Assembly: GCF_005576615.1 (NCBI RefSeq)
Contig: NZ_CP040332.1
Span: 1 to 64,000, forward strand
Length of the DNA: 64,000 nt
Origin: Natrinema versiforme
GTDB lineage: Archaea; Halobacteriota; Halobacteria; Halobacteriales; Natrialbaceae
Reading direction: 5' to 3'
The notes beneath the pieces are model-generated. The model saw only the letters and a program-made list of their open reading frames with translations. It was not told the origin of the DNA and ran no database searches. Both the position numbers and the translations under genes were made by a program. This document shows positions 1-64,000 of this stretch, in pieces; position 1 is the first letter of the stretch, and every line of letters begins with the position of its first letter.

Positions 1-789
1 ACGCAAGGGCGAGTTCACGAAACTGCTTCCACCAGCGTCGTGAACGGACGAACGCACCGTATTTCCGCTTGAGCCGAGATTTCACCGTTTCGCTCTGGCT
101 CCGTGGCCATAGAGGTCGGTATCCAACCGAGCGTTCCACGCTTTCTGCAGTGAGGAGAACTCACGGTGTTTGATGAGTGGGCGAATCTCGCTCTCGCGTG
201 CTATTGCTCGAACCTGCTGGTCGTCGTATCCCTTGTCTCTAAGCAAAACTTCGACTTCAGTTGCATTGCGGTTGATGAGCGATGGTGCGATCTGAGTATC
301 GTGTTTTCGAGTTGTTGTGACATGGAGATCGAGGATCGCGCTTATTCTTGTATCGACTAAGAGCGTGACTTTCAGCTGCTGAATCGTCAACTTCGTTCGC
401 TTCGTGTAGTGTTTCGAGGTGTGGCTTCGGTCGAAGCCCGAGGCGTCGATTCCCGCAACACCGTTAGTCGGGAGCAGTGAAACAGAGAGATTGAGAAGCA
501 CCCGCCAGACTGCCATATCGAGTCTATCGAATGCTTTGCATAGCGTTGACGGGGTAGGAAGTTCGGTGAGGTTGATCGCGTTCCGAATACGAGACATTTC
601 GATGAGTTCGTCGAGGAGTGTTCGATAAGTCGTGTTCTTCCGAACTTTGAGACATAGCAGAACAACGTGCTGATGAAGCGTGTAGCGTTGTTTCGAGTGC
701 TTTGAAAAATATTGTGAGACTGCTCGCTGGGCAAGGTGAAATGCTTCCTCGCCAAATCGGAGCAACCGAGTCTTTGGGAGGGTCTGCAT
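1..789 (-). pseudogene. IS5-family transposase, frameshifted and running off the left edge
   Basis: The main frame (789 down to 82) encodes a DDE transposase of the haloarchaeal IS5 type: an N-terminal helical region, then GIDASGFDR (first catalytic Asp) and LLRDKGYDD (second Asp region). It ends early at GARAKR. In the next frame the expected continuation is present, SQSETVKSRLKRKYG with the catalytic Glu, then a WWKQFRELALA-like tail reaching the window edge. One base has been lost near position 105, between the second Asp and the Glu, so a normal full-length enzyme is not made unless frameshifting occurs. The family assignment rests on motif order and the terminal sequence at 820-841. The far end of the element is outside the window. 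Confidence 0.85.
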
Positions 790-817
790 TCACCCACACT
801 ATCGACTGAATCTGTAA

Positions 818-1306
818 CTCTCCAAGGATTTCAACAGAGCCCCGTTTTCCATATCAGGAGAAGAGTCAGTTACGTATACCGCTCGAGAGTTCGCCAATCA
901 CATCAACGAGGGTGTAAGGAAAGGATACTGGACAGTTCGGAAGCGCGCTGGCGAACTGGACTTTAATCTTACCGAGAAATGCCGCGAGCTTTTCAGCGCC
1001 AACAGCAATCGGGGCCTGCAGACACTCAGCCATTGCAACGGGAGGAATGAGAAAGACGGAGATACCATCTATCTCGACGACAACTCCTGGGAAGATATCG
1101 TCTTTGGAGGCTATGCCACAGCAGGTGTCTTGGAGATCGCTACCGCAATCGCGGGAGTGATTTTTGGGTTGTCGGTCGGTCCTGTCGCGCTTGCGGCCGC
1201 AGGGGTTATCGCAGGCCTTGGAGCACTCGCACTCCAGCAAGTAAATGAAGGATGTGGTGCCAAGATCGATGCGAATAGTCTGTCCGCACAACACTGTGAC
1301 TGCTAG
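818..1306 (+). pseudogene. 5'-truncated gene for a hydrophobic, Cys-tailed bacteriocin-like protein
   Basis: An open frame of 162 codons runs from the IS5 end to TAG at 1304-1306 without any usable start codon, so the gene's front was removed by the insertion. The remaining product has a polar, Arg/Lys-rich part (VRKGYWTVRKRAGELD), then an uninterrupted Gly/Ala/Val/Ile-rich hydrophobic stretch of about 40 residues starting near GGYATAGVLEIA. It finishes with a short Cys-containing tail (EGCGAKID ... QHCDC). This composition resembles membrane-active peptides or their precursors, such as halocins and circular bacteriocins, but I recognise no specific family. A terminator-like hairpin and a membrane protein gene follow. 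Function is inferred only from composition. Confidence 0.6.
820..841. repeat. Terminal inverted repeat (upstream end) of the IS5 element
   Basis: On the minus strand this end reads GGCTCTGTTGAAATCCTTGG, which I recognise as the type of terminus seen on haloarchaeal IS5 elements. It lies about 30 bp upstream of the transposase start. The reading frame of the truncated gene to its right becomes host-like exactly here, so 841/842 is taken as the insertion boundary. The partner repeat is off the left edge and cannot be checked. Confidence 0.6.
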
Positions 1307-1338
1307 GCTCCGTTAAAGTGGAGCTATAGACTGATATT

Positions 1339-1357
1339 CAGGGCGCGTATCGCCCTG
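1339..1357 (+). terminator. Hairpin followed by a T-rich run
   Basis: A 7-bp stem (CAGGGCG paired with CGCCCTG, five-base loop) lies 33 bp after the stop of the truncated peptide gene and is followed by TCTATTTATTTCTTTTA. T-rich runs terminate transcription in archaea; the hairpin may only protect the RNA end. Confidence 0.5.
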
Positions 1358-1450
1358 GTCTATTTATTTCTTTTAGATTATATTAGTATATAATTATATT
1401 AATGATGCATTCAGGCAATCTTTAGCCCCGTCAAGAATGACGTGTGTCAT

Positions 1451-2374
1451 ATGAACGATATTGAGCAGCCCACGGCCGTACCACCGGGCCAAGCGAACAC
1501 CCAGTTTGCCGTGCTCGCTGGATGCTACGTGGCTGCGCTCGTCGCGCCCACGCTGACTCTCTGGGCCGTCAAGTACGTGCAGATCCGCAGTCGCCTCCTG
1601 GCGCTCGGTGTGATGGGCGTAGTCGCTATCGTGGTCGGTGCTTCGACAGTGTCCGTCGCAGGGGACAACGAGGGACTCCTCTCGTGGCTGAACACGGGAT
1701 GGCTATCGTGGCTGTTCCCGGTTGCTGGGATCCTCCCGGTGATCGCCTACCATTTCAGTCTTATCGAGGTGTTCGCGACGTTGTTCGTCGAAGGGGCGTC
1801 GATCCCGGTCACGAGTCTCGTGGCGTCGATCGCGTTCGTCCTCGGGATCGTTGCAGCTTTCGTCGGTGAAATAGCCCTGCGTGCTGCCCGCAACCAGATC
1901 GCTTGCTCCGCCACGAGGGCCGAGGATCTGACGATCAAGTGGTCCGCCAAGTGGCCACGGTCGCACAAGCTGAATATCTTAGTGATCGTCGTACTCGCGG
2001 GTATCGGTCTCCTCGCGGTCCTCGCAGTCACGGTAGCGCCTGTATCGGTCGTATTTACTGGCCCCTTCGTCTTGGTACTCGTTCTTGTCACGAGGATGTT
2101 CCTCTCCGAACGAGAGTTCGAGCTGACTCTGGCCGGACTATCATACGCCCGGAGTGGAACACTTTATACTCACCGCCAGTTCCTCCCGTGGTCGGAGATC
2201 GAATCGTTCACGCTCTCCGACGATGCCGTCATACTCCATCGAGAGGGGCTGCTGCCCAGTATCCGGTTCTCACGGTCCGACATCCGGCCGGACGAGGAAG
2301 AGATTCTCGCCGCCCTCGAAGAGCATGTCAGTAGCAATCCCGATAGTTCACCGCAAGGCAATCGTCGATTCTGA
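1451..2374 (+). CDS. Multi-pass membrane protein with C-terminal PH-like domain
   Basis: The protein has about 307 residues. The first 220 contain five or six hydrophobic segments (for example ALGVMGVVAIVVGAS and LNILVIVVLAGIGLLAVLAV). The last 90 are soluble and resemble the PH-like domains of bacterial and archaeal membrane proteins (FELTLAGLSYARSG ... FLPWSEIESFTL). I chose ATG 1451; a GTG three codons upstream (1442) is the alternative. It lies 145 bp downstream of the truncated hydrophobic peptide gene on the same strand, so an immunity or export role for that peptide is possible but unproven. No catalytic motif is visible. Confidence 0.75.
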   Translation: MNDIEQPTAVPPGQANTQFAVLAGCYVAALVAPTLTLWAVKYVQIRSRLLALGVMGVVAIVVGASTVSVAGDNEGLLSWLNTGWLSWLFPVAGILPVIAYHFSLIEVFATLFVEGASIPVTSLVASIAFVLGIVAAFVGEIALRAARNQIACSATRAEDLTIKWSAKWPRSHKLNILVIVVLAGIGLLAVLAVTVAPVSVVFTGPFVLVLVLVTRMFLSEREFELTLAGLSYARSGTLYTHRQFLPWSEIESFTLSDDAVILHREGLLPSIRFSRSDIRPDEEEILAALEEHVSSNPDSSPQGNRRF

Positions 2375-2540
2375 CGCCGCCCCTCTCACGTTCTGCAGGC
2401 CAGCCGTTCCGAAGGGTCTCCCGGTCAAACGGGTACCACTTCGAGGCGCGAAATAGGGGCAACCTAGGTGTTACGGGTCCCAGGCGTACTGCCAGCTGCG
2501 GGGCGAAGGACACGTTACTGCTGTTGATTAGCCCGAATCC

Positions 2541-2548
2541 ATATAAAT
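2541..2548 (+). promoter_or_regulatory. TATA box of the truncated TnpB-like gene
   Basis: ATATAAAT lies about 30 bp upstream of the ATG at 2576, the spacing expected for a leaderless haloarchaeal transcript. The gene it would serve is broken after about 45 codons. Confidence 0.45.
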
Positions 2549-2575
2549 CATCAGGGGTCGTTTACCCGAATATCA

Positions 2576-2719
2576 ATGTCAGAGTCTGACCACACCACGG
2601 CTGGCACATCAACCAAGACGGTGACTCGGACGATCCGGTTCCGTCTCGAAACGAACTCGTCCGGACTGGCATCGAGGACTTTCAAGAGATGGCCCGGTTC
2701 ATACATCGTGTTCAGATAA
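2576..2719 (+). pseudogene. N-terminal fragment, probably of a TnpB-type protein
   Basis: The fragment starts with a short acidic leader followed by TKTVTRTIRFRLET, which resembles the beginning of haloarchaeal IS200/IS605 TnpB proteins. After about 30 codons the likely frame shifts by one base: ELVRTGIEDFQEMARFI is read in the neighbouring frame. The homology then stops where the 3' end of an IS6 transposase begins, near 2705. This looks like a TnpB gene cut by an IS6 insertion or deletion. The family call is from memory of related leaders and is tentative. Confidence 0.35.
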
Positions 2720-3346
2720 GCTGGTTCCATGCGAAGGCGAACGATCTGAGCCACTGATCAGCAGTTTCTGCCTGAGCGTTGCTAAAGCAGTTTGAGAATG
2801 AGGAGGCTCGACATTTTATCTCACGAAATACATGTTCGACACTGTTCCGATTTCCATGTCGTTCGTATCTGAAATCGAGGCCATGCCGTTGACAGGCATA
2901 GTTCAGCGCCTTGTCGCCATCGACGAAAAACACGGCATCATTGACGTTATGCTTCTCGAACAATTCCGTGAAGAACGAACTTGCACGACTTTGGTTCTAG
3001 CCGGCTCAAGCTTTGTATGGAGTAATTCGTTTGACTCTGGATCGACGGCAGCGTACAGCCAATACTGTTCATTGCCGAGTCGGATCACCGTCTCGTCTAC
3101 TGCGACGTGATCCGGATTTCGACAGGCGGTAGGCTGTAGATCTGCCTTGTGAACCCAGGTATGAACGGTCGATCGAGTCCGTTCAACACCGAACCTCTCG
3201 AGAACTCTAACAGTATTCAAAAGCGAGAGTCCGGCAAGATGGAGCTGAATACTGAGCTTCATCAACAGTCGCGGTGTTGCTTCGCGCTCCACAAAATCCA
3301 AGTCGATCTGGCCGATACTAGAGTTGAGACGTGCGTTTTCGGGCAT
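2712..3346 (-). pseudogene. IS6-family transposase with one frameshift
   Basis: Read from ATG 3346, the first part has the haloarchaeal IS6 N-terminus (MPENARLNSS ... DLDFVEREATP), the helix-turn-helix region, WVHKADLQP and the first catalytic Asp in DHVAVDETVIRL, then AAVDPESNELLHTKLEP. Near 2955 the frame changes. The continuation in the next frame has FFVDGDKALNYACQRHGLDF (second Asp), RHGNRNSVEHVFREIK (catalytic Glu) and the usual C-terminus WLRSFAFAWNQLI, ending at 2712. All catalytic residues survive, so the inactivation is recent. The expected right terminal repeat after the stop is not intact. Confidence 0.9.
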
Positions 3347-3490
3347 GAACCACTCAGAAAACGCTACGTCTCACTCCTTCAACCTTCTCTGAACACCACC
3401 CCGCTCACGCTCCCAACATTCATCAAATTCCGCCGCGTAACACTCGCTGAGTAGGTCTGCGAGCATCATCCTAAATTCACTCCACGACCT

Positions 3491-3526
3491 GCTCGCTTCT
3501 CAAACCGCGCTAACTAGACGGTGCCG
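3491..3526 (-). repeat. IS6-type terminal repeat, diverged copy
   Basis: On the minus strand this stretch begins GGCACCGTCTAGTTAGCGCG and continues into a GTTTGAGAAGCGAGCAGG-like segment. It matches the two better preserved ends at 3822-3847 and 6377-6402 with several differences. Its orientation fits the upstream end of the minus-strand transposase at 2712-3346, with about 145 bp between the repeat and the ATG. Confidence 0.6.
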
Positions 3527-3639
3527 TTTGAGAACAGTGATCACGAGGTAGTACTGTGTTATTCATACAACTTACCGAAGTAAGACATCTAAGTATCTTA
3601 GACCTCCTCTCCACTCAACCGAAAATTTCGGTCGGTCTA

Positions 3640-3780
3640 CCCACGGTACTGATCCGGCGGCTGAGTTTCTGCATCGGCACCGTGAGAAACACAATCTCTC
3701 GGATGCTGAGTTTCTTGTCGATCAATTATCACAGACCGCATCAAGCGCTCGACGGAAACACGCCAGCTGAGGAGGTTTAG
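3640..3780 (+). pseudogene. Transposase remnant with internal deletion
   Basis: One frame reads HGTDPAAEFLHRHREK, then LSDAEFLVD, the region of the second catalytic Asp in a haloarchaeal IS6-like transposase. The next recognisable piece is the extreme C-terminus, NYHRPHQALDGNTPAEEV before TAG, in a different frame. The 80 or so residues normally between them, including the catalytic Glu, are missing. The stop is immediately followed by AACTAGACAGTGC, which matches the terminal repeat type of these elements. The same C-terminus occurs at 18745-18850. Confidence 0.65.
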
Positions 3781-3821
3781 AACTAGACAGTGCTCCTCTG
3801 GACAAGATTTCTCACAACCTG

Positions 3822-3847
3822 CTCGTTTTTCAAACTGGCTCAACTAG
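3822..3847 (-). repeat. 26-bp inverted repeat, left copy
   Basis: The reverse complement of this stretch is identical to 6377-6402 at 25 of 26 positions; the one difference is A versus G after GTTTGA. It is an IS6-type element end (CTAGTTGAGCCAGTTTGA core). Its orientation means the element body lay to the left, so the 2.5 kb up to the right copy lies between two outward-extending element ends. Confidence 0.8.
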
Positions 3848-3897
3848 AAGTTCGAAAGTCTATTTTTATCTCCATAATGATGATGGATATAGAAACC

Positions 3898-4107
3898 ATG
3901 AGACAGATATACGACCATATTGATAATTAGGTAGAAAATCTATCTCGTAGTAAATCTGCCGTTCTTGCCGGTGTTTTATCTGCTCTCGGATATTTTGTAC
4001 TCGCGACGTTACTAAAGGTAGAGCCACCACCAATTCCTGGAGGCATTTCTCTGGGTATTATGGTGATGATAACGACTTATCTTCTCACCTTTAGACACAA
4101 GGAGTAG
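3898..4107 (+). pseudogene. Small membrane protein with premature TAG at codon 11
   Basis: ATG 3898 opens a frame of 69 codons interrupted only by TAG at 3928-3930. Before the stop it reads MRQIYDHIDN and after it VENLSRSKSAVLAGVLSALG, followed by a second hydrophobic segment (ISLGIMVMITTYLLTF). I recall small haloarchaeal membrane proteins beginning in this way with Trp at the stop position, so TGG to TAG is likely. No alternative ATG or GTG follows closely. Its function is unknown. It lies inside the stretch bracketed by the 26-bp inverted repeat. Confidence 0.55.
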
Positions 4108-4257
4108 TAGGGATGGAGGACTGTCAACGTTAGTTGTGGAGAGTGGCGAAGACTCTGAGATCGACTCCGTAGAATGTGTTAAGTTTTTATACGGTACTCA
4201 AGGTAGTATGCAGATAAGGTTGAAGGAGTGAGAAGCTTGATATTTTCAAACTGAGCT

Positions 4258-4910
4258 ATGCTCGAAAACGCATTCCTCACACCCGTTATCAGTTAACTCA
4301 ACTTGGCTTTTGTGGGACGTAAAGCAACACCACAACTGTTGATGAGGCTCAGTATTTCGATCGAACTTACTGAACTCTTGCTTTTGAACACTGTTAGAAA
4401 TACTTATATGTACGGTGTTGAATAGGCTCAATCGACTGTTCATAACTGGGTTCACAGGGCCGGTCTCCAGTTCAACACCTATCGAAATTCGATCACGTCG
4501 CGGTTGACGAGACAGTGATCCGGCTCGGCGATGAGCAATATTGGCTGTACGCCGCTGTCGAACCAGATTCAAACGAATTACTCCATACAAAACTCAAGTC
4601 GACTCGAAACGAGGTTATCGTAAGTACGCTCTTCACGGAATTACGCAAAAAACACATAACGCCGTCTTTCTTGTCAATTGAGACGATTCACTGGACTATG
4701 CCTGTCACCGACATGGCCTCAATTCCAGATACAAACGACATGAGAATTCAAACATCATTGAACTTGCTTTTCGGGAGATAAAACGTCGAACCTCCCTTTC
4801 TCAACTTGCGCAGAAACTGCTGATCAGTGACTCAGATTGTTCGTCTTCGCATAGAACTAGCTTATCTAGACACGATGCGTTCATATCTGAACAGGCCGAC
4901 CAGACATAGA
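4258..4910 (+). pseudogene. Heavily decayed IS6-family transposase
   Basis: Pieces of the IS6 transposase can be followed in order across several frames: MLENAFLTP, VGRKATPQLLMRLS, STVHNWVHRAGLQFN, DHVAVDETVIRLGDEQYWLY (first catalytic Asp), ELLHTKLKSTR, then AYLDT-like DNA corresponding to the WLRSFAFAWNQLI tail but with stop codons in it. A degenerate terminal repeat (GACCAGACA) lies near 4900. There are at least four frameshifts or stops, so this is an old copy compared with the one at 2712-3346. Confidence 0.8.
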
Positions 4911-5099
4911 TGAATAACTGACACTCCACATTCGAGCGTTACAGTAGTCTAAACAAGAGTATACCACTTTCAGACAACCGAAATTTGCTGCGATCGGTAA
5001 AAACTGGATATGGATCGAACGAATAAAAACAGTTGTAAGGCGTGTGAACTTGAGACGCTCACTCCTGTGCCTATCGACACAGTTCTGACGATTCTTTGT

Positions 5100-5360
5100 T
5101 CAGCATGTAGGATTCCACCAGCTACAGTCATCACAATCACTACAAGGTGCTGATGCAATCGGGAGATCGTTATCCCGCATATCACAGCCCCCACAAACAT
5201 TCTCCGGATCAGTCACAGTCTCATTCTGGATGATAGCACAAATAATTCCGATCGCGACCGGACAGGCAAGTGGACCAACACCAGTCGAGGATGTGATGGC
5301 TGCACAAGCAACAGTTCCCTCTAGTGCACATGAACCTGTATTAAGAATATAAGTTACCAT
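5100..5360 (-). CDS. Halocin C8-like cysteine-rich peptide (N-terminus unresolved)
   Basis: The 86-codon frame from ATG 5360 is extremely Cys-rich and hydrophobic. The same frame stays open upstream to a TGA at 5439-5441 and includes DGWGCKACKDM, but has no start codon there. With that extension there are 12 cysteines: GCKAC, then NTGSCALEGTVACAA, a hydrophobic PLACPVAIGIICAII segment, and VCGGCD and CSDCDDC near the end. The opening GC-x-AC followed by alternating Cys and Ala/Gly-rich hydrophobic runs resembles the mature peptide of halocin C8, which is cut from the C-terminus of a long precursor. The precursor's Tat leader and immunity part are not visible here. The gene may be the surviving 3' part of a halocin gene. 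Confidence 0.6.
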   Translation of the reverse strand: MVTYILNTGSCALEGTVACAAITSSTGVGPLACPVAIGIICAIIQNETVTDPENVCGGCDMRDNDLPIASAPCSDCDDCSWWNPTC

Positions 5361-5536
5361 GTCCTTACATGCTTTACAACCCCAGCCATCACCTGTTGAT
5401 GCTGGTCGTGCACCAGTTGTTGATAGCTTCGCGACTATTCATGCCGGGGATTCCCATACCGTGTTGGGATAGCAGGACTGGATGATCAGTAGATAACATA
5501 GCCGAACTTATGTTCTTTCAATATAAACTGCTAGCA

Positions 5537-6196
5537 ATGAAACTCTTAGATAATAAGAAGAGAGCTCGAATCTTCTATAAGTACCTCTCGAAAGTATACG
5601 ATCACGTGAATAAGGTGAATTGGAACGACGAGATGCGTTCGGAAGCGCTCGAGTGGCTAGACTTTGGTGACAACGATAAAGCACTCGATGTCGGATGTGG
5701 AACTGGTTTTGGCACTGCTGGATTACTGGACCATGCCGAAGACGTCTATGCGCTTGACCAAAGCATCCACCAGATGGAGAAAGCTTTTGAGAAGTTCGGA
5801 AAGCATGACCAAGTGAACTTCCACAGGGGCGACGCTGAACGGCTTCCCTTCGCGGACAACACCTTTGATATCGTCTGGTCTTCTGGATCGATCGAATACT
5901 GGCCACACCCAGTGCAAGGTCTCAAAGAAATACGCCGCGTGACGAAACCAGGCGGGCAGGTGCTTGTCATCGGGCCAGACTATCCGTCCAATCCGATCTT
6001 GAAACGTGTTGCTGACGCTATTATGCTGTTTTATGATACGGACAAAGCCGACCAAATGTTCACCCAGGCCGGCTATACAACGTTCCAACACCATATTCAG
6101 CAAGCTACATCTCGAAGCCCTCGCGCGATCACGACCGTTGCACGTGTGCCTGCTGAAAAGAGACAAACCGACGAGTCCATCACTGCCTCGCCATAA
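5537..6196 (+). CDS. Class I SAM-dependent methyltransferase (quinone-methyltransferase-like)
   Basis: A 219-residue protein has the Rossmann SAM motif LDVGCGTGFGT (around residue 55), the acidic loop YALDQSIHQM, the GDAERLPFADNTFD motif and the IRRVTKPGGQVLVIGP motif typical of MenG/UbiE-like enzymes. Proteins of this type methylate prenylated quinone precursors, but other small-molecule acceptors are possible. ATG 5537 (MKLLDNKKRARIFYKYLSKV) is preferred over the in-frame ATG at 5510 because family members begin near this point. It lies head-to-head with the Cys-rich peptide gene inside the bracketed 2.5 kb stretch. Confidence 0.8.
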   Translation: MKLLDNKKRARIFYKYLSKVYDHVNKVNWNDEMRSEALEWLDFGDNDKALDVGCGTGFGTAGLLDHAEDVYALDQSIHQMEKAFEKFGKHDQVNFHRGDAERLPFADNTFDIVWSSGSIEYWPHPVQGLKEIRRVTKPGGQVLVIGPDYPSNPILKRVADAIMLFYDTDKADQMFTQAGYTTFQHHIQQATSRSPRAITTVARVPAEKRQTDESITASP

Positions 6197-6376
6197 TCAT
6201 CGCCGAGTGGATTGCTTGCTTTCAGCACCCGCAGCAGTCGAACGTCACCTGTCTTGACGTGCCGCATCCAACCACAACCGTTCCAACTGTACGTCACGAG
6301 ACCCGTGCTTGCTTGATTCTTGGCTCGACAGAATGTTGCGTGATACTAAGTAACAGATCAGTTGAATAGATACTGT

Positions 6377-6402
6377 CTAGTTGAGCCAGTTTGAGAAACG
6401 AG
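6377..6402 (+). repeat. 26-bp inverted repeat, right copy
   Basis: This copy (CTAGTTGAGCCAGTTTGA core followed by GAAACGAG) is the partner of 3822-3847. It is preceded by TACTGT, matching the GGCACTGT outer end of these IS6-type elements. No transposase follows it; the element body to the right has been lost. The 6197-6645 stretch holds nothing else I recognise. Confidence 0.75.
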
Positions 6403-6645
6403 ACACGTTCCGGGTGAAGCCAACGCAACAACTGTTAACAGGCTTACAGACTGGCGAGAGAGCTACCAGCTGTCAGTAGTATTGTCTGTTGTTAGTTGCC
6501 TATCGCAGTGTAATTTTGCCAGAATATGTCGTGAACGTCACCGGGAATACAGAAGAAGTGACACGTACACTCAGTCTCACCTACTCAGGAAACTATTCCC
6601 CGAAACAAGAATTATATCGGTAGCCACACAAGATCGAGTATAGCC

Positions 6646-7173
6646 AATACAGAGCCTCCAGATGATCCCCCATCCTTTGAGGATGCGTTTCGTGACGATG
6701 ACGTTGAACAGCGCATCTGTGGAACAATTCTTCAGACTCGCGAGCCTGCAACAGCGAGCGCTATCGCAGAGCAAGCCGAGTGCGACCCAAAGACAGCTCG
6801 AAAATATCTAGGCTGGTTCAGCGACCTCGGAATCGTCACGCGCCACGATGGCCATCCGACGACCTACGAGCGCAATGATGCATATTTCCAGTGGCGGCGC
6901 ATCAACCAACTTGCTGCCGAGCACACCATCGACGAACTCCAAGAGCACGTCCGTACCCTTACGACACGGATTACCGAGTACGAAAAAACGTACGATGCCA
7001 CAACGCCGGCAGCCGTCGACGCCGTCAATGCTGCAGAGACGAGCGACGAACGAACAATCGATGATGTGTATAGCGACCTTGCCGACTGGGCGACCGCTCG
7101 AGATGAGCGCAAGCGCTACGAACGCGCCCGTCAGCAACGTGCTGGCGCTGAGACCGACCACGCTTCCGGGTAA
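6646..7173 (+). CDS. Winged-HTH regulator, candidate antitoxin; standard start codon missing
   Basis: The frame encodes about 170 residues beginning TEPPDDPPSFEDAFRDDDVE, then a winged helix-turn-helix (TASAIAEQAECDPKTARKYL ... LGIVTRHDG) and a charged helical C-terminus (ELQEHVRTLTTRITEYEK). Related haloarchaeal proteins, as I recall them, start MTEPPDDPP. Here the codon before Thr is AAT, and no ATG, GTG or TTG exists in frame back to the TGA near 6560. The start has therefore been lost or is non-canonical. The next gene begins 8 bp after the stop, so the two form an operon. The arrangement resembles TumA/TumE-type toxin-antitoxin pairs. Confidence 0.7.
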   Translation, partial: NTEPPDDPPSFEDAFRDDDVEQRICGTILQTREPATASAIAEQAECDPKTARKYLGWFSDLGIVTRHDGHPTTYERNDAYFQWRRINQLAAEHTIDELQEHVRTLTTRITEYEKTYDATTPAAVDAVNAAETSDERTIDDVYSDLADWATARDERKRYERARQQRAGAETDHASG

Positions 7174-7181
7174 TCCCATCG

Positions 7182-7607
7182 ATGACGCCGCCTGCAGGAG
7201 ATGGACGTAGCCCCGCACCGATCGACCGCCCAGTTCTCGAGTTTCTCCAGACACGTCTCCAAGCTACTGCTCAGGTCGCTCGAGCGACTATTACGGATGC
7301 GAGTGGACATCTCGAGCTCCGTGTGATACTCGCACCATCGTACTATCCCGAACCCGTAGAGGAGGTGACTCTCACTGTTCGCTGGTATACGAACGACGAT
7401 TTCAAAATTCAGTACCAAGAGGTGCATCCGGATCACGCCTGGGAGTGCCGGTGGGACCGGCATCCGAATTCTCACAATACGCGAGATCACTTTCATCCTC
7501 CGTCCACTGCCCCGACACTCGGCGAGGACGAATCATGGCCAAGCGATCATCGGGATGTACTGCGGCTCGTCCTCAATGCCGTCGAAGAACGAATTACCAA
7601 GTTGTAG
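7182..7607 (+). CDS. TumE-like candidate toxin
   Basis: A 141-residue protein. The second half has a mixed His/Asp/Trp pattern (YQEVHPDHAWECRWDRHP, then NTRDHFHPP) that recalls the His-rich core of the TumE toxin family, and the C-terminus is a helix (DVLRLVLNAVEERI). It starts 8 bp downstream of the winged-HTH gene, giving the regulator-first order common for such pairs. The toxin assignment is inference from gene arrangement and the His motif. A conserved haloarchaeal hypothetical protein without toxicity remains possible. Confidence 0.6.
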   Translation: MTPPAGDGRSPAPIDRPVLEFLQTRLQATAQVARATITDASGHLELRVILAPSYYPEPVEEVTLTVRWYTNDDFKIQYQEVHPDHAWECRWDRHPNSHNTRDHFHPPSTAPTLGEDESWPSDHRDVLRLVLNAVEERITKL

Positions 7608-7714
7608 GACGAGTAAGCCATCAGTGATGGCAGCTTTTCTGCGCCAAAGTGGATTCTCTCACCCGCTTCCAACGTGACCCTCACGTACTACGTGTACGAA
7701 CTGACCGGGTTACG

Positions 7715-7764
7715 CGTCGTGTTCAGAGTACCTGCTTCCATGTCACCGCGAATGAACTGAGTCA
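7715..7764 (-). pseudogene. Last codons of an IS6-type transposase
   Basis: On the minus strand this short stretch encodes LSSFAVTWKQVL and a stop, then AACACGACG. This aligns codon for codon with the IS6 C-terminus at 2712 (WLRSFAFAWNQLI, then AACACGATG). Only about 50 bp survive. Confidence 0.4.
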
Positions 7765-7810
7765 CCGATAAACAATTCTTATGCGCGCCGAGTCGATTCC
7801 TTGAGACAGG

Positions 7811-9238
7811 ATGGTACGTGAGAGTTGGGCGAGTCGCGCCGGATTCATCTTGGCCGCGGTCGGAAGCGCGATCGGACTGGGGAACATCTGGCGATTTCCC
7901 TGGATGACCGCGGAGAACGGCGGGAGTGCCTTTCTGCTGTTGTATCTGCTTATCGTCCTCGTCGTCGGGGTGCCGGGATTGCTGGCCGCATTCGTGATCG
8001 GGCGACGGTCGAATCGGAACCCAGTGGGGGCGTTCAAATCGCTCGCCGGATCGCGTTTCTGGACGGCGTTTGGCGTGCTCTGTGTCGTCACCTCGATCAT
8101 GCTGATGTCGTTCTACAGCGTCGTCGGCGGATGGATCCTCCGGTACTTCCTCGAGAGCGCGACGGGTACCTATTTCGCGGATCCCGAAACCCACTTCGCG
8201 GCGATCAGCTACGGTGCCGAAGCGTTCGGCTACCAACTCGCCGTCCTCGCGGCCACGTCTCTGATCGTCGCCGCGGGGATCAGACGCGGCATCGAGGCGA
8301 CGACGAAGGTGATGATTCCCGGTGTCGTCGTGTTGCTCGGCGCACTCGCGATCTGGGCGGCCCAACAACCTGGCGCCGCACGGGGATACGAGTTCTACCT
8401 CGAATTCGACGGTGCGTACCTCGCGGAGAACTTCCTCTCGGTACTGGGAGCGGCCGCCGGCCAGGCGCTGTTCACCCTCTCGATCGGAAGCGGGACGATG
8501 ATCACCTACGCCTCCTACGTCGAGGACGACCGCTCGCTGCCCCTCGACGCCTCGGCTATCGCTGTGTTCAATCTCGGTATCGGCATTCTGGCCGGACTCG
8601 TGGTGTTTCCGTTGCTGTTCTCGTTCGCGTCGGGCCCGACTGAGGGCGGCCCCGGTGCCCTATTCATCGGGATCGCCGGCGCGTTCGCGAGCCTACCCGG
8701 CGGGCGACTTCTCGGCGCGGCCTTCTTCCTCGTCGTTCTCCTCGCAGCCCTGACGAGTCTAATCAGCATGCTCGAGATTCCGGTCTCGCTGCTGGTCGAC
8801 GAGTTCGACCTCGAGCGCTCGACGGCGACCGGGGGTCTCTTCGCGCTGATCGCGCTCACCGGCGGCGTGAACGCGTTCAGCCCCGCGGTGTTTACGCTGT
8901 TCGCGGACCACCTCGTCGATCTCCTTTTGGTGCTTGGGCTGACCGGGTTCATGGTGTACACGGCCTGGGTCCTCGGTCCGGCCGCGATCGAGGAGTACCT
9001 CAACGGCGCGGGACCGCTCTCGACCTCGCTGGTGATCCCGTGGCGGTACGCCATCGGGACCGTCTTCCCGGCGTTCCTCCTCTTTACGTTCTATGCCGAC
9101 GTCACGGCCCTGCTCGGACTCTCCACGGGAACGGGAGCGTTATTGGTCGCGGCGCTGCTGACGGTGATGGCGCTCGTCTTAGTGGCCCGCCATACCGTCT
9201 CTGAAAGCCGACCGCAACCGAGCGAGAGTTCGGACTGA
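7811..9238 (+). CDS. Neurotransmitter:sodium symporter (NSS/SNF) family transporter
   Basis: A 475-residue membrane protein with the family signature at the N-terminus: WASRAGFILAAVGSAIGLGN followed by IWRFPWMTAENGG, which forms the sodium and substrate sites in TM1. About eleven or twelve hydrophobic segments follow. The acidic extracellular-like loop (ESATGTYFADPETHF) and the GSGTMITYASY segment in TM6 are also typical. Family members import amino acids or related compounds with sodium. It stands alone, with a decayed transposase tail upstream and an 800-bp gene-free stretch downstream. Confidence 0.92.
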   Translation: MVRESWASRAGFILAAVGSAIGLGNIWRFPWMTAENGGSAFLLLYLLIVLVVGVPGLLAAFVIGRRSNRNPVGAFKSLAGSRFWTAFGVLCVVTSIMLMSFYSVVGGWILRYFLESATGTYFADPETHFAAISYGAEAFGYQLAVLAATSLIVAAGIRRGIEATTKVMIPGVVVLLGALAIWAAQQPGAARGYEFYLEFDGAYLAENFLSVLGAAAGQALFTLSIGSGTMITYASYVEDDRSLPLDASAIAVFNLGIGILAGLVVFPLLFSFASGPTEGGPGALFIGIAGAFASLPGGRLLGAAFFLVVLLAALTSLISMLEIPVSLLVDEFDLERSTATGGLFALIALTGGVNAFSPAVFTLFADHLVDLLLVLGLTGFMVYTAWVLGPAAIEEYLNGAGPLSTSLVIPWRYAIGTVFPAFLLFTFYADVTALLGLSTGTGALLVAALLTVMALVLVARHTVSESRPQPSESSD

Positions 9239-10038
9239 CTGAGACGAGTCGCTCAGTGCGAACCAAACGTTTGCGCTGTCGGTCGGAAGACCCAGAGCGT
9301 CTTCCGTGATGACGAACGGTGCGAAGCGCCTGTCGAACCACGAGCGCAACGGAGTCGCGCCCTCGGCGAAATTTCGAGAGAACGAAGCCCGCTCAGACTG
9401 GGTGGCTCCGACGGAATCGCTTCCAGTCGGGTGTCAACGCCGTCTGACGATTGCCTTTGCGGCGGTTATGCTCATTTCGATGCTACTGAAGCGCCGATAG
9501 ACGACGACTCTCTACTGAGCAACTGGTTCAGCACAGAGCGCTCGGAACAGGGGGAGTCGGTTACTAGCCCCGTCTCCTGTACTTACCGCTTGTCGGATAG
9601 TCACAGAATAGGTATGAGACTCCTTCTATAATAGTATCTATATAAGGAGAACCGAAAGATGTGGGGACGGTGACGGCGTGACGAGCCCTGTAGTACCATC
9701 TAGTCCGTACGCAGTTGAAACTCGATCAGAGAACAGTAACAATCTCACTACTTCAGGATACACGTCCGAGACGTGAATTTCTTAGTCATTATCGTCACGG
9801 CTGCGACAACCACTGAAACATCGGTAAACGCTAAGAGTAATTAGCTAGATATTGTAACTATTGAATATAGACAGAACTCTCACATAGTAACATATCTGGG
9901 GTTTCGATGATCCTCGTCTGCTACCTTCTCGTTCGACGCGTCGGTCAGACGGAGGTGTAACTGTCGATCGATCCTCGGTCGACGCTGCTCATCGGTCCGT
10001 TCCTGAAACCACACGCAGGTCTACCGTCTCGAGCGACC
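9239..10038. other. Gene-free stretch
   Basis: No reading frame here has haloarchaeal coding character. A 64-codon frame at 9306-9500 has low-complexity content and no recognisable relatives. The segment 9600-9900 is AT-rich and contains ATAGTATCTATATAAGG near 9640, a possible TATA box with no gene behind it. Confidence 0.5.
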
Positions 10039-11271
10039 TCACAGCGCGTTTTCGAAGATCGACTCGAGGTCTTCGGTCGTGACGCGTCGAGGGTTGCCGA
10101 CCAGCAGTCGCTGGATCTCCTCGGTCTTCTCGGCCAACCGCGGGAGGTCGTCCTCTTCGACACCGAGTTCGGCGAGCCCTGAGGGGATGCCGATATCGGC
10201 CGACAGCGCTTCGACCGCTGCGGCGGCGCGGTCGGCGGCCTCGCGGTCGCTGACATCCTCGACGCGCTCGCCCATGAGGTCGGCGATGGTTGCGTAGCGG
10301 CTGAACGCCGTTGACGAATTGTACCGCATGACCGAGGGGAGCAGTGCCGCGACGGTGACGCCGTGGGGCGTGTGGTTCTCGCCGGCGACCGGGTAGGCCA
10401 TCGCGTGGGTCGCGCCCAGCCCGGCGTTGGTGAACGCGATGCCGGCGAGGAGACTGCCCAGCGCCATGTCCCGGCGCGCCTCGAGGTCGGAGCCGTTGTT
10501 CACTGCCTGACGGAGGCTCCCGCTGATGAGATCGATCGCCTTCTCGGCGTAGAGGTCGGTGAGCTGGGTTCGGCCGCCGTAATCGGCACGGTCGCCAGCG
10601 TGAGCCGGTGTTTCTTTCGTATCGAATCGCCGGGTCGTATACGCCTCGATTGCGTGCGTGAGCGCGTCCATCCCGGAGGAGGCGGTGATCGCCGGCGGCA
10701 GCGACACCGTCAGTAACGGATCGACGATCGCCAGATCCGGATAGATGTGGCGACTCGAGATGCCGACCTTGAGTTCCCGGTCTGGAAGCGAGACGACCGC
10801 CGCGGGCGAACTCTCGGAGCCGGTTCCGGCGGTCGTCGGAACGGCGAAGACGGGGATCTCGGAGTCGGGAACCGGTCGGCCGCCGCCGACCGGCGGCGCG
10901 ACGTACTCGAGGATGTCTCGGTCCGTCCCGGCGAGCGCGCCGGTCATCTTCGCTACATCCAGCGAACTCCCGCCGCCGATGCCGACGACGCCGTCGGGGT
11001 CGCTGTCGGCGGCGGCCTCGAGCGCCGACTCGTAGACATCGATGGCCGGATCCGACTCGACGCCGTCGAACGTCGTCACGTCGACGGTCTCGGGAACCGA
11101 CTCGGTGGCGTCGTCGACGATCCCCTGTTCGCGGAGTTGTTCGTCCGTGATCACGAGGAGTCGCTCGACATCGCGGGCCTCGAGTTCGTCCCCCAACTCG
11201 GCGGTCGATCCGAGTCCGAACTTGATCTGGTCCGCAATAGCGAAATCCCACACCGTATCTGGTTCGTACAT
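10039..11271 (-). CDS. Iron-containing (group III) alcohol dehydrogenase
   Basis: The 410-residue protein has the two-domain layout of the family. An N-terminal nucleotide-binding half carries GIGGGSSLDVAK (residues about 100-111). A helical C-terminal half carries the metal-site histidines in MDALTHAIEAYTT, THAMAYPVAGENH and HTPHGVTVAALLP. These enzymes interconvert alcohols or hydroxyacids and carbonyls with NAD(P). It is divergent from the IclR regulator gene and close to a symporter and further dehydrogenases, so it probably acts in the same catabolic route. The substrate cannot be told from sequence. Confidence 0.9.
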   Translation of the reverse strand: MYEPDTVWDFAIADQIKFGLGSTAELGDELEARDVERLLVITDEQLREQGIVDDATESVPETVDVTTFDGVESDPAIDVYESALEAAADSDPDGVVGIGGGSSLDVAKMTGALAGTDRDILEYVAPPVGGGRPVPDSEIPVFAVPTTAGTGSESSPAAVVSLPDRELKVGISSRHIYPDLAIVDPLLTVSLPPAITASSGMDALTHAIEAYTTRRFDTKETPAHAGDRADYGGRTQLTDLYAEKAIDLISGSLRQAVNNGSDLEARRDMALGSLLAGIAFTNAGLGATHAMAYPVAGENHTPHGVTVAALLPSVMRYNSSTAFSRYATIADLMGERVEDVSDREAADRAAAAVEALSADIGIPSGLAELGVEEDDLPRLAEKTEEIQRLLVGNPRRVTTEDLESIFENAL

Positions 11272-11360
11272 CCGTGTTGGGACGTAACGAGACCGTCCAC
11301 TTAATTCTACATCTGTGCGACCCCTCGCCGCGCGTCCGGTATTCCCGAACGCCGGGTGAA

Positions 11361-11382
11361 ATTACAAACATATACGTGTAAT
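11361..11382. promoter_or_regulatory. Inverted repeat in the divergent adh-iclR promoter region
   Basis: ATTACA and TGTAAT are separated by ten bases, in the AT-rich part of the 348-bp gap between the iron alcohol dehydrogenase and the IclR gene. IclR proteins often bind such sites next to their own gene. The assignment is speculative. Confidence 0.35.
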
Positions 11383-11619
11383 ATATTGTAGCCGCCACGC
11401 ATATTTCGCCGTCGAACGGCCTGATCGTTAGCAAATCTATATCAATACCCGTCGGCCTGTGCTGGATATCGAATCCGCTATTTCCGAACGGAGGCCAGCA
11501 ATTACGCGCCAAAACCGGCTTATCGAATCGCTGTGTTCGAACTCGCGTTCGGAAACGCCGGATTCCGCTCCGATCGAGACCACACCCCTTATTATCCGGG
11601 CCCCCCTCGAACGACAACG

Positions 11620-12381
11620 ATGTCGGACAACCCGAGTCGGACCGTCAAGTCGGCGAACAACCTATTCGGTGTCCTCGAGGCCGTCCACGAACTTGAGGGG
11701 GCCGGCGCGACCGAGGTCGCCGACCACCTCGGGATCGCCAAGAGTACGGCCCACGATCACCTGACGACACTGGTCGAACACGAGTTCCTCATCAAGGAGG
11801 ACTCGACGTACCGGGTCGGCCTCAAGTGTCTCAACTACGGGATCCAGGCCAAGAACCGACTCGAGTTGGCGAACGTCGCGAAACCCTCCCTCGAACAGAT
11901 GGCCGAGGAGACGGGCGAAATCGTCTGGCTGACCGTCGAGGAGTACGGGAAGGGCGTCTTCATCGAGAAGGCGATGGGCGACCGCGCGGTCCAGCCGTAC
12001 GGCGAGATCGGTCGACGCGTACCGCTCCACGACATCGCCGCGGGAAAGGCAATCCTCGCCCACCTTTCGGAATCTCGCGTCAGGGAGATCGTCGAGAAGT
12101 ATCCACTCCCCGAGCGGACGGAAAACACCATCACGGATATCGAGGAACTGCTGGCGGAACTCGAGACGATCCGCGAGCGCGGATACGCGCTCAACGATAA
12201 CGAGACGTTCGATGGGTTCCGCGCCGTCGCGAGTCCGATCATCGTCGGGGAAGACCTCCTCGGCTCGATCGTCGTCTCTGGGCCGAAGAACCGATTTCGG
12301 GGCGAACGGTTCCGGACCGAACTGCCGGAGATCGTCACGGGGACGGCCAATGCGATCGAGCTAAGTCTGGCAGACTACTGA
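11620..12381 (+). CDS. IclR-family transcriptional regulator
   Basis: A 253-residue protein has an N-terminal winged HTH (VHELEGAGATEVADHLGIAK followed by STAHDHLTTL) and a C-terminal effector domain with the family pattern (NVAKPSLEQMAEETGE, HDIAAGKAILAHL, GFRAVASPII, GSIVVSGPKNRF). ATG 11620 is chosen because it starts at the conserved MSDNPSRTVKSAN leader; an in-frame ATG at 11533 would add unlikely sequence. Haloarchaeal IclR regulators usually control neighbouring catabolic genes. Candidates are the divergent dehydrogenase and the symporter operon just downstream. Confidence 0.92.
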   Translation: MSDNPSRTVKSANNLFGVLEAVHELEGAGATEVADHLGIAKSTAHDHLTTLVEHEFLIKEDSTYRVGLKCLNYGIQAKNRLELANVAKPSLEQMAEETGEIVWLTVEEYGKGVFIEKAMGDRAVQPYGEIGRRVPLHDIAAGKAILAHLSESRVREIVEKYPLPERTENTITDIEELLAELETIRERGYALNDNETFDGFRAVASPIIVGEDLLGSIVVSGPKNRFRGERFRTELPEIVTGTANAIELSLADY

Positions 12382-12469
12382 TAATAGGGCGACAATTCGA
12401 CGTTCGAGCTAGGCAATAGATCGTTACATTTATCTTGTTTGTAAGTGAGTCTGGGGTGTAGTGGTAGCA

Positions 12470-12601
12470 ATGAACGTATTACAGGTGCTGCTAGTGACGT
12501 CGATCCTCTACTTCATCGCCGTCGCCATCTGGGTGATGAAGATCGAGGATCTTATCGAAGAGAGCAGTGAACGGCGGGCCGATCGCGGGGGTGGTCAGTG
12601 A
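12470..12601 (+). CDS. Symporter small accessory protein
   Basis: A 43-residue protein: one transmembrane helix (VLQVLLVTSILYFIAVAIWV) followed by a charged tail (MKIEDLIEESSERRADRG). Its TGA overlaps the ATG of the sodium:solute symporter (12599-12603), so the two are translationally coupled. Very small single-helix proteins encoded just before SSS symporters are known as small accessory proteins. They are easily missed because of their size. Confidence 0.75.
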   Translation: MNVLQVLLVTSILYFIAVAIWVMKIEDLIEESSERRADRGGGQ

Positions 12602-14157
12602 TGGCAGTCTCCGACACCGTCGTCACCTACTCGTGGGTGTTCCTCGCGATGTATCTCGTGATGATCGCCGGCCTTGGCTACTGGGGCTGGCAGAAGACCA
12701 CGTCGCAGGACGACTACGCGACCGCGCGCGGCGGCTTCGGCTTCCTTGCGCTCGGGTTCGCCTACGCCGCGACGGTCGCGAGCGGATCGACGTTCATGGG
12801 AATGCCAGGGATGGCCTACGACATGGGGTTCAAGGCCGGCTACTACGCACTGATCTACCCCATCGGGGCCTACCTCGGGATGATGCTTGTCGCTCGCATC
12901 ACCAAGAAGGTTGGCGACGAGGCCGGGTCGCAGTCGATTCCGGACTTCCTTGGCGACCGGTTCCGGAGTCCGACGCTCCGACTGCTCGCCTCTTTCATCG
13001 CCCTGTTCCTGCTGTTCTACGTCATGTCGCAGGTCGTCGCAGCGGGACACATGTTCGATACCATCCTCGGCCTCGACTACGAGGTCGGGATCTGGTTCGC
13101 CGGTGGCCTACTCCTGCTGTATCTCACCTTCGGGGGCAGTAACGCCGACATCATCACCGACGCCGTCCAGGGCGCGATCATGGTCGGCATCGCCATCCTC
13201 GTCTTCGTGATGGTCCTGACCGGCTGGGGACTCGACGGCGGTATCAGTGCCGTCAACGCCAACCTCGAGCCGGCCCAGCAGTGGGATACCCACACCAACC
13301 CGGACAATCCAACCTTCTCGAGTTGGTGGGCGATCCTCCTGCTCTTTATCGCTCACATCGGGTTCACTGCCCAGCCCCACCTCGGGAACAAGTTCTTCGC
13401 GATCAAGGGTACGCAGTACATCAAGAAGTTCATGCTCACCGCCGGCGTCGCCGGGATGGTGCTGCCGCTGATGTACCTTGCTGGGGCCCTCGGTGCCGCC
13501 AACGGTATCGAGGTCGAAAACGCCGATGCCATCGTCCCGGTGCTGTTCGCCGAGACGATGCCGGCGGTCGTCGCCGCGTTCCTCAGCGTCGCCATCCTGA
13601 GCGCGATCATCTCGACGGCCGACGGGCTCATCATCTCTGTCTCGCAGATTTTCGCCAACGACTTCTACCGCAAGACGTACGTCCCGTGGAAGGGCGGGGA
13701 TCCCTCGAGCGACGAGGTCAACCAGCGCGCGCTGTTGATATCGCGAATCGCGACGGTCGTCGTGACGGTCGCCGCCGTTGCCGCAGTGATGACGCCGCCA
13801 CAGTACCTCTCGATCTTCATGTGGATCGGTATCGGCGGCATCATCTCCGCCTATAGCGGTCCGTACCTCGTCGGGAGTCTCAAGGAGTCCACCTCGAAGA
13901 CGGCCGCGCTCGTCGGCTTCGTCGCCGGCTTCGCGGTCTACTTCGCGATCCACCTCGGCCCGCAGATGGGGCTGTACGAGGGACTCTACCCGTACAACGA
14001 GAACCCGTTCGCGGCGACCGGGATCGGCTTCCTCGTGAGCTGCTTCAGCACGTTCATTACGAACAAGTTCACCGAGCCGATGCCCGTCGAGGACCGCAAC
14101 GAGATCTTCCGCGGTTCGACGGAACTCTCCGACGGCGGCGTCGTCGACGACGACTGA
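12601..14157 (+). CDS. Sodium:solute symporter (SSS family)
   Basis: A 518-residue membrane protein with about thirteen hydrophobic segments. Family features include the N-terminal YWGWQKTTSQDDYATARG region, where these proteins are selected by the DDYATAGR-like motif, and FAYAATVASGSTFMGMPG, VGDEAGSQSIPDFLGDRF and SAIISTADGLIISVSQ in TM8, the region of the Na2 site. It imports an organic solute with sodium. A GTG one codon upstream (12598) is an alternative start. The IclR gene and a dedicated small subunit precede it, which suggests the substrate is the compound degraded by the neighbouring dehydrogenases. Confidence 0.92.
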   Translation: MAVSDTVVTYSWVFLAMYLVMIAGLGYWGWQKTTSQDDYATARGGFGFLALGFAYAATVASGSTFMGMPGMAYDMGFKAGYYALIYPIGAYLGMMLVARITKKVGDEAGSQSIPDFLGDRFRSPTLRLLASFIALFLLFYVMSQVVAAGHMFDTILGLDYEVGIWFAGGLLLLYLTFGGSNADIITDAVQGAIMVGIAILVFVMVLTGWGLDGGISAVNANLEPAQQWDTHTNPDNPTFSSWWAILLLFIAHIGFTAQPHLGNKFFAIKGTQYIKKFMLTAGVAGMVLPLMYLAGALGAANGIEVENADAIVPVLFAETMPAVVAAFLSVAILSAIISTADGLIISVSQIFANDFYRKTYVPWKGGDPSSDEVNQRALLISRIATVVVTVAAVAAVMTPPQYLSIFMWIGIGGIISAYSGPYLVGSLKESTSKTAALVGFVAGFAVYFAIHLGPQMGLYEGLYPYNENPFAATGIGFLVSCFSTFITNKFTEPMPVEDRNEIFRGSTELSDGGVVDDD

Positions 14158-14343
14158 TCGACGCCAGTGTGACCCCTCACGGCTCGTACGCTTCCGTTTC
14201 GTTTTCTCCTCGGACGCGACCGCCGGGTCCGCACAACGACTGCACAGCGGCCGCCACGCCGGCGCGGGGCCGAATCAGACCCGACCGACGACGCGCCGTC
14301 CGGAACAGCGAACAGTATAAGTAGGCGTCGTGGTTCGTTGCCG

Positions 14344-14931
14344 ATGATGGAGATCCCGTGTTTCGAGCCTCGAATCGACGCCGACGACGCGGTCCAGCGG
14401 ACGGATCGCCTGACGGTGACGAGTTACCTGTTGTCGACGCTTCGGTCCCTTCTCGGTCGTGCGGACGAGTCGGAGCCGACCGTCACCGTGCTCTACTATC
14501 CCGACTATCTGGCCTACACGACGGTGACGCTCCAGCGGGTCGGGCTCGGCGAGAAGGAGGACAAGTTCGTCGCCGCGGTCGACGCGGCGACTGGCCGCGT
14601 CGGCGAAGTCGACGTTACCCTCCCCGACATCGAGACCCGCGAGATCCTCGAATCGCAGGTCGTCCCGATCGAGTACGACGAGGACGACGCCGAAGCGGAG
14701 TGGGACGAATGGCTGTTCTCCTACATCGACCGCACGTATCGTCCGGTCAAGCGACCCGAAACCTCGCTTGACCGCCTCGAACTCGTCTACACGCCCTACT
14801 ACGCCGTCGACTACGGTCCGGACGCCGACGAGGGCCCGTACGCGGTCAGCGCGCTCACGAAACAGGTCGAACTGCTCGCGGACATTCCGCCGCTGAACGA
14901 CGAGTACTCCGCGGTCGTTTCATCCGAGTGA
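14344..14931 (+). CDS. Conserved haloarchaeal hypothetical protein
   Basis: About 195 residues, acidic and soluble, with no signal peptide or membrane helix. It begins MMEIPCFEPRIDADDA and contains a WDEWLFSYIDRTYRP segment and a YTPYYAVDYGPD segment. I do not recognise a domain. The start ATG 14344 is preferred over a TTG two codons earlier. It follows the symporter at 186 bp on the same strand and could be part of the same locus. TATAAGTA at 14316 is a plausible own promoter, so co-regulation is uncertain. Confidence 0.65.
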   Translation: MMEIPCFEPRIDADDAVQRTDRLTVTSYLLSTLRSLLGRADESEPTVTVLYYPDYLAYTTVTLQRVGLGEKEDKFVAAVDAATGRVGEVDVTLPDIETREILESQVVPIEYDEDDAEAEWDEWLFSYIDRTYRPVKRPETSLDRLELVYTPYYAVDYGPDADEGPYAVSALTKQVELLADIPPLNDEYSAVVSSE

Positions 14932-15025
14932 GCGCGGTGGGGTCGTCCCGTCGATCGCTCAAGGCCAAACCGATGATCGGTCCCAAACGCACGAGCCGAC
15001 CGACCGGCAGTCGGCACTCGCCCCC

Positions 15026-15799
15026 TCAGTACCACGCCGTTCCCGCGTCGACGTTGATGTCCTGTCCCGTGATGTGACGTGCCTGCCGGCTCAGTAAGAA
15101 GGAGACGGTGTCCGCAACGTCCGCAGCGTCGACGAGTTCGCCCAGCGCCGCATCGTCGGTGAACACCTCCCGTTTGGCCTCCTCGTAGGAGATGCCGCGT
15201 TGCTCGGCCTGGTTCTCGATGACGCGCTCGATGCGCGGCCCCTTTGTTGCACCGGGACAGACGGCGTTGACCGTCACGTCGTCGTCGCCGAGTTCGAATG
15301 CGAGCGTCCGCGTCAGCCCGATAACGGCCATCTTCGACGCAGTGTACGGCGTCCGGTCCTCGAGCGGCCGCTTCCCGCTGATCGACGAGACGTTGACGAC
15401 GCTCCCGCGGTCGCTCGCCGCGAGCAGCGGTGCAGCGTGCTTGACGACGAGGAACGGCCCTTTCGCGTTGACGGCCATGGTCCGGTCCCAGTCGTCGGCG
15501 TCGACCTCCGTCACGGGAGCCGTCGGCCCGGCGATTCCAGCGTTGTTCACCACGCCGTCGAGACCGCCGAACGTCGCTTCGGTTCGCTCGATCAACTCCT
15601 CGACCGACGATTCCTCGGTCACGTCCGTCCGAACGGGGAGCGCTCGGTCCTCGGCGTCGGCCATCGCCGCCGTCTCTTCGATGCCGTCGCTGCGCGCCGC
15701 CAGCGCGACGTTCGCCCCCTCGTCGAGGAGTCGGAGTGCGATCGTCCGTCCGATGCCACCGCTCGCGCCGGTCACGATGACGGTTCGTCCGTCGTGCAT
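15026..15799 (-). CDS. Short-chain dehydrogenase/reductase (SDR), classical
   Basis: The 257-residue protein has the SDR cofactor motif TGASGGIGRTIA near the N-terminus, NNAG in the middle (DGVVNNAGIAG), the catalytic Ser in VNVSSISGKRP, and Tyr-x-x-x-Lys in TPYTASKMAV. The C-terminus GQDINVDAGTAWY is the usual NAD(P)-dependent SDR ending. It is convergent with the unknown gene on its left and divergent from the HisD-family gene. It likely oxidises or reduces a hydroxyl group in the local catabolic route. Similarity to 3-oxoacyl reductases is general and does not fix the substrate. Confidence 0.9.
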   Translation of the reverse strand: MHDGRTVIVTGASGGIGRTIALRLLDEGANVALAARSDGIEETAAMADAEDRALPVRTDVTEESSVEELIERTEATFGGLDGVVNNAGIAGPTAPVTEVDADDWDRTMAVNAKGPFLVVKHAAPLLAASDRGSVVNVSSISGKRPLEDRTPYTASKMAVIGLTRTLAFELGDDDVTVNAVCPGATKGPRIERVIENQAEQRGISYEEAKREVFTDDAALGELVDAADVADTVSFLLSRQARHITGQDINVDAGTAWY

Positions 15800-15900
15800 A
15801 CGGACATCGATTTCGCGGGCCGGACAATAATTCCTCGCCCTCGATTGGGACGGACCGAGACCGCTCGGAGGGGCGGAGCGCGCGAGGGAGAGCCACGGAT

Positions 15901-15907
15901 TTTATAG
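15901..15907 (+). promoter_or_regulatory. TATA box for the HisD-family gene
   Basis: TTTATAG lies 30 bp before ATG 15937, the distance that gives a leaderless or nearly leaderless transcript in haloarchaea. A GGAGGA between them (15914-15919) could also serve as a ribosome binding site, but it is 17 bp from the ATG. Confidence 0.5.
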
Positions 15908-15936
15908 CGTCCGAGGAGGATGGCTGATTCGTACGC

Positions 15937-17238
15937 ATGTCCGAGTCAGTCGACTATCTGAAAGAAGCGGGTAGCGCCTCGATCGAGATCGACCAAGAAG
16001 TAACCGACGCCGTCCACGACATCCTGAGCGAGGTCAAGGAGCGCGGCGACGAGGCGCTCTACGAGTTCACCGAGCGGTTCGACGATGTCGAGGTTGAGGA
16101 GTTCCGCATTGATGACGCGGAGATCGAAGCCGCAGCCGCGGAACTGACCGACGCCGAGAAGGAAACGATCGACAACACGATCGAGAACGTCCGCGCGTTC
16201 CACGAGGAACAGCGCGAGCATATCGAGGGCTTCGAAAAAGAGTTCGAGGAGGGCGTGAAACTCGGCCAGCGCATCGTCCCCGTCGAGTCCGCTGGCACGT
16301 ACGTCCCCGGCGGTCGCCACCCGCTCGTGGCCGCGCCAGCGATGTCGATCGTCCCCGCGAAGGTTGCCGGCGTCGATCGGATCGTCACCTGCGCGCCGCC
16401 ACAGGAGAACGGCAGCATCCAGCCGGCCCAACTGTACGCGATGGATCGCGCCGGAGCCGACGAGATCTACAGCATCGGCGGCGCGCAGGCCATCGGTGCG
16501 ATGGCCTACGGCACCGAGTCCGTCCCGGGCGTCGCGAAGATCACAGGCCCCGGAAACGTCTTCACCACGGAGGCGAAGCGGCAGGTCTTCGGTCACGTCG
16601 GCATCGACTTCCTCGCCGGTCCCTCCGAAGTGCTGATCCTCACCGACGAGACGGCCGATCCCGAACTGGTCGCGACCGACCTGCTCGCCCAAGCCGAACA
16701 CGACCCCAACTCGCGGCCGATCCTCGTCTCGACTGACTACGACGTCGCCGAGGCGGCCGTCGAGGCCCTGGACGAGCAGGCCAGTGACCTGCGCACCGAG
16801 GACGTCGCCCGCGAGTGTTGGGACGAGAACGGCGAGGTCGTCGTCGCCGATTCCATGAACGCCGCCGTCGACGTCGTCAACGACTACGCGATCGAACACC
16901 TGCAGGTGATGATCGACGACCCCCGCTCGATCGTCGACGACCTCACCAACTACGGCTCGCTGTTCCTCGGCGACCACTCGCCGGTCGTCTTCGGCGACAA
17001 GGCCGTCGGAACCAACCACAGCCTCCCGACGCTGGAGGTCGCCCGCTACAGCGGCGGCATCACAGCCAGTACGTACCTCAAGATCCTCACCCATCAGGAG
17101 GCGACCGAGGAGGGGGCCGCTCGGATTGCGCCGTGGGCGGCCGAGATCTGCAAACTCGAGGGTACGCACGCCCACCAGCTCTCGGCGGAGGCGCGCTTCC
17201 GCGACGATATCAGCCCCGATTACGGCCCGCAGGAGTGA
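15937..17238 (+). CDS. Histidinol-dehydrogenase-family enzyme, possibly a catabolic paralogue
   Basis: A 433-residue protein of normal HisD length. Visible family elements are YVPGGRHPLVAAPAMSIVPA, GPGNVFTTEAKRQVFG, the zinc-site Gln and His in LLAQAEHDPNS, Glu-His in IEHLQVM (the catalytic pair in HisD), GDKAVGTNHSLPT with the zinc Asp, and a final His in HAHQLSAEAR. The C-terminal third (ARYSGGITASTYLKILTHQE) is unlike the biosynthetic HisD I know. No other his gene is nearby, and the gene sits among an IclR regulator, a symporter and dehydrogenases. A role such as oxidation of dihydroxypropanesulfonate (HpsN type) or another polyol is plausible. True histidinol dehydrogenase is the alternative. 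Confidence 0.85.
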   Translation: MSESVDYLKEAGSASIEIDQEVTDAVHDILSEVKERGDEALYEFTERFDDVEVEEFRIDDAEIEAAAAELTDAEKETIDNTIENVRAFHEEQREHIEGFEKEFEEGVKLGQRIVPVESAGTYVPGGRHPLVAAPAMSIVPAKVAGVDRIVTCAPPQENGSIQPAQLYAMDRAGADEIYSIGGAQAIGAMAYGTESVPGVAKITGPGNVFTTEAKRQVFGHVGIDFLAGPSEVLILTDETADPELVATDLLAQAEHDPNSRPILVSTDYDVAEAAVEALDEQASDLRTEDVARECWDENGEVVVADSMNAAVDVVNDYAIEHLQVMIDDPRSIVDDLTNYGSLFLGDHSPVVFGDKAVGTNHSLPTLEVARYSGGITASTYLKILTHQEATEEGAARIAPWAAEICKLEGTHAHQLSAEARFRDDISPDYGPQE

Positions 17239-17259
17239 CGAGAGTAACCGCTTCGCGAC

Positions 17260-17610
17260 GCCCGCTGCCCCGCTCGAGCACGTACTCCCTCGAGTGCGGC
17301 CATCGAGAGCCTCGATCAGGGGAAACCGCTCTCGCAGTCCCGAAGTGACGTGATCGGCGCGGCCGAGTACTTCGAGTAGTACACCGGCGTCGATCGGGCC
17401 AGCGCTGGTCGCCGGCAACACGACGGTCGTGAAACCGGTCGAGCAGACGCCGCTCTCCTCGCTGCGGCTCGCGGGACTCTGTCGGGAGGCCCGCGTTCCG
17501 GACGGCGTCGTTAACGTCGTGCCGAGCTACGGCGACCCGTGGGACAGGCGCTGACCGATCACGTGGGTGTCGCGCAGATGAGCACCAGCGGTGCCCCTGT
17601 CGATGGACGG
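17260..17610 (+). pseudogene. Aldehyde dehydrogenase remnant
   Basis: Two pieces of an NAD-dependent aldehyde dehydrogenase are readable just downstream of the HisD-family gene. The first is [20 protein letters not shown] followed by EYFE, with TAG in place of the expected Tyr. The second is [20 protein letters not shown], followed by [20 protein letters not shown], then a shifted frame reading [16 protein letters not shown]. About 90 residues between YTG and GPALVAGN are missing, and everything after the cofactor region, including the catalytic Cys, is gone. It was probably once a working step of the local pathway. Confidence 0.75.
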
Positions 17611-17652
17611 CCGTCCATGAGATTTTAGGCCCCGCTCGACGAGGTACCGGTG

Positions 17653-18603
17653 ATGGCTACGCAATTCGATCCCGACAGCGTCGCAGTCGTCGGTGCCGGA
17701 ACGATGGGTCACGGCATCGCGACGGTGTTCGCGAGCGAGGGGTACGACGTCGGACTGCACGATCAGGACGAAGGGCGACTCGAGACCGCTCACGATCGCG
17801 TCCATGAATCGCTCACGCAACTCGACGACCACGACCGACTGGGAGTGGAACTCGAGACGGCCCGGAACGCGGTCTCCAGCGGAACCGACCTCGAGGCAGT
17901 CATCGCGGACGCCGATCTCGTCATCGAGGCGGTCACCGAAGAGTTGGACGTGAAACGGACGGTGTTCGAGACGCTCTCTGATCTAACAGACTCTGGAACT
18001 GTACTGGCAACTAATACGTCCGGTCTATCGATCACCGAGATCGCCGCCGCAACCGACGCCCCCGACCGAGTGCTGGGAACGCACTGGTTCAACCCGCCCC
18101 ACATCGTTCCGCTGGTCGAGGTCGTGAAAGGCGAGGAGACCGATGACGACCTCGCAGCGGCCATGACGGCATTTCTCGACGATATCGGGAAGACGGCAAT
18201 CACGGTCGAGAAGGACGTACCGGGGTTCATCGGAAACCGGATTCAGATGGCCATGTGCTACGAGGCATTCTCGTTGCTCGACCGCGGCATCGCGAGCGCC
18301 GAGGACATCGATAAGGCGGTCAAAGCCGGATTCGGGTTCCGACTCCCGTCGATGGGGATCTTCGAGAAGGTCGACCAGTCCGGGGTCGATGTCCACCACG
18401 CCATCGAATCGTATCTCATGCCCGAACTTGACCGGGGCACCGATCCAAACCCGGTCGTCTCGGACCTCGTCGAGCAGGGCGACTTCGGCCTGAAGACCGG
18501 CGAGGGCGTCTACGATTGGACGGACGCGGATCCCGACGCGGTCGTCACCGACCGCGACGCGCAACTCCTCGCCCAACTCGAGCAGTACGAGTCGGATCAT
18601 TGA
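17653..18603 (+). CDS. 3-hydroxyacyl-CoA dehydrogenase family protein
   Basis: A 316-residue protein with an N-terminal Rossmann domain (VAVVGAGTMGHGIATVFAS), the NTSGLSITEIA segment, the active-site His in LGTHWFNPPHIVPLVEVVKG, the KDVPGFIGNRIQMAM segment and the C-terminal helical domain with GFGFRLP. This is the organisation of 3-hydroxybutyryl-CoA dehydrogenase and relatives such as carnitine or gulonate dehydrogenase. GTG 17650 directly precedes ATG 17653; ATG is chosen. It is the last gene of the dehydrogenase-rich cluster. The substrate is not determinable by eye. Confidence 0.88.
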   Translation: MATQFDPDSVAVVGAGTMGHGIATVFASEGYDVGLHDQDEGRLETAHDRVHESLTQLDDHDRLGVELETARNAVSSGTDLEAVIADADLVIEAVTEELDVKRTVFETLSDLTDSGTVLATNTSGLSITEIAAATDAPDRVLGTHWFNPPHIVPLVEVVKGEETDDDLAAAMTAFLDDIGKTAITVEKDVPGFIGNRIQMAMCYEAFSLLDRGIASAEDIDKAVKAGFGFRLPSMGIFEKVDQSGVDVHHAIESYLMPELDRGTDPNPVVSDLVEQGDFGLKTGEGVYDWTDADPDAVVTDRDAQLLAQLEQYESDH

Positions 18604-18744
18604 ATGGGTATCGGACAGGAATGTCTATGACTGCTACTCGTATGACAGCAAACGTATATATTATATAAATTATCGGTTGGTATACATTTATTGCTATTGA
18701 CTCCAACGACTGCCACACGATACGTCACTGTCGATAGATCGGAA

Positions 18745-18850
18745 CCGTCTAGTTCTGGAGTTCCTCAGTTGGCGTGTTTCCGTTGAGCGATTGAGGCGGT
18801 CTCTGTGGGCTGTCGTAATACACAAATCGCTCAAACCAATGCGAGACGCC
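18745..18850 (-). pseudogene. C-terminal remnant of a transposase
   Basis: The minus strand encodes WFERFVYYDSPQRPPQSLNG followed by NTPTEELQN and a stop, then AACTAGACGGTTCC, a terminal-repeat-like end. It matches the remnant at 3640-3780 (NYHRPHQALDGNTPAEEV, AACTAGACAGTGC). The rest of the 18604-18986 gap is AT-rich on the left and featureless on the right. Confidence 0.6.
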
Positions 18851-18986
18851 GGCACCACGACCCCGCTCGCCGCGTTCTGTCCGCCGGTCGCTGTTCACGT
18901 CGCGGCGCTCCGTCGGTTGCGTCGCGCTTCGCTCGCGACCGAGCAGTCTAGGCGTGCATCTACGCCAATACTTCGTCTAAACGAAC

Positions 18987-20231
18987 TTACAACAGGACCG
19001 TGAACACCGGGTAGGAGGCGACGACTGCCAGGGAGGGCGTCAACACCCACATCGTAACGATCCGCTTGGCCGCGTTCGGATCGAAGAGGCTCCGTTCGTC
19101 GAGATCGGCCGGCCCCTCCGAGCCGATTTCCGGAACGTCTGGGATTTCCTCAGGTTCCTCCGGGGATTCCTCGTGGCGGGCGAGATCTCCGATCGTCGGA
19201 CTTGCTGGAGCCTCCTCGACACGTGACGTGACCAGCGCTCCTGTCGTGACGTCCACCTCCGGCCGGTCGGGCGTCGGCGTCGCTAACTCCGCAAGCGCCG
19301 CAGCCCGACTTGCCCGCCCCTAGCCGAGCCCGATGATCGTCGATGTCGTACTAACCGCGAGACTCGCGGGGATCCCGAAGTACGAGAGGATCGTGATGAC
19401 CGTGCCCCCGACGATGGAGACGATCAGTGACGCGAGAATCGGGAGCTCCGTGATATCGTCCCCGACCGTCTCCAGCGTGCGCCGGGCGATGGTGAAACTC
19501 CCCAAGCCGAACGCTCCCACTGCGAGTAGGACACCCTGATTGACGGTGAGTGACCCTCCTTCGCCGACGAGAGGGGCCACAGCGTTCGCCGCGTTCGACG
19601 CACCCGCCGAGAACGCCATGTAGCAGGCGATGGTGACCACCGAGAGTGACCCGACGATATCCTGCGGTGACGCGTTCGGATTTATATACGGGCGAGGGAT
19701 CGTCCCCGAGCGGTCGAGTTGGATGAAGTGGACATTGAACGTCGTGAACGCGACGTAGCGGTCGAGATACGGATAGATGTAGCGCCCGACGACGAGCCCA
19801 ATGGTGAAACTCACCAGCGGCGCGACGATCCACGCCGAAACGATCACGAACATCAGCGCCCGGTTGAGTGTATCCGACGCGAGCCCCAACCCGACGATAG
19901 CGCCGACGGCCGTCATCGATGTCGAGGCTGGAACGCCGTAGAGATTCGAGATCAACAGCGACACGCCTGTGAAAAACAGGACCGCAACGCTTGCGATGGG
20001 CGTAAACTGGGTCGCCGGCACAATACTGCTGCTCATCGTCGCGATAACGTTCCGACCGACGGTCCACGCGCCGAGAAAGCCGAAGCCGACGAACAGCGTC
20101 GCCGCGGTTGTCTTCCGAACGAGACGTGAGCCGACCGCCGGACCGAACGCCACGCCCGTCGATGAGCCCCCGATGTTGAACCCGACGAACACGGCGACAA
20201 CGACACCGGCGACGGGTAGCAGTGATACCAT
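18987..20231 (-). pseudogene. PiT-family inorganic phosphate permease with one in-frame TAG
   Basis: From ATG 20231 the protein has the PiT signature region twice: GFNIGGSSTGVAFGPAVG near the N-terminus and FSAGASNAANAVAPLVG in the second half. Several membrane helices precede SLAVSTTSTIIGLG. There a TAG (19320-19322) interrupts the frame. The same frame continues for 110 codons with proper sequence (GRASRAAALAELATPTPD, an acidic cytoplasmic loop, then a last helix WVLTPSLAVVASYPVFTVLL) to the real stop at 18987. Trp (TGG) is the likely original codon. The permease is truncated before its last helix unless the stop is read through or suppressed. Confidence 0.85.
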
Positions 20232-20733
20232 CGTGTCGTATCTGTGCCACCGTTATTTGGCCTCCACATATAATCCTCCGGAGTCCGCTTGGGGTTGTTG
20301 CTGCCTTGAGCGTACTGCCGACACGGAGAACCACGGTAATACCACTTCGACCAGTTCCGAACCGCAGTACGCCTTGAGTCGAATAGACTCACACCTGTGC
20401 TCGGGTCATCAGTCCTATCAATACTTGGATTGATATCTGGTCCACAAGCGAACTGGGACACACGCTGTAGTGGTGTTACGGACGACCCGCCCCACTTGCC
20501 GTTGGCACCTTCCGGTAGGCAGAGTTCACCGGCGTCCCGCTTACTTCGTTCGCGGGACCTCCGTGTCGCTCGTGACTGTCCATTCCGGACGTGCGACGCT
20601 CCTCGCACTACCCGATAGGATGCTCACGATGGTGCGAGCACGAGCAGGGAGAGAGTGCTGTTATACCCCCGACTTGTACTATCTGTCGCACAAAGAATAA
20701 GACTGATACCACCGCTATCGAAACGGTGAACAA
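20232..20733. other. Intergenic stretch without a supported gene
   Basis: It contains a short hairpin (GTCCCGC at 20534-20540 with GCGGGAC at 20552-20558). No frame here has convincing coding character. A CACAAAGAATAAGAC stretch lies about 45 bp before the beta-propeller gene. Confidence 0.4.
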
Positions 20734-21906
20734 ATGCCCTCCATGAAACGCCGTGCGGCCCTCAGCGCAGTCACTGGCTTCGTTGGCAGCGTCGCGGGTT
20801 GCGCTGGTCTCCTCGATGGAGACTCGTTCCCCATCCAACGGTCGTGGCAGACGGGTTTCCGTGATCCGTCGTCCGTCGCCGTGACCGCAGCCGGACAGCT
20901 CTTGGCTGGCTCGCACAGCCCATTCCGCGATCGGCCGATCGTCGCCGGCCTAGACCCCCAGACCGGTGAGACCACGTGGACCGTGACGGTTGCCAAGGGC
21001 GAGAAGTCGCCTCTCGGCGTCGGTGATGGGCGAGCCTACGCTATCTCGAAGGCCGAAACGATGGTCGCCGTCGACGCAGCCACGGGCGAGTCCGTCTGGC
21101 AGCGCCGGCTCGCACCGATCGACGCGGCCGACCCTGGGGTCGTCGAGTTCGCCCCCATCCCGCTCGGTGATCGCATCGTGGTCCCAATCTCAGGCACCGA
21201 AGATGACGTACCCGACCGACTGGTCGGTGTCGCCCGGGCGGACGGTGAGACGCTGTTCACCCATACCCTGTCCGCATCGCTGTCAGGCGCTCCTGGCGCG
21301 ACATCCGATGGTGTGGTTGCGCCCCTGGTCGACGGTCGTGTGCTTTTCCTCGACCGGACCGGCGCAGTCGGCTGGACGCGGGATATTGGCGCTCCGCTGT
21401 CGGCCGTTGGGGCTACTGACGGGACCGCATACCTCGGCGCCGCCACCGAGGAGCTGCTGGCGCTGGAGACCGCGACCGGCACAGTCGACTGGCGCGGCTC
21501 GCTGGCCAACACCGTATTCACACGGCCGTTAGTGACCGACGATCGGGTGTACGTCGGCGGCGCGGACTACACCCTCCGGGCGTTCGACCCGGCCTCGAGC
21601 CAGCAGTTGTGGAGCGATGACCTCGGGAACGCCGTCACTCACGGGCCGATGCAGGTCGGCGACCGCCTGGTGACGCTGGTCGGCGGGACACACCGCATCC
21701 GCGGCTCGAGCGGCACCATCCCGTTTAACCCGACTGTACTCTATGTCCACGAGCGGGACGGCACACGCATCCGGGAAGTACGGTTCGATGACACGTCGCT
21801 CGAGGGTGGCAGCATCGAATGGGTACAGGCGGCCGGCGAGACGGTCTATCTGGGACAGACGTTCGGTCTGGCACGGGTCGCTCCGGAGGCGATCACCGAT
21901 GCGTGA
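20734..21906 (+). CDS. PQQ-like beta-propeller lipoprotein (first of a pair)
   Basis: A 390-residue exported protein. The N-terminus has a twin-arginine-type leader (MKRRAALSAVTGFVGSVAGC) with a lipobox Cys. The body is built of repeated blades with the PQQ-like pattern: GLDPQTGETTWTVTV, VDAATGESVWQRRL, ALETATGTVDWRGSL and AFDPASSQQLWSDDL. Such propellers usually act as extracytoplasmic binding or scaffolding domains; a true PQQ enzyme is unlikely since no quinoprotein active site is seen. An internal ATG at 20743 is a possible start. The next gene overlaps its end by 8 bp. Confidence 0.85.
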   Translation: MPSMKRRAALSAVTGFVGSVAGCAGLLDGDSFPIQRSWQTGFRDPSSVAVTAAGQLLAGSHSPFRDRPIVAGLDPQTGETTWTVTVAKGEKSPLGVGDGRAYAISKAETMVAVDAATGESVWQRRLAPIDAADPGVVEFAPIPLGDRIVVPISGTEDDVPDRLVGVARADGETLFTHTLSASLSGAPGATSDGVVAPLVDGRVLFLDRTGAVGWTRDIGAPLSAVGATDGTAYLGAATEELLALETATGTVDWRGSLANTVFTRPLVTDDRVYVGGADYTLRAFDPASSQQLWSDDLGNAVTHGPMQVGDRLVTLVGGTHRIRGSSGTIPFNPTVLYVHERDGTRIREVRFDDTSLEGGSIEWVQAAGETVYLGQTFGLARVAPEAITDA

Positions 21907-23188
21907 TCCCGACACCGCTGCCGACAAGCACGACCTGCCGCGGCACGCGACTGCCCGACAGGACAGCCGGAACTGGTCGCGTCGGCAGGCGCTCGCCTCG
22001 CTCACGTCGGCGGGCACGCTCGCGCTAGCAGGGTGCAGCCTGCGGTCGGCGCTGTCCAGTGTCCAACCCCTCTGGGAGCGTGACTTCTCGGGCGCAACAG
22101 CCGCAAGTCCACCGTCCGCGACCGACGAACACGTCCTCGTCGGTGGACAGGACAAACGCCTCCACGGGTTTACGGCCGATGGGGAACGGATCCTCACCGT
22201 CGAAACCGGTGGTCCCATCGAGGCGCGACCGGCCGTCCCGTCATCGGACGGTCCGGTCCACGTCCACAGCACCGACGGTGACCTCTACACGGTCGAGCTG
22301 TCGGGGGAGCGACTATGGCACGTGGAGGGACAAACCCAGAACGGGTGGCTCGGTCGACACGGCTCGCTGCTGGTCGGCATCGATCCGGTCGACGGTGTGG
22401 TCACCGGCTACGATGCGCGCGACGGCACACGTCGCTTCCAGCGATCCGGCCGAGGGTATCCCCTCCCCACACTCAGTGACTCGGCCTGCATCTTCCCTGT
22501 CACGAACTCGGACGACGACACGAGGCTGATTACGCTCGCTCCGGCAACCGGCGAGGTGCTGTGGGAGTCGCCACCTCGTAATGGCTACCCCTACGTCGTG
22601 GCTGCCGGCGACCGGATCGTGACGGTCCGCAATTCTACCGTGCGGATGCACCGGGTCCGTGATGGGCACGTCCTCTGGCGGACCGTGGTGGACGGTGACG
22701 TGACTGGCCACTTTGATCCGCCAATCTGGCTCGGCGAGCACGTCTACGTGCGTATCCGCCATGATGATCGCTCGGACGAGCTAGTTGCCATCGAGCGCGA
22801 TGGGGGAACCATACAGTGGCGCCGAACCGTCGGGTACGAACTCGAGACGGTGACGGCGACCTCACAAGGTGTGTTCGTTGCGAGTTCGGTCGACGACCCC
22901 GACGGTGGCATTCTAATCCGGCTGGACGCGTTCGACCTCGATGGGACCCGGCGGTGGCAGACGACAACTGACATCGAAATCGGCGGGACGGTCGAGGCAC
23001 TAGGCCGTTCCGGTGAGATCCTCTTTACGGCCAGCGATAACGAACTCGCCGCCTACGACCCTGCTACCGGGAGCCGCCGGTGGCGGTACGATCCGGAGTC
23101 CTCCCGGATCGGTGTGACGACGGCTGATGGCGCGCTGTACATTTCTTACCGCGACCGCGGTGGCGTGGCGCGGCTTCCGACGAGCTGA
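21899..23188 (+). CDS. PQQ-like beta-propeller lipoprotein (second of a pair)
   Basis: About 429 residues. A 27-residue polar lead is followed by a twin-arginine signal (SRRQALASLTSAGTLALAGC) with a lipobox Cys, then blades such as LTVETGGPIEARPAV, TLAPATGEVLWESP, AIERDGGTIQWRRTV and AYDPATGSRRWRYD. ATG 21899 is chosen since it overlaps the end of the preceding propeller gene by 8 bp, which indicates translational coupling. The open frame upstream belongs to the overlapped gene. The two proteins probably work together on the outer face of the membrane; their ligand is unknown. Confidence 0.85.
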   Translation: MRDPDTAADKHDLPRHATARQDSRNWSRRQALASLTSAGTLALAGCSLRSALSSVQPLWERDFSGATAASPPSATDEHVLVGGQDKRLHGFTADGERILTVETGGPIEARPAVPSSDGPVHVHSTDGDLYTVELSGERLWHVEGQTQNGWLGRHGSLLVGIDPVDGVVTGYDARDGTRRFQRSGRGYPLPTLSDSACIFPVTNSDDDTRLITLAPATGEVLWESPPRNGYPYVVAAGDRIVTVRNSTVRMHRVRDGHVLWRTVVDGDVTGHFDPPIWLGEHVYVRIRHDDRSDELVAIERDGGTIQWRRTVGYELETVTATSQGVFVASSVDDPDGGILIRLDAFDLDGTRRWQTTTDIEIGGTVEALGRSGEILFTASDNELAAYDPATGSRRWRYDPESSRIGVTTADGALYISYRDRGGVARLPTS

Positions 23189-23418
23189 TCTGAAGCTAGC
23201 TTTCTGCTGTTACTTCATGCTACACATGTCCCCAAGAGAATATTGGAAAGAACGGCATCGTCTTAGCCACGATTTCTACATACCTTTCGAACACATCAGA
23301 ACTATGGCTTGCCGAAAAACTACCTGAAAAATGGCCCTCCAACATATCCGTCCTTTCTGCTATTTTAGACCCTGTTTTCACCGGTAGATTTTTGGCTCCT
23401 AGTGAGTGATCTAGTGAT

Positions 23419-23523
23419 ATGACCCTAGAAGATAACATCCGAGAATTAGAAGAACGTCTCGGAATGAGCCGGAGCGAAGAAGTAGAAGAGACCGGCCGGA
23501 CTGTCGCTCGTCTTCAGGACTAA
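23419..23523 (+). CDS. Very small ORF of unknown function
   Basis: Thirty-four codons with strongly charged, helical content (MTLEDNIRELEERLGMSR followed by SEEVEETG). It may be a real micro-protein or the front of a broken antitoxin-like gene. It ends 3 bp before the stop codon of the convergent Fic/Doc-like relic. No family is recognised. Confidence 0.35.
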   Translation: MTLEDNIRELEERLGMSRSEEVEETGRTVARLQD

Positions 23524-23525
23524 TT

Positions 23526-23985
23526 TCACTCGAGTTCTTTTAGATCGTCCGCGAATTCGTGCTTTGGAAGACCATCTATATCGGCTAACTCGGTCGCTCC
23601 CGCACGTCGAACGGCTTCCTCGGTGAAGTCGATCCACAGGTTTTCGTGCCGTTTTGCATACCTTCTCCACCGCTCACTTCGCCGAAGATCTAATTCGTAC
23701 TCCTCGAGCGGGATTTCGATATCGTGCTTTCGCACAAGCACGTCGCAACCGAACTCCTCGAGATATTTGAACCGGCTACCTTTTCGTCGAATCGTCAGTA
23801 GTCTCTTTGACTCGTTGATGTAATCGTTGACCCACTCCATCCAACCGTACCTGTCGGCCTCATCGAGCTGTGTCGCCGTCTCTGGCATCGAAAAATCTGG
23901 ATTCACTCGTCTGAGATACAGCTGGCACATCCCAATAGCCGTTCGATGGTTCGCGTTGGGCAGCGCGTGCTTGCGCTCGCAAGCG
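23526..23985 (-). pseudogene. Fic/Doc-like protein, 5'-truncated
   Basis: The readable part starts at ERKHALPNANHRTAIGMCQL, which resembles the active-site loop of Fic/Doc proteins (His, then NAN-x-RTA as in Doc). It continues for about 135 residues of charged helical sequence (DEADRYGWMEWVNDYINESK ... DGLPKHEFADDLKEL). The first part of the domain is absent. At the left of the motif the frame joins, with a one-base shift, to an unrelated fragment (23985-24088). The first ATG (23930) lies after the motif, so an active protein is unlikely. Doc-type proteins are toxins of addiction modules that modify target proteins. The family call is from the loop motif only. Confidence 0.55.
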
Positions 23986-24088
23986 GTGCATCGGGAACAA
24001 GAACGAGATCGGAGTCCGAGACCTGCTCATAGAGTTCGTCGAGAGGTGTTGCTCGCGTAATTGTCGCTCTTCGAAATCCCAATTTCAA
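23985..24088 (-). pseudogene. N-terminal fragment of another protein, fused to the Fic/Doc relic
   Basis: The fragment reads LDELYEQVSDSDLVLVPDAP followed by LASA. Its front resembles, from memory, the opening of haloarchaeal PD-(D/E)XK-type nuclease-like proteins, in which LVLVPDAPLA is followed by LNRRLD. Here the match stops exactly at the junction with the Fic/Doc sequence. TTG 24088 would be the start; ATATATTT just upstream could be its TATA element. Confidence 0.35.
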
Positions 24089-24435
24089 ATATATAGTACT
24101 GTCGAAATATTGAGTGTTTTGGATGAGAGGGTGCTCCCGATTAAGCTATCCTAATTTGTTAGTCTAATCGGGTATACTAAGGTATCTGAGAAGTAATATG
24201 GGTATCAGAGAAGAGTTCCAAGAAGTGTGCTGTTCCAACTTCACCGTCCAAGAACTCCATCTGATAGATCGATTACCGATCGGAAAAGTTGTGCTGAAGA
24301 CAGGTGTGGACATTACTGAAGCCGCTATCGACCCCCCCACGATATCTGTCAGAACGGCATGCTGAATACAGAGGGAACATCCATCGGCGGATTGTAGCCA
24401 CACATATATTCTATAAAAATGAATACAAAATAAGG
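24089..24435. other. AT-rich stretch with no supported gene
   Basis: It has direct and inverted short repeats near 24140-24195 (GATTAAGCTATCC, TCTAATCGGGTATAC, two GGTATC). A frame from an ATG at 24199 has protein-like content for about 50 codons, but I cannot place it in any family. It may be part of a lost mobile element. Confidence 0.3.
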
Positions 24436-24618
24436 ATGGCAGATGGACTCTCTCATCGTCAGTGGTGGCTCATCGTTATCGCAGCGTGTATAGCAGGGTC
24501 AATACAGACCTATAGAGTAGGTATTGGTGAAGGCGGAACCCTTGGAGTGATTGCTTCTGGTGCTTGGTTGCTCATGATTTTCATCTCAGGGTGGGGACTT
24601 TATCAGTCTCGTCGCTAG
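24436..24618 (+). CDS. Small two-helix membrane protein
   Basis: Sixty residues: a short cytoplasmic start (MADGLSHRQWW), a first helix (LIVIAACIAGSIQ), a glycine-rich turn (GIGEGG) and a second helix (VIASGAWLLMIFISGWGLY), ending in QSRR. ATG 24436 is preceded by TAAGG. No family is recognised. It is isolated between an AT-rich gap and a convergent zinc-finger protein. Confidence 0.55.
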   Translation: MADGLSHRQWWLIVIAACIAGSIQTYRVGIGEGGTLGVIASGAWLLMIFISGWGLYQSRR

Positions 24619-24757
24619 TTGGTAGTGACCGACTTGTGCCCTGTATTCAGCACGATCAGCAGAACACGTGTCCGAATTGATCTACTCTCCAACGGCCGAT
24701 GTACGTGTCTATCGAACGGCCACCCTGACGAAAATATTATTCGAGAGTGACTGCCGT

Positions 24758-25027
24758 TCAGGTGGACACGGGGCCACGCGTCCAGCCAGGGTCGTGGCCG
24801 GTGCGGTCTATGAGATCTGACCGACACGCCGGACAGTAGTCAGGGGTGACGGATTCACTTCGGGGAACGTACACCGCGCCGCCACACTTTACGCACGCAT
24901 CCGTGACGATGGTTGCACAGTCCACACAGATGCTGAAGTCGTCAGCCGTGAGTTCGCGCAGGGGTTCGAGCTGTTTGTCGAGGAGATACTCGTCGATGGA
25001 CGACTGGCAGTTCTGGCATGGTTTCAT
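24758..25027 (-). CDS. Small protein with four CxxC zinc-ribbon motifs
   Basis: Eighty-nine residues with four Cys pairs: CQNC at the start, CVDC, CVKC and CPAC. They probably form two zinc ribbons. The start at 25027 (MKPCQNCQSSIDEYLL) is preferred over an upstream ATG because the first CxxC follows at once. The sequence between pairs is acidic. It is divergent from the cold-shock gene. Binding to nucleic acid or protein is possible; function is unknown. Confidence 0.7.
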   Translation of the reverse strand: MKPCQNCQSSIDEYLLDKQLEPLRELTADDFSICVDCATIVTDACVKCGGAVYVPRSESVTPDYCPACRSDLIDRTGHDPGWTRGPVST

Positions 25028-25208
25028 AGCGATGCATGTTTTACCTCTCGACCACACGATAAATACCTGCCTCCGAAACCGAACTGACTGCCGAACTCCG
25101 AACCAACTGTACGCGCGACCAACCGTTGCACGTCTGTCGGAGAACAGGAGCCGTGGTACCGTGACGTTCGGAAGTGTTATCAGTCACTGGAGACACTGTT
25201 TGTTTGTA

Positions 25209-25415
25209 ATGGCAAACGGAACGGTTGATTTCTTCAACGACACTGGCGGCTATGGTTTCATTTCGACTGACGACGGCGACCTCGACGACGACGAAGACGT
25301 TTTCTTCCACATGGAGGATGTCGGCGGAGAGGACCTGACGGAAGGTACCGAGGTTGAGTTCGATATCGAGTCCTCACCAAAGGGACCTCGCGCAGCGAAC
25401 GTCGTCCGGCAGTAA
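25209..25415 (+). CDS. cspA: Cold-shock domain protein
   Basis: A 68-residue single cold-shock domain with both RNA-binding motifs in recognisable form: GYGFIST (RNP1-like) and DVFFHMED (RNP2-like). It starts MANGTVDFFND and ends GPRAANVV as haloarchaeal CspA proteins do. The middle is very acidic (DDGDLDDDED). It binds single-stranded RNA or DNA and acts as an RNA chaperone. ATG 25209 is the only sensible start; longer in-frame extensions have no coding character. Confidence 0.93.
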   Translation: MANGTVDFFNDTGGYGFISTDDGDLDDDEDVFFHMEDVGGEDLTEGTEVEFDIESSPKGPRAANVVRQ

Positions 25416-25875
25416 TATCGAGACACACCGTCGCTCACAGCGACGAACACCAATCTTGATTTTTCAGACGGTTAGACGCCCAAGCTGACGCTATCGATAC
25501 TGCTATACTTCGCCTTCTCTCTCGTTATATCGCATCAGAAGAACTGGCTTCTAATAGCTGAGCTTGGATTCCCTGCCCGAGTTAGCTACTCTCTTGACGT
25601 ACCAATCTCGAGTTCGTCGACAGCCCTCGCAGGCCGACTATCGTGATCAACGAGACGGCAGTAGCCAGTTGTCACGCTTATTCAGCCAGTTCAGGATCAG
25701 CGTGCTCGTATTGGACGCTGAACTCAGTCAGTGCGACAGCGATGGGAATCAGAATACTAGCAAAGAGTCACCGAGAAAGATTGGTCCCGGGCTGTTTCTC
25801 TCAAGGATTAATCCCAATGCTATAAGTGACTATGATTCTACAATCAAAATGGAAGCTGCGCTCCACCTCGTCGCG

Positions 25876-25915
25876 GGGGCATGCGTTGAAATGCCCCGGG
25901 TGTCCATAGCACCCG
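25876..25915. other. Two adjacent hairpins in a gene-free stretch
   Basis: GGGGCAT and ATGCCCC form a 7-bp stem with an 8-base loop (25876-25897). CGGGTG and CACCCG form a second stem (25897-25915), sharing one base with the first. They lie in the 25416-26050 gap, where no frame has convincing coding content. A structured RNA or a transposon end is possible. I know of no matching family. Confidence 0.4.
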
Positions 25916-26050
25916 AAGCGTGGCTTCCAATCCATCCGCGGATTTGAAAGCCATGTTTCGATTGCTTCTAACGGGATATAAACGTCCCGCACGAGAGCCG
26001 TATCGCACTCCAAGAGCCGTCGGTCACGACAGTCACCCCTCGAGGTGGCC

Positions 26051-26203
26051 ATGAGCGAACAGACACAGTCGAGAGAAGAGGAAGACAGGCTGCTACCGTC
26101 GTGTCCACGGTGTGGGAAAGCAATGATTCTGGTACACTCACGCGGTCCGTTGGACCATATCGCATCGCCGTGTGGCTGTCGGGTGGCGTCGCCAGACCTC
26201 TGA
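26051..26203 (+). CDS. CPxCG micro zinc-finger protein
   Basis: Fifty residues: an acidic leader (MSEQTQSREEEDRLLPS), then CPRCGK, HSRGPLDH and a CGC pair near the end. Very small proteins with CPxCG motifs are common in haloarchaea and bind zinc; some affect swarming or biofilm formation. The gene is easily overlooked because of its size. No partner gene is adjacent. Confidence 0.6.
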   Translation: MSEQTQSREEEDRLLPSCPRCGKAMILVHSRGPLDHIASPCGCRVASPDL

Positions 26204-26293
26204 GGAATACTCAGCCATCGATGCGTCTGTGATCACCGATGCTACATCTTTTGGATCGGTGTGATTAACGCGATTTCGAAGCACATTCAGGAG

Positions 26294-26557
26294 TTACTCC
26301 TCCGGAATCGTCACACGAAGTTCGCTGTCGACCTCGTAGAAGTAGCCTCGCTCGATCAACCGGGAAACTGCATGAGTCGCGTCTTCGGGTTCGAGGGCCA
26401 ATTCATCAGAACTGCAGAGAACCTCAATCGCTTCCTCTCGAGGGATCGACTGGCTGTCTTCATTCGCAGCCGAGTTGAAACTATGAGTACAAAGGACATC
26501 GTACGCATCCAAGATCCACTCCGGAAGCGGTGGCCGTGGATCAGAGAAATCAGTCAT
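26294..26557 (-). CDS. Small haloarchaeal protein, winged-helix-like
   Basis: Eighty-seven residues beginning MTDFSDPRPPLPEWILDAYD. The end resembles a small winged helix (EDATHAVSRLIERGYFYEVD followed by SELRVTIPEE), with a helix and then two strands. This suggests a DNA-binding or protein-interaction role but no family is certain. It is isolated, with a TnpB-element relic to its right. Confidence 0.6.
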   Translation of the reverse strand: MTDFSDPRPPLPEWILDAYDVLCTHSFNSAANEDSQSIPREEAIEVLCSSDELALEPEDATHAVSRLIERGYFYEVDSELRVTIPEE

Positions 26558-26639
26558 TTCGACTTCCTACTCCACTCTTTGCTATTGACTCGCTTAAGAA
26601 TATCCCTCAGGAGGTACAGGGCTGATGCCGTAAACGGGA

Positions 26640-26854
<215 letters not shown>

Positions 26855-26858
<4 letters not shown>

Positions 26859-27115
26859 GACTCGATTTTGTCGACGATATCTCGAGCCTGCTGTTCGGCC
26901 TTGTCTTCGCCGACGCTTTTCTTGATGAGCACGGATTCCACCTTCCAGTCATCACTATCGTCTTCCTGTCCCATTCGCACTTCACTCCCATCAGAGACCG
27001 AGTGGGCGGGATCCTCTGCCCAATCGGGTGTCCGAATTTCATCGAATTGGTCCGGGTCTCTAAATCGGACGTGGATATAGTCTTCTTCCGTCTCTACCTT
27101 GTTGACTCCAACCAT
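26855..27115 (-). CDS. Conserved haloarchaeal acidic protein
   Basis: Eighty-six residues, very acidic, starting MVGVNKVETEEDYIHVRFRD and ending DKAEQQARDIVDKIES. I recognise the opening as a conserved haloarchaeal hypothetical family with no known function. ATG 27115 is preferred over upstream in-frame starts, which add hydrophobic sequence not seen in relatives. Its TGA is part of the TGTCAA end of the TnpB-element relic, so that element's insertion abuts or created the stop. Confidence 0.7.
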
Positions 27116-27262
27116 ACTTGGTCCTAGCATTCGGACGATAATGAGAGGGATGGCAGTATTAGCAAGGTATGACCTCTCTCGAAGTAAGTACACGATCGGT
27201 ATGAATCTTCTATTTCCCACTTAACTAGGGTCACCCGTCCCTCTTGCAGTCAGGACTGTCTA

Positions 27263-27904
27263 TCAGTCGTCGCTATCGTCGGTGATCGATTCAGTGACGT
27301 TAGAGAGTCCGTCTCGGCCAAACTTGACCACGAGACCCGCTCCCAGGAGGTCGAAGATGATGTCTCCGATCGCGTCGAGTCGTCCGTAGTGAACGAGTAG
27401 CGGTTCGAACCCTTTCCGATCGGCGATTGCGTGGATGGTATATTCAAGTACCTCCCAGAGAACACCGAATCCGAGTGTCACCCCGGCAATCACTGCCGGT
27501 CTGGATTTCGGCAAACCGTTCCCTTGGGTGTCCTTTTCGGCCTCCGCTCGGAACGCGATATCTGTGGCTCCCGCGACGACGACACCAGAGAGCGTATGCG
27601 CGAGGTGATCCCACCACCAGATCCGATCGTACGGACCCAGCATCCCCAGCGTGTGGACCAACGCCGCTCCCGAGACCCACAGTCGTTGCCACGGCCGAAA
27701 ACGAGCACCGTATCTGTTCTCGAGATATCTCGGTATCGCTGCAAACAGAAGCGAGACGATACCGTTGACGATCACGCTTGGATCGCGCCGACGGACTCCT
27801 TCGACGAGCGCGGTGACGATAGCGAGTTGGAGACCGAGGTTCGCCGTCCGTTCGCTATCATCCCCTCTCTGCGAACGGAGCCAAGTTGTGAGGGTAGTAA
27901 TCAT
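27263..27904 (-). CDS. Integral membrane protein (YjdF/DUF2238-like)
   Basis: About 213 residues with six or so hydrophobic segments. The segment WWWDHLAHTLSGVVVAG and the later VLWEVLEYTIHAI recall the conserved His/Asp and Glu motifs of the YjdF-type family, with DAIGDIIFDLLGAGLV near the end. ATG 27904 (MITTLTTWLRSQRGDDSE) is chosen; 57 bp of in-frame upstream sequence look non-coding. The function of this family is not known. It is isolated from other genes. Confidence 0.75.
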   Translation of the reverse strand: MITTLTTWLRSQRGDDSERTANLGLQLAIVTALVEGVRRRDPSVIVNGIVSLLFAAIPRYLENRYGARFRPWQRLWVSGAALVHTLGMLGPYDRIWWWDHLAHTLSGVVVAGATDIAFRAEAEKDTQGNGLPKSRPAVIAGVTLGFGVLWEVLEYTIHAIADRKGFEPLLVHYGRLDAIGDIIFDLLGAGLVVKFGRDGLSNVTESITDDSDD

Positions 27905-28593
27905 GGGGGACCCGCTATCTCTGTTTGTTGCCGAATGGCTATAGATGCTTGGCGTTCCCAATCTTATTAGACCGCGAATTATGACACGAGGAGCGGATCA
28001 AAGCGCGGGAATCCTAATCAATGAACTACTTTTCTATTCGCAACCATAAATACCGTAACAAGAGTCGAACGAGAACACGGGGTTCTCTTGCGAGTTCGGC
28101 ACGACCAGCCTTTTAGATCCCGATTGAGCTACAAAAACTAGGATTTGTAACCAACTTCGGATCGAATGCGACGCGGACAGTACGACTCTCGAGGCGGGAT
28201 GCGCGTCTGGGTATCGAACGAAGAACTCGACGTGCGACCATGCCGAGACGCCCTATTAGTGGCTCGCGTTCTTGTGAGGCGGACGTGTCGGTCTCCGTCG
28301 CTCCGACATCGTTTGAATTACTCCGAACGACTTCGTCGACGGACCGACTGGAAAGCACGTCCGAATCTGGGAGAATCTCCGAAACCGAGCAAACGAGAGC
28401 GTTCTAAAGTCGACTTTCTGAGCGGTGGTGACGTGACTCTGAGCCAGAAATCGGCTTTCTGCGTTACCCCCTATCAAATCAGATCCTCCGACCGCCGTGA
28501 TGGTCGAGACCTTGTCTCGGGTCGCGATCGTCGACCCGTCCCGTACGATGCTACGGGGCGACAGCGGTGGGGGCCTCCAGTCTCGGCTGGGGA
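27905..28593. other. Gene-free stretch
   Basis: No supported gene. The left part is AT-rich and has short TATA-like sequences (AACCATAAATACCG near 28045) with no gene behind them. Frames in the right part mirror the amino-acid permease start region or are low in coding character. Confidence 0.45.
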
Positions 28594-29928
28594 TCAGATG
28601 CGCTTCTCGACGGCGTTGACGCCTTCCGAGAGGGTCTGGCGCTTGAAGTACACGGCCTCGACCGCGAAGACCACCGCCGCGATGACGACGACCAGCCAGA
28701 AGACGGCCGGGAGCTGCGAGTAGAGGTACCACGTCAGCATGACGAAGAACGCGGCCGACCCGATCACGCCGAGCAGCGGCGGGATCGGATTGACGTCGAC
28801 CTCGTCGGAATCGCGAACCGTCAGCGCGAGCGCGCTCATCGTGCCGAAGACGACGATGAAGGCCAGCGATGCGAACTCCACGACGGCCTCGAGGCTGCCG
28901 AGGACGGCGAAGGCGGCCGTCAGGGCGCCGATGACGAGCACGGTTCGCTTCGGCGCGGCGTCGGCGTCCGGATCGCCCATCTCGTGGGGGAGGATGTCGT
29001 CGCCGATCAGGTTCTTGGCGAAGATGGCTTCGCTAAACAGCGTCGAGTTGATCGCACTGGCAGTCGAGATGAGGCCGGCGAGTCCGACCGCGAGCGCGAG
29101 CCATTTCGAAATGAGCAACGCCCCGTAGAGCAGCGCCGGTTCGGGCTGGGCGGCGACGACCTCTTCGGGCAGCAGCGTCGTGATCACGAATCCGACGAGG
29201 ATGTAGATGGCGGCCGCGATCGGGATCGAGATGGACACCCCCTTCGCGAGGGTCTCGTCGGGATCGTCGAACTGCTCCTGATCGTAGAACAGCAGCTGCC
29301 AGCCCTCGAAGGAGACGAAGCCGACGGAGGCCGCGAGAATCGGGTTGAGTCCGAGTTGCGAGAAGCCGAACTGCAGTTGATAGTTCGCGGCTCCGTACCA
29401 GAGACCGATGAGGCCGAAGGCGGCGATGATCCCCGCCTGGACGAACACGAGATAGCGTTCGACCGCCGCCGACGAGCCCGCGCCGAGGAGATTCAAGCCG
29501 ATGAAAATCGCGAGGACGCCGACCGAGAGGAACTGCCGGATCGGCAGCCCCCAGACGTACTCGACACCGATCAGCATCTGGCCGTACATGCCGAACGCGT
29601 AGGCGTACATCGCCATCGTCCCGATGTAGCCGACGACGAGCGTCCAGCCGACGATGCCGGCGACCGTCGATCTCCCCGTCAGTTCCTCGATATACGTGAC
29701 CGAGCCGCCGTTGCTGTCGGTCGCGTCGTTGAGCTTGATGTACGAGTATGCACAGCAGCAGACGACGACGGTCGCGAGACTGTAGGCGAACCACGTCAGA
29801 ATTCCGGCCGCGGCCACAACGATGCCGATCGCCGCGTAGATACCACCGCCGACGATCCCGCCGACGCCCAGCGCGACGGCCGTCCCGACGCCGAACCCGT
29901 CGTCTCCATTGTCTCCGTCGTCGCTCAT
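28594..29928 (-). CDS. APC-superfamily amino-acid permease
   Basis: A 444-residue membrane protein with about twelve helices. The first helix has the family's glycine-rich motif (VALGVGGIVGGGIYAAIG), and later segments (SVGFVSFEGWQLLFYDQEQF, STASAINSTLFSEAIFAKNL) match amino-acid/polyamine permeases. It imports or exchanges amino acids or amines. ATG 29928 overlaps the TGA of the substrate-binding protein gene upstream (ATGA), so the two are co-translated. This is an unusual pairing of an APC permease with an ABC binding protein. Confidence 0.9.
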   Translation of the reverse strand: MSDDGDNGDDGFGVGTAVALGVGGIVGGGIYAAIGIVVAAAGILTWFAYSLATVVVCCCAYSYIKLNDATDSNGGSVTYIEELTGRSTVAGIVGWTLVVGYIGTMAMYAYAFGMYGQMLIGVEYVWGLPIRQFLSVGVLAIFIGLNLLGAGSSAAVERYLVFVQAGIIAAFGLIGLWYGAANYQLQFGFSQLGLNPILAASVGFVSFEGWQLLFYDQEQFDDPDETLAKGVSISIPIAAAIYILVGFVITTLLPEEVVAAQPEPALLYGALLISKWLALAVGLAGLISTASAINSTLFSEAIFAKNLIGDDILPHEMGDPDADAAPKRTVLVIGALTAAFAVLGSLEAVVEFASLAFIVVFGTMSALALTVRDSDEVDVNPIPPLLGVIGSAAFFVMLTWYLYSQLPAVFWLVVVIAAVVFAVEAVYFKRQTLSEGVNAVEKRI

Positions 29929-31529
29929 GATCCCGTTCCCACCGTTACGACCTCGTCGTCCCACGCGAGTCGCGGATTGACCCGCGCGATCGGGTGGACG
30001 CGGAAATTCTCGACGCCCGCGTCCACGGCGAAGCTGTTCTCGAACGAGCAGATCGGGAGACAGACCCGATCCTCGAGCAACCGCGTGATCGCTTCCTCGT
30101 AGAGACGGCGTCGCTGCTCCCGATCGTCCGTCGTTCGCGCCGACGCGAGCCGTTCCATGACCGCGTCCTCGCGGTAGAACGTCCCGTTGGTCACGCCGGT
30201 CATGTTCTCGTGGAACGTCGGGTAGAGATGCGAGTCCGGATCGGGCGTGCCCGTGATCTCGCCGACGAACACCGAGTAGTCGCGCTCGGAGCCGGAGACG
30301 TACCGATCGAGGAATTTCGACTCGGGCTTCGAGATGACGAGCGCGCCGTGGCTGGCGTCCCGAAGACCGCCGGCGAGCGCCTCGCCGAACTCCTTGTGCT
30401 TCGGATCCATCGAGGTCAGGATGCGAAGCTGCCCGCTGGCCTCGCCGGCCTCGCGGAACAGTTGCCGGGCTCGTTCAGGGTTCTTCTCGTTCGCGAGCTC
30501 CGCCCACTCGTCGGTCGGCATACTCCACTCGTCGGCGACCTGCGGCGGCAGCGGACCGTACTGGCGCTGTCCCATCGGCTCGATGAACTCGGAAACGGCT
30601 TTCTCGAGGTCGAGACAGTAGCTGATCGCCTCCCGAACCCGCGGGTCGGTCGTGGGTCCTTCGTTGCAGTTGAAGCCGAAGTAAAACGACGTGTACCCCT
30701 GTTGGCGCTTCACTGACGCGTTCGCGACGTCGCTCACGTAGTCGACGATCAGCGGCGAGACGGGTTCGATCATGTCGTTGCGATTCGTCCGAAGGCTGGT
30801 CAGTTGGGTCACCGGGAACTCGACGTAGGCCATCGTAAGCCGAGTGATATCTGGCGTTGTCTCTCCCCAGTAGTCGTCCCAGCGACGGAGCGTGGCCTTC
30901 TTCTCCGCGCTAAACGAGGCGACTTCGAACGGGCCGGAACCGATCGGATCGGTGGCGAAGCTCTCCTTGTCGTCCTCGCGTTCCTGCCGGGGGACGATCG
31001 GGTGGGTGAGCGCGTGATCGAGCGCCGGGTACGGTTCCGCCAGCGTGAATCGGACGGTCCGCTCACCGTCGACCTCGATCGACTCGAACGGACTCACTCG
31101 CCACGCGGTCGGTGCGTCCTCCTCGAGGGGCGCGGTATAGGAGTAGACCACGTCCTCGGCGACCACCGCTCGGTCGTTCTGAAACCGAGCCCGGTCGTCG
31201 AGTTCGACGGTCACCTCTCGACCGCCGTTTCCGATCGTCGGGTCGCCGGCCGCGATCGCGGGCACAATGTCGGTTCCCTCGCCGTAGGCATAGAGCCCCT
31301 CGAATACCCGGTCAATCGCCTGTTCCGAGCCGATACTGTGGGCGGTGATCGGATCGAGTTCGATCGGCGGGCGGAGCGTTCCGACTCTGAGCGTCGATCC
31401 CGATCCCGTTCCGAGCGTCGTCGAGCAGCCCGCGAGCAACCCCGCGCTCGCACTGCCGAAACCGGCGAGCAGGGCTCGTCGCGTCGGGCCGGCCGAGCCG
31501 TCGTTCGAGTCGCGCTCCCCGTTCGACAT
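29925..31529 (-). CDS. ABC substrate-binding lipoprotein (peptide/nickel family 5)
   Basis: About 534 residues. The leader has a twin-arginine motif and lipobox (TRRALLAGFGSASAGLLAGC). The mature part shows SBP family 5 features: PIELDPITAHSIGSEQAIDR, LYAYGEG, VTVELDDRARFQNDRAVVAE followed by DVVYSY, and VREAISYCLDLEKAVSEF. It binds an oligopeptide or similar solute outside the membrane. ATG 31529 is chosen because it precedes the signal peptide. It is divergent from the permease genes at 32356, across an 825-bp gap. Confidence 0.88.
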   Translation of the reverse strand: MSNGERDSNDGSAGPTRRALLAGFGSASAGLLAGCSTTLGTGSGSTLRVGTLRPPIELDPITAHSIGSEQAIDRVFEGLYAYGEGTDIVPAIAAGDPTIGNGGREVTVELDDRARFQNDRAVVAEDVVYSYTAPLEEDAPTAWRVSPFESIEVDGERTVRFTLAEPYPALDHALTHPIVPRQEREDDKESFATDPIGSGPFEVASFSAEKKATLRRWDDYWGETTPDITRLTMAYVEFPVTQLTSLRTNRNDMIEPVSPLIVDYVSDVANASVKRQQGYTSFYFGFNCNEGPTTDPRVREAISYCLDLEKAVSEFIEPMGQRQYGPLPPQVADEWSMPTDEWAELANEKNPERARQLFREAGEASGQLRILTSMDPKHKEFGEALAGGLRDASHGALVISKPESKFLDRYVSGSERDYSVFVGEITGTPDPDSHLYPTFHENMTGVTNGTFYREDAVMERLASARTTDDREQRRRLYEEAITRLLEDRVCLPICSFENSFAVDAGVENFRVHPIARVNPRLAWDDEVVTVGTGS

Positions 31530-31683
31530 CTCTCGAGGACCGGCTGCTGTGCCTGTGTAGTTGTGCCGTCGCATCGAGAACTGATTGTGACCTTCTCTCG
31601 GGGGAACAGTGGATGGCTGCCCTGCTCTTGACGGGTATCCCGCCATCGACCACGACCACTCCAGCAGCGTCTTCGACTGTTCG

Positions 31684-31990
31684 ATGGTGCTGACGACCGC
31701 GGGCCAGTCGAACGGCTCCCCGGAGTCCGACGCGCTCTATTTCACTCATCCTGAGACCGCGCTAACGCGCTGGGCGGCGCGGTCGCTCGCCAACTGGGAG
31801 AACCTGCGCGACTACACTGACCGGGCCCACGACGAGTGGCGCTATCGGTGGGATCTCGAGTCAACGGAGCCGTTGAGCGGTTTCGGTACCGACGAGTTGC
31901 TCCACCGTCTCGAACTCGAGTTGGTCGTCAGAGTCCTTTCGAGTTCCGCGGGTGTGAGCACGTCCATGTGGTTTCAGATCCTGTGGCCGA
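31684..31990 (+). pseudogene. Remnant of a conserved gene
   Basis: One frame reads YFTHPETALTRWAARSLANW followed by ENLRDYTDRAHDEWRYRWD, which looks like a well-preserved core of a haloarchaeal protein family, possibly a pyrimidine-dimer glycosylase-like group. Both ends then become unrelated sequence and no proper start is seen. It lies in the gap between the divergent binding-protein and permease genes. Confidence 0.4.
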
Positions 31991-32355
31991 CGCTCGTTCA
32001 GTAGATCTCGTCGAGTCGCTTTCACTCGAATCACTCGCAGAAACTGTTGGCTGTGAGGATGACTCCATCGAGTCGGATGGAGCGATCACGGCGAAACCCA
32101 CACCTTTACAACTAAACCTTCAGTACTTCAAACAAGGTTGTATGGTTTCCCCCAACGCTACCCGACCGACTGGCGACGGTCCCCTCTGTAGGTCGCCCCG
32201 AATCGTCTTCATGGGGCGGCTGACCGCGGCTTTGCGACCGCAACGTATTGCCCACTGTGTCGCTCGAGTGCGATGTCGACGCGGAGCCACCGGCCGCGAC
32301 GACCGCTCGCGGGGACGCGTTCGAGCACGACCGCCTGTGTACGCCCACCACTGAG

Positions 32356-33306
32356 ATGTTGCGTGCCCTCGCTGCCCGACTCGGATCGCTGTCGGCCGTG
32401 ATGGTCGGCGTCTCGATGATCACGTACGGGTTCGTGTTTCTCACGCCGGGTGATCCGGCGTATACGATCCTCCGAGAGCAACGGCAGAGCCCCCCGTCGG
32501 CATCCGAGGTTGCGACCTTTCGGGCCGAACACGGATTGGACGACCCCTTCCTCGTCCAGTACATTTCGTGGCTCACCGACGCGATTCAGGGCGATCTCGG
32601 AACCTCGTACTACCACTCCGAGCCCGTCACCTCGCTGGTGCTCGCACAGTTGCCGAACACGCTCGAACTCGCGCTGGCAGCGACGGCCGTCTCGGTGGTC
32701 GTCGCCGTTCCGATGGGCGTGATAAGCGCCGTCCACCACGGCAGCTGGATCGATCGGACCAGCCAGATCGCCGCGTTGATCGGCGTCTCGATGCCGAACT
32801 TCTGGCTCGGCTACCTGCTGCTTCTCGTCTGTTCGCTGTGGCTCGGCCTGACGCCCGTCGGCGGCGCGGGGACTCTCAGTCACCTCGTGTTGCCCGCGAT
32901 CACGCTCGGCACCGGGATGGCCGCGATCGTTACGCGGCTCGTCCGGACGTCGATGCTCGAGGTCCTCGACGCCGAGTACGTCGATACCGCGCGGTCGAAA
33001 GGCGTCCGCGAGCGACTCGTCGTGTACAAACATGCGCTCCGGAACGCCCTCGTCCCCGTCGTGACGATCGTCGGGCTCCAGTTCGGGACGGTGATCAACG
33101 GTGCGGTGATCGTCGAGGCCGTCTTCCAGCGCCCCGGGTTGGGAACGCTACTCGTCGATGCCGTCTTCGCCAGAGACTACCCGATCGTTCAGGGCGTCGT
33201 TCTGGTGACGGCGGCCGTGTTCGTCGTGACCAACCAACTCGTCGATATCGCGTACGTCGCGCTCGATCCCCGCATCGAACGCGGACGCGGGGGTGAGCGG
33301 CCGTGA
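32356..33306 (+). CDS. dppB: ABC transporter permease (DppB/NikB type)
   Basis: A 316-residue permease. It opens with RLGSLSAVMVGVSMITYGFV followed by FLTPGDPA, the usual start of DppB-like proteins, and has the EAA loop (EYVDTARSKGVRERLVVYKH followed by ALRNALVPV) that contacts the ATPase. Six hydrophobic segments are visible. ATG 32356 is preferred over an upstream in-frame start whose 36 residues look non-coding. The next permease gene overlaps it by 4 bp. TACAAC and GTTGTA (32107-32112 and 32137-32142) upstream form a possible operator. Confidence 0.9.
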   Translation: MLRALAARLGSLSAVMVGVSMITYGFVFLTPGDPAYTILREQRQSPPSASEVATFRAEHGLDDPFLVQYISWLTDAIQGDLGTSYYHSEPVTSLVLAQLPNTLELALAATAVSVVVAVPMGVISAVHHGSWIDRTSQIAALIGVSMPNFWLGYLLLLVCSLWLGLTPVGGAGTLSHLVLPAITLGTGMAAIVTRLVRTSMLEVLDAEYVDTARSKGVRERLVVYKHALRNALVPVVTIVGLQFGTVINGAVIVEAVFQRPGLGTLLVDAVFARDYPIVQGVVLVTAAVFVVTNQLVDIAYVALDPRIERGRGGERP

Positions 33307-34211
33307 GCGAACCGCACTCCGAACGCACCCCCGTGAAAACGCGTCTGGCTGGCCTCCTCGAGCGGGGTCGACGGCTCGTCCTGCGGACGAACACCGCAAT
33401 CCGGCTGGGCGGCGGGATCGTCGGACTGCTCGCGGTCGTCGCCTTCGTCGGTCCGGCGGTATCGCCGTACGATCCGACGGCGCAGGTGCTCGAGACCCGG
33501 TTGCAGGGGCCATCACTCGCCCATCCGCTCGGGACCGACGCGCTCGGCCGCGACGTGGCCACCCGGCTCGTCTATGGGGCTCGCGTCTCGCTCGCGTTGG
33601 CGCTCGGGGCGACGGCCGTCCGTCTCGTGATCGGCACGGCGGTCGGACTGATCGCTGCGACGGGCGGCCGCGTCGTCGACGCCCTCCTGATGCGGTTCGT
33701 CGATATCCAACTCGCGTTTCCCGGACTCGTGCTCGCGCTCGTGATCGCCGGCGTTCTCGGTCCGAGCCTTCGAAACGTCGTCGTCGCCCTTTCGGTCGTC
33801 GGCTGGGCGTCGTACGCGCGGGTCGTTCGAGGGAGCGTCCTCTCGATCAGAGAGCGACCGTTCGTCCGGTCGGCGAAGCTCTACGGGACGCCGTGGCACC
33901 GGCTCGTCCGCCGGCACCTGTTACCCCACGTCGCGAGCCCGGTGGTGATCCTCGCGACGCTCAACCTCGGAACGGTCGTACTCGCGGCCGCCGGACTCTC
34001 CTATCTCGGACTCGGTGCCCAGCCCCCGACGGCCGAGTGGGGATCGATGATCGCCGACAGCCGGAGCTATCTGCGATCGGCACCGTGGCTCGTCACCGCA
34101 CCCGGCGTCGCGATCATGCTGACCGTCATCGGCTTCAACCTCCTCGGCGACGGCCTGCGAGACGCATTGGATCCCGATCATCTCGACGACCACCAACGGA
34201 GACGAACGTAA
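33303..34211 (+). CDS. dppC: ABC transporter permease (DppC/NikC type)
   Basis: A 302-residue protein with the DppC pattern: YDPTAQVLETRLQGPSLAHP followed by LGTDALGRDVATRLVYGARV, then the EAA loop (RSAKLYGTPWHRLVRRHLLP) and the LGAQPPTAEWGSMIADSR segment near the C-terminus. It pairs with the upstream permease to form the channel. The start overlaps the previous stop by 4 bp (GTGA). The fused ATPase gene begins 3 bp after its stop, so the three are one operon. Confidence 0.92.
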   Translation: MSEPHSERTPVKTRLAGLLERGRRLVLRTNTAIRLGGGIVGLLAVVAFVGPAVSPYDPTAQVLETRLQGPSLAHPLGTDALGRDVATRLVYGARVSLALALGATAVRLVIGTAVGLIAATGGRVVDALLMRFVDIQLAFPGLVLALVIAGVLGPSLRNVVVALSVVGWASYARVVRGSVLSIRERPFVRSAKLYGTPWHRLVRRHLLPHVASPVVILATLNLGTVVLAAAGLSYLGLGAQPPTAEWGSMIADSRSYLRSAPWLVTAPGVAIMLTVIGFNLLGDGLRDALDPDHLDDHQRRRT

Positions 34212-34213
34212 CT

Positions 34214-36283
34214 ATGACCAACTCACTCCAGATCGAAGACCTCCACGTCCGGTTTCGTACCCGATCCAATACCGTCCACGCGGTCAACGGCGCGTCGTTC
34301 GAAATCAAACCCGGTGAGACCGTCGGTCTCGTCGGCGAAAGCGGCTGCGGGAAGTCGGTTACCGCGCGGTCTATCGTCCGCCTCGAGTCGCCCGGTGAGA
34401 TCACTGACGGTAGCGTTCGCTACGGTGGCCACGAACTGACGACGGCCGACGACCGGACGCTCCGGCGGCTTCGGGGACGGGAACTCGCGATGGTGTTCCA
34501 GGACCCGTCGGCGACGCTGAATCCGGTGTATCCGATCGGCGAACAGATCGCCGAGGCACTGCGGATCCACCGCGAGCCGGATCGCCAGCCGCTCCTCAAA
34601 GAGTTAGCGCTCGGGGCGAGTTCCCGGCTCCGATCGACGGCACTCCGGTCGGACGTCCTCGAGCTCATGGAGACCGTCGGCATCCCCCGTCCCGACGAGC
34701 GGATCGACGCCTATCCCCACCAGTTCAGCGGCGGCATGCGTCAGCGGGCGATGCTCGCGATCGCGCTCGCCCGCCGGCCGTCCCTGTTGATCGCCGACGA
34801 GCCGACGACGGGTCTGGACGCGACGACACAGGCGGCCATTCTCGAGCGACTTGCCGAACTCAACGGCGAACGCGGAATGGGGATGCTGGTGATCAGCCAC
34901 GACTTCGACGTCGTCTCGGCGCTGTGCGACCGGGTCGTCGTCATGTACGACGGCGTCATCGTCGAACGAGGGCCGACCGACGAGCTCCGATCGGATCCCG
35001 CCCACCCCTACACGAAAGCGCTGCTCGAGTGTCTGCCGAGCCGAGCCGAACCCGACTCGCAGCTTCCGACGGTCGAGGGCACGCCGCCGGACGGCACCGC
35101 TCCGTCGGCGGGGTGTGCGTTCGCCGATCGCTGCCCGTTCGCGACCGACGACTGTCGCGAGCGGGACCCGCCCGTCGTCTCGGCCGGTCCGGAGCGCACG
35201 GTTCGATGCGGCGTGTCCGCGGCGCGGGACGCATCGCTCGAGTCGGCACACACCCAACGGCGGCCGACGCAGGGAGCGAACGAGACGCCGGAGCCATCGA
35301 ACGCGACACCCGATCCGTCGGCGCTGGCCGTCGACGGCGGAACGGCAGCCTCCGCGGTGAACGCGCCCGTCGATGACGCGTCGGTCGAATCGCCGGCAAC
35401 TGGCGATGCGACCGCCGCGTCGTCGACCGATTCCGACGGCCGAGACCTCGCCGAGGAGCCCCCACACTCGAGCGAGCCGGTCGTCGAACTCGAGGGTGTC
35501 ACGAAATCGTTCCGACGATCCGACGCGCTCCTCGACCGTCTCCTCGGATCGGACGACCGTATTCCGGCCGTCGAGGGCGTTTCGCTCGCGCTCTCACCCG
35601 GCGAGACCGTCGGGCTCGTCGGCGAGAGCGGCTGTGGGAAGACGACGCTCGCGAAACTGATCGCGGGCCTCGAGGAACCCGACGATGGGGCGGTCAGACT
35701 CCGCGGCCAGCGCGTTGGCGGCGTCGACGCGCGCACGAACGCACAGCTCGCCGAGCTCGGCGTCGTCTTCCAACATCCCGGTGCGAGTCTCGATCCGAAG
35801 CGGACGGTGGCCCAATCGATCGCGGAACCGCTGCTCGAGGCGGGCTGGTCGAAGTCCCGGCGCAACGACCGCGTCGCCGAGGTGCTCTCGCTGGTCGGTC
35901 TCGCCGCTGACTGCGCCGACCGGTATCCGAATCAACTGTCCGGCGGGCAGCGCCAGCGCGTCGCGATCGCCCGCGCGCTCGCACTCGAGCCGTCCGTGCT
36001 CGTGTTAGACGAGCCGACCGCCGCCCTCGATATCTCGGTTCAGGCGACGATCCTGAACCTGCTCACCGATCTGCAGGCAGACCTCGACCTCGCGTACCTG
36101 TTTATCTCTCACGACCTCGCGGTCGTTCGCCACGTCGCGGATCGGATCGCCGTGATGCACCACGGCCACTTCGTCGAAACGGGGCGCGCTCGCTCGGTCC
36201 TCTCGACGCCGTCACACCCCTATACGAAAACGCTGCTGGATGCGATTCCGGCCACCGACAACTTCCCACACAATGACACGTAA
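34214..36283 (+). CDS. Fused double ATPase of the peptide/nickel ABC transporter (DppD-DppF)
   Basis: A 689-residue protein with two complete ATP-binding domains. The first half (about 1-330) has GESGCGKSV, FSGGMRQR and LLIADEPTTGLD and ends with the Cys-containing tail of the oligopeptide ATPase family (CAFADRCPFATDDC). A linker of about 85 low-complexity residues rich in Ala, Ser, Thr, Asp and Pro joins it to the second domain (from about 420), with GESGCGKTT, LSGGQRQRV and VLVLDEPTAALD. Bacteria normally encode these as two proteins. ATG 34214 follows the permease stop by 2 bp; the long open frame upstream overlaps the permease gene and is not used. Confidence 0.93.
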   Translation: MTNSLQIEDLHVRFRTRSNTVHAVNGASFEIKPGETVGLVGESGCGKSVTARSIVRLESPGEITDGSVRYGGHELTTADDRTLRRLRGRELAMVFQDPSATLNPVYPIGEQIAEALRIHREPDRQPLLKELALGASSRLRSTALRSDVLELMETVGIPRPDERIDAYPHQFSGGMRQRAMLAIALARRPSLLIADEPTTGLDATTQAAILERLAELNGERGMGMLVISHDFDVVSALCDRVVVMYDGVIVERGPTDELRSDPAHPYTKALLECLPSRAEPDSQLPTVEGTPPDGTAPSAGCAFADRCPFATDDCRERDPPVVSAGPERTVRCGVSAARDASLESAHTQRRPTQGANETPEPSNATPDPSALAVDGGTAASAVNAPVDDASVESPATGDATAASSTDSDGRDLAEEPPHSSEPVVELEGVTKSFRRSDALLDRLLGSDDRIPAVEGVSLALSPGETVGLVGESGCGKTTLAKLIAGLEEPDDGAVRLRGQRVGGVDARTNAQLAELGVVFQHPGASLDPKRTVAQSIAEPLLEAGWSKSRRNDRVAEVLSLVGLAADCADRYPNQLSGGQRQRVAIARALALEPSVLVLDEPTAALDISVQATILNLLTDLQADLDLAYLFISHDLAVVRHVADRIAVMHHGHFVETGRARSVLSTPSHPYTKTLLDAIPATDNFPHNDT

Positions 36284-37814
36284 CGGACGCCGTTCGATGG
36301 ATCGCCGAACCGCACTGCAAACGACGCTCGGAACCGCGACGCTCGCCGTCGCCGGCTGTCTCTCGAGCGAACCCGCCGCGGCCGACTTCCGGATCGGCGG
36401 CCCGTGGAAACCGAACCGGGACCCCCTCGACGGCGGCAGCATGCTCCGTCGGCTCGGCATCACCGAGGCACTGGTCGGCGTCGATTACGACGCCGCTCCG
36501 GCTCCCGAACTGGCGACCGAGTGGGAGCGACTCGACGACCGGCGATGGGAGTTTACGCTTCGGAACGATGTCACGTTTCACGACGGAACCGCCGTCGACG
36601 CAGCGGCCGCCGTCGCCTCGCTTCGCCGGGCCGTCGACGCCGCCGCGTTCGCGGACGTCCCGATCGAGACCGTCAAAGCGGTCGACGAAACCACCGTCGC
36701 CGTGACGACGGCGACACCGTTCACTCCGCTGCCGGCACATCTCTCGCGAAACGAAGCGGTGATCCTCAGTCCCGAGGCGATCGACGCGGACGGCGCGGTC
36801 ACTGACCTGCTCAGCACCGGCCCGTTCGCCGTCGATTCGTTCCAGCCCGAAACGTCGATCCGAACCGTCTCTCACGACTACTACGGGGAGTCGCCCGCCC
36901 TCGAGTCCGTTCGCTACGAGGTCGTCGCAGACGAGCAGACGCGCCGGATGAAACTCGAGAACGGCGAACTCGAGATGGCGCGAATTCTCCCCTACGAGAT
37001 GGTTGACTCGCTCGAGTCGACCGACGGAATCGACGTTTACACGCCGGAAATCCCTCGGATTCGGTTTCTCACGTTCGACACCGACTCGGAGCCGTTCGCC
37101 GACGAACGGGTTCGGCGGGCCGTCTCCCTTGCGATCGACCGGGAGACGATCACTGAATCGCTCCTCAGTGGGATCTGCAATCCCGCTGTGTCCCCGTTTT
37201 CCCCGTCGATCACGGAATGGGCGAACCCGGATCTCGACCGGAATCCGTACGATCCGAGTCGGGCTCGGTCGTTGCTCTCTGACGCCGGGTGGACCGACGG
37301 CTCTAGCGGGACCCGAACCCGCGACGGCACGACGCTTTCCGTCGAATTCCTCACGTTCGACGACAGAAACCTCCCGATCATCGCCGAAGTGATGCAGGAC
37401 CACCTTGCCGATGTCGGGATCGATGTCGACGTGACGGTCCTCGAGTACAGCGCGATGACTGATCGAGTCGGCCAGCGTTCCTTCGACGCCTATTTCACGT
37501 CGTGGGGCACCCTCTGGTACCCCGACCCCGACCGGCTCTCCCAGATGGTCCACTCGAGGGCGGCGACGTTACATCACGGCTACGAGAACGATCGCGTCGA
37601 TACGCTCCTCGAGGACGCGCGGGCAGTCGACGACAACGCGGCCCGGCGGGAACGCTACCACGAGATCCAGTCGATAATCGCCCACGAAGCTCCGATCGCG
37701 GCCATCACCGATTCCACCACCGTCATCGCGACCGCAGCCGAGGTCACCGGATACACCGCTCACCCGACTGAATTACGATATGGACTCGAGTCGATCTCCC
37801 TTCGGAACGAGTAG
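36273..37814 (+). CDS. ABC substrate-binding lipoprotein (peptide/nickel family 5), second copy
   Basis: About 513 residues. It has a leader with RR and lipobox Cys (DRRTALQTTLGTATLAVAGC) and a family 5 body (LRRLGITEALVGVDYDAAPA followed by PELATEWERL, then LRNDVTFHDGTAVDAAAA). The wording of this region, ITEALVG-DYD-PELA-EW, is reminiscent of nickel-type binding proteins, but dipeptide-type is equally possible. ATG 36273 overlaps the fused ATPase gene's end by 11 bp. Being last in the permease operon, it is the more likely main receptor of this transporter than the divergent gene at 29925. Confidence 0.88.
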   Translation: MTRNGRRSMDRRTALQTTLGTATLAVAGCLSSEPAAADFRIGGPWKPNRDPLDGGSMLRRLGITEALVGVDYDAAPAPELATEWERLDDRRWEFTLRNDVTFHDGTAVDAAAAVASLRRAVDAAAFADVPIETVKAVDETTVAVTTATPFTPLPAHLSRNEAVILSPEAIDADGAVTDLLSTGPFAVDSFQPETSIRTVSHDYYGESPALESVRYEVVADEQTRRMKLENGELEMARILPYEMVDSLESTDGIDVYTPEIPRIRFLTFDTDSEPFADERVRRAVSLAIDRETITESLLSGICNPAVSPFSPSITEWANPDLDRNPYDPSRARSLLSDAGWTDGSSGTRTRDGTTLSVEFLTFDDRNLPIIAEVMQDHLADVGIDVDVTVLEYSAMTDRVGQRSFDAYFTSWGTLWYPDPDRLSQMVHSRAATLHHGYENDRVDTLLEDARAVDDNAARRERYHEIQSIIAHEAPIAAITDSTTVIATAAEVTGYTAHPTELRYGLESISLRNE

Positions 37815-37815
37815 C

Positions 37816-38152
37816 GTCGCGAACGAAGTCGTCGTCGAAACGCTCGAGAACGCCGACCTCGAGACGAGCTCGACGGTCTGACATCGGGGTCCCGGTCCCG
37901 TCGATTCTGGATGTCGCATTCGAGATCGACGCTGAGTACATCGTAAGCGGCGGCAGAAAGCGCTCATCGACCGGCAAGGCGCTGTTCGGGAGCACGACCC
38001 AGTCCGTCCTGTTCGAGGCCGATCGCCCGATTGTGACGGTCATGTCGGATGCCGAGGAGAGGGTTGATCCGCTACCTCGAGGCGATCACACTCGAATCGT
38101 CGGATGGTCGCCGCCAGCGGGACAGCGAGCTCGTCGCGGATCGCAGTCCTAA
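37816..38152 (+). pseudogene. Universal stress protein (UspA) remnant
   Basis: The first part reads VVVETLENADLETSSTV then TGA. After a frame change at about 37883 the C-terminal half of a Usp follows: SILDVAFEIDAEYIVSGGRK followed by RSSTGKALFGSTTQSVLFEA and DRPIVTVM. The ATP-site pattern G-x-G-type and S/TTQSVL are typical. The N-terminal half is missing and abuts the end of the preceding gene. The frame stays open to 38152 with non-homologous sequence. Confidence 0.75.
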
Positions 38153-39307
38153 TCGCGGCGTCGAGTCGGGCATCGTGAACTGATCGGTCGCCGAACGGGA
38201 CGGTTTCGAGTAACTGGGAATTGGGTAGAAGTTGATAAGGATGTCCCCGAACGTGTTACCCGTCGCGCAACCCGCTGTGCGCGACAGACCGCGATCCAAT
38301 CAGCCACCTACCAACACCCTACTGTGGCCCCCGACGATGAGCACCCCTCTCCCACCGTCGGCCCTGTCGCTTTGCTCCTCGAGGTATCACGTCACCAGTC
38401 CGTCGCCGATCGCTTCTACGCCGTCCTCTGTAATCGCACGATAGTTCACCCGACTATGGGAATGTCGTTGGCTTGTAACATCTTCCGGGTGTCGCGGTCC
38501 CACATTTCCATCCTGCAATCGTCAGTTTGGCGCTATTCGAATTGTATAGAAACGAATATGAATTACGTTCTATCGGAGAATATATACATCCAGAATCAAC
38601 TCGATCTTCGCTGCTTTCACCGCCATCGGAATCCGTCTTGATGACGTATCGGCGAGCGATATCGCGAAGTATCGACGGTGTATACGACTCATCGAGAAAT
38701 CCGTACAGGCACGTTCTATGAGGACACTCATCACCGAACTGAGTCGGTTTGATGATTCTCTCGACTTTTCTATCCGGTTACCATGTACCGCGATGATGTG
38801 GAACCCGAATCAGTAACTCACCGACCGAAACGTAATTTGGCGATCCGCCAGCACCGATTGTAGACTGTTCCTTCGAAGCCACTACGAGTTGCAATCAAAT
38901 TACGAGTATCGACTACCTCTCGAGTTGTAGAGTACTATTCGAAAGTGATTGGTGTGGATACGTTGGTCTTTCGTTATACCAACTCGAGTGTTGGATCTCA
39001 CACGATTCTCGAGAGCAGTAATACTTTTTTACCCGTCGGTATAACGTGATTACACGGGTAACTAGCACAGAGAAACACTAATCCGACCGGCTCGTCTTGA
39101 CACATACTCGCTGTACAGCCATACAGTTGTAAATGAAAGATGTACCATTTGGTCAAAATCGGTTCGAAATCGTCTGGATTCCGTGCCATCGACTCCCTAT
39201 AACTGTCGATGTGAGTCGATCGAGCGCGAGGATGTTCGGTCTCAGGAAGGACGAGAACCCACGAACGAGATCACAGAAGATCCGTCGAAAGAGTGTCCGA
39301 CGGATGC
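38153..39307. other. Long gene-free stretch with possible relics
   Basis: No supported gene. On the minus strand around 38400-38450 a short VNYRAITEDGVEAIGDGLVT-like piece resembles the end of a haloarchaeal winged-helix regulator, broken by stops. The stretch 38700-39300 is AT-rich without coding character. ACCATTTGGT at 39146-39155 is identical to a site before the aldehyde dehydrogenase gene (42912-42921). Confidence 0.4.
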
Positions 39308-40063
39308 TCAGAAGACGAACGGGCCTTGCTGGCGAATCGGCTCCTCGTGAGGCAGGCCGGAGACGGCGACGAGACGGAACGGGTCGTCGCTGTCGTTCTC
39401 GACGACGACGTCTCGGGTGTCCGTGACGGGGAGAACGTCGCCCTCATCGAAGTCATTTCCGTCGGCGGACCCCGCTCCGGAGACACCGTAGAGAAAGCCG
39501 GACCAGCCGTCGGGCAGCGTCCACGTCCACGTATCGGCGACGTGGACATCTAGGTACTCCATCTCCGTGTGGAGATCGATCGGCGAGCCGTCGCCGACGA
39601 CGGTGGTCACGGTCGCGCCGTCGAACTCTGCGGTGGGGAGTTCCGCCGCCGACGCGTCGACGTAGTCCGGGTCCGCTTCCTTGTCGTCGCGCGGGAGGTT
39701 CACCCAGAGTTGAAGGCCGTTACAGGCCGCGCCGTCAGCGGGAAACTCGGAGTGTTGGATCCCGCTGCCGGTCGTGATACGCATGGCATCGTTCTCGTAG
39801 GCGGTGTGCTCGACGCCCAGCGAATCCTCGTGGTCCATCCCGCCCTCGATCATGTACGAGACGATCTCGAAGCCCTTGTGGGCGTGCATCGGGAAGCCTT
39901 TATCCGGATCGATATAGAAGCGCTCGAACAGAACGAACGGGTCGAGGTTCGACGGATAGTCGTTCGTCGGGAACGCGCGGTTCGAGTTGACGCCCGTCCC
40001 GTGTCGGACGAGTTGGCCCGGAATCGGTTCGTCACGACTCTGCCCGGTCTCATCTGTTGTCAT
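39308..40063 (-). CDS. Pirin-family protein
   Basis: The 251-residue protein has the two cupin halves of pirin. The N-terminal half carries the metal site motif HAHKGFEIVSYMIEG with a later HSEF (GSGIQHSEF), and it starts with LVRHGTGVNSNRAFP. The C-terminal half is the weaker cupin (GSPIDLHTEMEYLDVHVADT). Pirins bind iron and include quercetin 2,3-dioxygenases and regulators; redox-related roles are common. ATG 40063 is chosen over 40096 because MTTDETGQS is the more typical opening. It is divergent from superoxide dismutase, suggesting shared oxidative-stress control. Confidence 0.88.
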   Translation of the reverse strand: MTTDETGQSRDEPIPGQLVRHGTGVNSNRAFPTNDYPSNLDPFVLFERFYIDPDKGFPMHAHKGFEIVSYMIEGGMDHEDSLGVEHTAYENDAMRITTGSGIQHSEFPADGAACNGLQLWVNLPRDDKEADPDYVDASAAELPTAEFDGATVTTVVGDGSPIDLHTEMEYLDVHVADTWTWTLPDGWSGFLYGVSGAGSADGNDFDEGDVLPVTDTRDVVVENDSDDPFRLVAVSGLPHEEPIRQQGPFVF

Positions 40064-40125
40064 ATGCGATCCGAGGCTCTCACTCCTGATAAGCATCTCG
40101 TATGCGGAATCTTGATCCCGTCACT

Positions 40126-40144
40126 GACGAGACAGTGTCTCGTC
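40126..40144. promoter_or_regulatory. Perfect 8-bp inverted repeat between pirin and sod genes
   Basis: GACGAGAC and GTCTCGTC are separated by three bases, in the 202-bp gap between the divergent pirin and superoxide dismutase genes. The position suits an operator controlling one or both. No known site is recognised. Confidence 0.45.
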
Positions 40145-40265
40145 CGCATCGGTCCACACAAGGTGTACTTAGCCTGCAACGGGCGATACGGAATACCAGT
40201 CCGATTACTTGAACACGATACAGAGAACGTTCATATTCGCGGCGTGTGTTGCCCTACTTGGAAAC

Positions 40266-40868
40266 ATGAGCGACTACGAACTACCGCCGCTGCCGTACGA
40301 CTACGACGCGCTCGAGCCGGCACTGTCCGAACAGGTACTGACCTGGCATCACGACACGCACCATCAGGGCTACGTCAACGGCTGGAACGCAGCCGAAGAG
40401 ACGCTCGAGGAGAACCGTGAGGAAGGCGACTTTTCCTCCTCCGCGGGCGCGCTCCGCAACGTTACCCACAACGGCTCCGGACACGTTCTTCACACCCTCT
40501 TCTGGGAGTCCATGAGCCCCGAGGGCGGCGACGAGCCCGAGGGCGACCTCGCCGACCGCATCGCGGAGGACTTCGGCTCCTACGAGGCCTGGAAGGGCGA
40601 ATTCGAGGCCGCCGCGTCCGCCGCTGGCGGCTGGGCGCTGCTCGTCTACGACAGCCACAGCGAGCAACTGCGAAACGTCGTCGTTGACAAGCACGACCAA
40701 GGTGCGCTCTGGGGGAGCCACCCGATTCTGGCGCTGGACGTCTGGGAACACTCCTACTACCACGATTACGGGCCGGCCCGCGGCGACTTCGTCGAGAGCT
40801 TCTTCGATGTCGTCGACTGGGAGGAACCCTCGAGCCGCTACCAAGCGGCCGTCGAACGCTTCGAATAA
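40266..40868 (+). CDS. sod: Superoxide dismutase (Mn/Fe)
   Basis: A 200-residue enzyme that converts superoxide to hydrogen peroxide and oxygen. The four metal ligands are visible in their usual settings: the first His in YDALEPALSEQVLTWHHDTH, the second in GSGHVLHTLFW, then Asp and His in LDVWEHSYYHDY. It begins MSDYELPPLPYDYDALEPA as other haloarchaeal manganese enzymes do. ATG 40266 is chosen; an in-frame ATG 57 bp upstream adds unrelated residues. It is divergent from a pirin gene. Confidence 0.96.
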   Translation: MSDYELPPLPYDYDALEPALSEQVLTWHHDTHHQGYVNGWNAAEETLEENREEGDFSSSAGALRNVTHNGSGHVLHTLFWESMSPEGGDEPEGDLADRIAEDFGSYEAWKGEFEAAASAAGGWALLVYDSHSEQLRNVVVDKHDQGALWGSHPILALDVWEHSYYHDYGPARGDFVESFFDVVDWEEPSSRYQAAVERFE

Positions 40869-41059
40869 GCGGCCACGCGCGACGATCGCGCGATTCTCGG
40901 CCCGCTGAGGCCCCATCAGGGCATTGATGGGTGCCGTGGGTTTGTCGTCCGCTGGTCGACTGCGGACGTTTCTGTAACCGAGTACAGTCGAGTCGGAGAG
41001 TTGTCTCCCCGTCCATACGCCCTATACGCCCGCTCGAGGACCGACCCCCGATGAGCGCG

Positions 41060-42016
41060 CTATTCGGGGAGCTGCTCGACGACGGCGGTGTCGACGACGG
41101 AGACGGAATCGTCGAGGAGGACCTGCAGTTCGTCGTCCCCGCAGGGGATGGTCACCCGGACGCGCAGCGGATCCGTTTCGGTGACCGTCGTCCGCCGATC
41201 GCTCACGCACCAGTCGAAGTGCCAGAAGGGTTCGGTGTTTACGTCGACGCCGCGCTCGGAGTGGAAGACGAGGACCTCGGCGTTGTCGAGGAGAGTGACG
41301 CCGACCGTTGACTGGAGCCGATAGCTACAGCGCTGGCAGACGTGCTCGACGGCCACATCGAGGTCCGCATCGTCGGGATCGCGGACGAGGTCGGTCTCGA
41401 CCGGGCCGGTACACTCGGGGCAGACGCCGTCGGCGGCGAGACAGTAGTGGTGGCGGACGTAGTGGTGGAACGCTTGGAGGAGGTCGTCCGTCGTGCGATC
41501 GTCGAGTCCGCCCGAGGGGAAGGGATAGCTCACTTGGATGGTACCGCAGTCGGTACAGCCGATGGTGAGGGTGTCGTCGACGTACCAGCCGTGCAGGGGG
41601 CCGTCGCAGGCGTAACAGGAACCGGTGGCGGGGAAGAAGCCCAGTTGGGCCCGCTCGGTGAGCGTTCCGGTGAAGATGGAGCTGACGACTTTCCGCCCGG
41701 GATAGCGGAACGCGTAGCCGTCGTCGCTTTGCTTGATAAAGTGGCCGGTAAGCTTCTGGAGATGGTAGTTGAAGTTCGCGCTGTCCGCGATGTCCACCCG
41801 CTCGAAGAGTTCCGTGAAGCGGACGGGAGCGTCGTCGGCACCGAGCTCGAGGAGCGCACGGAGGATCTCGACGCGCGTGTCGTTCCCGAGGACGGCGAAG
41901 ACGTCCGCGGGGACCATCTCTGACTCCGTCCGGGCGACCGGTTTGACGCCGCCGTCGCGGTCGATATCCCCCTCTGCCCCCGTCCCGGCGTCGGCGGTTC
42001 GATCGAACTGGCTCAT
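41060..42016 (-). CDS. HTH regulator with zinc-ribbon C-terminal domain
   Basis: A 318-residue protein. Residues about 35-110 form an ArsR-like winged HTH (VFAVLGNDTRVEILRALLEL ... SANFNYHLQKLTGHFIKQ). The C-terminal part has several Cys pairs consistent with zinc ribbons (CYACDG with CTDC; CPEC with CQRC) and a conserved WHFDWCVSDRR near the end. Such two-part regulators are frequent in haloarchaea, but their targets are mostly unknown. It is divergent from the TetR-family gene, 146 bp apart. Confidence 0.85.
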   Translation of the reverse strand: MSQFDRTADAGTGAEGDIDRDGGVKPVARTESEMVPADVFAVLGNDTRVEILRALLELGADDAPVRFTELFERVDIADSANFNYHLQKLTGHFIKQSDDGYAFRYPGRKVVSSIFTGTLTERAQLGFFPATGSCYACDGPLHGWYVDDTLTIGCTDCGTIQVSYPFPSGGLDDRTTDDLLQAFHHYVRHHYCLAADGVCPECTGPVETDLVRDPDDADLDVAVEHVCQRCSYRLQSTVGVTLLDNAEVLVFHSERGVDVNTEPFWHFDWCVSDRRTTVTETDPLRVRVTIPCGDDELQVLLDDSVSVVDTAVVEQLPE

Positions 42017-42152
42017 GAATGCGAGTTCGTTGACCGACCGGTAAAGGATATCGGAACGCGTTCCGTGCCCCGGCGGGATCGGTCGTCCGGAACGCTCTCT
42101 CAGAGCGTCGACTCGAGTGCAGTCCCGGTGCGCTAATAAGGCGCTCGCTCGT

Positions 42153-42164
42153 ACCGGCCGGTAT
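42153..42164. promoter_or_regulatory. 12-bp perfect palindrome over the TetR gene start
   Basis: TACCGGCCGGTA ends on the first two bases of the TetR start codon (42163). Dimeric TetR regulators bind palindromes at their own promoter, so autorepression is a reasonable guess. CTAATAAGG upstream at 42135 may be the TATA region. Confidence 0.45.
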
Positions 42165-42792
42165 GCCCTCGACGCACGAATCGGACTCGTCTCTCGAGAC
42201 TCGAGAGGCGATCATGGAGGCGACGTTCCGAGCCCTCAGTAAGCATGGGTCGACGGACCTGCGCGTGCGGGATATCGGGGCGGAGTTCGATAAGAGCCGC
42301 ACGCTCATCCACTACCACTTCGACGGGAAGCACGACCTCATCTCCTCGTTTCTCGAGTACCTCGTCGAGCAGTACGAGGACCAACCCGACGTGGACGAAA
42401 CGGCGGATCCGTGGGAGGCGTTGCACGTTCGTATCGAACAGTGTCTCTTCGGGCCCGACCTCGGCGCGGAGTTCGACCACTGGGAGCGCATGAAAGTCTA
42501 CCACGAACTCTTCTCGCAGGCCCAGCACAACGACCGCCATCGCGAGGCGTTCAACGAACATTACGACGAAATCCGGGAGAACATCGCGCGGGTGCTTCGC
42601 ATCGGCATCGAGCAGGGCGAATTTCGCGAGGTCGATGTCGCGGACATGGCACAACTCATCACGGACGTCATCCACGCCGCACGGGCCAGAAAAATCTCTC
42701 TCGGCCACGACGACGCCCCGGAACAGGCACTGCGTGCGGTCGACGAGTTCGTTCTCCCCGCGCTTCGCCCGCAGCCCGCTCGAGACGACTGA
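42163..42792 (+). CDS. TetR/AcrR-family transcriptional regulator
   Basis: The 209-residue protein has the TetR DNA-binding domain at residues about 12-60 (TREAIMEATFRALSKHGSTD ... FDKSRTLIHYHFDGKHDLIS) and an all-helical ligand-binding remainder. It directly precedes an aldehyde dehydrogenase gene on the same strand (137 bp), so it probably controls detoxification or catabolism of an aldehyde. A palindrome overlaps its start codon and another inverted repeat lies just before the dehydrogenase gene. Confidence 0.92.
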   Translation: MPSTHESDSSLETREAIMEATFRALSKHGSTDLRVRDIGAEFDKSRTLIHYHFDGKHDLISSFLEYLVEQYEDQPDVDETADPWEALHVRIEQCLFGPDLGAEFDHWERMKVYHELFSQAQHNDRHREAFNEHYDEIRENIARVLRIGIEQGEFREVDVADMAQLITDVIHAARARKISLGHDDAPEQALRAVDEFVLPALRPQPARDD

Positions 42793-42911
42793 GCGCGATC
42801 CTGCCCATCGCTTCGGCCGTCGGTCTCAGCCCACTCGTTGCGAACGACTCGCTATCTGCTCGCTGTGAAGCGGCACGGATTTCTCCGTTCCTGCTCCTTT
42901 TACGCGATTAG

Positions 42912-42921
42912 ACCATTTGGT
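42912..42921. promoter_or_regulatory. Inverted repeat before the aldehyde dehydrogenase gene
   Basis: ACCA and TGGT around a TT centre sit 8 bp before the ATG at 42930, flanked by TTTTAC (42898) and GTAAAA (42920). The identical ten bases occur at 39146-39155 in a gene-free stretch. It may be a TetR operator. Confidence 0.35.
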
Positions 42922-42929
42922 AAAACACG

Positions 42930-44420
42930 ATGCCAGACGAGATACTACTCGACGGTACGTGGGACGAACTGTACATCGACGGCGACTGGACCTCGAGCGA
43001 GAGCGGTGAAACGATCGCCGTAGCGGACCCGTCGACCCGCGACGTGATCACCGAGGTCGCCGCCGCGACCGAAGCGGATGTCGACGCCGCATACGAGGCC
43101 GCGGCCGAGGCACAAACGGAGTGGGCGGACCAACCGCCCGCGCGTCGGCAGGACGTTATCGAACAGTTTCAGCAGGCGATCCGCACTCACCGGGACGAAA
43201 TCATCGACCTACTGGCGGCCGAAGTCGGCGGCTCGCGTATCATGGGCGAGACGTCGATCCAGATCGCGTCCGATCACGCGAGCGAGGCCGCGACGCTCCC
43301 GCGCCGGATGAAAGGCGAACACGCCGCCTCTAACATCCCCGGGAAGGAAAACCTCGTCCAGCGCGAGGCCAAGGGCGTCGTCACGGTCATTTCGCCGTGG
43401 AACTTCCCGCTGAACCTCTCGATGCGGGCCGTCGCACCCGCCATCGCCGCCGGGAACAGCGTCGTCCTCAAACCCTCGACGAACTCCCCCATCACCGGCG
43501 GTCTCCTCTTCGCCAAACTCCTCGAGGAGACCGACCTCCCCGACGGCGTGTTAAACGTCGTTACGGGTCGCGGCTCCGACATCGGCGACCGGGTCGCCGG
43601 CCATCCCGAGAGCGACGTGGTCGCCTTTACCGGTTCGACCGAAGTCGGCCAGCACGTCGCCAGCCTCGCCGGGGAGAACCTCGCCGTCCCCGCGATGGAA
43701 CTCGGCGGCAACAACGCTCACGTCGTCACCGCCGACGCCGACCTCGACCGCGCCATCGACGGTGCGACGTTCGGTTCGTTCGTCCATCAGGGGCAGGTCT
43801 GTATCAGTATCAATCGCCATATCGTCCACGAGGACATCTACGACGAGTACGTCGAGCGCCTGACCGAGCGTGCAGCGTCGCTCCCGGTCGGCAGCGCACA
43901 CGACGAGGACACGGTCGTCGGCCCCATCATCGACGAGGGCCAGCGCGACGAGATGCTCGGCTACGTCGAGGAGACCGTTGACGCGGGGGCAACCCTCGAG
44001 ACCGGCGGCAAAACCGTTCCTCTCGACGGCGTCGATGACTCGCTGGTCGTCGCGCCGACCGTCCTCTCCGACGTCACGAACGATATGGCCGCCGCGTGTA
44101 ACGAGCACTTCGGTCCGATCGCCCCGGTCATCCCGTTCTCGGATGTCGACGAGGCCGTCGCCCTCGCGAACGATACGGAATTCGGCCTCTCTGGCGCGGT
44201 CCACGCCGGCGACCTCGAGGTCGCGAAGGATATCGCCGATCGGATGGAAACGGGGAACGTCCACATCAACGACCAGCCGATCAACGACGAGGCGCACGTC
44301 CCCTTCAGCGGAATCGGAGCCTCCGGCATGGGAACGTACAACAGCGACGCGTTCCTCCACGAAATAACCGAGACGAAGTGGATCTCCATCCAGCACGACG
44401 CTCGAGACTACCCGTTCTGA
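42930..44420 (+). CDS. NAD(P)-dependent aldehyde dehydrogenase
   Basis: A 496-residue member of the ALDH superfamily. Visible elements are the cofactor-binding WNFPLNLSMRAVAPAIAAGN followed by VVLKPS, GSTEVGQHVA, the general-base Glu in MELGGNNAHVV, the catalytic Cys in HQGQVCISINR, and the C-terminal PFSGIGASGMG. It oxidises an aldehyde to the acid. The substrate cannot be assigned, though the layout resembles benzaldehyde/vanillin-type dehydrogenases. It likely forms a regulatory unit with the TetR gene upstream. Confidence 0.94.
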   Translation: MPDEILLDGTWDELYIDGDWTSSESGETIAVADPSTRDVITEVAAATEADVDAAYEAAAEAQTEWADQPPARRQDVIEQFQQAIRTHRDEIIDLLAAEVGGSRIMGETSIQIASDHASEAATLPRRMKGEHAASNIPGKENLVQREAKGVVTVISPWNFPLNLSMRAVAPAIAAGNSVVLKPSTNSPITGGLLFAKLLEETDLPDGVLNVVTGRGSDIGDRVAGHPESDVVAFTGSTEVGQHVASLAGENLAVPAMELGGNNAHVVTADADLDRAIDGATFGSFVHQGQVCISINRHIVHEDIYDEYVERLTERAASLPVGSAHDEDTVVGPIIDEGQRDEMLGYVEETVDAGATLETGGKTVPLDGVDDSLVVAPTVLSDVTNDMAAACNEHFGPIAPVIPFSDVDEAVALANDTEFGLSGAVHAGDLEVAKDIADRMETGNVHINDQPINDEAHVPFSGIGASGMGTYNSDAFLHEITETKWISIQHDARDYPF

Positions 44421-44532
44421 TCCCGTTCTGATCGACGGCTGACGACCGCGGTGTCTCCGCGGGTCAGTCGTCGCGCTCGGCCGCGAGACTCTCTTTCAGC
44501 GTCAAACGAATTCCTCCCGCGATTGCAACCGA

Positions 44533-45180
44533 TCAGTACCCGGTCCCGAGGTAGGTATGCACCGCGTTCGCCTCCTCGAGTTCGTCGGCGAAGGCGATCG
44601 CGAAGTCTTCCATCGTGATGTAGCTGTCTCCCTCTTCGTCGGCGACGAGTTCTCCCGCGGCGGTTCGATACTCCCCGGTTCGCTCGCCGGGCTCGATCAT
44701 CGCGGCCGGCGCGAGATAGGTCCACTCGAGGTCGTCGGCGTCGCTGAGAATTTCGAAGGCGTCGATCGCGGCTCGCGCGACCGGTTCCCACTCGTCGGGG
44801 AACTCCTCGCTCTCGATGAGTCGCGTCTCGGGGCCGACATGGAGCCCACCGGCACCGCCGGTCCAGACGAGTCGGTCGACCGACGCGCGTCGCAGTCCCT
44901 CGATGGCCGATTCCATCATCTCCGTGAGGATTTCGGGGGACTTGTCGTCGCTCGGCCCCAGCGCGGACGCCACCGCGTCGTGACCGGTCGCGAGTTTCGC
45001 GATATCGTCGGAATCGGTCGCGTCGCCGGAAATCGCGACCAGATCGGGGTCGTCGAGCTCGAGAGCCCCGCTGCGCGAGACGCCGGTCACTCGGTGTCCC
45101 CGGTCGAGTAACTCGTCCGCGATTCGGTTACCGATGCGTCCGCTCGCGCCTAGCAGTAAGACGTCCATGGATTCGCTCAT
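44533..45180 (-). CDS. NAD(P)-binding atypical SDR protein
   Basis: A 215-residue protein with the N-terminal Rossmann motif LLLGASGRIGNRIADELLDR and an NmrA/SDR-like pattern (VDRLVWTGGAGG, LEWTYLAPAAMIEPGERTGE). It probably binds NAD(P)H and acts as an oxidoreductase or redox sensor. The start 45180 gives MSESMDVLLLGASG; the longer open frame upstream is not supported. It is convergent with the aldehyde dehydrogenase gene and follows the DoxX-like gene on the same strand. Confidence 0.88.
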   Translation of the reverse strand: MSESMDVLLLGASGRIGNRIADELLDRGHRVTGVSRSGALELDDPDLVAISGDATDSDDIAKLATGHDAVASALGPSDDKSPEILTEMMESAIEGLRRASVDRLVWTGGAGGLHVGPETRLIESEEFPDEWEPVARAAIDAFEILSDADDLEWTYLAPAAMIEPGERTGEYRTAAGELVADEEGDSYITMEDFAIAFADELEEANAVHTYLGTGY

Positions 45181-45319
45181 CGCGTGGTAGTAGCACCGAT
45201 CGCACAATAGCCCTTTCCCAACCAGATTCCCTTGCGGGTTTCGGCGGGACGAGACTCGAGAAAGAGGGGTGTGAATCGATCGAATCCGCTCGGCTATCGC
45301 CGCCAGTACGCGGCCGCCA

Positions 45320-45706
45320 TTACTTTCGACTCGCTCGCCGGAAGAAGGCGATCGCGGCACCAAGCAGCGTCAGGTTCTGGAGGAACGAGGTGAGTTCCTC
45401 GTCGCGCGATTCCGAATCGACGGCCCAGAAGTCGTGCATGACCGGCGTGACTCCCGCGAAGAACGTCGCGATGCTTGCCGCGGAGAGCTTCGGCGATTTC
45501 CAGAAGCCGATACCGATGCTCCCGCCGAGCAGGAGTCCGCTCGAGGCCGGGACGAGCGTCTCGGCGAACGGAACGCCCTTGGCGTCCGCGTAGGCGATGC
45601 GCCCGTCGAGATTCGTCAGGTTGCGAACCGCAAGTAGTGCGAGCCCACCCGCAAAGAGGAGTCGGCCGAACTGAGACGGCGTGCTATCGTCCGTCGTTTC
45701 AGACAT
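45320..45706 (-). CDS. DoxX-like small membrane protein
   Basis: A 128-residue protein with four hydrophobic segments (GRLLFAGGLALLAVRNLTNL, VPASSGLLLGGSIGIGFWKS, AASIATFFAGVTPVMHDFWA, FLQNLTLLGAAIAFF). The length and layout, with HDFW and a closing LxNLxLLGAAI segment, match the DoxX family of membrane proteins linked to quinone or thiol redox. ATG 45706 is chosen. It is upstream of the NAD(P)-binding protein, separated by 139 bp, and may be co-transcribed with it. Confidence 0.82.
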   Translation of the reverse strand: MSETTDDSTPSQFGRLLFAGGLALLAVRNLTNLDGRIAYADAKGVPFAETLVPASSGLLLGGSIGIGFWKSPKLSAASIATFFAGVTPVMHDFWAVDSESRDEELTSFLQNLTLLGAAIAFFRRASRK

Positions 45707-45919
45707 CACTGGATTCGATGGATCCCGCAGAGTTAACTCTTCTTTTCTCGAGTCGACTGTAGTGATTTCGATTGCCAAGAAATGTTCACTATCCCGGAAA
45801 TATATGCCGCGTTCCCCGGTCCACTGGGAACCATACCCAACGGCGAGACCGGTGTCGATGATACCGAGCCGTTGGACCCCCGATTCGGAGCGGAATCGGA
45901 GGGATGGGGATTCCGTCGA

Positions 45920-47398
45920 TTATCGGAGCCCGCTTTCCCGGAGGATCCGCCGGCCCGACTCCATGAGTCGGTCGCGGTGCTTCCTCGCCGTCTCGTTGTA
46001 CAGGTCGCCGTCCAGTTTGACGATTTCGCCGTCGACGAGCACGGTATCGACGTTCGCGACGCCCGCTTGGAAGACGACCGTCTCGACCGGATCGTGGACC
46101 GGCGACGTGTTGATATCGTCCGTCCGAATCAGCGTGATGTCCGCCCGCTTGCCCGGCGTCAGCGAGCCGATCTCGTCCTCGAGGCCGAGCGCTCGGGCCC
46201 CGTCGATCGTCGCGAGCTCGAGTGCGCGTTCGGCGGGCAGCGAGACTGTCTCGATCTGTTCGTTTCGCTCGACAGCCGGCTGGTTGTCGAGTGCTCGTTG
46301 GACCTGTAGTGCCATCCGCGTCTGGGTGAACAGATCGCCGCTCACGTTCGAAACGATGTCGACACCGACCGACGGAATCCCGCCGCCATCGATGGTCTCT
46401 CGGAGCGCCGGCATCCCCATGCCCATCTGCATCTCGACCTCGGGAGTGGTCGACACCGACCCGCCGGAGTCGCCGATGAGGTCGAATTCGTCTTCGGTGA
46501 GGCGGTTCGCGTGGACGTAATTGAGGTCGTCGCCGAGGAGTCCGAGTTCGTCGAGCGTTTCCACGCCGCCCGGGCCGAGCGACCCAATGTGCATCGAGGC
46601 CGGAATCCCGAGTTCGCGAGCGAGTTCGATATCCTGCGTGACGACTTCGTCCGTCGAGTAGTCTGGGCCGCGGATCCCCATCGCCAGCGTGAGTCGCTCG
46701 TCGTCGGTGGGGAACCGTTCGCGGTGCAGTCGACGGATATCGTCCGGGTGGGGTTCCGTGCTGTTCTCCCACCACGTCGCGCTGTCGTCGCCCGGCGGGC
46801 CGTGTGCGAACACCGCCCGGATACCGGCGTCCTCGAGGCCGTCTATCGCGCGGTTGGTGTGACCCGGCGAGTTCGCGATGTGGAACCAATCCAGGATCGT
46901 CGTCGTCCCGGCGTTGAGTTGCTCGACGGCACCGAAGAGGTTGCCCAGATACGCGTCGACGGGCCGGTAGTGACTGCTGATTTCGCCGAGCATCGTGTCC
47001 AGGTACTCGGAGAACGACCAGTCTCCCGCCACGCCCCGAACACCCGCTTGCCACGTGTGGAGATGGGAATTGACGAATCCCGGAATGACGATCGCGTCGC
47101 TGGCGTCGATGACGTGGGCGTCCGTCTCGTCGACAGACCGGTCGATTCGCTCGATCGTTCCATCCTCGACGAGAACGTCGCTATCGCGGCGGACGCCGAT
47201 ATCCGAATCGACGGGGACGACCGTCCCGTCTTTGATCACGATTCGACCGTTTGAGTCGCCGTCCGAATCGGCGGTCCCCGATCTATCGGCCGCTTCGGCA
47301 CTCCCGAGCGAAGCGAACGACAGTGCCGTCGCACTGCCGAGTTTGAGGTAGTTTCGCCTCGATACGTCGGGGCCGTCAGCGTCGCTCGTTCGTCTCAT
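45920..47398 (-). CDS. Tat-exported amidohydrolase
   Basis: A 492-residue metallo-hydrolase. A twin-arginine leader (SRRNYLKLGSATALSFASLG) without an obvious lipobox suggests export. The hydrolase body shows PGFVNSHLHTWQAGVRG (metal His-x-His), SMHIGSLGPGG, VHANRLTEDEFDLIG and a closing LTPGKRADITLIRTD region, as in chlorohydrolase/deaminase-type amidohydrolases. The usual Asp is in GVDIVSN. An exported enzyme of this class is unusual, since most act in the cytoplasm on nucleobases or triazine-like compounds. An HTH-10 regulator lies upstream, 115 bp away. Confidence 0.87.
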   Translation of the reverse strand: MRRTSDADGPDVSRRNYLKLGSATALSFASLGSAEAADRSGTADSDGDSNGRIVIKDGTVVPVDSDIGVRRDSDVLVEDGTIERIDRSVDETDAHVIDASDAIVIPGFVNSHLHTWQAGVRGVAGDWSFSEYLDTMLGEISSHYRPVDAYLGNLFGAVEQLNAGTTTILDWFHIANSPGHTNRAIDGLEDAGIRAVFAHGPPGDDSATWWENSTEPHPDDIRRLHRERFPTDDERLTLAMGIRGPDYSTDEVVTQDIELARELGIPASMHIGSLGPGGVETLDELGLLGDDLNYVHANRLTEDEFDLIGDSGGSVSTTPEVEMQMGMGMPALRETIDGGGIPSVGVDIVSNVSGDLFTQTRMALQVQRALDNQPAVERNEQIETVSLPAERALELATIDGARALGLEDEIGSLTPGKRADITLIRTDDINTSPVHDPVETVVFQAGVANVDTVLVDGEIVKLDGDLYNETARKHRDRLMESGRRILRESGLR

Positions 47399-47513
47399 GG
47401 AATCTGCGAATCATCGTTCAGGGCGGGACGGAATAGGATTTGATTCGGAACATACCAACACCCCTCGCCGATCGTTCATATCACGCTCCGCAAACAGCGA
47501 AGACCGGGTTCCG

Positions 47514-48272
47514 TCACTCGTCGCCCGCGATCCCTGCGGATTCCGACCGATCTGGCGGCTCGTTCGAGAGGAATGTCGTCGCGAGCCACGCTTCGGCGCG
47601 TGTCACGCGGTACTGGAGCGTCGAAATCGGAATCCCTTCGGCGTCGGCGATCTCCTGTAATGAGCACCGGCGGGGCGTCTCGTAGTAGCCGTATTCGACG
47701 GCCAACTCGAGCGCTTCACGCTGTGCATACGGCAGATCGGCACCGGATGCGCGGCCGGTCTGCCACGTGGGCGATTGCTCGAGTCGCTCGAACTCAAGCG
47801 TGAGCCCCTCGCGAAGGTGTTCCTCGAGGGCGTCGTAAATCGGACTCAGAGACACCTCGTCGTCCGTGAGGAGCCGCCATCTGTACTCGTTTCCGTCCTG
47901 TTCGGCTCGGCACAACATGCCGTCCCCGAGGTAGTCGGCCGCGAGATACGGAATCGATCGGCACCCGTTACCTTCGGACTGTCGAGAATAGATGAGCCGG
48001 CTCGTCGGCTCTCGAGCAAGCACTTCGTACGTCAAGTCGAGCTGACAGCCGCCCATTCCTTGGAGATTGGTACATCGTTCCAGTTTCTCGAGCCGTCGAT
48101 CGTACGCCTCGAGGGCTTCTCGCGGCCCCGTCACTTCGTCTACTCTCCACATGGTATCAGTAGTTGCCTGACACGAAAGCGTTCGGGAGTAGAGTCCGGA
48201 CTGATCGATGAAGACGTCCATCATGTTATCCGCTCCCCGCTCGTAGGAGACGGTAAAAGCGAACTCCTGCAT
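47514..48272 (-). CDS. HTH-10 (bacterio-opsin activator type) regulator
   Basis: A 252-residue protein with an N-terminal sensor-like domain starting MQEFAFTVSYERGADNMMDV and a C-terminal HTH-10 domain (LPYAQREALELAVEYGYYET ... CSLQEIADAEGIPISTLQYR). Regulators of this kind are specific to haloarchaea and control metabolic or stress genes. ATG 48272 is selected; 48299 is an alternative in the same frame. It is on the same strand as and just upstream of the exported amidohydrolase gene, a candidate target. Confidence 0.88.
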   Translation of the reverse strand: MQEFAFTVSYERGADNMMDVFIDQSGLYSRTLSCQATTDTMWRVDEVTGPREALEAYDRRLEKLERCTNLQGMGGCQLDLTYEVLAREPTSRLIYSRQSEGNGCRSIPYLAADYLGDGMLCRAEQDGNEYRWRLLTDDEVSLSPIYDALEEHLREGLTLEFERLEQSPTWQTGRASGADLPYAQREALELAVEYGYYETPRRCSLQEIADAEGIPISTLQYRVTRAEAWLATTFLSNEPPDRSESAGIAGDE

Positions 48273-48554
48273 GGTCGGTCCTTCGGGCGGTATTCCCATG
48301 AAGCCCGTGGTAGATTTGCTCGGACGACGTGTGCTGGCGTTCCATCGTCGAGGGTGAAAGTAGATGCCTTCGGGGGTTGGCTCCTCCTCGAACACGTTGA
48401 GGGCCGCCCGGTAAGACACCTGCTCGAGATCGTAGTAGATCTTCAGAACTCGCTTCCAAATATCATGAGGAACTAGCCGACGTTCCCCGTGACTGCAATC
48501 GGCAGCATCTGGTTAACGCGGTAGGTATTCGACACCACCTTGCAAAACTATCTA

Positions 48555-48960
48555 TTTTGAATACTGTATACTAATCGTAGAAGTCTGGTGTCGAACGCAG
48601 TCGAAAGGCCGTTCACGATTGGGTTCACAAGTGCGATCTACAGCCAGCTGTTGACGAGAATCCGACCCACGTTCGCTTGACGAGACGGTGATTCAACTCG
48701 ACGAACACCGCTATTGGCTGTCTACTGCGGTTGATCCGCAAACGAACAAGACCGCCATATAACGTTGTATCCAACGATTCTGACCGCATTCAGGGCGATT
48801 TCTGCAGGAAACTCCGGAGAAATACGAACTTGCTGATGCTGTGTTTCTCGTCGATGGAGCAAAACGTTTCCAGATCAAACTATTTTAGTCACGCATAACC
48901 GTCAAAGCTGAATCGTGGCTCCAAGCCTTCGCTGGCTGGCAGAACGCTACAAACGATACA
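48555..48960 (+). pseudogene. Decayed IS6-type transposase
   Basis: Recognisable pieces in plus-strand frames are VHDWVHKCDLQP, LDETVIQLDEHRYWLSTAVD followed by PQTN (first catalytic Asp), and VFLVDGAKRF (second Asp). The rest is scrambled, with several stops and deletions. Another old copy of the family seen at 2712 and 4258. Confidence 0.7.
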
Positions 48961-49002
48961 CGACCCTGCTCGCCTCCCCAAGATTCTTTTAAATAGTGTC
49001 TA

Positions 49003-49079
49003 TTGGAGTACCTGAAGACGGTCTCAGATCGTGACCCGTACTTCGAGCGGACAGTTGCGGTGTTGTTACAGAAGGTACA
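49003..49079 (+). other. Short coding fragment cut by the TnpB element
   Basis: One frame reads LEYLKTVSDRDPYFERTVAV followed by LLQKVQA and then runs into the left end of the TnpB element. It has coding character but I do not recognise the family; no matching piece was found on the element's other side. Confidence 0.3.
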
Positions 49080-49214
49080 GGCGAAAGCCCACGGCTTTAG
49101 CCGTGGGATGAAGCCGTCACTGCTGAATCAAACCACGCTACAGTAGCAGTCTGGATATTCTCCCGTTCTGAGCCACCAACTTTTACAAGGATTCAACACT
49201 ATATTACACGTGTA

Positions 49215-50267
49215 ATGGTCGAGGTGAGTGTGGAAACCACGTTCCGCAATCCTAGTCGCTCTCGACGCCGAGAGTGGCAACAAGCTACCCTCATCCTCCG
49301 CGAGTGCAAGCAATGGCTCGTAGACGGATGGGAGGACGGCACGCTCATCTCGTCCGTAACGACTGGCGATATCGACAATCCACTCTACTCAGCACTCCAA
49401 AACCAAGCCATCCGCAATGCGAAGAACGACTACAATGACGAACCCGTCGAGTACACGGGCGAACAACCCATCGAAGTCAACAACCAGAACTGGGAAATCC
49501 ATACAACAGAGAACGATTCTGTTGTCATCGGATTCCCGTGTATTTCTGATTGGTGGTACACACCAATCCACGTCCACGACAGCATCGAAGAACCCGTCCA
49601 AGCCCTACTCGATGGGAATGCTGAGAAAACGAAACTCAGCGTCTGGCGCGAAGGTGACAATTGGCACTGCTCGTTCACCGTTGAATACGACGAAGAACAC
49701 GCAGGCGAGGAAACACCTATCGGTGTTGACGTTGGCCACAACTACATCCTCGCTGCAACGCCAGACGATGCGAGTGCTGAGTCGTTCCTTGTGAGTGGGA
49801 AGAAATACAAGTTCGTGCGACGGTACTACCGTTCCCTTCGTGATTCGCTACAGGAAGCGGGTGCGCTTCGCGCACGCAACCACGTTGGTAACAAGGAGTA
49901 CCGCCGTATCGAAGACGCTAACCACACCCTCTCAAAACGACTTGTCGAGTACGCCAGTCAATTCGAGAATCCCGTCATCAAACTCGAAAATCTCGAAGGT
50001 ATTCGTGACGGTAGTGAGTGGGGTGGTGTCCACTCGTGGCCGTTCTACGAACTCCAGCAGTTCATCACGTATAAGGCTGAAAAGGAAGGGATTCGTGTCG
50101 AGAAAGTTGACCCTGAAAACACGAGTCAGGAGTGTAGCCAGTGTGGTGAACTCGTAGGTCGTAACGGGAGTGAGTTCGAGTGTTCGCATTGCGGATACGT
50201 ACGGCACGCGGATTTGAACGCTGCGGAGAACATTAGCAATCGAGAGGGTGAATCATGCACGGCGTAA
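49215..50267 (+). CDS. tnpB: RNA-guided nuclease TnpB
   Basis: A 350-residue TnpB of the IS200/IS605 family. The split RuvC site is complete: Asp172 in [12 protein letters not shown], Glu258 in IKLENLEGI, and Asp333 in [10 protein letters not shown]. The four zinc-finger cysteines lie at about 307, 310, 323 and 326 (CSQCG, CSHCG). It starts [10 protein letters not shown]. TnpB cleaves DNA guided by an RNA copied from the element's 3' end, which favours element retention. The gene looks intact and may be functional. Confidence 0.92.
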
Positions 50268-50474
50268 CACTTGCGGTGACGCGAACCGTGCGGCCCAGCA
50301 CGTTGAAGAACGTGCCGACAGCATTGCTGTCGCCTGCCACGTGCAGGTGGGAAGGCTCGTTTGACCGAGCTACACGCGCTGCAAAGCACGCTCGTGGTAA
50401 TAATCGAGCGGTGACCATTGAAAGCGTCACGCGAAAGCGTATTTGAACGCTGAGGAAACGCGCAACCTTAATAT

Positions 50475-50508
50475 CCCCATCGGGGAATCCCACCCGTTCA
50501 CGGGTGGG
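50475..50508 (+). ncRNA. 3' end of the TnpB guide (omega) RNA scaffold
   Basis: CCCC-ATC-GGGG is followed by the 8-bp stem CCCACCCG/CGGGTGGG with loop TTCA. This is the layout of the reRNA end in IS200/IS605 elements, where the guide is the host sequence right after the element. The guide would therefore be the 3' end of the adenine deaminase gene. The RNA's 5' end is not seen. Confidence 0.5.
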
Positions 50509-50514
50509 TGGAGG

Positions 50515-52197
50515 TCAATCGAGTATCACGTCGGTGTACTCGAAGGCCGCGATATCGACCAGCCCGTTGGTTGTCAATCGAAGTTCCGGGATGACCTCGA
50601 GTGCGAGGAAGGTCAACGTGTGAACGCCGCCCTCATGGTCGAGACCCAGTGCCCGTGCCTGTGACTGGACTGTCTCGAACTGTTCGGTAACTACCGCCAG
50701 CGGTTCGTCAGACATGAGGCCGCCGACGGGGAGCTCGAGCGTCTCGATCGTATCGGTCGTTGGATCGTAGGCCGCCACGCCGCCGCCGACTTCGCCGAGA
50801 TGGTTTGCGACGGCGGCCATCGGGTCGAAGGCCGCGCCTACCACGAGACAGTTGTGTGCGTCGTGCGCGACGGTTACACCGACGGCACCGCGGTCGAGGC
50901 CGAGCCCGTGGACGAAGCCGTTGCCAATGTTGCCCGACCCGCCGTGGCGTTCGATGACCGATATCGCGGCCACATCCGCTGTCGGGTCCGGAACGACGAT
51001 GTCAGTGCCGTCGCGGGACTCGACTGGGAGGGCCTGTTCCGTACGCTTGGTCTGGATCCGCCCCACAGCATCGATCACCTGCACACGGGCAGGGCCGGAG
51101 CCGGCGTATTCAAGTGCCAGTTCTGCCGGCTCAACACGGTCGAACGCGACGGTGTCGGTTTCCACAGCAGTCTCCGGCGGCGCTTCGAGAGACGGATCGA
51201 CGACGCCGTCGACGACCACGTGTTCAACGTCCCACGCCGCGAGGTCGTCGAGGAGCGCCAGATCGGCCGGTGCGCCGGGTGCGACGCGACCGAACGGAAC
51301 ACCGTAGCTCTCCGCAGTGTTGATCGTTGCAAGTTGAATCGCTTCGACCGGATCGATCCCATCTTCGATCGCTCGTCTGACGGCGAAGTCGACGCTTCCC
51401 AACTCCATCAGTTCGCTTACGTCGCGGTCGTCGCTACACAGCGAGAGTCGACGGCTGTCGACATCCGAGCGGTTTACGAGCCCGATCAGTCGGTCGAGGT
51501 TCTTGCTACAGGATCCTTCGCGGATGTAGACGCGCATTCCGGCGTTCAACTTCTCGAGCGCCTCGGCCTCGGTCACGCTCTCGTGGTCGGTGTCGAGATA
51601 CTGAGCCACTGACTGCAACTCGGAGCCGGTCACGCGGGGGGCGTGCCCGTCGACCGTGAGCCCGCGCTCGCGGGCAGCCTCGATCTTGTCGTGGATCGCC
51701 TCCTCGCCCGCGAGAACGCCTGGAACGTTCATGACCTCGCCGAGTGCGATCACCTGCTCGTCGCCGAGCAGGTCCTCGACGGCCGCAGCGTCGAGCGTTG
51801 CGCCGCCGTCCTGTAGGTGTGAAGCCGGGACCGAAGAGGGAGCAGTGAACCGAATCTTTAGCGGCGTGTGTGCGGCGTCTTTGATCATCCCACGGACGCC
51901 GGCCAGTCCACAGACGTTTGCGATCTCGTGGGGGTCTGCAACGACACTGGTGACGCCGCGGTCCAGCACGGCGTTACCGTAGTGGGCCGCAGTCACCATC
52001 GACGACTCGATGTGCATGTGCGCATCGATGAGCCCCGGAGCGATGTACTCGGCTTCAATCTCGCGGTTCGCTGGCCGATCGGCGAGAGCGACGATCTCCC
52101 CGTCGTCGACGGCGACCGTCGTCTCCCGCAGCGTGCCGTTGAGAACGTCGACTAGTGTCCCACTGATCGTCAGATCGACGGTGTCAGTGCGGGTCAT
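50515..52197 (-). CDS. ade: Adenine deaminase
   Basis: A 560-residue enzyme converting adenine to hypoxanthine and ammonia. Family motifs are PGLIDAHMHIESSMVTAAHY, VVADPHEIANVCGLAG, LGEVMNVPGVL and SLCSDDRDVSELM in the metal-dependent first part, and the ade-specific C-terminal domain (ISVIERHGGSGNIGNGFVHG, VTVAHDAHNCLVVG, VIPELRLTTNGLVDI). ATG 52197 is used; an upstream frame adds 14 unlikely residues. It is the first step in the purine-catabolic route of this region. The stop codon lies in the end of a TnpB element. Confidence 0.95.
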   Translation of the reverse strand: MTRTDTVDLTISGTLVDVLNGTLRETTVAVDDGEIVALADRPANREIEAEYIAPGLIDAHMHIESSMVTAAHYGNAVLDRGVTSVVADPHEIANVCGLAGVRGMIKDAAHTPLKIRFTAPSSVPASHLQDGGATLDAAAVEDLLGDEQVIALGEVMNVPGVLAGEEAIHDKIEAARERGLTVDGHAPRVTGSELQSVAQYLDTDHESVTEAEALEKLNAGMRVYIREGSCSKNLDRLIGLVNRSDVDSRRLSLCSDDRDVSELMELGSVDFAVRRAIEDGIDPVEAIQLATINTAESYGVPFGRVAPGAPADLALLDDLAAWDVEHVVVDGVVDPSLEAPPETAVETDTVAFDRVEPAELALEYAGSGPARVQVIDAVGRIQTKRTEQALPVESRDGTDIVVPDPTADVAAISVIERHGGSGNIGNGFVHGLGLDRGAVGVTVAHDAHNCLVVGAAFDPMAAVANHLGEVGGGVAAYDPTTDTIETLELPVGGLMSDEPLAVVTEQFETVQSQARALGLDHEGGVHTLTFLALEVIPELRLTTNGLVDIAAFEYTDVILD

Positions 52198-52669
52198 CGC
52201 GATCGATCCCCACGGGCAGTGGTTCGCTGCTGTGTCCATCCCAGCCGACTCCCGATCGTCGATTGAACATCCTGCAGTTTCGATGGTAAAGGAAAACGCA
52301 CGTTTTCGTTTGTACGATACAGCTCGTTACACATATAGATATGGGGCAGGAATTCGGATTACTACCGTAAAAGTCAATTGGGCCGCATCGGGGATCGATT
52401 ACGGTGTCAGTTTCTGTGCGTTCTTGCGTGCTTCTTGGAAATTCCGCGCTCCATCTCCGATCGCTCGGCCTGACTGCGATACCATCTCACACCGAACAGC
52501 TTCTCGCGAGTTGGTAGATGTAGCACTAACAATAGGTGGTTGTGGATAGTTCCAAATTATCTCCCAAACTGGGCGGTCCTTATTATTATCTGTACGACTG
52601 ATTGTGAACTGTGGCGAATACTGACTGTAAGATTGGTTTTATTGGTGTTAGTTCGTTATGTGGTGTCGT

Positions 52670-53764
52670 ATGTCGAAGAGAAGTGACGACTCACGCAGAA
52701 CAGTGTCGAGACGACAGTTGCTGGCGAGCACCGGGGTTACTGGGCTCGGAATGGCTGCCGGCTGTCTCAGCGAGGATAGCAGCAGCGACGCCGGACTCTC
52801 TGCCGCCTGGATCTACTTCGCCGAGGCGGACGATCAGGGCTGGACGTCGTCGCACGACGCAGGTCGGCAGGCGACCGCAGACGAACTGAACGACTTCGAG
52901 GGCGATTACGTCGAGAGCGTCGACGCCTCCGATGTCGAACAGACGGCCAGCCAGTTCGCCGAAGACGGCTTCGATGTCGTGTTCGGTCTGAGTGCGAGTT
53001 TCACCGATCCGATGGCTGCCGCCTCGGAGGAGTATCCCGATACCGCCTTCGAGGTGGCTTCAGGAATTGATACCGGCGAGAATTACGGTGCGTTCCACGA
53101 AAAACTGTACCACGCACGATACTTGGTCGGCTATGCGGCGGGCATGCTCACCGAGAACGACAACATCGGCTACGTCGCGGCCAATCCGGTGTCGACGGTT
53201 TACCAGGAAATCAACGGCTTCGCTTCCGGTGTCGCCGACGCCAACGGCGATGCGACGGTGTACGTTCGGTGGACGAACAGCTGGTACGACCCGGCGACGG
53301 AAGGCGAAAACGCCCAGGCGCTCATCGACGACGAGGATGTCGATGTCATGGCCCAGCACCAGGACTCACCATCCGTTCTCGAGACGGCAGCGGAAAACGA
53401 TATCTGGGCATCAGGATACGCGGAGTCCGCGCCGGACGCTGCGGGCGACAACTACCTGATGACCCCCGTCTTCAACTGGGAAGTCGTCTACATGCAGATC
53501 ATCGAACAGGTCCGTGCCGGCGAGTGGGAGGCCGGATATACGTTCCCGGGAATCGCGGACGGGGCCGTCGATATCAGCGATCCGGGACCGGAAGTGCCCG
53601 ACGAGGTCGTCGAGGAAGTCACGAGCATCAAAGAGGACATGGAGTCGGGCGACGCCGACGAAATCGTCTGGAGCGACACGCCGTACGAAGACTGGTCCGA
53701 AGAGGAAGTCCTGTTCGACTCGAGTTCCTTCGAGATGGACAATATCGACGGGCAGGAACTGTAG
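52670..53764 (+). CDS. BMP-family substrate-binding lipoprotein (nucleoside/purine)
   Basis: About 364 residues. The leader has a twin-arginine motif and lipobox (SRRQLLASTGVTGLGMAAGC). The body matches the BMP/PnrA family (AAWIYFAEADDQGWTSSHDA followed by GRQATADEL, EDGFDVVFGLSASFTDPMAA, DNIGYVAANPVSTVYQEING followed by FASGV, DNYLMTPVFNWEVVYMQIIE). These proteins bind nucleosides or nucleobases outside the cell. The matching permeases and ATPase are encoded convergently at 53893-57562. Its position among purine-degradation genes supports purine uptake. Confidence 0.92.
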   Translation: MSKRSDDSRRTVSRRQLLASTGVTGLGMAAGCLSEDSSSDAGLSAAWIYFAEADDQGWTSSHDAGRQATADELNDFEGDYVESVDASDVEQTASQFAEDGFDVVFGLSASFTDPMAAASEEYPDTAFEVASGIDTGENYGAFHEKLYHARYLVGYAAGMLTENDNIGYVAANPVSTVYQEINGFASGVADANGDATVYVRWTNSWYDPATEGENAQALIDDEDVDVMAQHQDSPSVLETAAENDIWASGYAESAPDAAGDNYLMTPVFNWEVVYMQIIEQVRAGEWEAGYTFPGIADGAVDISDPGPEVPDEVVEEVTSIKEDMESGDADEIVWSDTPYEDWSEEEVLFDSSSFEMDNIDGQEL

Positions 53765-53892
53765 CGGCGGGAGAGACGGGATTTTTACTACGATCGGTAG
53801 CCGTCAGTACCAGCGCGACCACGGCGTCCTGCGGACGAGTCGGAAACCCGGTACAACAGACCGTCCAACACGGCCGACAGAGTCGATAGGGG

Positions 53893-54867
53893 TTAGTCCT
53901 GTTCGCGGCTGTAGGCGTCGACCAGCGCCGAGGGCCCGCCCAGTTCATTGAGATTGCCCTGTCGCATGACGTACCAGAGGACGACGACCGTCATAATGTA
54001 GGGATAGGTATTCATCACTTGCGGGTTGAGCAGGAAGTCGACCGCCGACTCGACCGCGGCGATATCGATCCCCGAAAGCACCGCGTCACGGACCGCACCC
54101 GACCGGAAGGAGAGGGCATCGATGGCGGCGAAGAGGTACGCTCCGACGAGAAGCCGCCAGATGTGCCACTGCGCGAAGATGACCAGCGCGACGGCGATCC
54201 AGCCCCGGCCGGCGGTCATCTCGACGCCCCAGAAGTTGGTGAACGCGAGCGAGAGTTGTGCGCCGGCCCCACCTGCCAGTGCGCCGCCGAGCAAAACACA
54301 GGCGTACTGGATGCGGAAGACGGGCACGCCGGCTGTGTCAGCCGTCTCGGGATCCTCGCCGACCGCGGTGATCTCCGAGCCGACGTTCGTCCGAAAGAGG
54401 AGATACCAGATCACAGGAACGAGACTCAGGCTGAGGTAATCCAGCGCCGTCACGCTGAAAAACGCCTGCCCAACGACGGGGATATCCGACAGCAGCGGCA
54501 GGGGGATCTGGTCGAAGCCGTCGACGTTTCTGCCGACCCACGCCCGTCCGAAGTACGTCGTTACTCCCGTCCCTAACAGCGTGAGCATGATCCCGCTGAT
54601 CACCTGATCTGCCTTGAGCGAGATACAGAGCACCGCGTGCAAAAGTGCCAGCGCAGCTCCGGCGACCATCCCGATGGCGAATCCGAGCCAGAGACTCCCG
54701 GTGGAGATCGCCCCGGCAAAGCCGGCGAGTGCCCCGGCTAGCATCATCCCTTCGACACCGAGATTGAGCACGCCGCTACGTTCGGCGATGACCTCGCCCA
54801 TCGCCGCCAGTAACAGGGGGGTTGCAAGCCGGACGGTCGATTCGAGGGTGCCGGCGATGATACTCAT
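53893..54867 (-). CDS. ABC permease for nucleosides/purines (NupQ/YufQ type)
   Basis: A 324-residue permease with eight or so helices. The opening STVRLATPLLLAAMGEVIAE followed by RSGVLNLGVEGMMLAGA is the signature of the second permease of BMP-type nucleoside importers, and SEITAVGEDPETADTAGVPV is the loop contacting the ATPase. Its ATG overlaps the stop of the preceding permease by 4 bp (54864-54867). It forms the channel with that permease. Confidence 0.93.
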   Translation of the reverse strand: MSIIAGTLESTVRLATPLLLAAMGEVIAERSGVLNLGVEGMMLAGALAGFAGAISTGSLWLGFAIGMVAGAALALLHAVLCISLKADQVISGIMLTLLGTGVTTYFGRAWVGRNVDGFDQIPLPLLSDIPVVGQAFFSVTALDYLSLSLVPVIWYLLFRTNVGSEITAVGEDPETADTAGVPVFRIQYACVLLGGALAGGAGAQLSLAFTNFWGVEMTAGRGWIAVALVIFAQWHIWRLLVGAYLFAAIDALSFRSGAVRDAVLSGIDIAAVESAVDFLLNPQVMNTYPYIMTVVVLWYVMRQGNLNELGGPSALVDAYSREQD

Positions 54868-55964
54868 GCTGATCCCTCCACACTCGGCTCAGATCCGGAA
54901 TCCGGCTTACTACCGAAGGTCACCGCTAATCGGTAGTCCGTGATGAACTCCGCGGTCAGAAGAAACAGGATCGTCAGCGCGACGATCACGTCGACCAGTG
55001 CGTTCGGCACGTCCATCGTGATTGCGACCGTCGTTCCACCAGCGGTCAGGACCCCGAAAAACAGTGCGGCGAGAAGCACCCGGAAGACGCCGTTACGGCC
55101 CAGCAGGGCGACTGCAACCGCTGTGAATCCGTATCCGGGTGAAAAGCTCTCGAAGAGACGACCGTGGACGCCCGCGATCTCGATGATACCAGCTAACCCC
55201 GCGAGAAAGCCGCCGATAAGGAAGACGAGGATGTAGATCTTGTAGCTGCTGATCCCCGCCTGTTTCGCCGCGGCCGGATTCGAGCCGATAAACGTGATCT
55301 CGTACCCGAGCCTCGTTCGGGTCAGAAGCAGCGTCCCGAGCACCGCCGCGATCGCCAGGATGCCGACACCGACGTGAAGCCGGGGATGGAGGACGGTCGG
55401 TAACTCCGCGGCGTCGGGGAGGCGATCGGTCGCTGTCTGCCCGCCGCGGCCCTGAAGCGGTCCGCGAAGCAGGTAGCCAGTAAACGTCGTCGCAGCGAAG
55501 GTGAGCATCAACGAGGAGATGATCTCGTTGACGTCGTGTTCGGCCCGGAGATACCCGGGGATCGCCCCGTACAGCGCGGCGGCGAGTCCGGACGCAAGCA
55601 TCATTAACACCAGTAGGACGTAGCTCGGAACGCCGTAGTTCAGACCGATATACGTTCCGACGATCGCACCGACATACAACTGTCCTTCCGCTCCGATATT
55701 CCAGAGGCCGGCCTTCAGCGGAATGTAGACGGCTAATCCGGCGAGAAATAGCGGCGTCGCCGTCGTGAGGATATCGGCGATGCCGCCGAGATCCAGCAGG
55801 CTGTCGAGGAAAATTTGCTCGTAGACGAGAATCGGGTTGGCCCCGATCCACAGAAGCGGGATTGCGGCGACGAACAGCGCCGCGAGAATCGTCAGCACGG
55901 GAGCCCCGTAGTCGAGCCACCGCGGAGTCGATTCTCGGCTTTCGACTTCGATAGCGGGCGTCAT
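54864..55964 (-). CDS. ABC permease for nucleosides/purines (NupP/YufP type)
   Basis: A 366-residue permease. It has a short N-terminal cytoplasmic part, then WLDYGAPVLTILAALFVAAI, ATPLFLAGLAVYIPLKAGLW followed by NIGAEGQLYVGAIVG, the ATPase-contact loop YEITFIGSNPAAAKQAGISS and FGVLTAGGTTVAI near the end. ATG 55964 gives MTPAIEVESRES and overlaps the ATPase stop by 4 bp. It is the larger permease of the importer. Confidence 0.93.
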   Translation of the reverse strand: MTPAIEVESRESTPRWLDYGAPVLTILAALFVAAIPLLWIGANPILVYEQIFLDSLLDLGGIADILTTATPLFLAGLAVYIPLKAGLWNIGAEGQLYVGAIVGTYIGLNYGVPSYVLLVLMMLASGLAAALYGAIPGYLRAEHDVNEIISSLMLTFAATTFTGYLLRGPLQGRGGQTATDRLPDAAELPTVLHPRLHVGVGILAIAAVLGTLLLTRTRLGYEITFIGSNPAAAKQAGISSYKIYILVFLIGGFLAGLAGIIEIAGVHGRLFESFSPGYGFTAVAVALLGRNGVFRVLLAALFFGVLTAGGTTVAITMDVPNALVDVIVALTILFLLTAEFITDYRLAVTFGSKPDSGSEPSVEGSA

Positions 55965-57562
55965 TTGAGCCCCTCGGTTCGCTGTGTTCGCTCGGTTCCG
56001 TCCGGTTTGGCTCCGGTCGACATGTACATGCCGAGTTCCCACTTGTCGGTCTCCTCTGGTGTCGTCTCGAAGACGAACTGGCCGTCGTACATCACGAGAA
56101 TTCGATCGCTCATATCGAGCAGTTCGTCCAGATCCTCGGAGATCAGTACCACGCCCGTTCCGTCCGTCCGCTGTTCGAGCATGAGTTCTCGGATCCGCTC
56201 GATCGCACCGACGTCGACCCCTCGAGTCGGCTGGTTCGCGACGAGTAGATCGGGTTTACGATGCATCTCACGCGCGAGAATAAGTTTCTGGAGGTTGCCG
56301 CCGGACAGGTCCCCGGCAGCGGTCTCCCGAACGTTCTCGACGCCCCGGACGTCGAACTCCTCGACCAGTTGATTGGCGTACGTCTCCATCTCATCGTAAT
56401 CGAGCAAGGCGCTATCGCCCGACAGTTCGCCGTTTCGATACACCTTACTGCCGGCGTTGTGCATCACGCTCAATTGCTCCGCACAGCCGTGTTTGTATCG
56501 GTCTCCGGGAACGAACGACACGCCGGCGTCGATGAACGCCCGCGGGGATTGGCCGGTCAGATCCGTGCCGTTGACGCTTATCCGCCCGGTCTGAACCGAT
56601 CGATCGCCGATCAGACACTCGGCCAACTCCCGTTGGCCGTTGCCGCTGACGCCCGCGATTCCGACGACCTCGCCCTCGCGGACGGTGAGGTCGACGCCCG
56701 AAAGGACCGAGACGCCGCGGTCGTCACGCGCGCGGAGTCCCTCCGCCTCGAGAACCGGCTCACCGACAGCCACCGGTTCCGTATCGAGTCGAAAGAGCAC
56801 CTCGCGTCCGACCATCTTTTCAGCCAGGTCGCGCTGGCTGACGGTGTCGGCGTCGATCGTCTCGATTTTCTCGCCGTCGCGCAGGACAGTGACGCGGTCG
56901 GCCATCTCTTCGACTTCCCAGAGTTTGTGCGTGATGAAAATGACTGTGAGCCCTTCCGAAACGAGCGTGTCGATGGTCTCGAACAGTTGTTCGGCCTCGT
57001 TGGGCGTTAGGACGGCGGTTGGTTCGTCGAGGATCAGGAGATCGATGTCTCGGTACAGCGCTTTGAGAATCTCGACGCGCTGGCGTTCGCCGATATCGAG
57101 TTCCCAGACGTTCGCGTCCGGATCGACAGTCAGCCCGTACTCCGCGGCGAGTTCTTCGACCCGTTCGCGCGGCCCGTCCCGTTCTCGCCCGAATAGCCGC
57201 TTGATCGGTGACAACACACCGCCGGTTGACTTGGTCTCACGTTCGCCCAGAACGATGTTCTCCAGGACGGTCATCCGGGCAACGAGCATGAAGTGCTGGT
57301 GGACCATGCCGATGCCGGCGTCGATCGCATCGTTCGGGGAATCGAAGCTGCGGGGCGTTCCCTCGAACGTGATCGTACCACTCGTCGGACTGTACAGTCC
57401 GTAGAGGATATTCATCAGCGTGCTCTTGCCGGCCCCGTTTTCGCCCAGTAACCCGTGAACTTCGCCACGCCGTACTGAGAGATCGATCCCGTCGTTGGCG
57501 ACGATGTCACCGAACTCCTTGGTCACGCCCTCGAGTTCGAGTATCGTTTGTTCTTCACTCAT
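55961..57562 (-). CDS. ABC ATPase for nucleosides/purines (NupO/YufO type, two ATP domains)
   Basis: A 533-residue protein with two ATP-binding domains, as in sugar- and nucleoside-importer ATPases. The first has LLGENGAGKSTLMNILYGLY, DIGERQRVEILKALYRD and LLILDEPTAVLTP; the second has a degenerate Walker A (GVSGNGQREL), LSGGNLQKLILAREM and a less standard LLVANQPTRGVD Walker B. Such degeneration of the second domain is normal in this family. ATG 57562 (MSEEQTILELEGVTK) is chosen. It is first in the operon; ATATATAAATG-like sequence at about 57805-57820 (minus strand) may be its promoter, leaving a leader of about 230 bp. Confidence 0.93.
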   Translation of the reverse strand: MSEEQTILELEGVTKEFGDIVANDGIDLSVRRGEVHGLLGENGAGKSTLMNILYGLYSPTSGTITFEGTPRSFDSPNDAIDAGIGMVHQHFMLVARMTVLENIVLGERETKSTGGVLSPIKRLFGRERDGPRERVEELAAEYGLTVDPDANVWELDIGERQRVEILKALYRDIDLLILDEPTAVLTPNEAEQLFETIDTLVSEGLTVIFITHKLWEVEEMADRVTVLRDGEKIETIDADTVSQRDLAEKMVGREVLFRLDTEPVAVGEPVLEAEGLRARDDRGVSVLSGVDLTVREGEVVGIAGVSGNGQRELAECLIGDRSVQTGRISVNGTDLTGQSPRAFIDAGVSFVPGDRYKHGCAEQLSVMHNAGSKVYRNGELSGDSALLDYDEMETYANQLVEEFDVRGVENVRETAAGDLSGGNLQKLILAREMHRKPDLLVANQPTRGVDVGAIERIRELMLEQRTDGTGVVLISEDLDELLDMSDRILVMYDGQFVFETTPEETDKWELGMYMSTGAKPDGTERTQRTEGLK

Positions 57563-58100
57563 AGTTGAATCATGTCGTATTGGTCTCTCGCGTCGATTTA
57601 GCACTCGTTCCCCAGTCGGATTCCCCGCTGTTCGCCCGGAGAAATCGCTGCGATGGCCTCTCCGGACATATTCCATTGAAACGTTGAATCGTAACCGCCT
57701 GAACGGGAGTCAGACCCCTCCTACGCCGTGTGCGAGTCGAACGGCGAAAAGCCGGGGAAACTGGGGCTGGGGAACTCATCTCACGTCGATATTCCAAACA
57801 TTTGCATTTATATATTCCTGTCTGGGCAGATATCGCACGATAGAGAGGCAACAGTTTGGGAAATATATCTTTAACGTAGAAAAGCGAAAACGATACATTA
57901 GATATGGCGAGTACCGCTCGAAACGGACAGACAGACAATGCTTCTCACAGAAGAACCGTCCGGCGAAACGGCCGACGGCACGTGATCATTATTGCAGCTC
58001 TTTCTCACCGGGTGAAGAGGACGGTACATTTCCGGGCATGAAAGCCTCGACTTCGTCGCCGTGGTGAAAAGAACCGCCACAACCGCGACGAGACTGCCCG
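57563..58100. other. Intergenic stretch between importer and uricase operons
   Basis: No supported gene. It holds the presumed promoter of the importer operon (minus-strand TATATAAATG near 57815). Short frames here have no coding character. Confidence 0.4.
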
Positions 58101-58451
58101 TTAGCTTCCCCGGTAGGTCGTGTACCCTCCCGGCGAGAGGAGCAGCGGGACGTGGTAGTGTTCGTCCGGTTCAGCGATCACGAAGCGCACGGGAACCGTG
58201 TCGAGAAACGATGACTCGTCGTCGACCGATCGGTAGTACTCGCCGACGTCGAACAACAGTTGGTACGTGCCTGCCTCCATCTCTTCGGAGGTGAGCAGGG
58301 GCTCGGTTAGCCGTCCGTCGTCGTTGGTGACACCCTGTGCGAGTTGTTCGGCCTCGCTCGATTCATCCAGCCGCTGAAGCGTAACCTCGACGCCGGGAGC
58401 GGGCCCTTCTCGACCCGTATCCAGAACGTGTGTCGTCAGTTCGGCGCTCAT
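58101..58451 (-). CDS. uraH: 5-Hydroxyisourate hydrolase
   Basis: A 116-residue transthyretin-like protein. The family landmarks are LTTHVLDTGREGPAPGVEVT near the N-terminus (first catalytic His), a central TNDDGRLTEPLL, HYHVPLLLSPGGYTTYRGS at the end with the catalytic His and the closing YRGS. It converts 5-hydroxyisourate, the product of uricase, to OHCU. Its ATG overlaps the uricase stop by 4 bp, so the two enzymes of consecutive steps are co-translated. Confidence 0.95.
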   Translation of the reverse strand: MSAELTTHVLDTGREGPAPGVEVTLQRLDESSEAEQLAQGVTNDDGRLTEPLLTSEEMEAGTYQLLFDVGEYYRSVDDESSFLDTVPVRFVIAEPDEHYHVPLLLSPGGYTTYRGS

Positions 58452-59431
58452 TCCGACATCTCTTCGAGGTCGCTGTGATCCATCGAAAACTGCTGGAATC
58501 CGGTCGGTCGCGGAGGCTCTTTCAGCACTTTCGCGTCCCCGTCGAGATCGCGCTCCTGGATCCAGGTGCGGTTGTTCGCCTCGAAGCTGACGGATTCGAG
58601 CTGCGGGAACCGTTCGAGTACTCGCAGCCCGATCTGGTAGATCAGATCCTGGATCGAGTTGGAGTCGACCTCGTGGAAGACGACCTGAGCGATATCGCGG
58701 ACCTGCTCGGCGGGAACGTATCGCTCCGGATCCGTTCCCAGTGCGTCCGCCGACTCCGCGTACGTCCAGAAGATGTCGAGGGTGATGTGCAGTGCTCGGT
58801 CCTCCCGTTCCGGCAGCGTCGTGTACTCGTCTTGGACGTAGTCGGTGAACGAACTCCCCTTGACCTTGACCAGTTCGATGTCGGTTACGCCGCTGATGTG
58901 GTCCGCGATAACCGGACCGTCCTCGCTCCGTTCGAGATAGATCTCCCCGAAGCCCGATTCGTTGTGAGACTGGCGAAAGACGAGGCCGCTATCCTCAAAG
59001 CCGTCCTCGCTGGGAACGTCCCGCTCCTCGAACGGAATCTCGTCGGCGGACAGCTGGATCGACTCCATCTGTGAGTAGGTGTCCAGAAACTGCGAGCCGA
59101 CGAACTCGAGAAAGCCCTCGATGGTGGCTCCCTCGTACTCGCCGGCCTGATGGAGGACGAAATTCTTCATCGAGTCCGTCGCGACCACCGTGCTGTTGTC
59201 ACCCTCGCTGAACGACGGTAAGAACGCTTCGCCATCGACCTGGACGCGCACGTCGAGGCCGAACAGCGTGTTATCCCGACCGTCGAACGACGATTCGGGA
59301 ATCGTCCGAATCCCCTCGAGCGGGGACGCGTACGTACGGTAGACGGCGATTTTCTCCTTGCCGTAGTTCATCGTCCGCTGCTCGGAATCGTCCGCAGTAC
59401 GACTCGCTGATCGCTTCTGATTAACCGTCAT
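58448..59431 (-). CDS. uox: Urate oxidase (uricase)
   Basis: A 327-residue cofactor-free urate oxidase. Its beginning shows NYGKEKIAVYRTYASPLEGI followed by R (the catalytic Lys region); NSTVVATDSMKNFVLHQAGE is the conserved TVVATD motif with the catalytic Thr; later segments include VKGSSFTDYVQDEYTTLPER and the C-terminal ANNRTWIQERD. It oxidises urate to 5-hydroxyisourate, producing hydrogen peroxide. Two internal ATGs exist, but the start at 59431 keeps the full N-terminus; 59371 (MNYGKEKI) is an alternative. Confidence 0.94.
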   Translation of the reverse strand: MTVNQKRSASRTADDSEQRTMNYGKEKIAVYRTYASPLEGIRTIPESSFDGRDNTLFGLDVRVQVDGEAFLPSFSEGDNSTVVATDSMKNFVLHQAGEYEGATIEGFLEFVGSQFLDTYSQMESIQLSADEIPFEERDVPSEDGFEDSGLVFRQSHNESGFGEIYLERSEDGPVIADHISGVTDIELVKVKGSSFTDYVQDEYTTLPEREDRALHITLDIFWTYAESADALGTDPERYVPAEQVRDIAQVVFHEVDSNSIQDLIYQIGLRVLERFPQLESVSFEANNRTWIQERDLDGDAKVLKEPPRPTGFQQFSMDHSDLEEMSE

Positions 59432-59616
59432 TGTCTGTCTGGACCATCTGGATCAGCATACAAAAACACTGGTATTCGTACAACATTGGGGGGATAATAC
59501 GCGATAAACGGAGGAGAATATCAACTGGGGGCCGCTGAAGCTGTAATTCAGCACAGCTCGAGAATGACGGTTCTACGCCAGCCGTCGGTACCGAGCGGAC
59601 CAGTCGGCGGCTGCCA

Positions 59617-60120
59617 TCACGTGGGAAACCGATCTTCGAGCCGGAACCGGGCGATCGTGTGTACTTCCGCCAGCGCCGTCCGGAACTCGTCGGCTTCCGA
59701 GTGTTCAACTCGCCGTTCCATCGCCTCCCGGATCGTCTCTGGTGATTCGTCCCTGACGGCCATGATGAACGGGAACCCGAACGTCTCGAGGTAGCGTTCG
59801 TTCAGTCGTTGGAAGGCCTCGTACATCTCGGGGGAAAGCTGGTCGAGACCGGCAGCGGCCTGTTCCTCCGCGGATGATTCCGTAATCCTGGTCTGGTCGC
59901 CGAGATCCGGATGCGCTCGGAGCAGTTCCAGTTTCTTTTCCCGCGATGCGTCGTCGACCGCGTGTTTCATCGCGTCTCGTAGCTCCGCGAGCGACGCGAA
60001 CGGTCGTTCCGAGCGGACCCGCTCAGCGACCCAGGGGGAGTGCTCGTATATGTCGTCCAACTCGTCGACGAACGCCGCTTCATCGAGGTGATTGATCTCG
60101 TCGATCGTGAGGTCGGCCAT
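59617..60120 (-). CDS. uraD: OHCU decarboxylase
   Basis: A 167-residue protein. The signature LRAHPDLGDQ with the catalytic His, and ERYLETFGFPFIMAVR with the conserved FGFPF, identify 2-oxo-4-hydroxy-4-carboxy-5-ureidoimidazoline decarboxylase, which makes S-allantoin. ATG 60120 (MADLTIDEINHLDEAAFVDE) is chosen over 60171 because relatives begin at this helix. It lies upstream of the uricase gene, 185 bp away, and downstream of the allantoinase gene on the same strand, in metabolic company order. Confidence 0.94.
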   Translation of the reverse strand: MADLTIDEINHLDEAAFVDELDDIYEHSPWVAERVRSERPFASLAELRDAMKHAVDDASREKKLELLRAHPDLGDQTRITESSAEEQAAAGLDQLSPEMYEAFQRLNERYLETFGFPFIMAVRDESPETIREAMERRVEHSEADEFRTALAEVHTIARFRLEDRFPT

Positions 60121-60180
60121 CGCCGGTTGTTGTTCGCACTGCCGATGACTTAAACTGTTGCCTTCGTGCAATACAGAATC

Positions 60181-61560
60181 TCACACGCTCCAGTCGGGGA
60201 CGTTCCGTTCGATGAACTCCCCGTGACCGGGGTCGGCCGCGATCTCGCCGTCCTCAGCGACCACTGCTCCCCGGACGAGCGTCTTCGTGACTCGTCCCGT
60301 CACCTCCCGTCCCTCGTAAATCGAGTAATCCGCCTTAGATGCGTTGTCTTCGGCAGTGATCGTGTCTGTTGCTTCGGGGTCGAACAGGACGATATCGGCG
60401 TCCGTTCCCGGGTCGAGGGTCCCCTTGTTCGGGAGTCCGAACGTTTCCGCCGGATTGGTGCTCATGACGCGGACGAGAAACGGGTAGCTCAGCCCTCGCT
60501 CGTTGATCGCCTCGTCGTGAAACACCGGCAGGCTCACCTGCACACCGTTCGCGCCGTAGGGCCCCTCCCACCACGGCTGGTTCTCCTTGCTCGACCGCAG
60601 CTGGGCGACGTGGTCCGTCGAGATGACGCTCAGCACACCACGGCGGAGCGACTCGAACATCGCTTCGACATCGTCCGGCGTCCGGATCGGCGGCGCGATT
60701 TTCGGGAGATTACCGAGCCTCGAGTAAATCGACGCATCGAGCGTCGTATAATGCGTACAGGTCTCCGCCCGGACGCGAGAGCCGTCGTCCTGAAACCGGG
60801 CGATCGCATCGACCGCTTCGCGGCAGCTCGTATGAAAGCCGTAGTACTTCGCTCCGGCCTCGGTGGCGAGCCGGACTGCGTCTTCGGCGGCCATCGCCTC
60901 CGCGTAGTCCGGTCGAGACTGTGGATACTCTTCGGGAGCCGCCTTTCCGGCCGCCCGTAACTCGGCCGCGAGGGATCGACAGACCGAGTCGTCTTCCGTG
61001 TGGACCACGCCGACAGCTCCGTGATCCGCGAGCACGTCGAACACCCGCCGCAGATAGCCGCTCGAGACGCCGAAGTCGTAGGCCGTGTACATTTTGAACG
61101 ATGTCACACCGGCATCAATGAGGTCTGGAATTTCCTCGAAGAGATCGTCTCCCTCGCGGAGGATGCCGCCGTGGAGTCCGAAGTCGACGAGCGCCTCCCG
61201 TTGATTGGCACGCTTTCGTTGGAGCCCGTCAGTGATCGGGGCCGGTTCGTCCCACGGGCTCTCTTCGCTCTCGTAGGCTTGCCACGCGAAATCGATGACG
61301 GTGGTGACGCCGCCCAGTGCGGCCGCGCTCGTGGCGGTCCGATAGCTATCGATCGAGACGTGGTCGTCGATGTGGACGTGTGGATCGACGATCCCGGGCA
61401 TAACTAACTGGTCCGTTGCGTCGATTCGGACGTCTCCCTCGGGGAGATTTCCCTCCTCGCCGACGCCGACGATGGTCCCGTCGTTGATGGCGACCGCGGC
61501 GTCGAACGTCGACGAGGCAGTAACGACGGTACCGCCCGCGATGACTGTATCGACCGACAT
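60181..61560 (-). CDS. allB: Allantoinase / dihydroorotase-family amidohydrolase
   Basis: A 459-residue cyclic amidohydrolase. Metal-site residues are visible: PGIVDPHVHIDDH (His-x-His), the carboxylated Lys in VTSFKMYTAYDFG, His in VVHTEDDSV, His in YGFHTSCREAV and the catalytic Asp in VISTDHVAQ. Hydantoinases and dihydropyrimidinases look similar. The assignment to allantoinase rests on adjacency to uricase, hydrolase and decarboxylase genes, for which it would perform the next step (allantoin to allantoate). Confidence 0.88.
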   Translation of the reverse strand: MSVDTVIAGGTVVTASSTFDAAVAINDGTIVGVGEEGNLPEGDVRIDATDQLVMPGIVDPHVHIDDHVSIDSYRTATSAAALGGVTTVIDFAWQAYESEESPWDEPAPITDGLQRKRANQREALVDFGLHGGILREGDDLFEEIPDLIDAGVTSFKMYTAYDFGVSSGYLRRVFDVLADHGAVGVVHTEDDSVCRSLAAELRAAGKAAPEEYPQSRPDYAEAMAAEDAVRLATEAGAKYYGFHTSCREAVDAIARFQDDGSRVRAETCTHYTTLDASIYSRLGNLPKIAPPIRTPDDVEAMFESLRRGVLSVISTDHVAQLRSSKENQPWWEGPYGANGVQVSLPVFHDEAINERGLSYPFLVRVMSTNPAETFGLPNKGTLDPGTDADIVLFDPEATDTITAEDNASKADYSIYEGREVTGRVTKTLVRGAVVAEDGEIAADPGHGEFIERNVPDWSV

Positions 61561-61585
61561 GCGCTACCGGTACTGTCCCGAAGAA

Positions 61586-61595
61586 ATTATAGATA
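61586..61595 (-). promoter_or_regulatory. TATA box of the allantoinase gene
   Basis: On the minus strand TATCTATAAT lies about 28 bp before ATG 61560, the distance for a leaderless haloarchaeal transcript. The gap is shared with the divergent amidohydrolase gene. Confidence 0.5.
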
Positions 61596-61839
61596 CCGAT
61601 CACTCTCCACTCGAGCCGAAATCCGCCGGTCGATGTGCTCGGCGAAACCGCAACGATACCGGGGAACCGGAATACGGAGCCACTCTGTTATTTGTCATCC
61701 TTCCGGAGTTCGAACCCCACAAATGTTTAGATACTGGGGTGAAATGTCTGAGTATGGTACCTTTCGAAGGAACCAACGGCAGGACTCTCGGTTCTGTCAG
61801 GACAGGCGGTTGCAGACGGAGCACAGCGAGGTCGAACCG

Positions 61840-63255
61840 ATGACTGAGACGCTCGTCACGAACGGACGGATCATCACCCAGAACGCCGATCGAGAACTGA
61901 TCTCGGACGGGGCAATCCTCCTCAGAGACGACGTGATCGCTGCCGTCGGGCCGGCAGCCGAACTGGAAGCCGAGTACGACTCCGAACGACGCATCGACGC
62001 CGACGGCGGAACCATCATCCCGGGGCTGATCAATGCACACACCCACGTTTCCGACATCATTCTCCGGGGCGCGTACAGCGCGGATCGAGGGCTGTACGAT
62101 TGGCTGTACAACGTCAAGCGCCCGGCCTGCATCGCGATGGAGTCGGAGGACCACGCCGCTGCCGCGGCGCTGTACTGCCTCGAGGCCATCCAGTCCGGCG
62201 TGACGACGTTCGTCGAAAACGATACGGAGATCATCTGGGACGGTCGGGCGGAGATCGAAGCCAAACTCGATGTCTACGAAGAGTCGGGGATCAGAAACGT
62301 CTACGGCGCTGGCTTCGCGGACGATCCCCCCGACGGGGAATTCGAGGCGCTGCTTACGGATATCATGGGCCGCGAGCCGTCGGTGGAGCATCCGCCTGCG
62401 GATCGTCTGACTGTCGAGACGGAGACCGCCCTGCACGAGGTGGAGTCGCTGCTGGAGGACCATCACGGTCGTGCTGACGGCCGCCAGTCGGTCTGGCCCG
62501 CTCCCATCGTCGTCGAAACCACGACGACGCAGGGCTTTCAGGGGGCCGCTCGACTCGCAGAGGAGTACGACGTGATGACGACGGCCCACGTCGCGGAGGC
62601 CGAGGCGCAGACGCGCGGACCGGCGCTGTCCAGTATCGAGTATCTCCGAAACATTGGCTATCTCGGCGACCGTACCCTGCTGGGCCACTGCGTTCAGATC
62701 GATAGTGCCGACGTGCGGATCCTGGCCGAGTCGAACACCGCCGTCGCCCACAATTTCTTCGCCAACATGCGGCTGGCCACCGGGTTCGCGCCGATCACAG
62801 ACCTGCTCGACCACGGCGCGACCGTCGGTCTCGGGACGGACAACGCGAACCTCAGCGACACGGTCAACCCGCTGAACGATCTCCGGGCGGTCTTTGCGGC
62901 CCACAAGGGTTTTCACCGGGACGCGAGCGTCCTCGACGCGGCGACGGCGTTTGACATGGTCACCATCGACGGCGCACGCGCCATCGGCCGCGAGGACGAC
63001 CTCGGCTCGATCGAGGTGGGCAAACAGGCCGACCTCGCGATCGTCGATATGGACCAGCCACATCTCACCCCGGCCCCGGATCCGGTGTTCGCACTGGTGG
63101 CCGGCGCGCAGGGCTTCGAGGTGGAGACGCTGCTGTGTGCGGGGGAGGTCGTCATGTCCGACCGCGAGGTACAGACGCTCGGGGAGACGAACGAACTACT
63201 GGACGATGCAACCGCGGCCGCCGAGACTGTCGTCGAACGAGTCGGCATTGAGTGA
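61840..63255 (+). CDS. Deaminase-type amidohydrolase (guanine/SAH-type)
   Basis: A 471-residue member of the metal-dependent hydrolase family that includes guanine deaminase, methylthioadenosine/SAH deaminases and triazine hydrolases. Motifs are PGLINAHTHVSD (His-x-His), VMTTAHVAEAEAQ, TLLGHCVQIDSAD and GLGTDNANLSDT with the catalytic Asp, then IEVGKQADLAIVD near the end. ATG 61840 is the probable start since earlier in-frame sequence is not protein-like. Its place between allantoinase and the xanthine-dehydrogenase-type gene favours guanine or another purine-derived substrate. Confidence 0.87.
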   Translation: MTETLVTNGRIITQNADRELISDGAILLRDDVIAAVGPAAELEAEYDSERRIDADGGTIIPGLINAHTHVSDIILRGAYSADRGLYDWLYNVKRPACIAMESEDHAAAAALYCLEAIQSGVTTFVENDTEIIWDGRAEIEAKLDVYEESGIRNVYGAGFADDPPDGEFEALLTDIMGREPSVEHPPADRLTVETETALHEVESLLEDHHGRADGRQSVWPAPIVVETTTTQGFQGAARLAEEYDVMTTAHVAEAEAQTRGPALSSIEYLRNIGYLGDRTLLGHCVQIDSADVRILAESNTAVAHNFFANMRLATGFAPITDLLDHGATVGLGTDNANLSDTVNPLNDLRAVFAAHKGFHRDASVLDAATAFDMVTIDGARAIGREDDLGSIEVGKQADLAIVDMDQPHLTPAPDPVFALVAGAQGFEVETLLCAGEVVMSDREVQTLGETNELLDDATAAAETVVERVGIE

Positions 63256-63267
63256 GAGCGGCCGAAC

Positions 63268-64000
63268 TTACGAATCCACTGCAGGCGATACAGACGCACG
63301 TTCGAGCGCCTGCTGGCAGTACGACCGGACGAGACCGAGCCGATGGCGTCCGTCGGCCACCTCGTTCGCCACCAGCGTCCCGGGATCGACATCGCGGAGT
63401 GCAGCGTCGGCGGCCCGCGCTCGCCGCTCGTCATCGAGTGTTCCGCCGGCGAGCGTCTCCTCGACCCGCGGGAGACGAATCGGATACGGCTTCGCGCCGT
63501 TGACCGCGACCCGTGCCGACTCGACGAGACCGCCGTCGGTTTCGAGTCGGGCAGCGACGCTCACGATCGCGTAGCCGGAGTATTCCGAGGTCCGGATGTA
63601 CCCGCTCCGAGCCCCGTCAGGGATGGCGATTTCGGTGAGCAATTCGTCGGGTTCGATAGCGGTTTCATCGGGTCCGCAAAACCACTCCTCGGCGTCGATC
63701 CGGCGGCGGCCGTTCGGCCCGCGGACGACGATCGTGCCGCCGAGAGCGAGAACGGCGGCCGGAGCGTCGTACTTCGGATCGGCAACCACGAGGTTGCCAC
63801 CGATTGTTCCCTGGTGTTTCGCCTGATAGTCGCCCACGGAGTCGGTCGCCTCTGCGAGTGCGCGGGCGTGATCGCGGACGGTCGCGGACGCGGCGATCCG
63901 GTCGTGAGTCGTCAGCGCGCCGATACGAGTTCCCCCGTCCTGCCGGGAGATCCCGCGGAGCGCGTCGATACCGCTGATATCGACGAGCCGATCCGGCGTC
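63268..64000 (-). CDS. FAD-binding subunit of a xanthine dehydrogenase-type enzyme (partial)
   Basis: The open frame continues to the window edge, so the N-terminal part is missing. The visible part has TPDRLVDISGIDALRGIS and GTRIGALTTHDRIAAS of the FAD domain, HQGTIGGNLVVADPKYDAPA (the FAD-binding TIGGN loop), and the C-terminal VNGAKPYPIRLPRVEETLAG domain. This is the CoxM/XdhB middle subunit of molybdenum hydroxylases. Together with uricase and its followers, xanthine dehydrogenase (hypoxanthine to urate) is the expected enzyme. The partner Mo and Fe-S subunits should lie to the right. Confidence 0.9.
   Translation of the reverse strand, partial: TPDRLVDISGIDALRGISRQDGGTRIGALTTHDRIAASATVRDHARALAEATDSVGDYQAKHQGTIGGNLVVADPKYDAPAAVLALGGTIVVRGPNGRRRIDAEEWFCGPDETAIEPDELLTEIAIPDGARSGYIRTSEYSGYAIVSVAARLETDGGLVESARVAVNGAKPYPIRLPRVEETLAGGTLDDERRARAADAALRDVDPGTLVANEVADGRHRLGLVRSYCQQALERASVSPAVDS

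Follow-up and report, generated by a model that had tools for sequence, protein, structure and literature searches.

A probable 5´-truncated remnant of a halocin C8-type gene in Natrinema versiforme, and a divergent eight-cysteine branch of halocin C8-like modules

The cysteine-rich frame and its surroundings

We analyzed a 64-kb window, the whole stretch of N. versiforme DNA from position 1 to 64,000 of contig NZ_CP040332.1, around a minus-strand frame that a sequence-only reading had likened to the mature peptide of halocin C8 (features in Table 1). That reading had described a GC-x-AC start and ten more cysteines, and both were recovered on this frame, with GCKAC and ten further residues making 12 cysteines in all. 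It had also proposed that the homologous part continues upstream of the first ATG without a start codon; indeed, no ATG, GTG or TTG occurs among codons 1-26, and C1 and C2 are codons 21 and 24. The window has 906 open frames with 40 codons or more, and this one has the highest cysteine content of them (12 in 95 residues; the next has 9). The frame is free of internal stops. It carries every cysteine expected in its branch and, beyond these, an even number of extras, and its cysteine-rich tail extends ~25-30 residues beyond the ends of the nearest relatives in alignments. Structure prediction from the lone sequence was of poor quality, giving a mean pLDDT of 51.6, with helices at 21-34, 41-52 and 58-73.

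Table 1. Positions of features at and near the peptide locus (window coordinates)
Feature	Position	Strand	Remarks
Peptide frame, 112 codons plus stop	5100..5438	minus	no start codon; codons 5438-5103, stop 5102-5100
Parts of the peptide frame		minus	linker, codons 1-18, then 12-cysteine mature module of divergent halocin C8 type
In-frame TGA	5439..5441	minus	closes the peptide frame upstream
First in-frame ATG	5358..5360	minus	codon 27; a start here would lose C1 and C2
Cysteine-rich tail	5103..5186	minus	second Cys of CGGC, then CSDCDDC...C; from alignments
36-codon frame (MLSTDHPVLLSQHGMGIPGMNSREAINNW...)	5389..5499	minus	offset by one base from the peptide frame
Class I methyltransferase paralogue (MKLLDNKK...)	5538..6196	plus	intact; divergent from the peptide frame
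IS6/IS240-like element	4211..4877	plus	decayed; ~220 bp downstream of the peptide stop
Second 5´-truncated gene	866..1303	plus	final ~150 residues of a member of an unrelated Tat precursor family

Decayed insertion sequences flank the locus (2704-3400, about 3400-3848 and 4211-4877), and relatives of the IS6/IS240-like element occur at 2704-3400 and at other sites in the genome. Exactly at the 5´ break of the peptide frame, we found no end of an insertion sequence. We also noted a shrunken insertion-sequence copy (3400-3848) and, from the same element, a solitary 31-bp end (6372-6402); the two are inverted relative to each other and bracket the peptide gene and the methyltransferase gene. The methyltransferase paralogue, which has homologues in 121 of the 125 genomes of the family, is separated from the peptide frame by ~100 bp.

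A second beheaded gene lies at the start of the window, its front missing next to a transposase gene (82-789). Full members of its family have ~243 residues, a twin-arginine leader and the ending CGIKI...QHCDC. An intact membrane protein gene (1442-2374, plus strand) follows it, a neighbor that is kept in four of the five homologous loci checked; the pair of Tat precursor and membrane gene is conserved in loci L156-L159. Neither family had a Pfam or NCBIfam match. The two genes are a candidate for an unnamed archaeocin with its immunity gene, the archaeocin being beheaded here. With two exported-peptide genes beheaded inside 4.5 kb, the region fits the picture of a decaying island.

Homology to halocin C8 and the eight-cysteine branch

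The halocin C8 model TIGR04449 aligned with the peptide frame over positions 1-64 of 69 at 13.1 bits (E 0.15; 13.2 bits in a genome search), short of its curated cut-off of 24 bits. We also built profiles from ~30 halocin C8-like domains, drawn from those gathered in 391 genomes of the class. Against such a profile the frame scored 36.2 bits, whereas 1000 shuffles that preserved the cysteine positions reached at most 16.6; after removal of three query-derived sequences, the score was 19.0 bits against a shuffle maximum of 8.9. Ranked by halocin C8-type profile, the frame came first in the window at 19.0 bits, followed by a frame at 10.9. Since it is the best of the 906 frames and exceeds every shuffle, the similarity is not due to chance, and the frame is homologous to the halocin C8 mature module. 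The earlier statement that it is much like this peptide is thus borne out, with TIGR04449 itself remaining below cut-off; the profile similarity whose absence was to count against the proposal was found.

Pfam gave a weak BFD-like match alone (E 0.33) and Rfam no match. No relative was recovered when genome contigs, plasmids and phages were scanned with the single protein, or when viral contigs were scanned with alignments, and DNA of the peptide region was found in no other genome of the family.

Comparison with halocin C8 itself (the HalC8/HalI single-gene precursor) showed an alignable mature module with a CxxC start, and Gly/Ala hydrophobic helices between the cysteines in both. The suggested comparison of cysteine spacing agreed in part: C1, C2, C4-C7 and C9 occur in order, whereas C3 and C8 of the ten-cysteine pattern are absent and an extra cysteine-rich tail is present. 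MAFFT aligned one of the fragment's later cysteines with C8, an assignment we rejected, as closer alignments and a profile alignment show C8 to be absent; the position of C10 within the tail is ambiguous. In further contrast to halocin C8, the window copy lacks a Tat signal, a propeptide/immunity part and a start codon.

The nearest relatives, with 45% identity over 66 residues, are encoded by Halorussus aquaticus (NZ_CP100400.1) and H. ruber (NZ_ML219768.1). Both are complete ~270-residue precursors with an SRRKCLKG twin-arginine leader, and they share with the window copy the loss of C3 and C8 and the stretches CK.MVT and TGVGPLAC. When they were compared with the window, the match (E about 5e-14) was confined to precursor residues 204-268. 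Unlike these whole Tat precursors, which end in ...CEKVCAC, the window copy is the last part alone, with a longer tail.

The lack of C3 and C8 with retention of the other core cysteines places the frame in what we term the eight-cysteine branch of halocin C8-like modules. Across up to 392 genomes, profile searches recovered shorter Tat precursors of this branch (275 and 317 codons; L104, L097) and longer ones (673-737 codons; L083, L084, L099, L100, L114, L117). In intact members the module is always C-terminal, in frames of 270-740 codons, and the 112-codon window frame is the sole member found without a front. The long precursors L083, L084, L114, L115 and L117, which belong to the same branch as the window copy, differ from it in having ~600 residues before the module, none of which occurs in the window or genome. 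As a separate observation, L083, L084, L114, L115, L117 and L118, which occur in several families, are Tat precursors of ~670-700 codons that combine a conserved ~600-residue front with an eight-cysteine halocin C8-like end.

Halocin C8 production and immunity are attributed to one gene (Sun et al., 2005; PMID 15978083, as cited in PMC12893001), and PMC12893001 describes release of the bioactive C-terminal fragment through cleavage by a protease that it calls unidentified. By analogy, and judging from their layout, the intact relatives would be exported via Tat as folded precursors, from which a protease would free the C-terminal peptide; the freed peptide, held by nested disulfides, would then kill related archaea.

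The missing front and how to read the fragment

The sequence-only reading had found no precursor at this locus, and neither did we. When precursors were compared with the window, only the mature region at 5.1-5.4 kb on the minus strand matched, the rest being weak and scattered. A long precursor also gave a tblastn match at 6613-7095 (E 0.016), which we set aside as chance, as it had a low score and the wrong strand and place for a front. Across the genome (4.67 Mb, five contigs), there was no second TIGR04449 match and no match to a precursor front (second match, E 0.7), and the methyltransferase gene leaves no room for one beside the peptide frame. A search for Tat leader pieces near 5440-5510 had been suggested; the 36-codon frame that overlaps this stretch has no hydrophobic or twin-arginine stretch and is probably non-coding.

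All intact relatives found carry the module at the end of an open frame of 250-740 residues, and most of these frames have a recognizable twin-arginine leader. Four further domains of 64 distinct ones (L048, L106, L108, L109) have frames no longer than about 200 codons, and comparison with full-length precursors shows their fronts to be missing or frameshifted, L048 being near a contig end. Because these other short copies are truncated or frameshifted, headless copies are sporadic and form no conserved class.

The earlier choice had been between a broken halocin gene and a differently organized one with an unusual start. Since the intact relatives all carry a front and none is found in the window or genome, we favor a broken gene that has lost its front; the unusual start gained no positive support. 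The frame is thus likely to be a recent 5´-truncated remnant of a halocin C8-type gene and not a new gene organization, a reading further supported by the decayed insertion sequences on both sides and by the second beheaded precursor gene beside a transposase. Counted against it are the absence of internal stops and the complete cysteines, where other broken copies have shed single cysteines (L106, L133); with the frame intact and its cysteine set complete, any decay would be recent.

The same intact frame and cysteine set would be expected of a working stand-alone gene, translated from a non-standard start (ATA at 5438 or similar) or from ATG 5499 or 5442 with a +1 frameshift, its peptide acting inside the cell or leaving by another export route. 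A TATA-like box (TTTATAT) precedes ATG 5499 by 28 bases on the minus strand, and the frame opened there overlaps the peptide frame; however, this box falls within the 100-bp spacer common to the divergent methyltransferase gene. The short leader has neither a hydrophobic nor a twin-arginine stretch, a peptide with six possible disulfides needs export, and no conserved headless relative was found among about 450 distinct genomes of the class. We regard such a gene as unlikely, and a precursor-free stand-alone 12-cysteine halocin C8-type gene, read from a non-standard codon or by frameshifting from the short leader, as quite improbable. There is a small chance of a product from the ATG 5499 frame, which without a signal could hardly mature.

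The break falls in the linker adjoining the mature module, which is complete and undamaged, as would also be seen in a silent C-terminal cassette for recombination onto a full-length precursor, comparable to the orphan tips of polymorphic toxins. We give this reading very little credence, as the genome has neither a full-length halocin C8-type precursor to serve as recipient nor a repeat of the linker DNA. An intact gene masked by assembly or sequencing error is scarcely credible: long-read assemblies often contain one-base errors, and an in-frame stop at 5441 closes the peptide frame, but no upstream frame has precursor similarity, and with the conserved methyltransferase gene only ~100 bp upstream, a reading error hides no precursor and a base-level correction could not restore the at least 170 missing residues. 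A large misassembly is possible.

For the truncated remnant, we envisage that the 3´ end of a precursor gene with eight core cysteines would be what survives. Its ancestor may have come on the insertion sequence-rich island of the 414-kb contig, after which a DNA rearrangement, with its break in the linker immediately before the mature peptide, would have removed the promoter, the Tat signal and the whole propeptide/immunity part. The early steps of export and maturation would then be impossible, leaving a presumably silent, recently formed fragment, though the fragment may have some function.

Paired cysteine losses and predicted disulfides

We asked which cysteines are lost together among 60 distinct domains (L031-L060, L104, L106-L143, with copies judged broken left out; L133 was set aside post hoc, after its lone loss had been seen). 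C4 and C7 occurred together in 47 and were jointly missing from 13, without exception. For C3 and C8, 42 domains had both and 13 had neither, and five were scored as lacking C8 alone; these sequence counts do not represent independent events. A MAFFT alignment of 64 domains, broken copies included, gave 52 with both C3 and C8, 11 with neither and one exception. Both associations held upon thinning to 45% identity (C3-C8, p about 6e-5; C4-C7, p about 5e-8), and C1-C10 covariation was weaker (p about 1e-3). Lone losses occurred in broken-looking copies, C4 only in L106 and C6 only in L133, a Met-less frame.

The paired losses imply predicted nested disulfides C3-C8 and C4-C7, and C1 probably pairs with C10; with these pairs nested, C2-C9 and C5-C6 would follow by elimination. 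A text search of the open-access literature found no disulfide assignment for halocin C8. With C3 and C8 jointly missing and its other core cysteines retained, the window module is by this measure undamaged.

The fragment itself is most likely an ordinary gene wreck. It led, however, to a divergent eight-cysteine halocin C8-like branch whose precursor frames range from ~270 to ~740 codons. It also led to a disulfide map, open to testing, for halocin C8 as a classic archaeal antimicrobial: C1-C10, C3-C8 and C4-C7, then C2-C9 and C5-C6. Orphaned halocin ends also call for caution in annotation, as a short cysteine-rich frame is not always a peptide gene.
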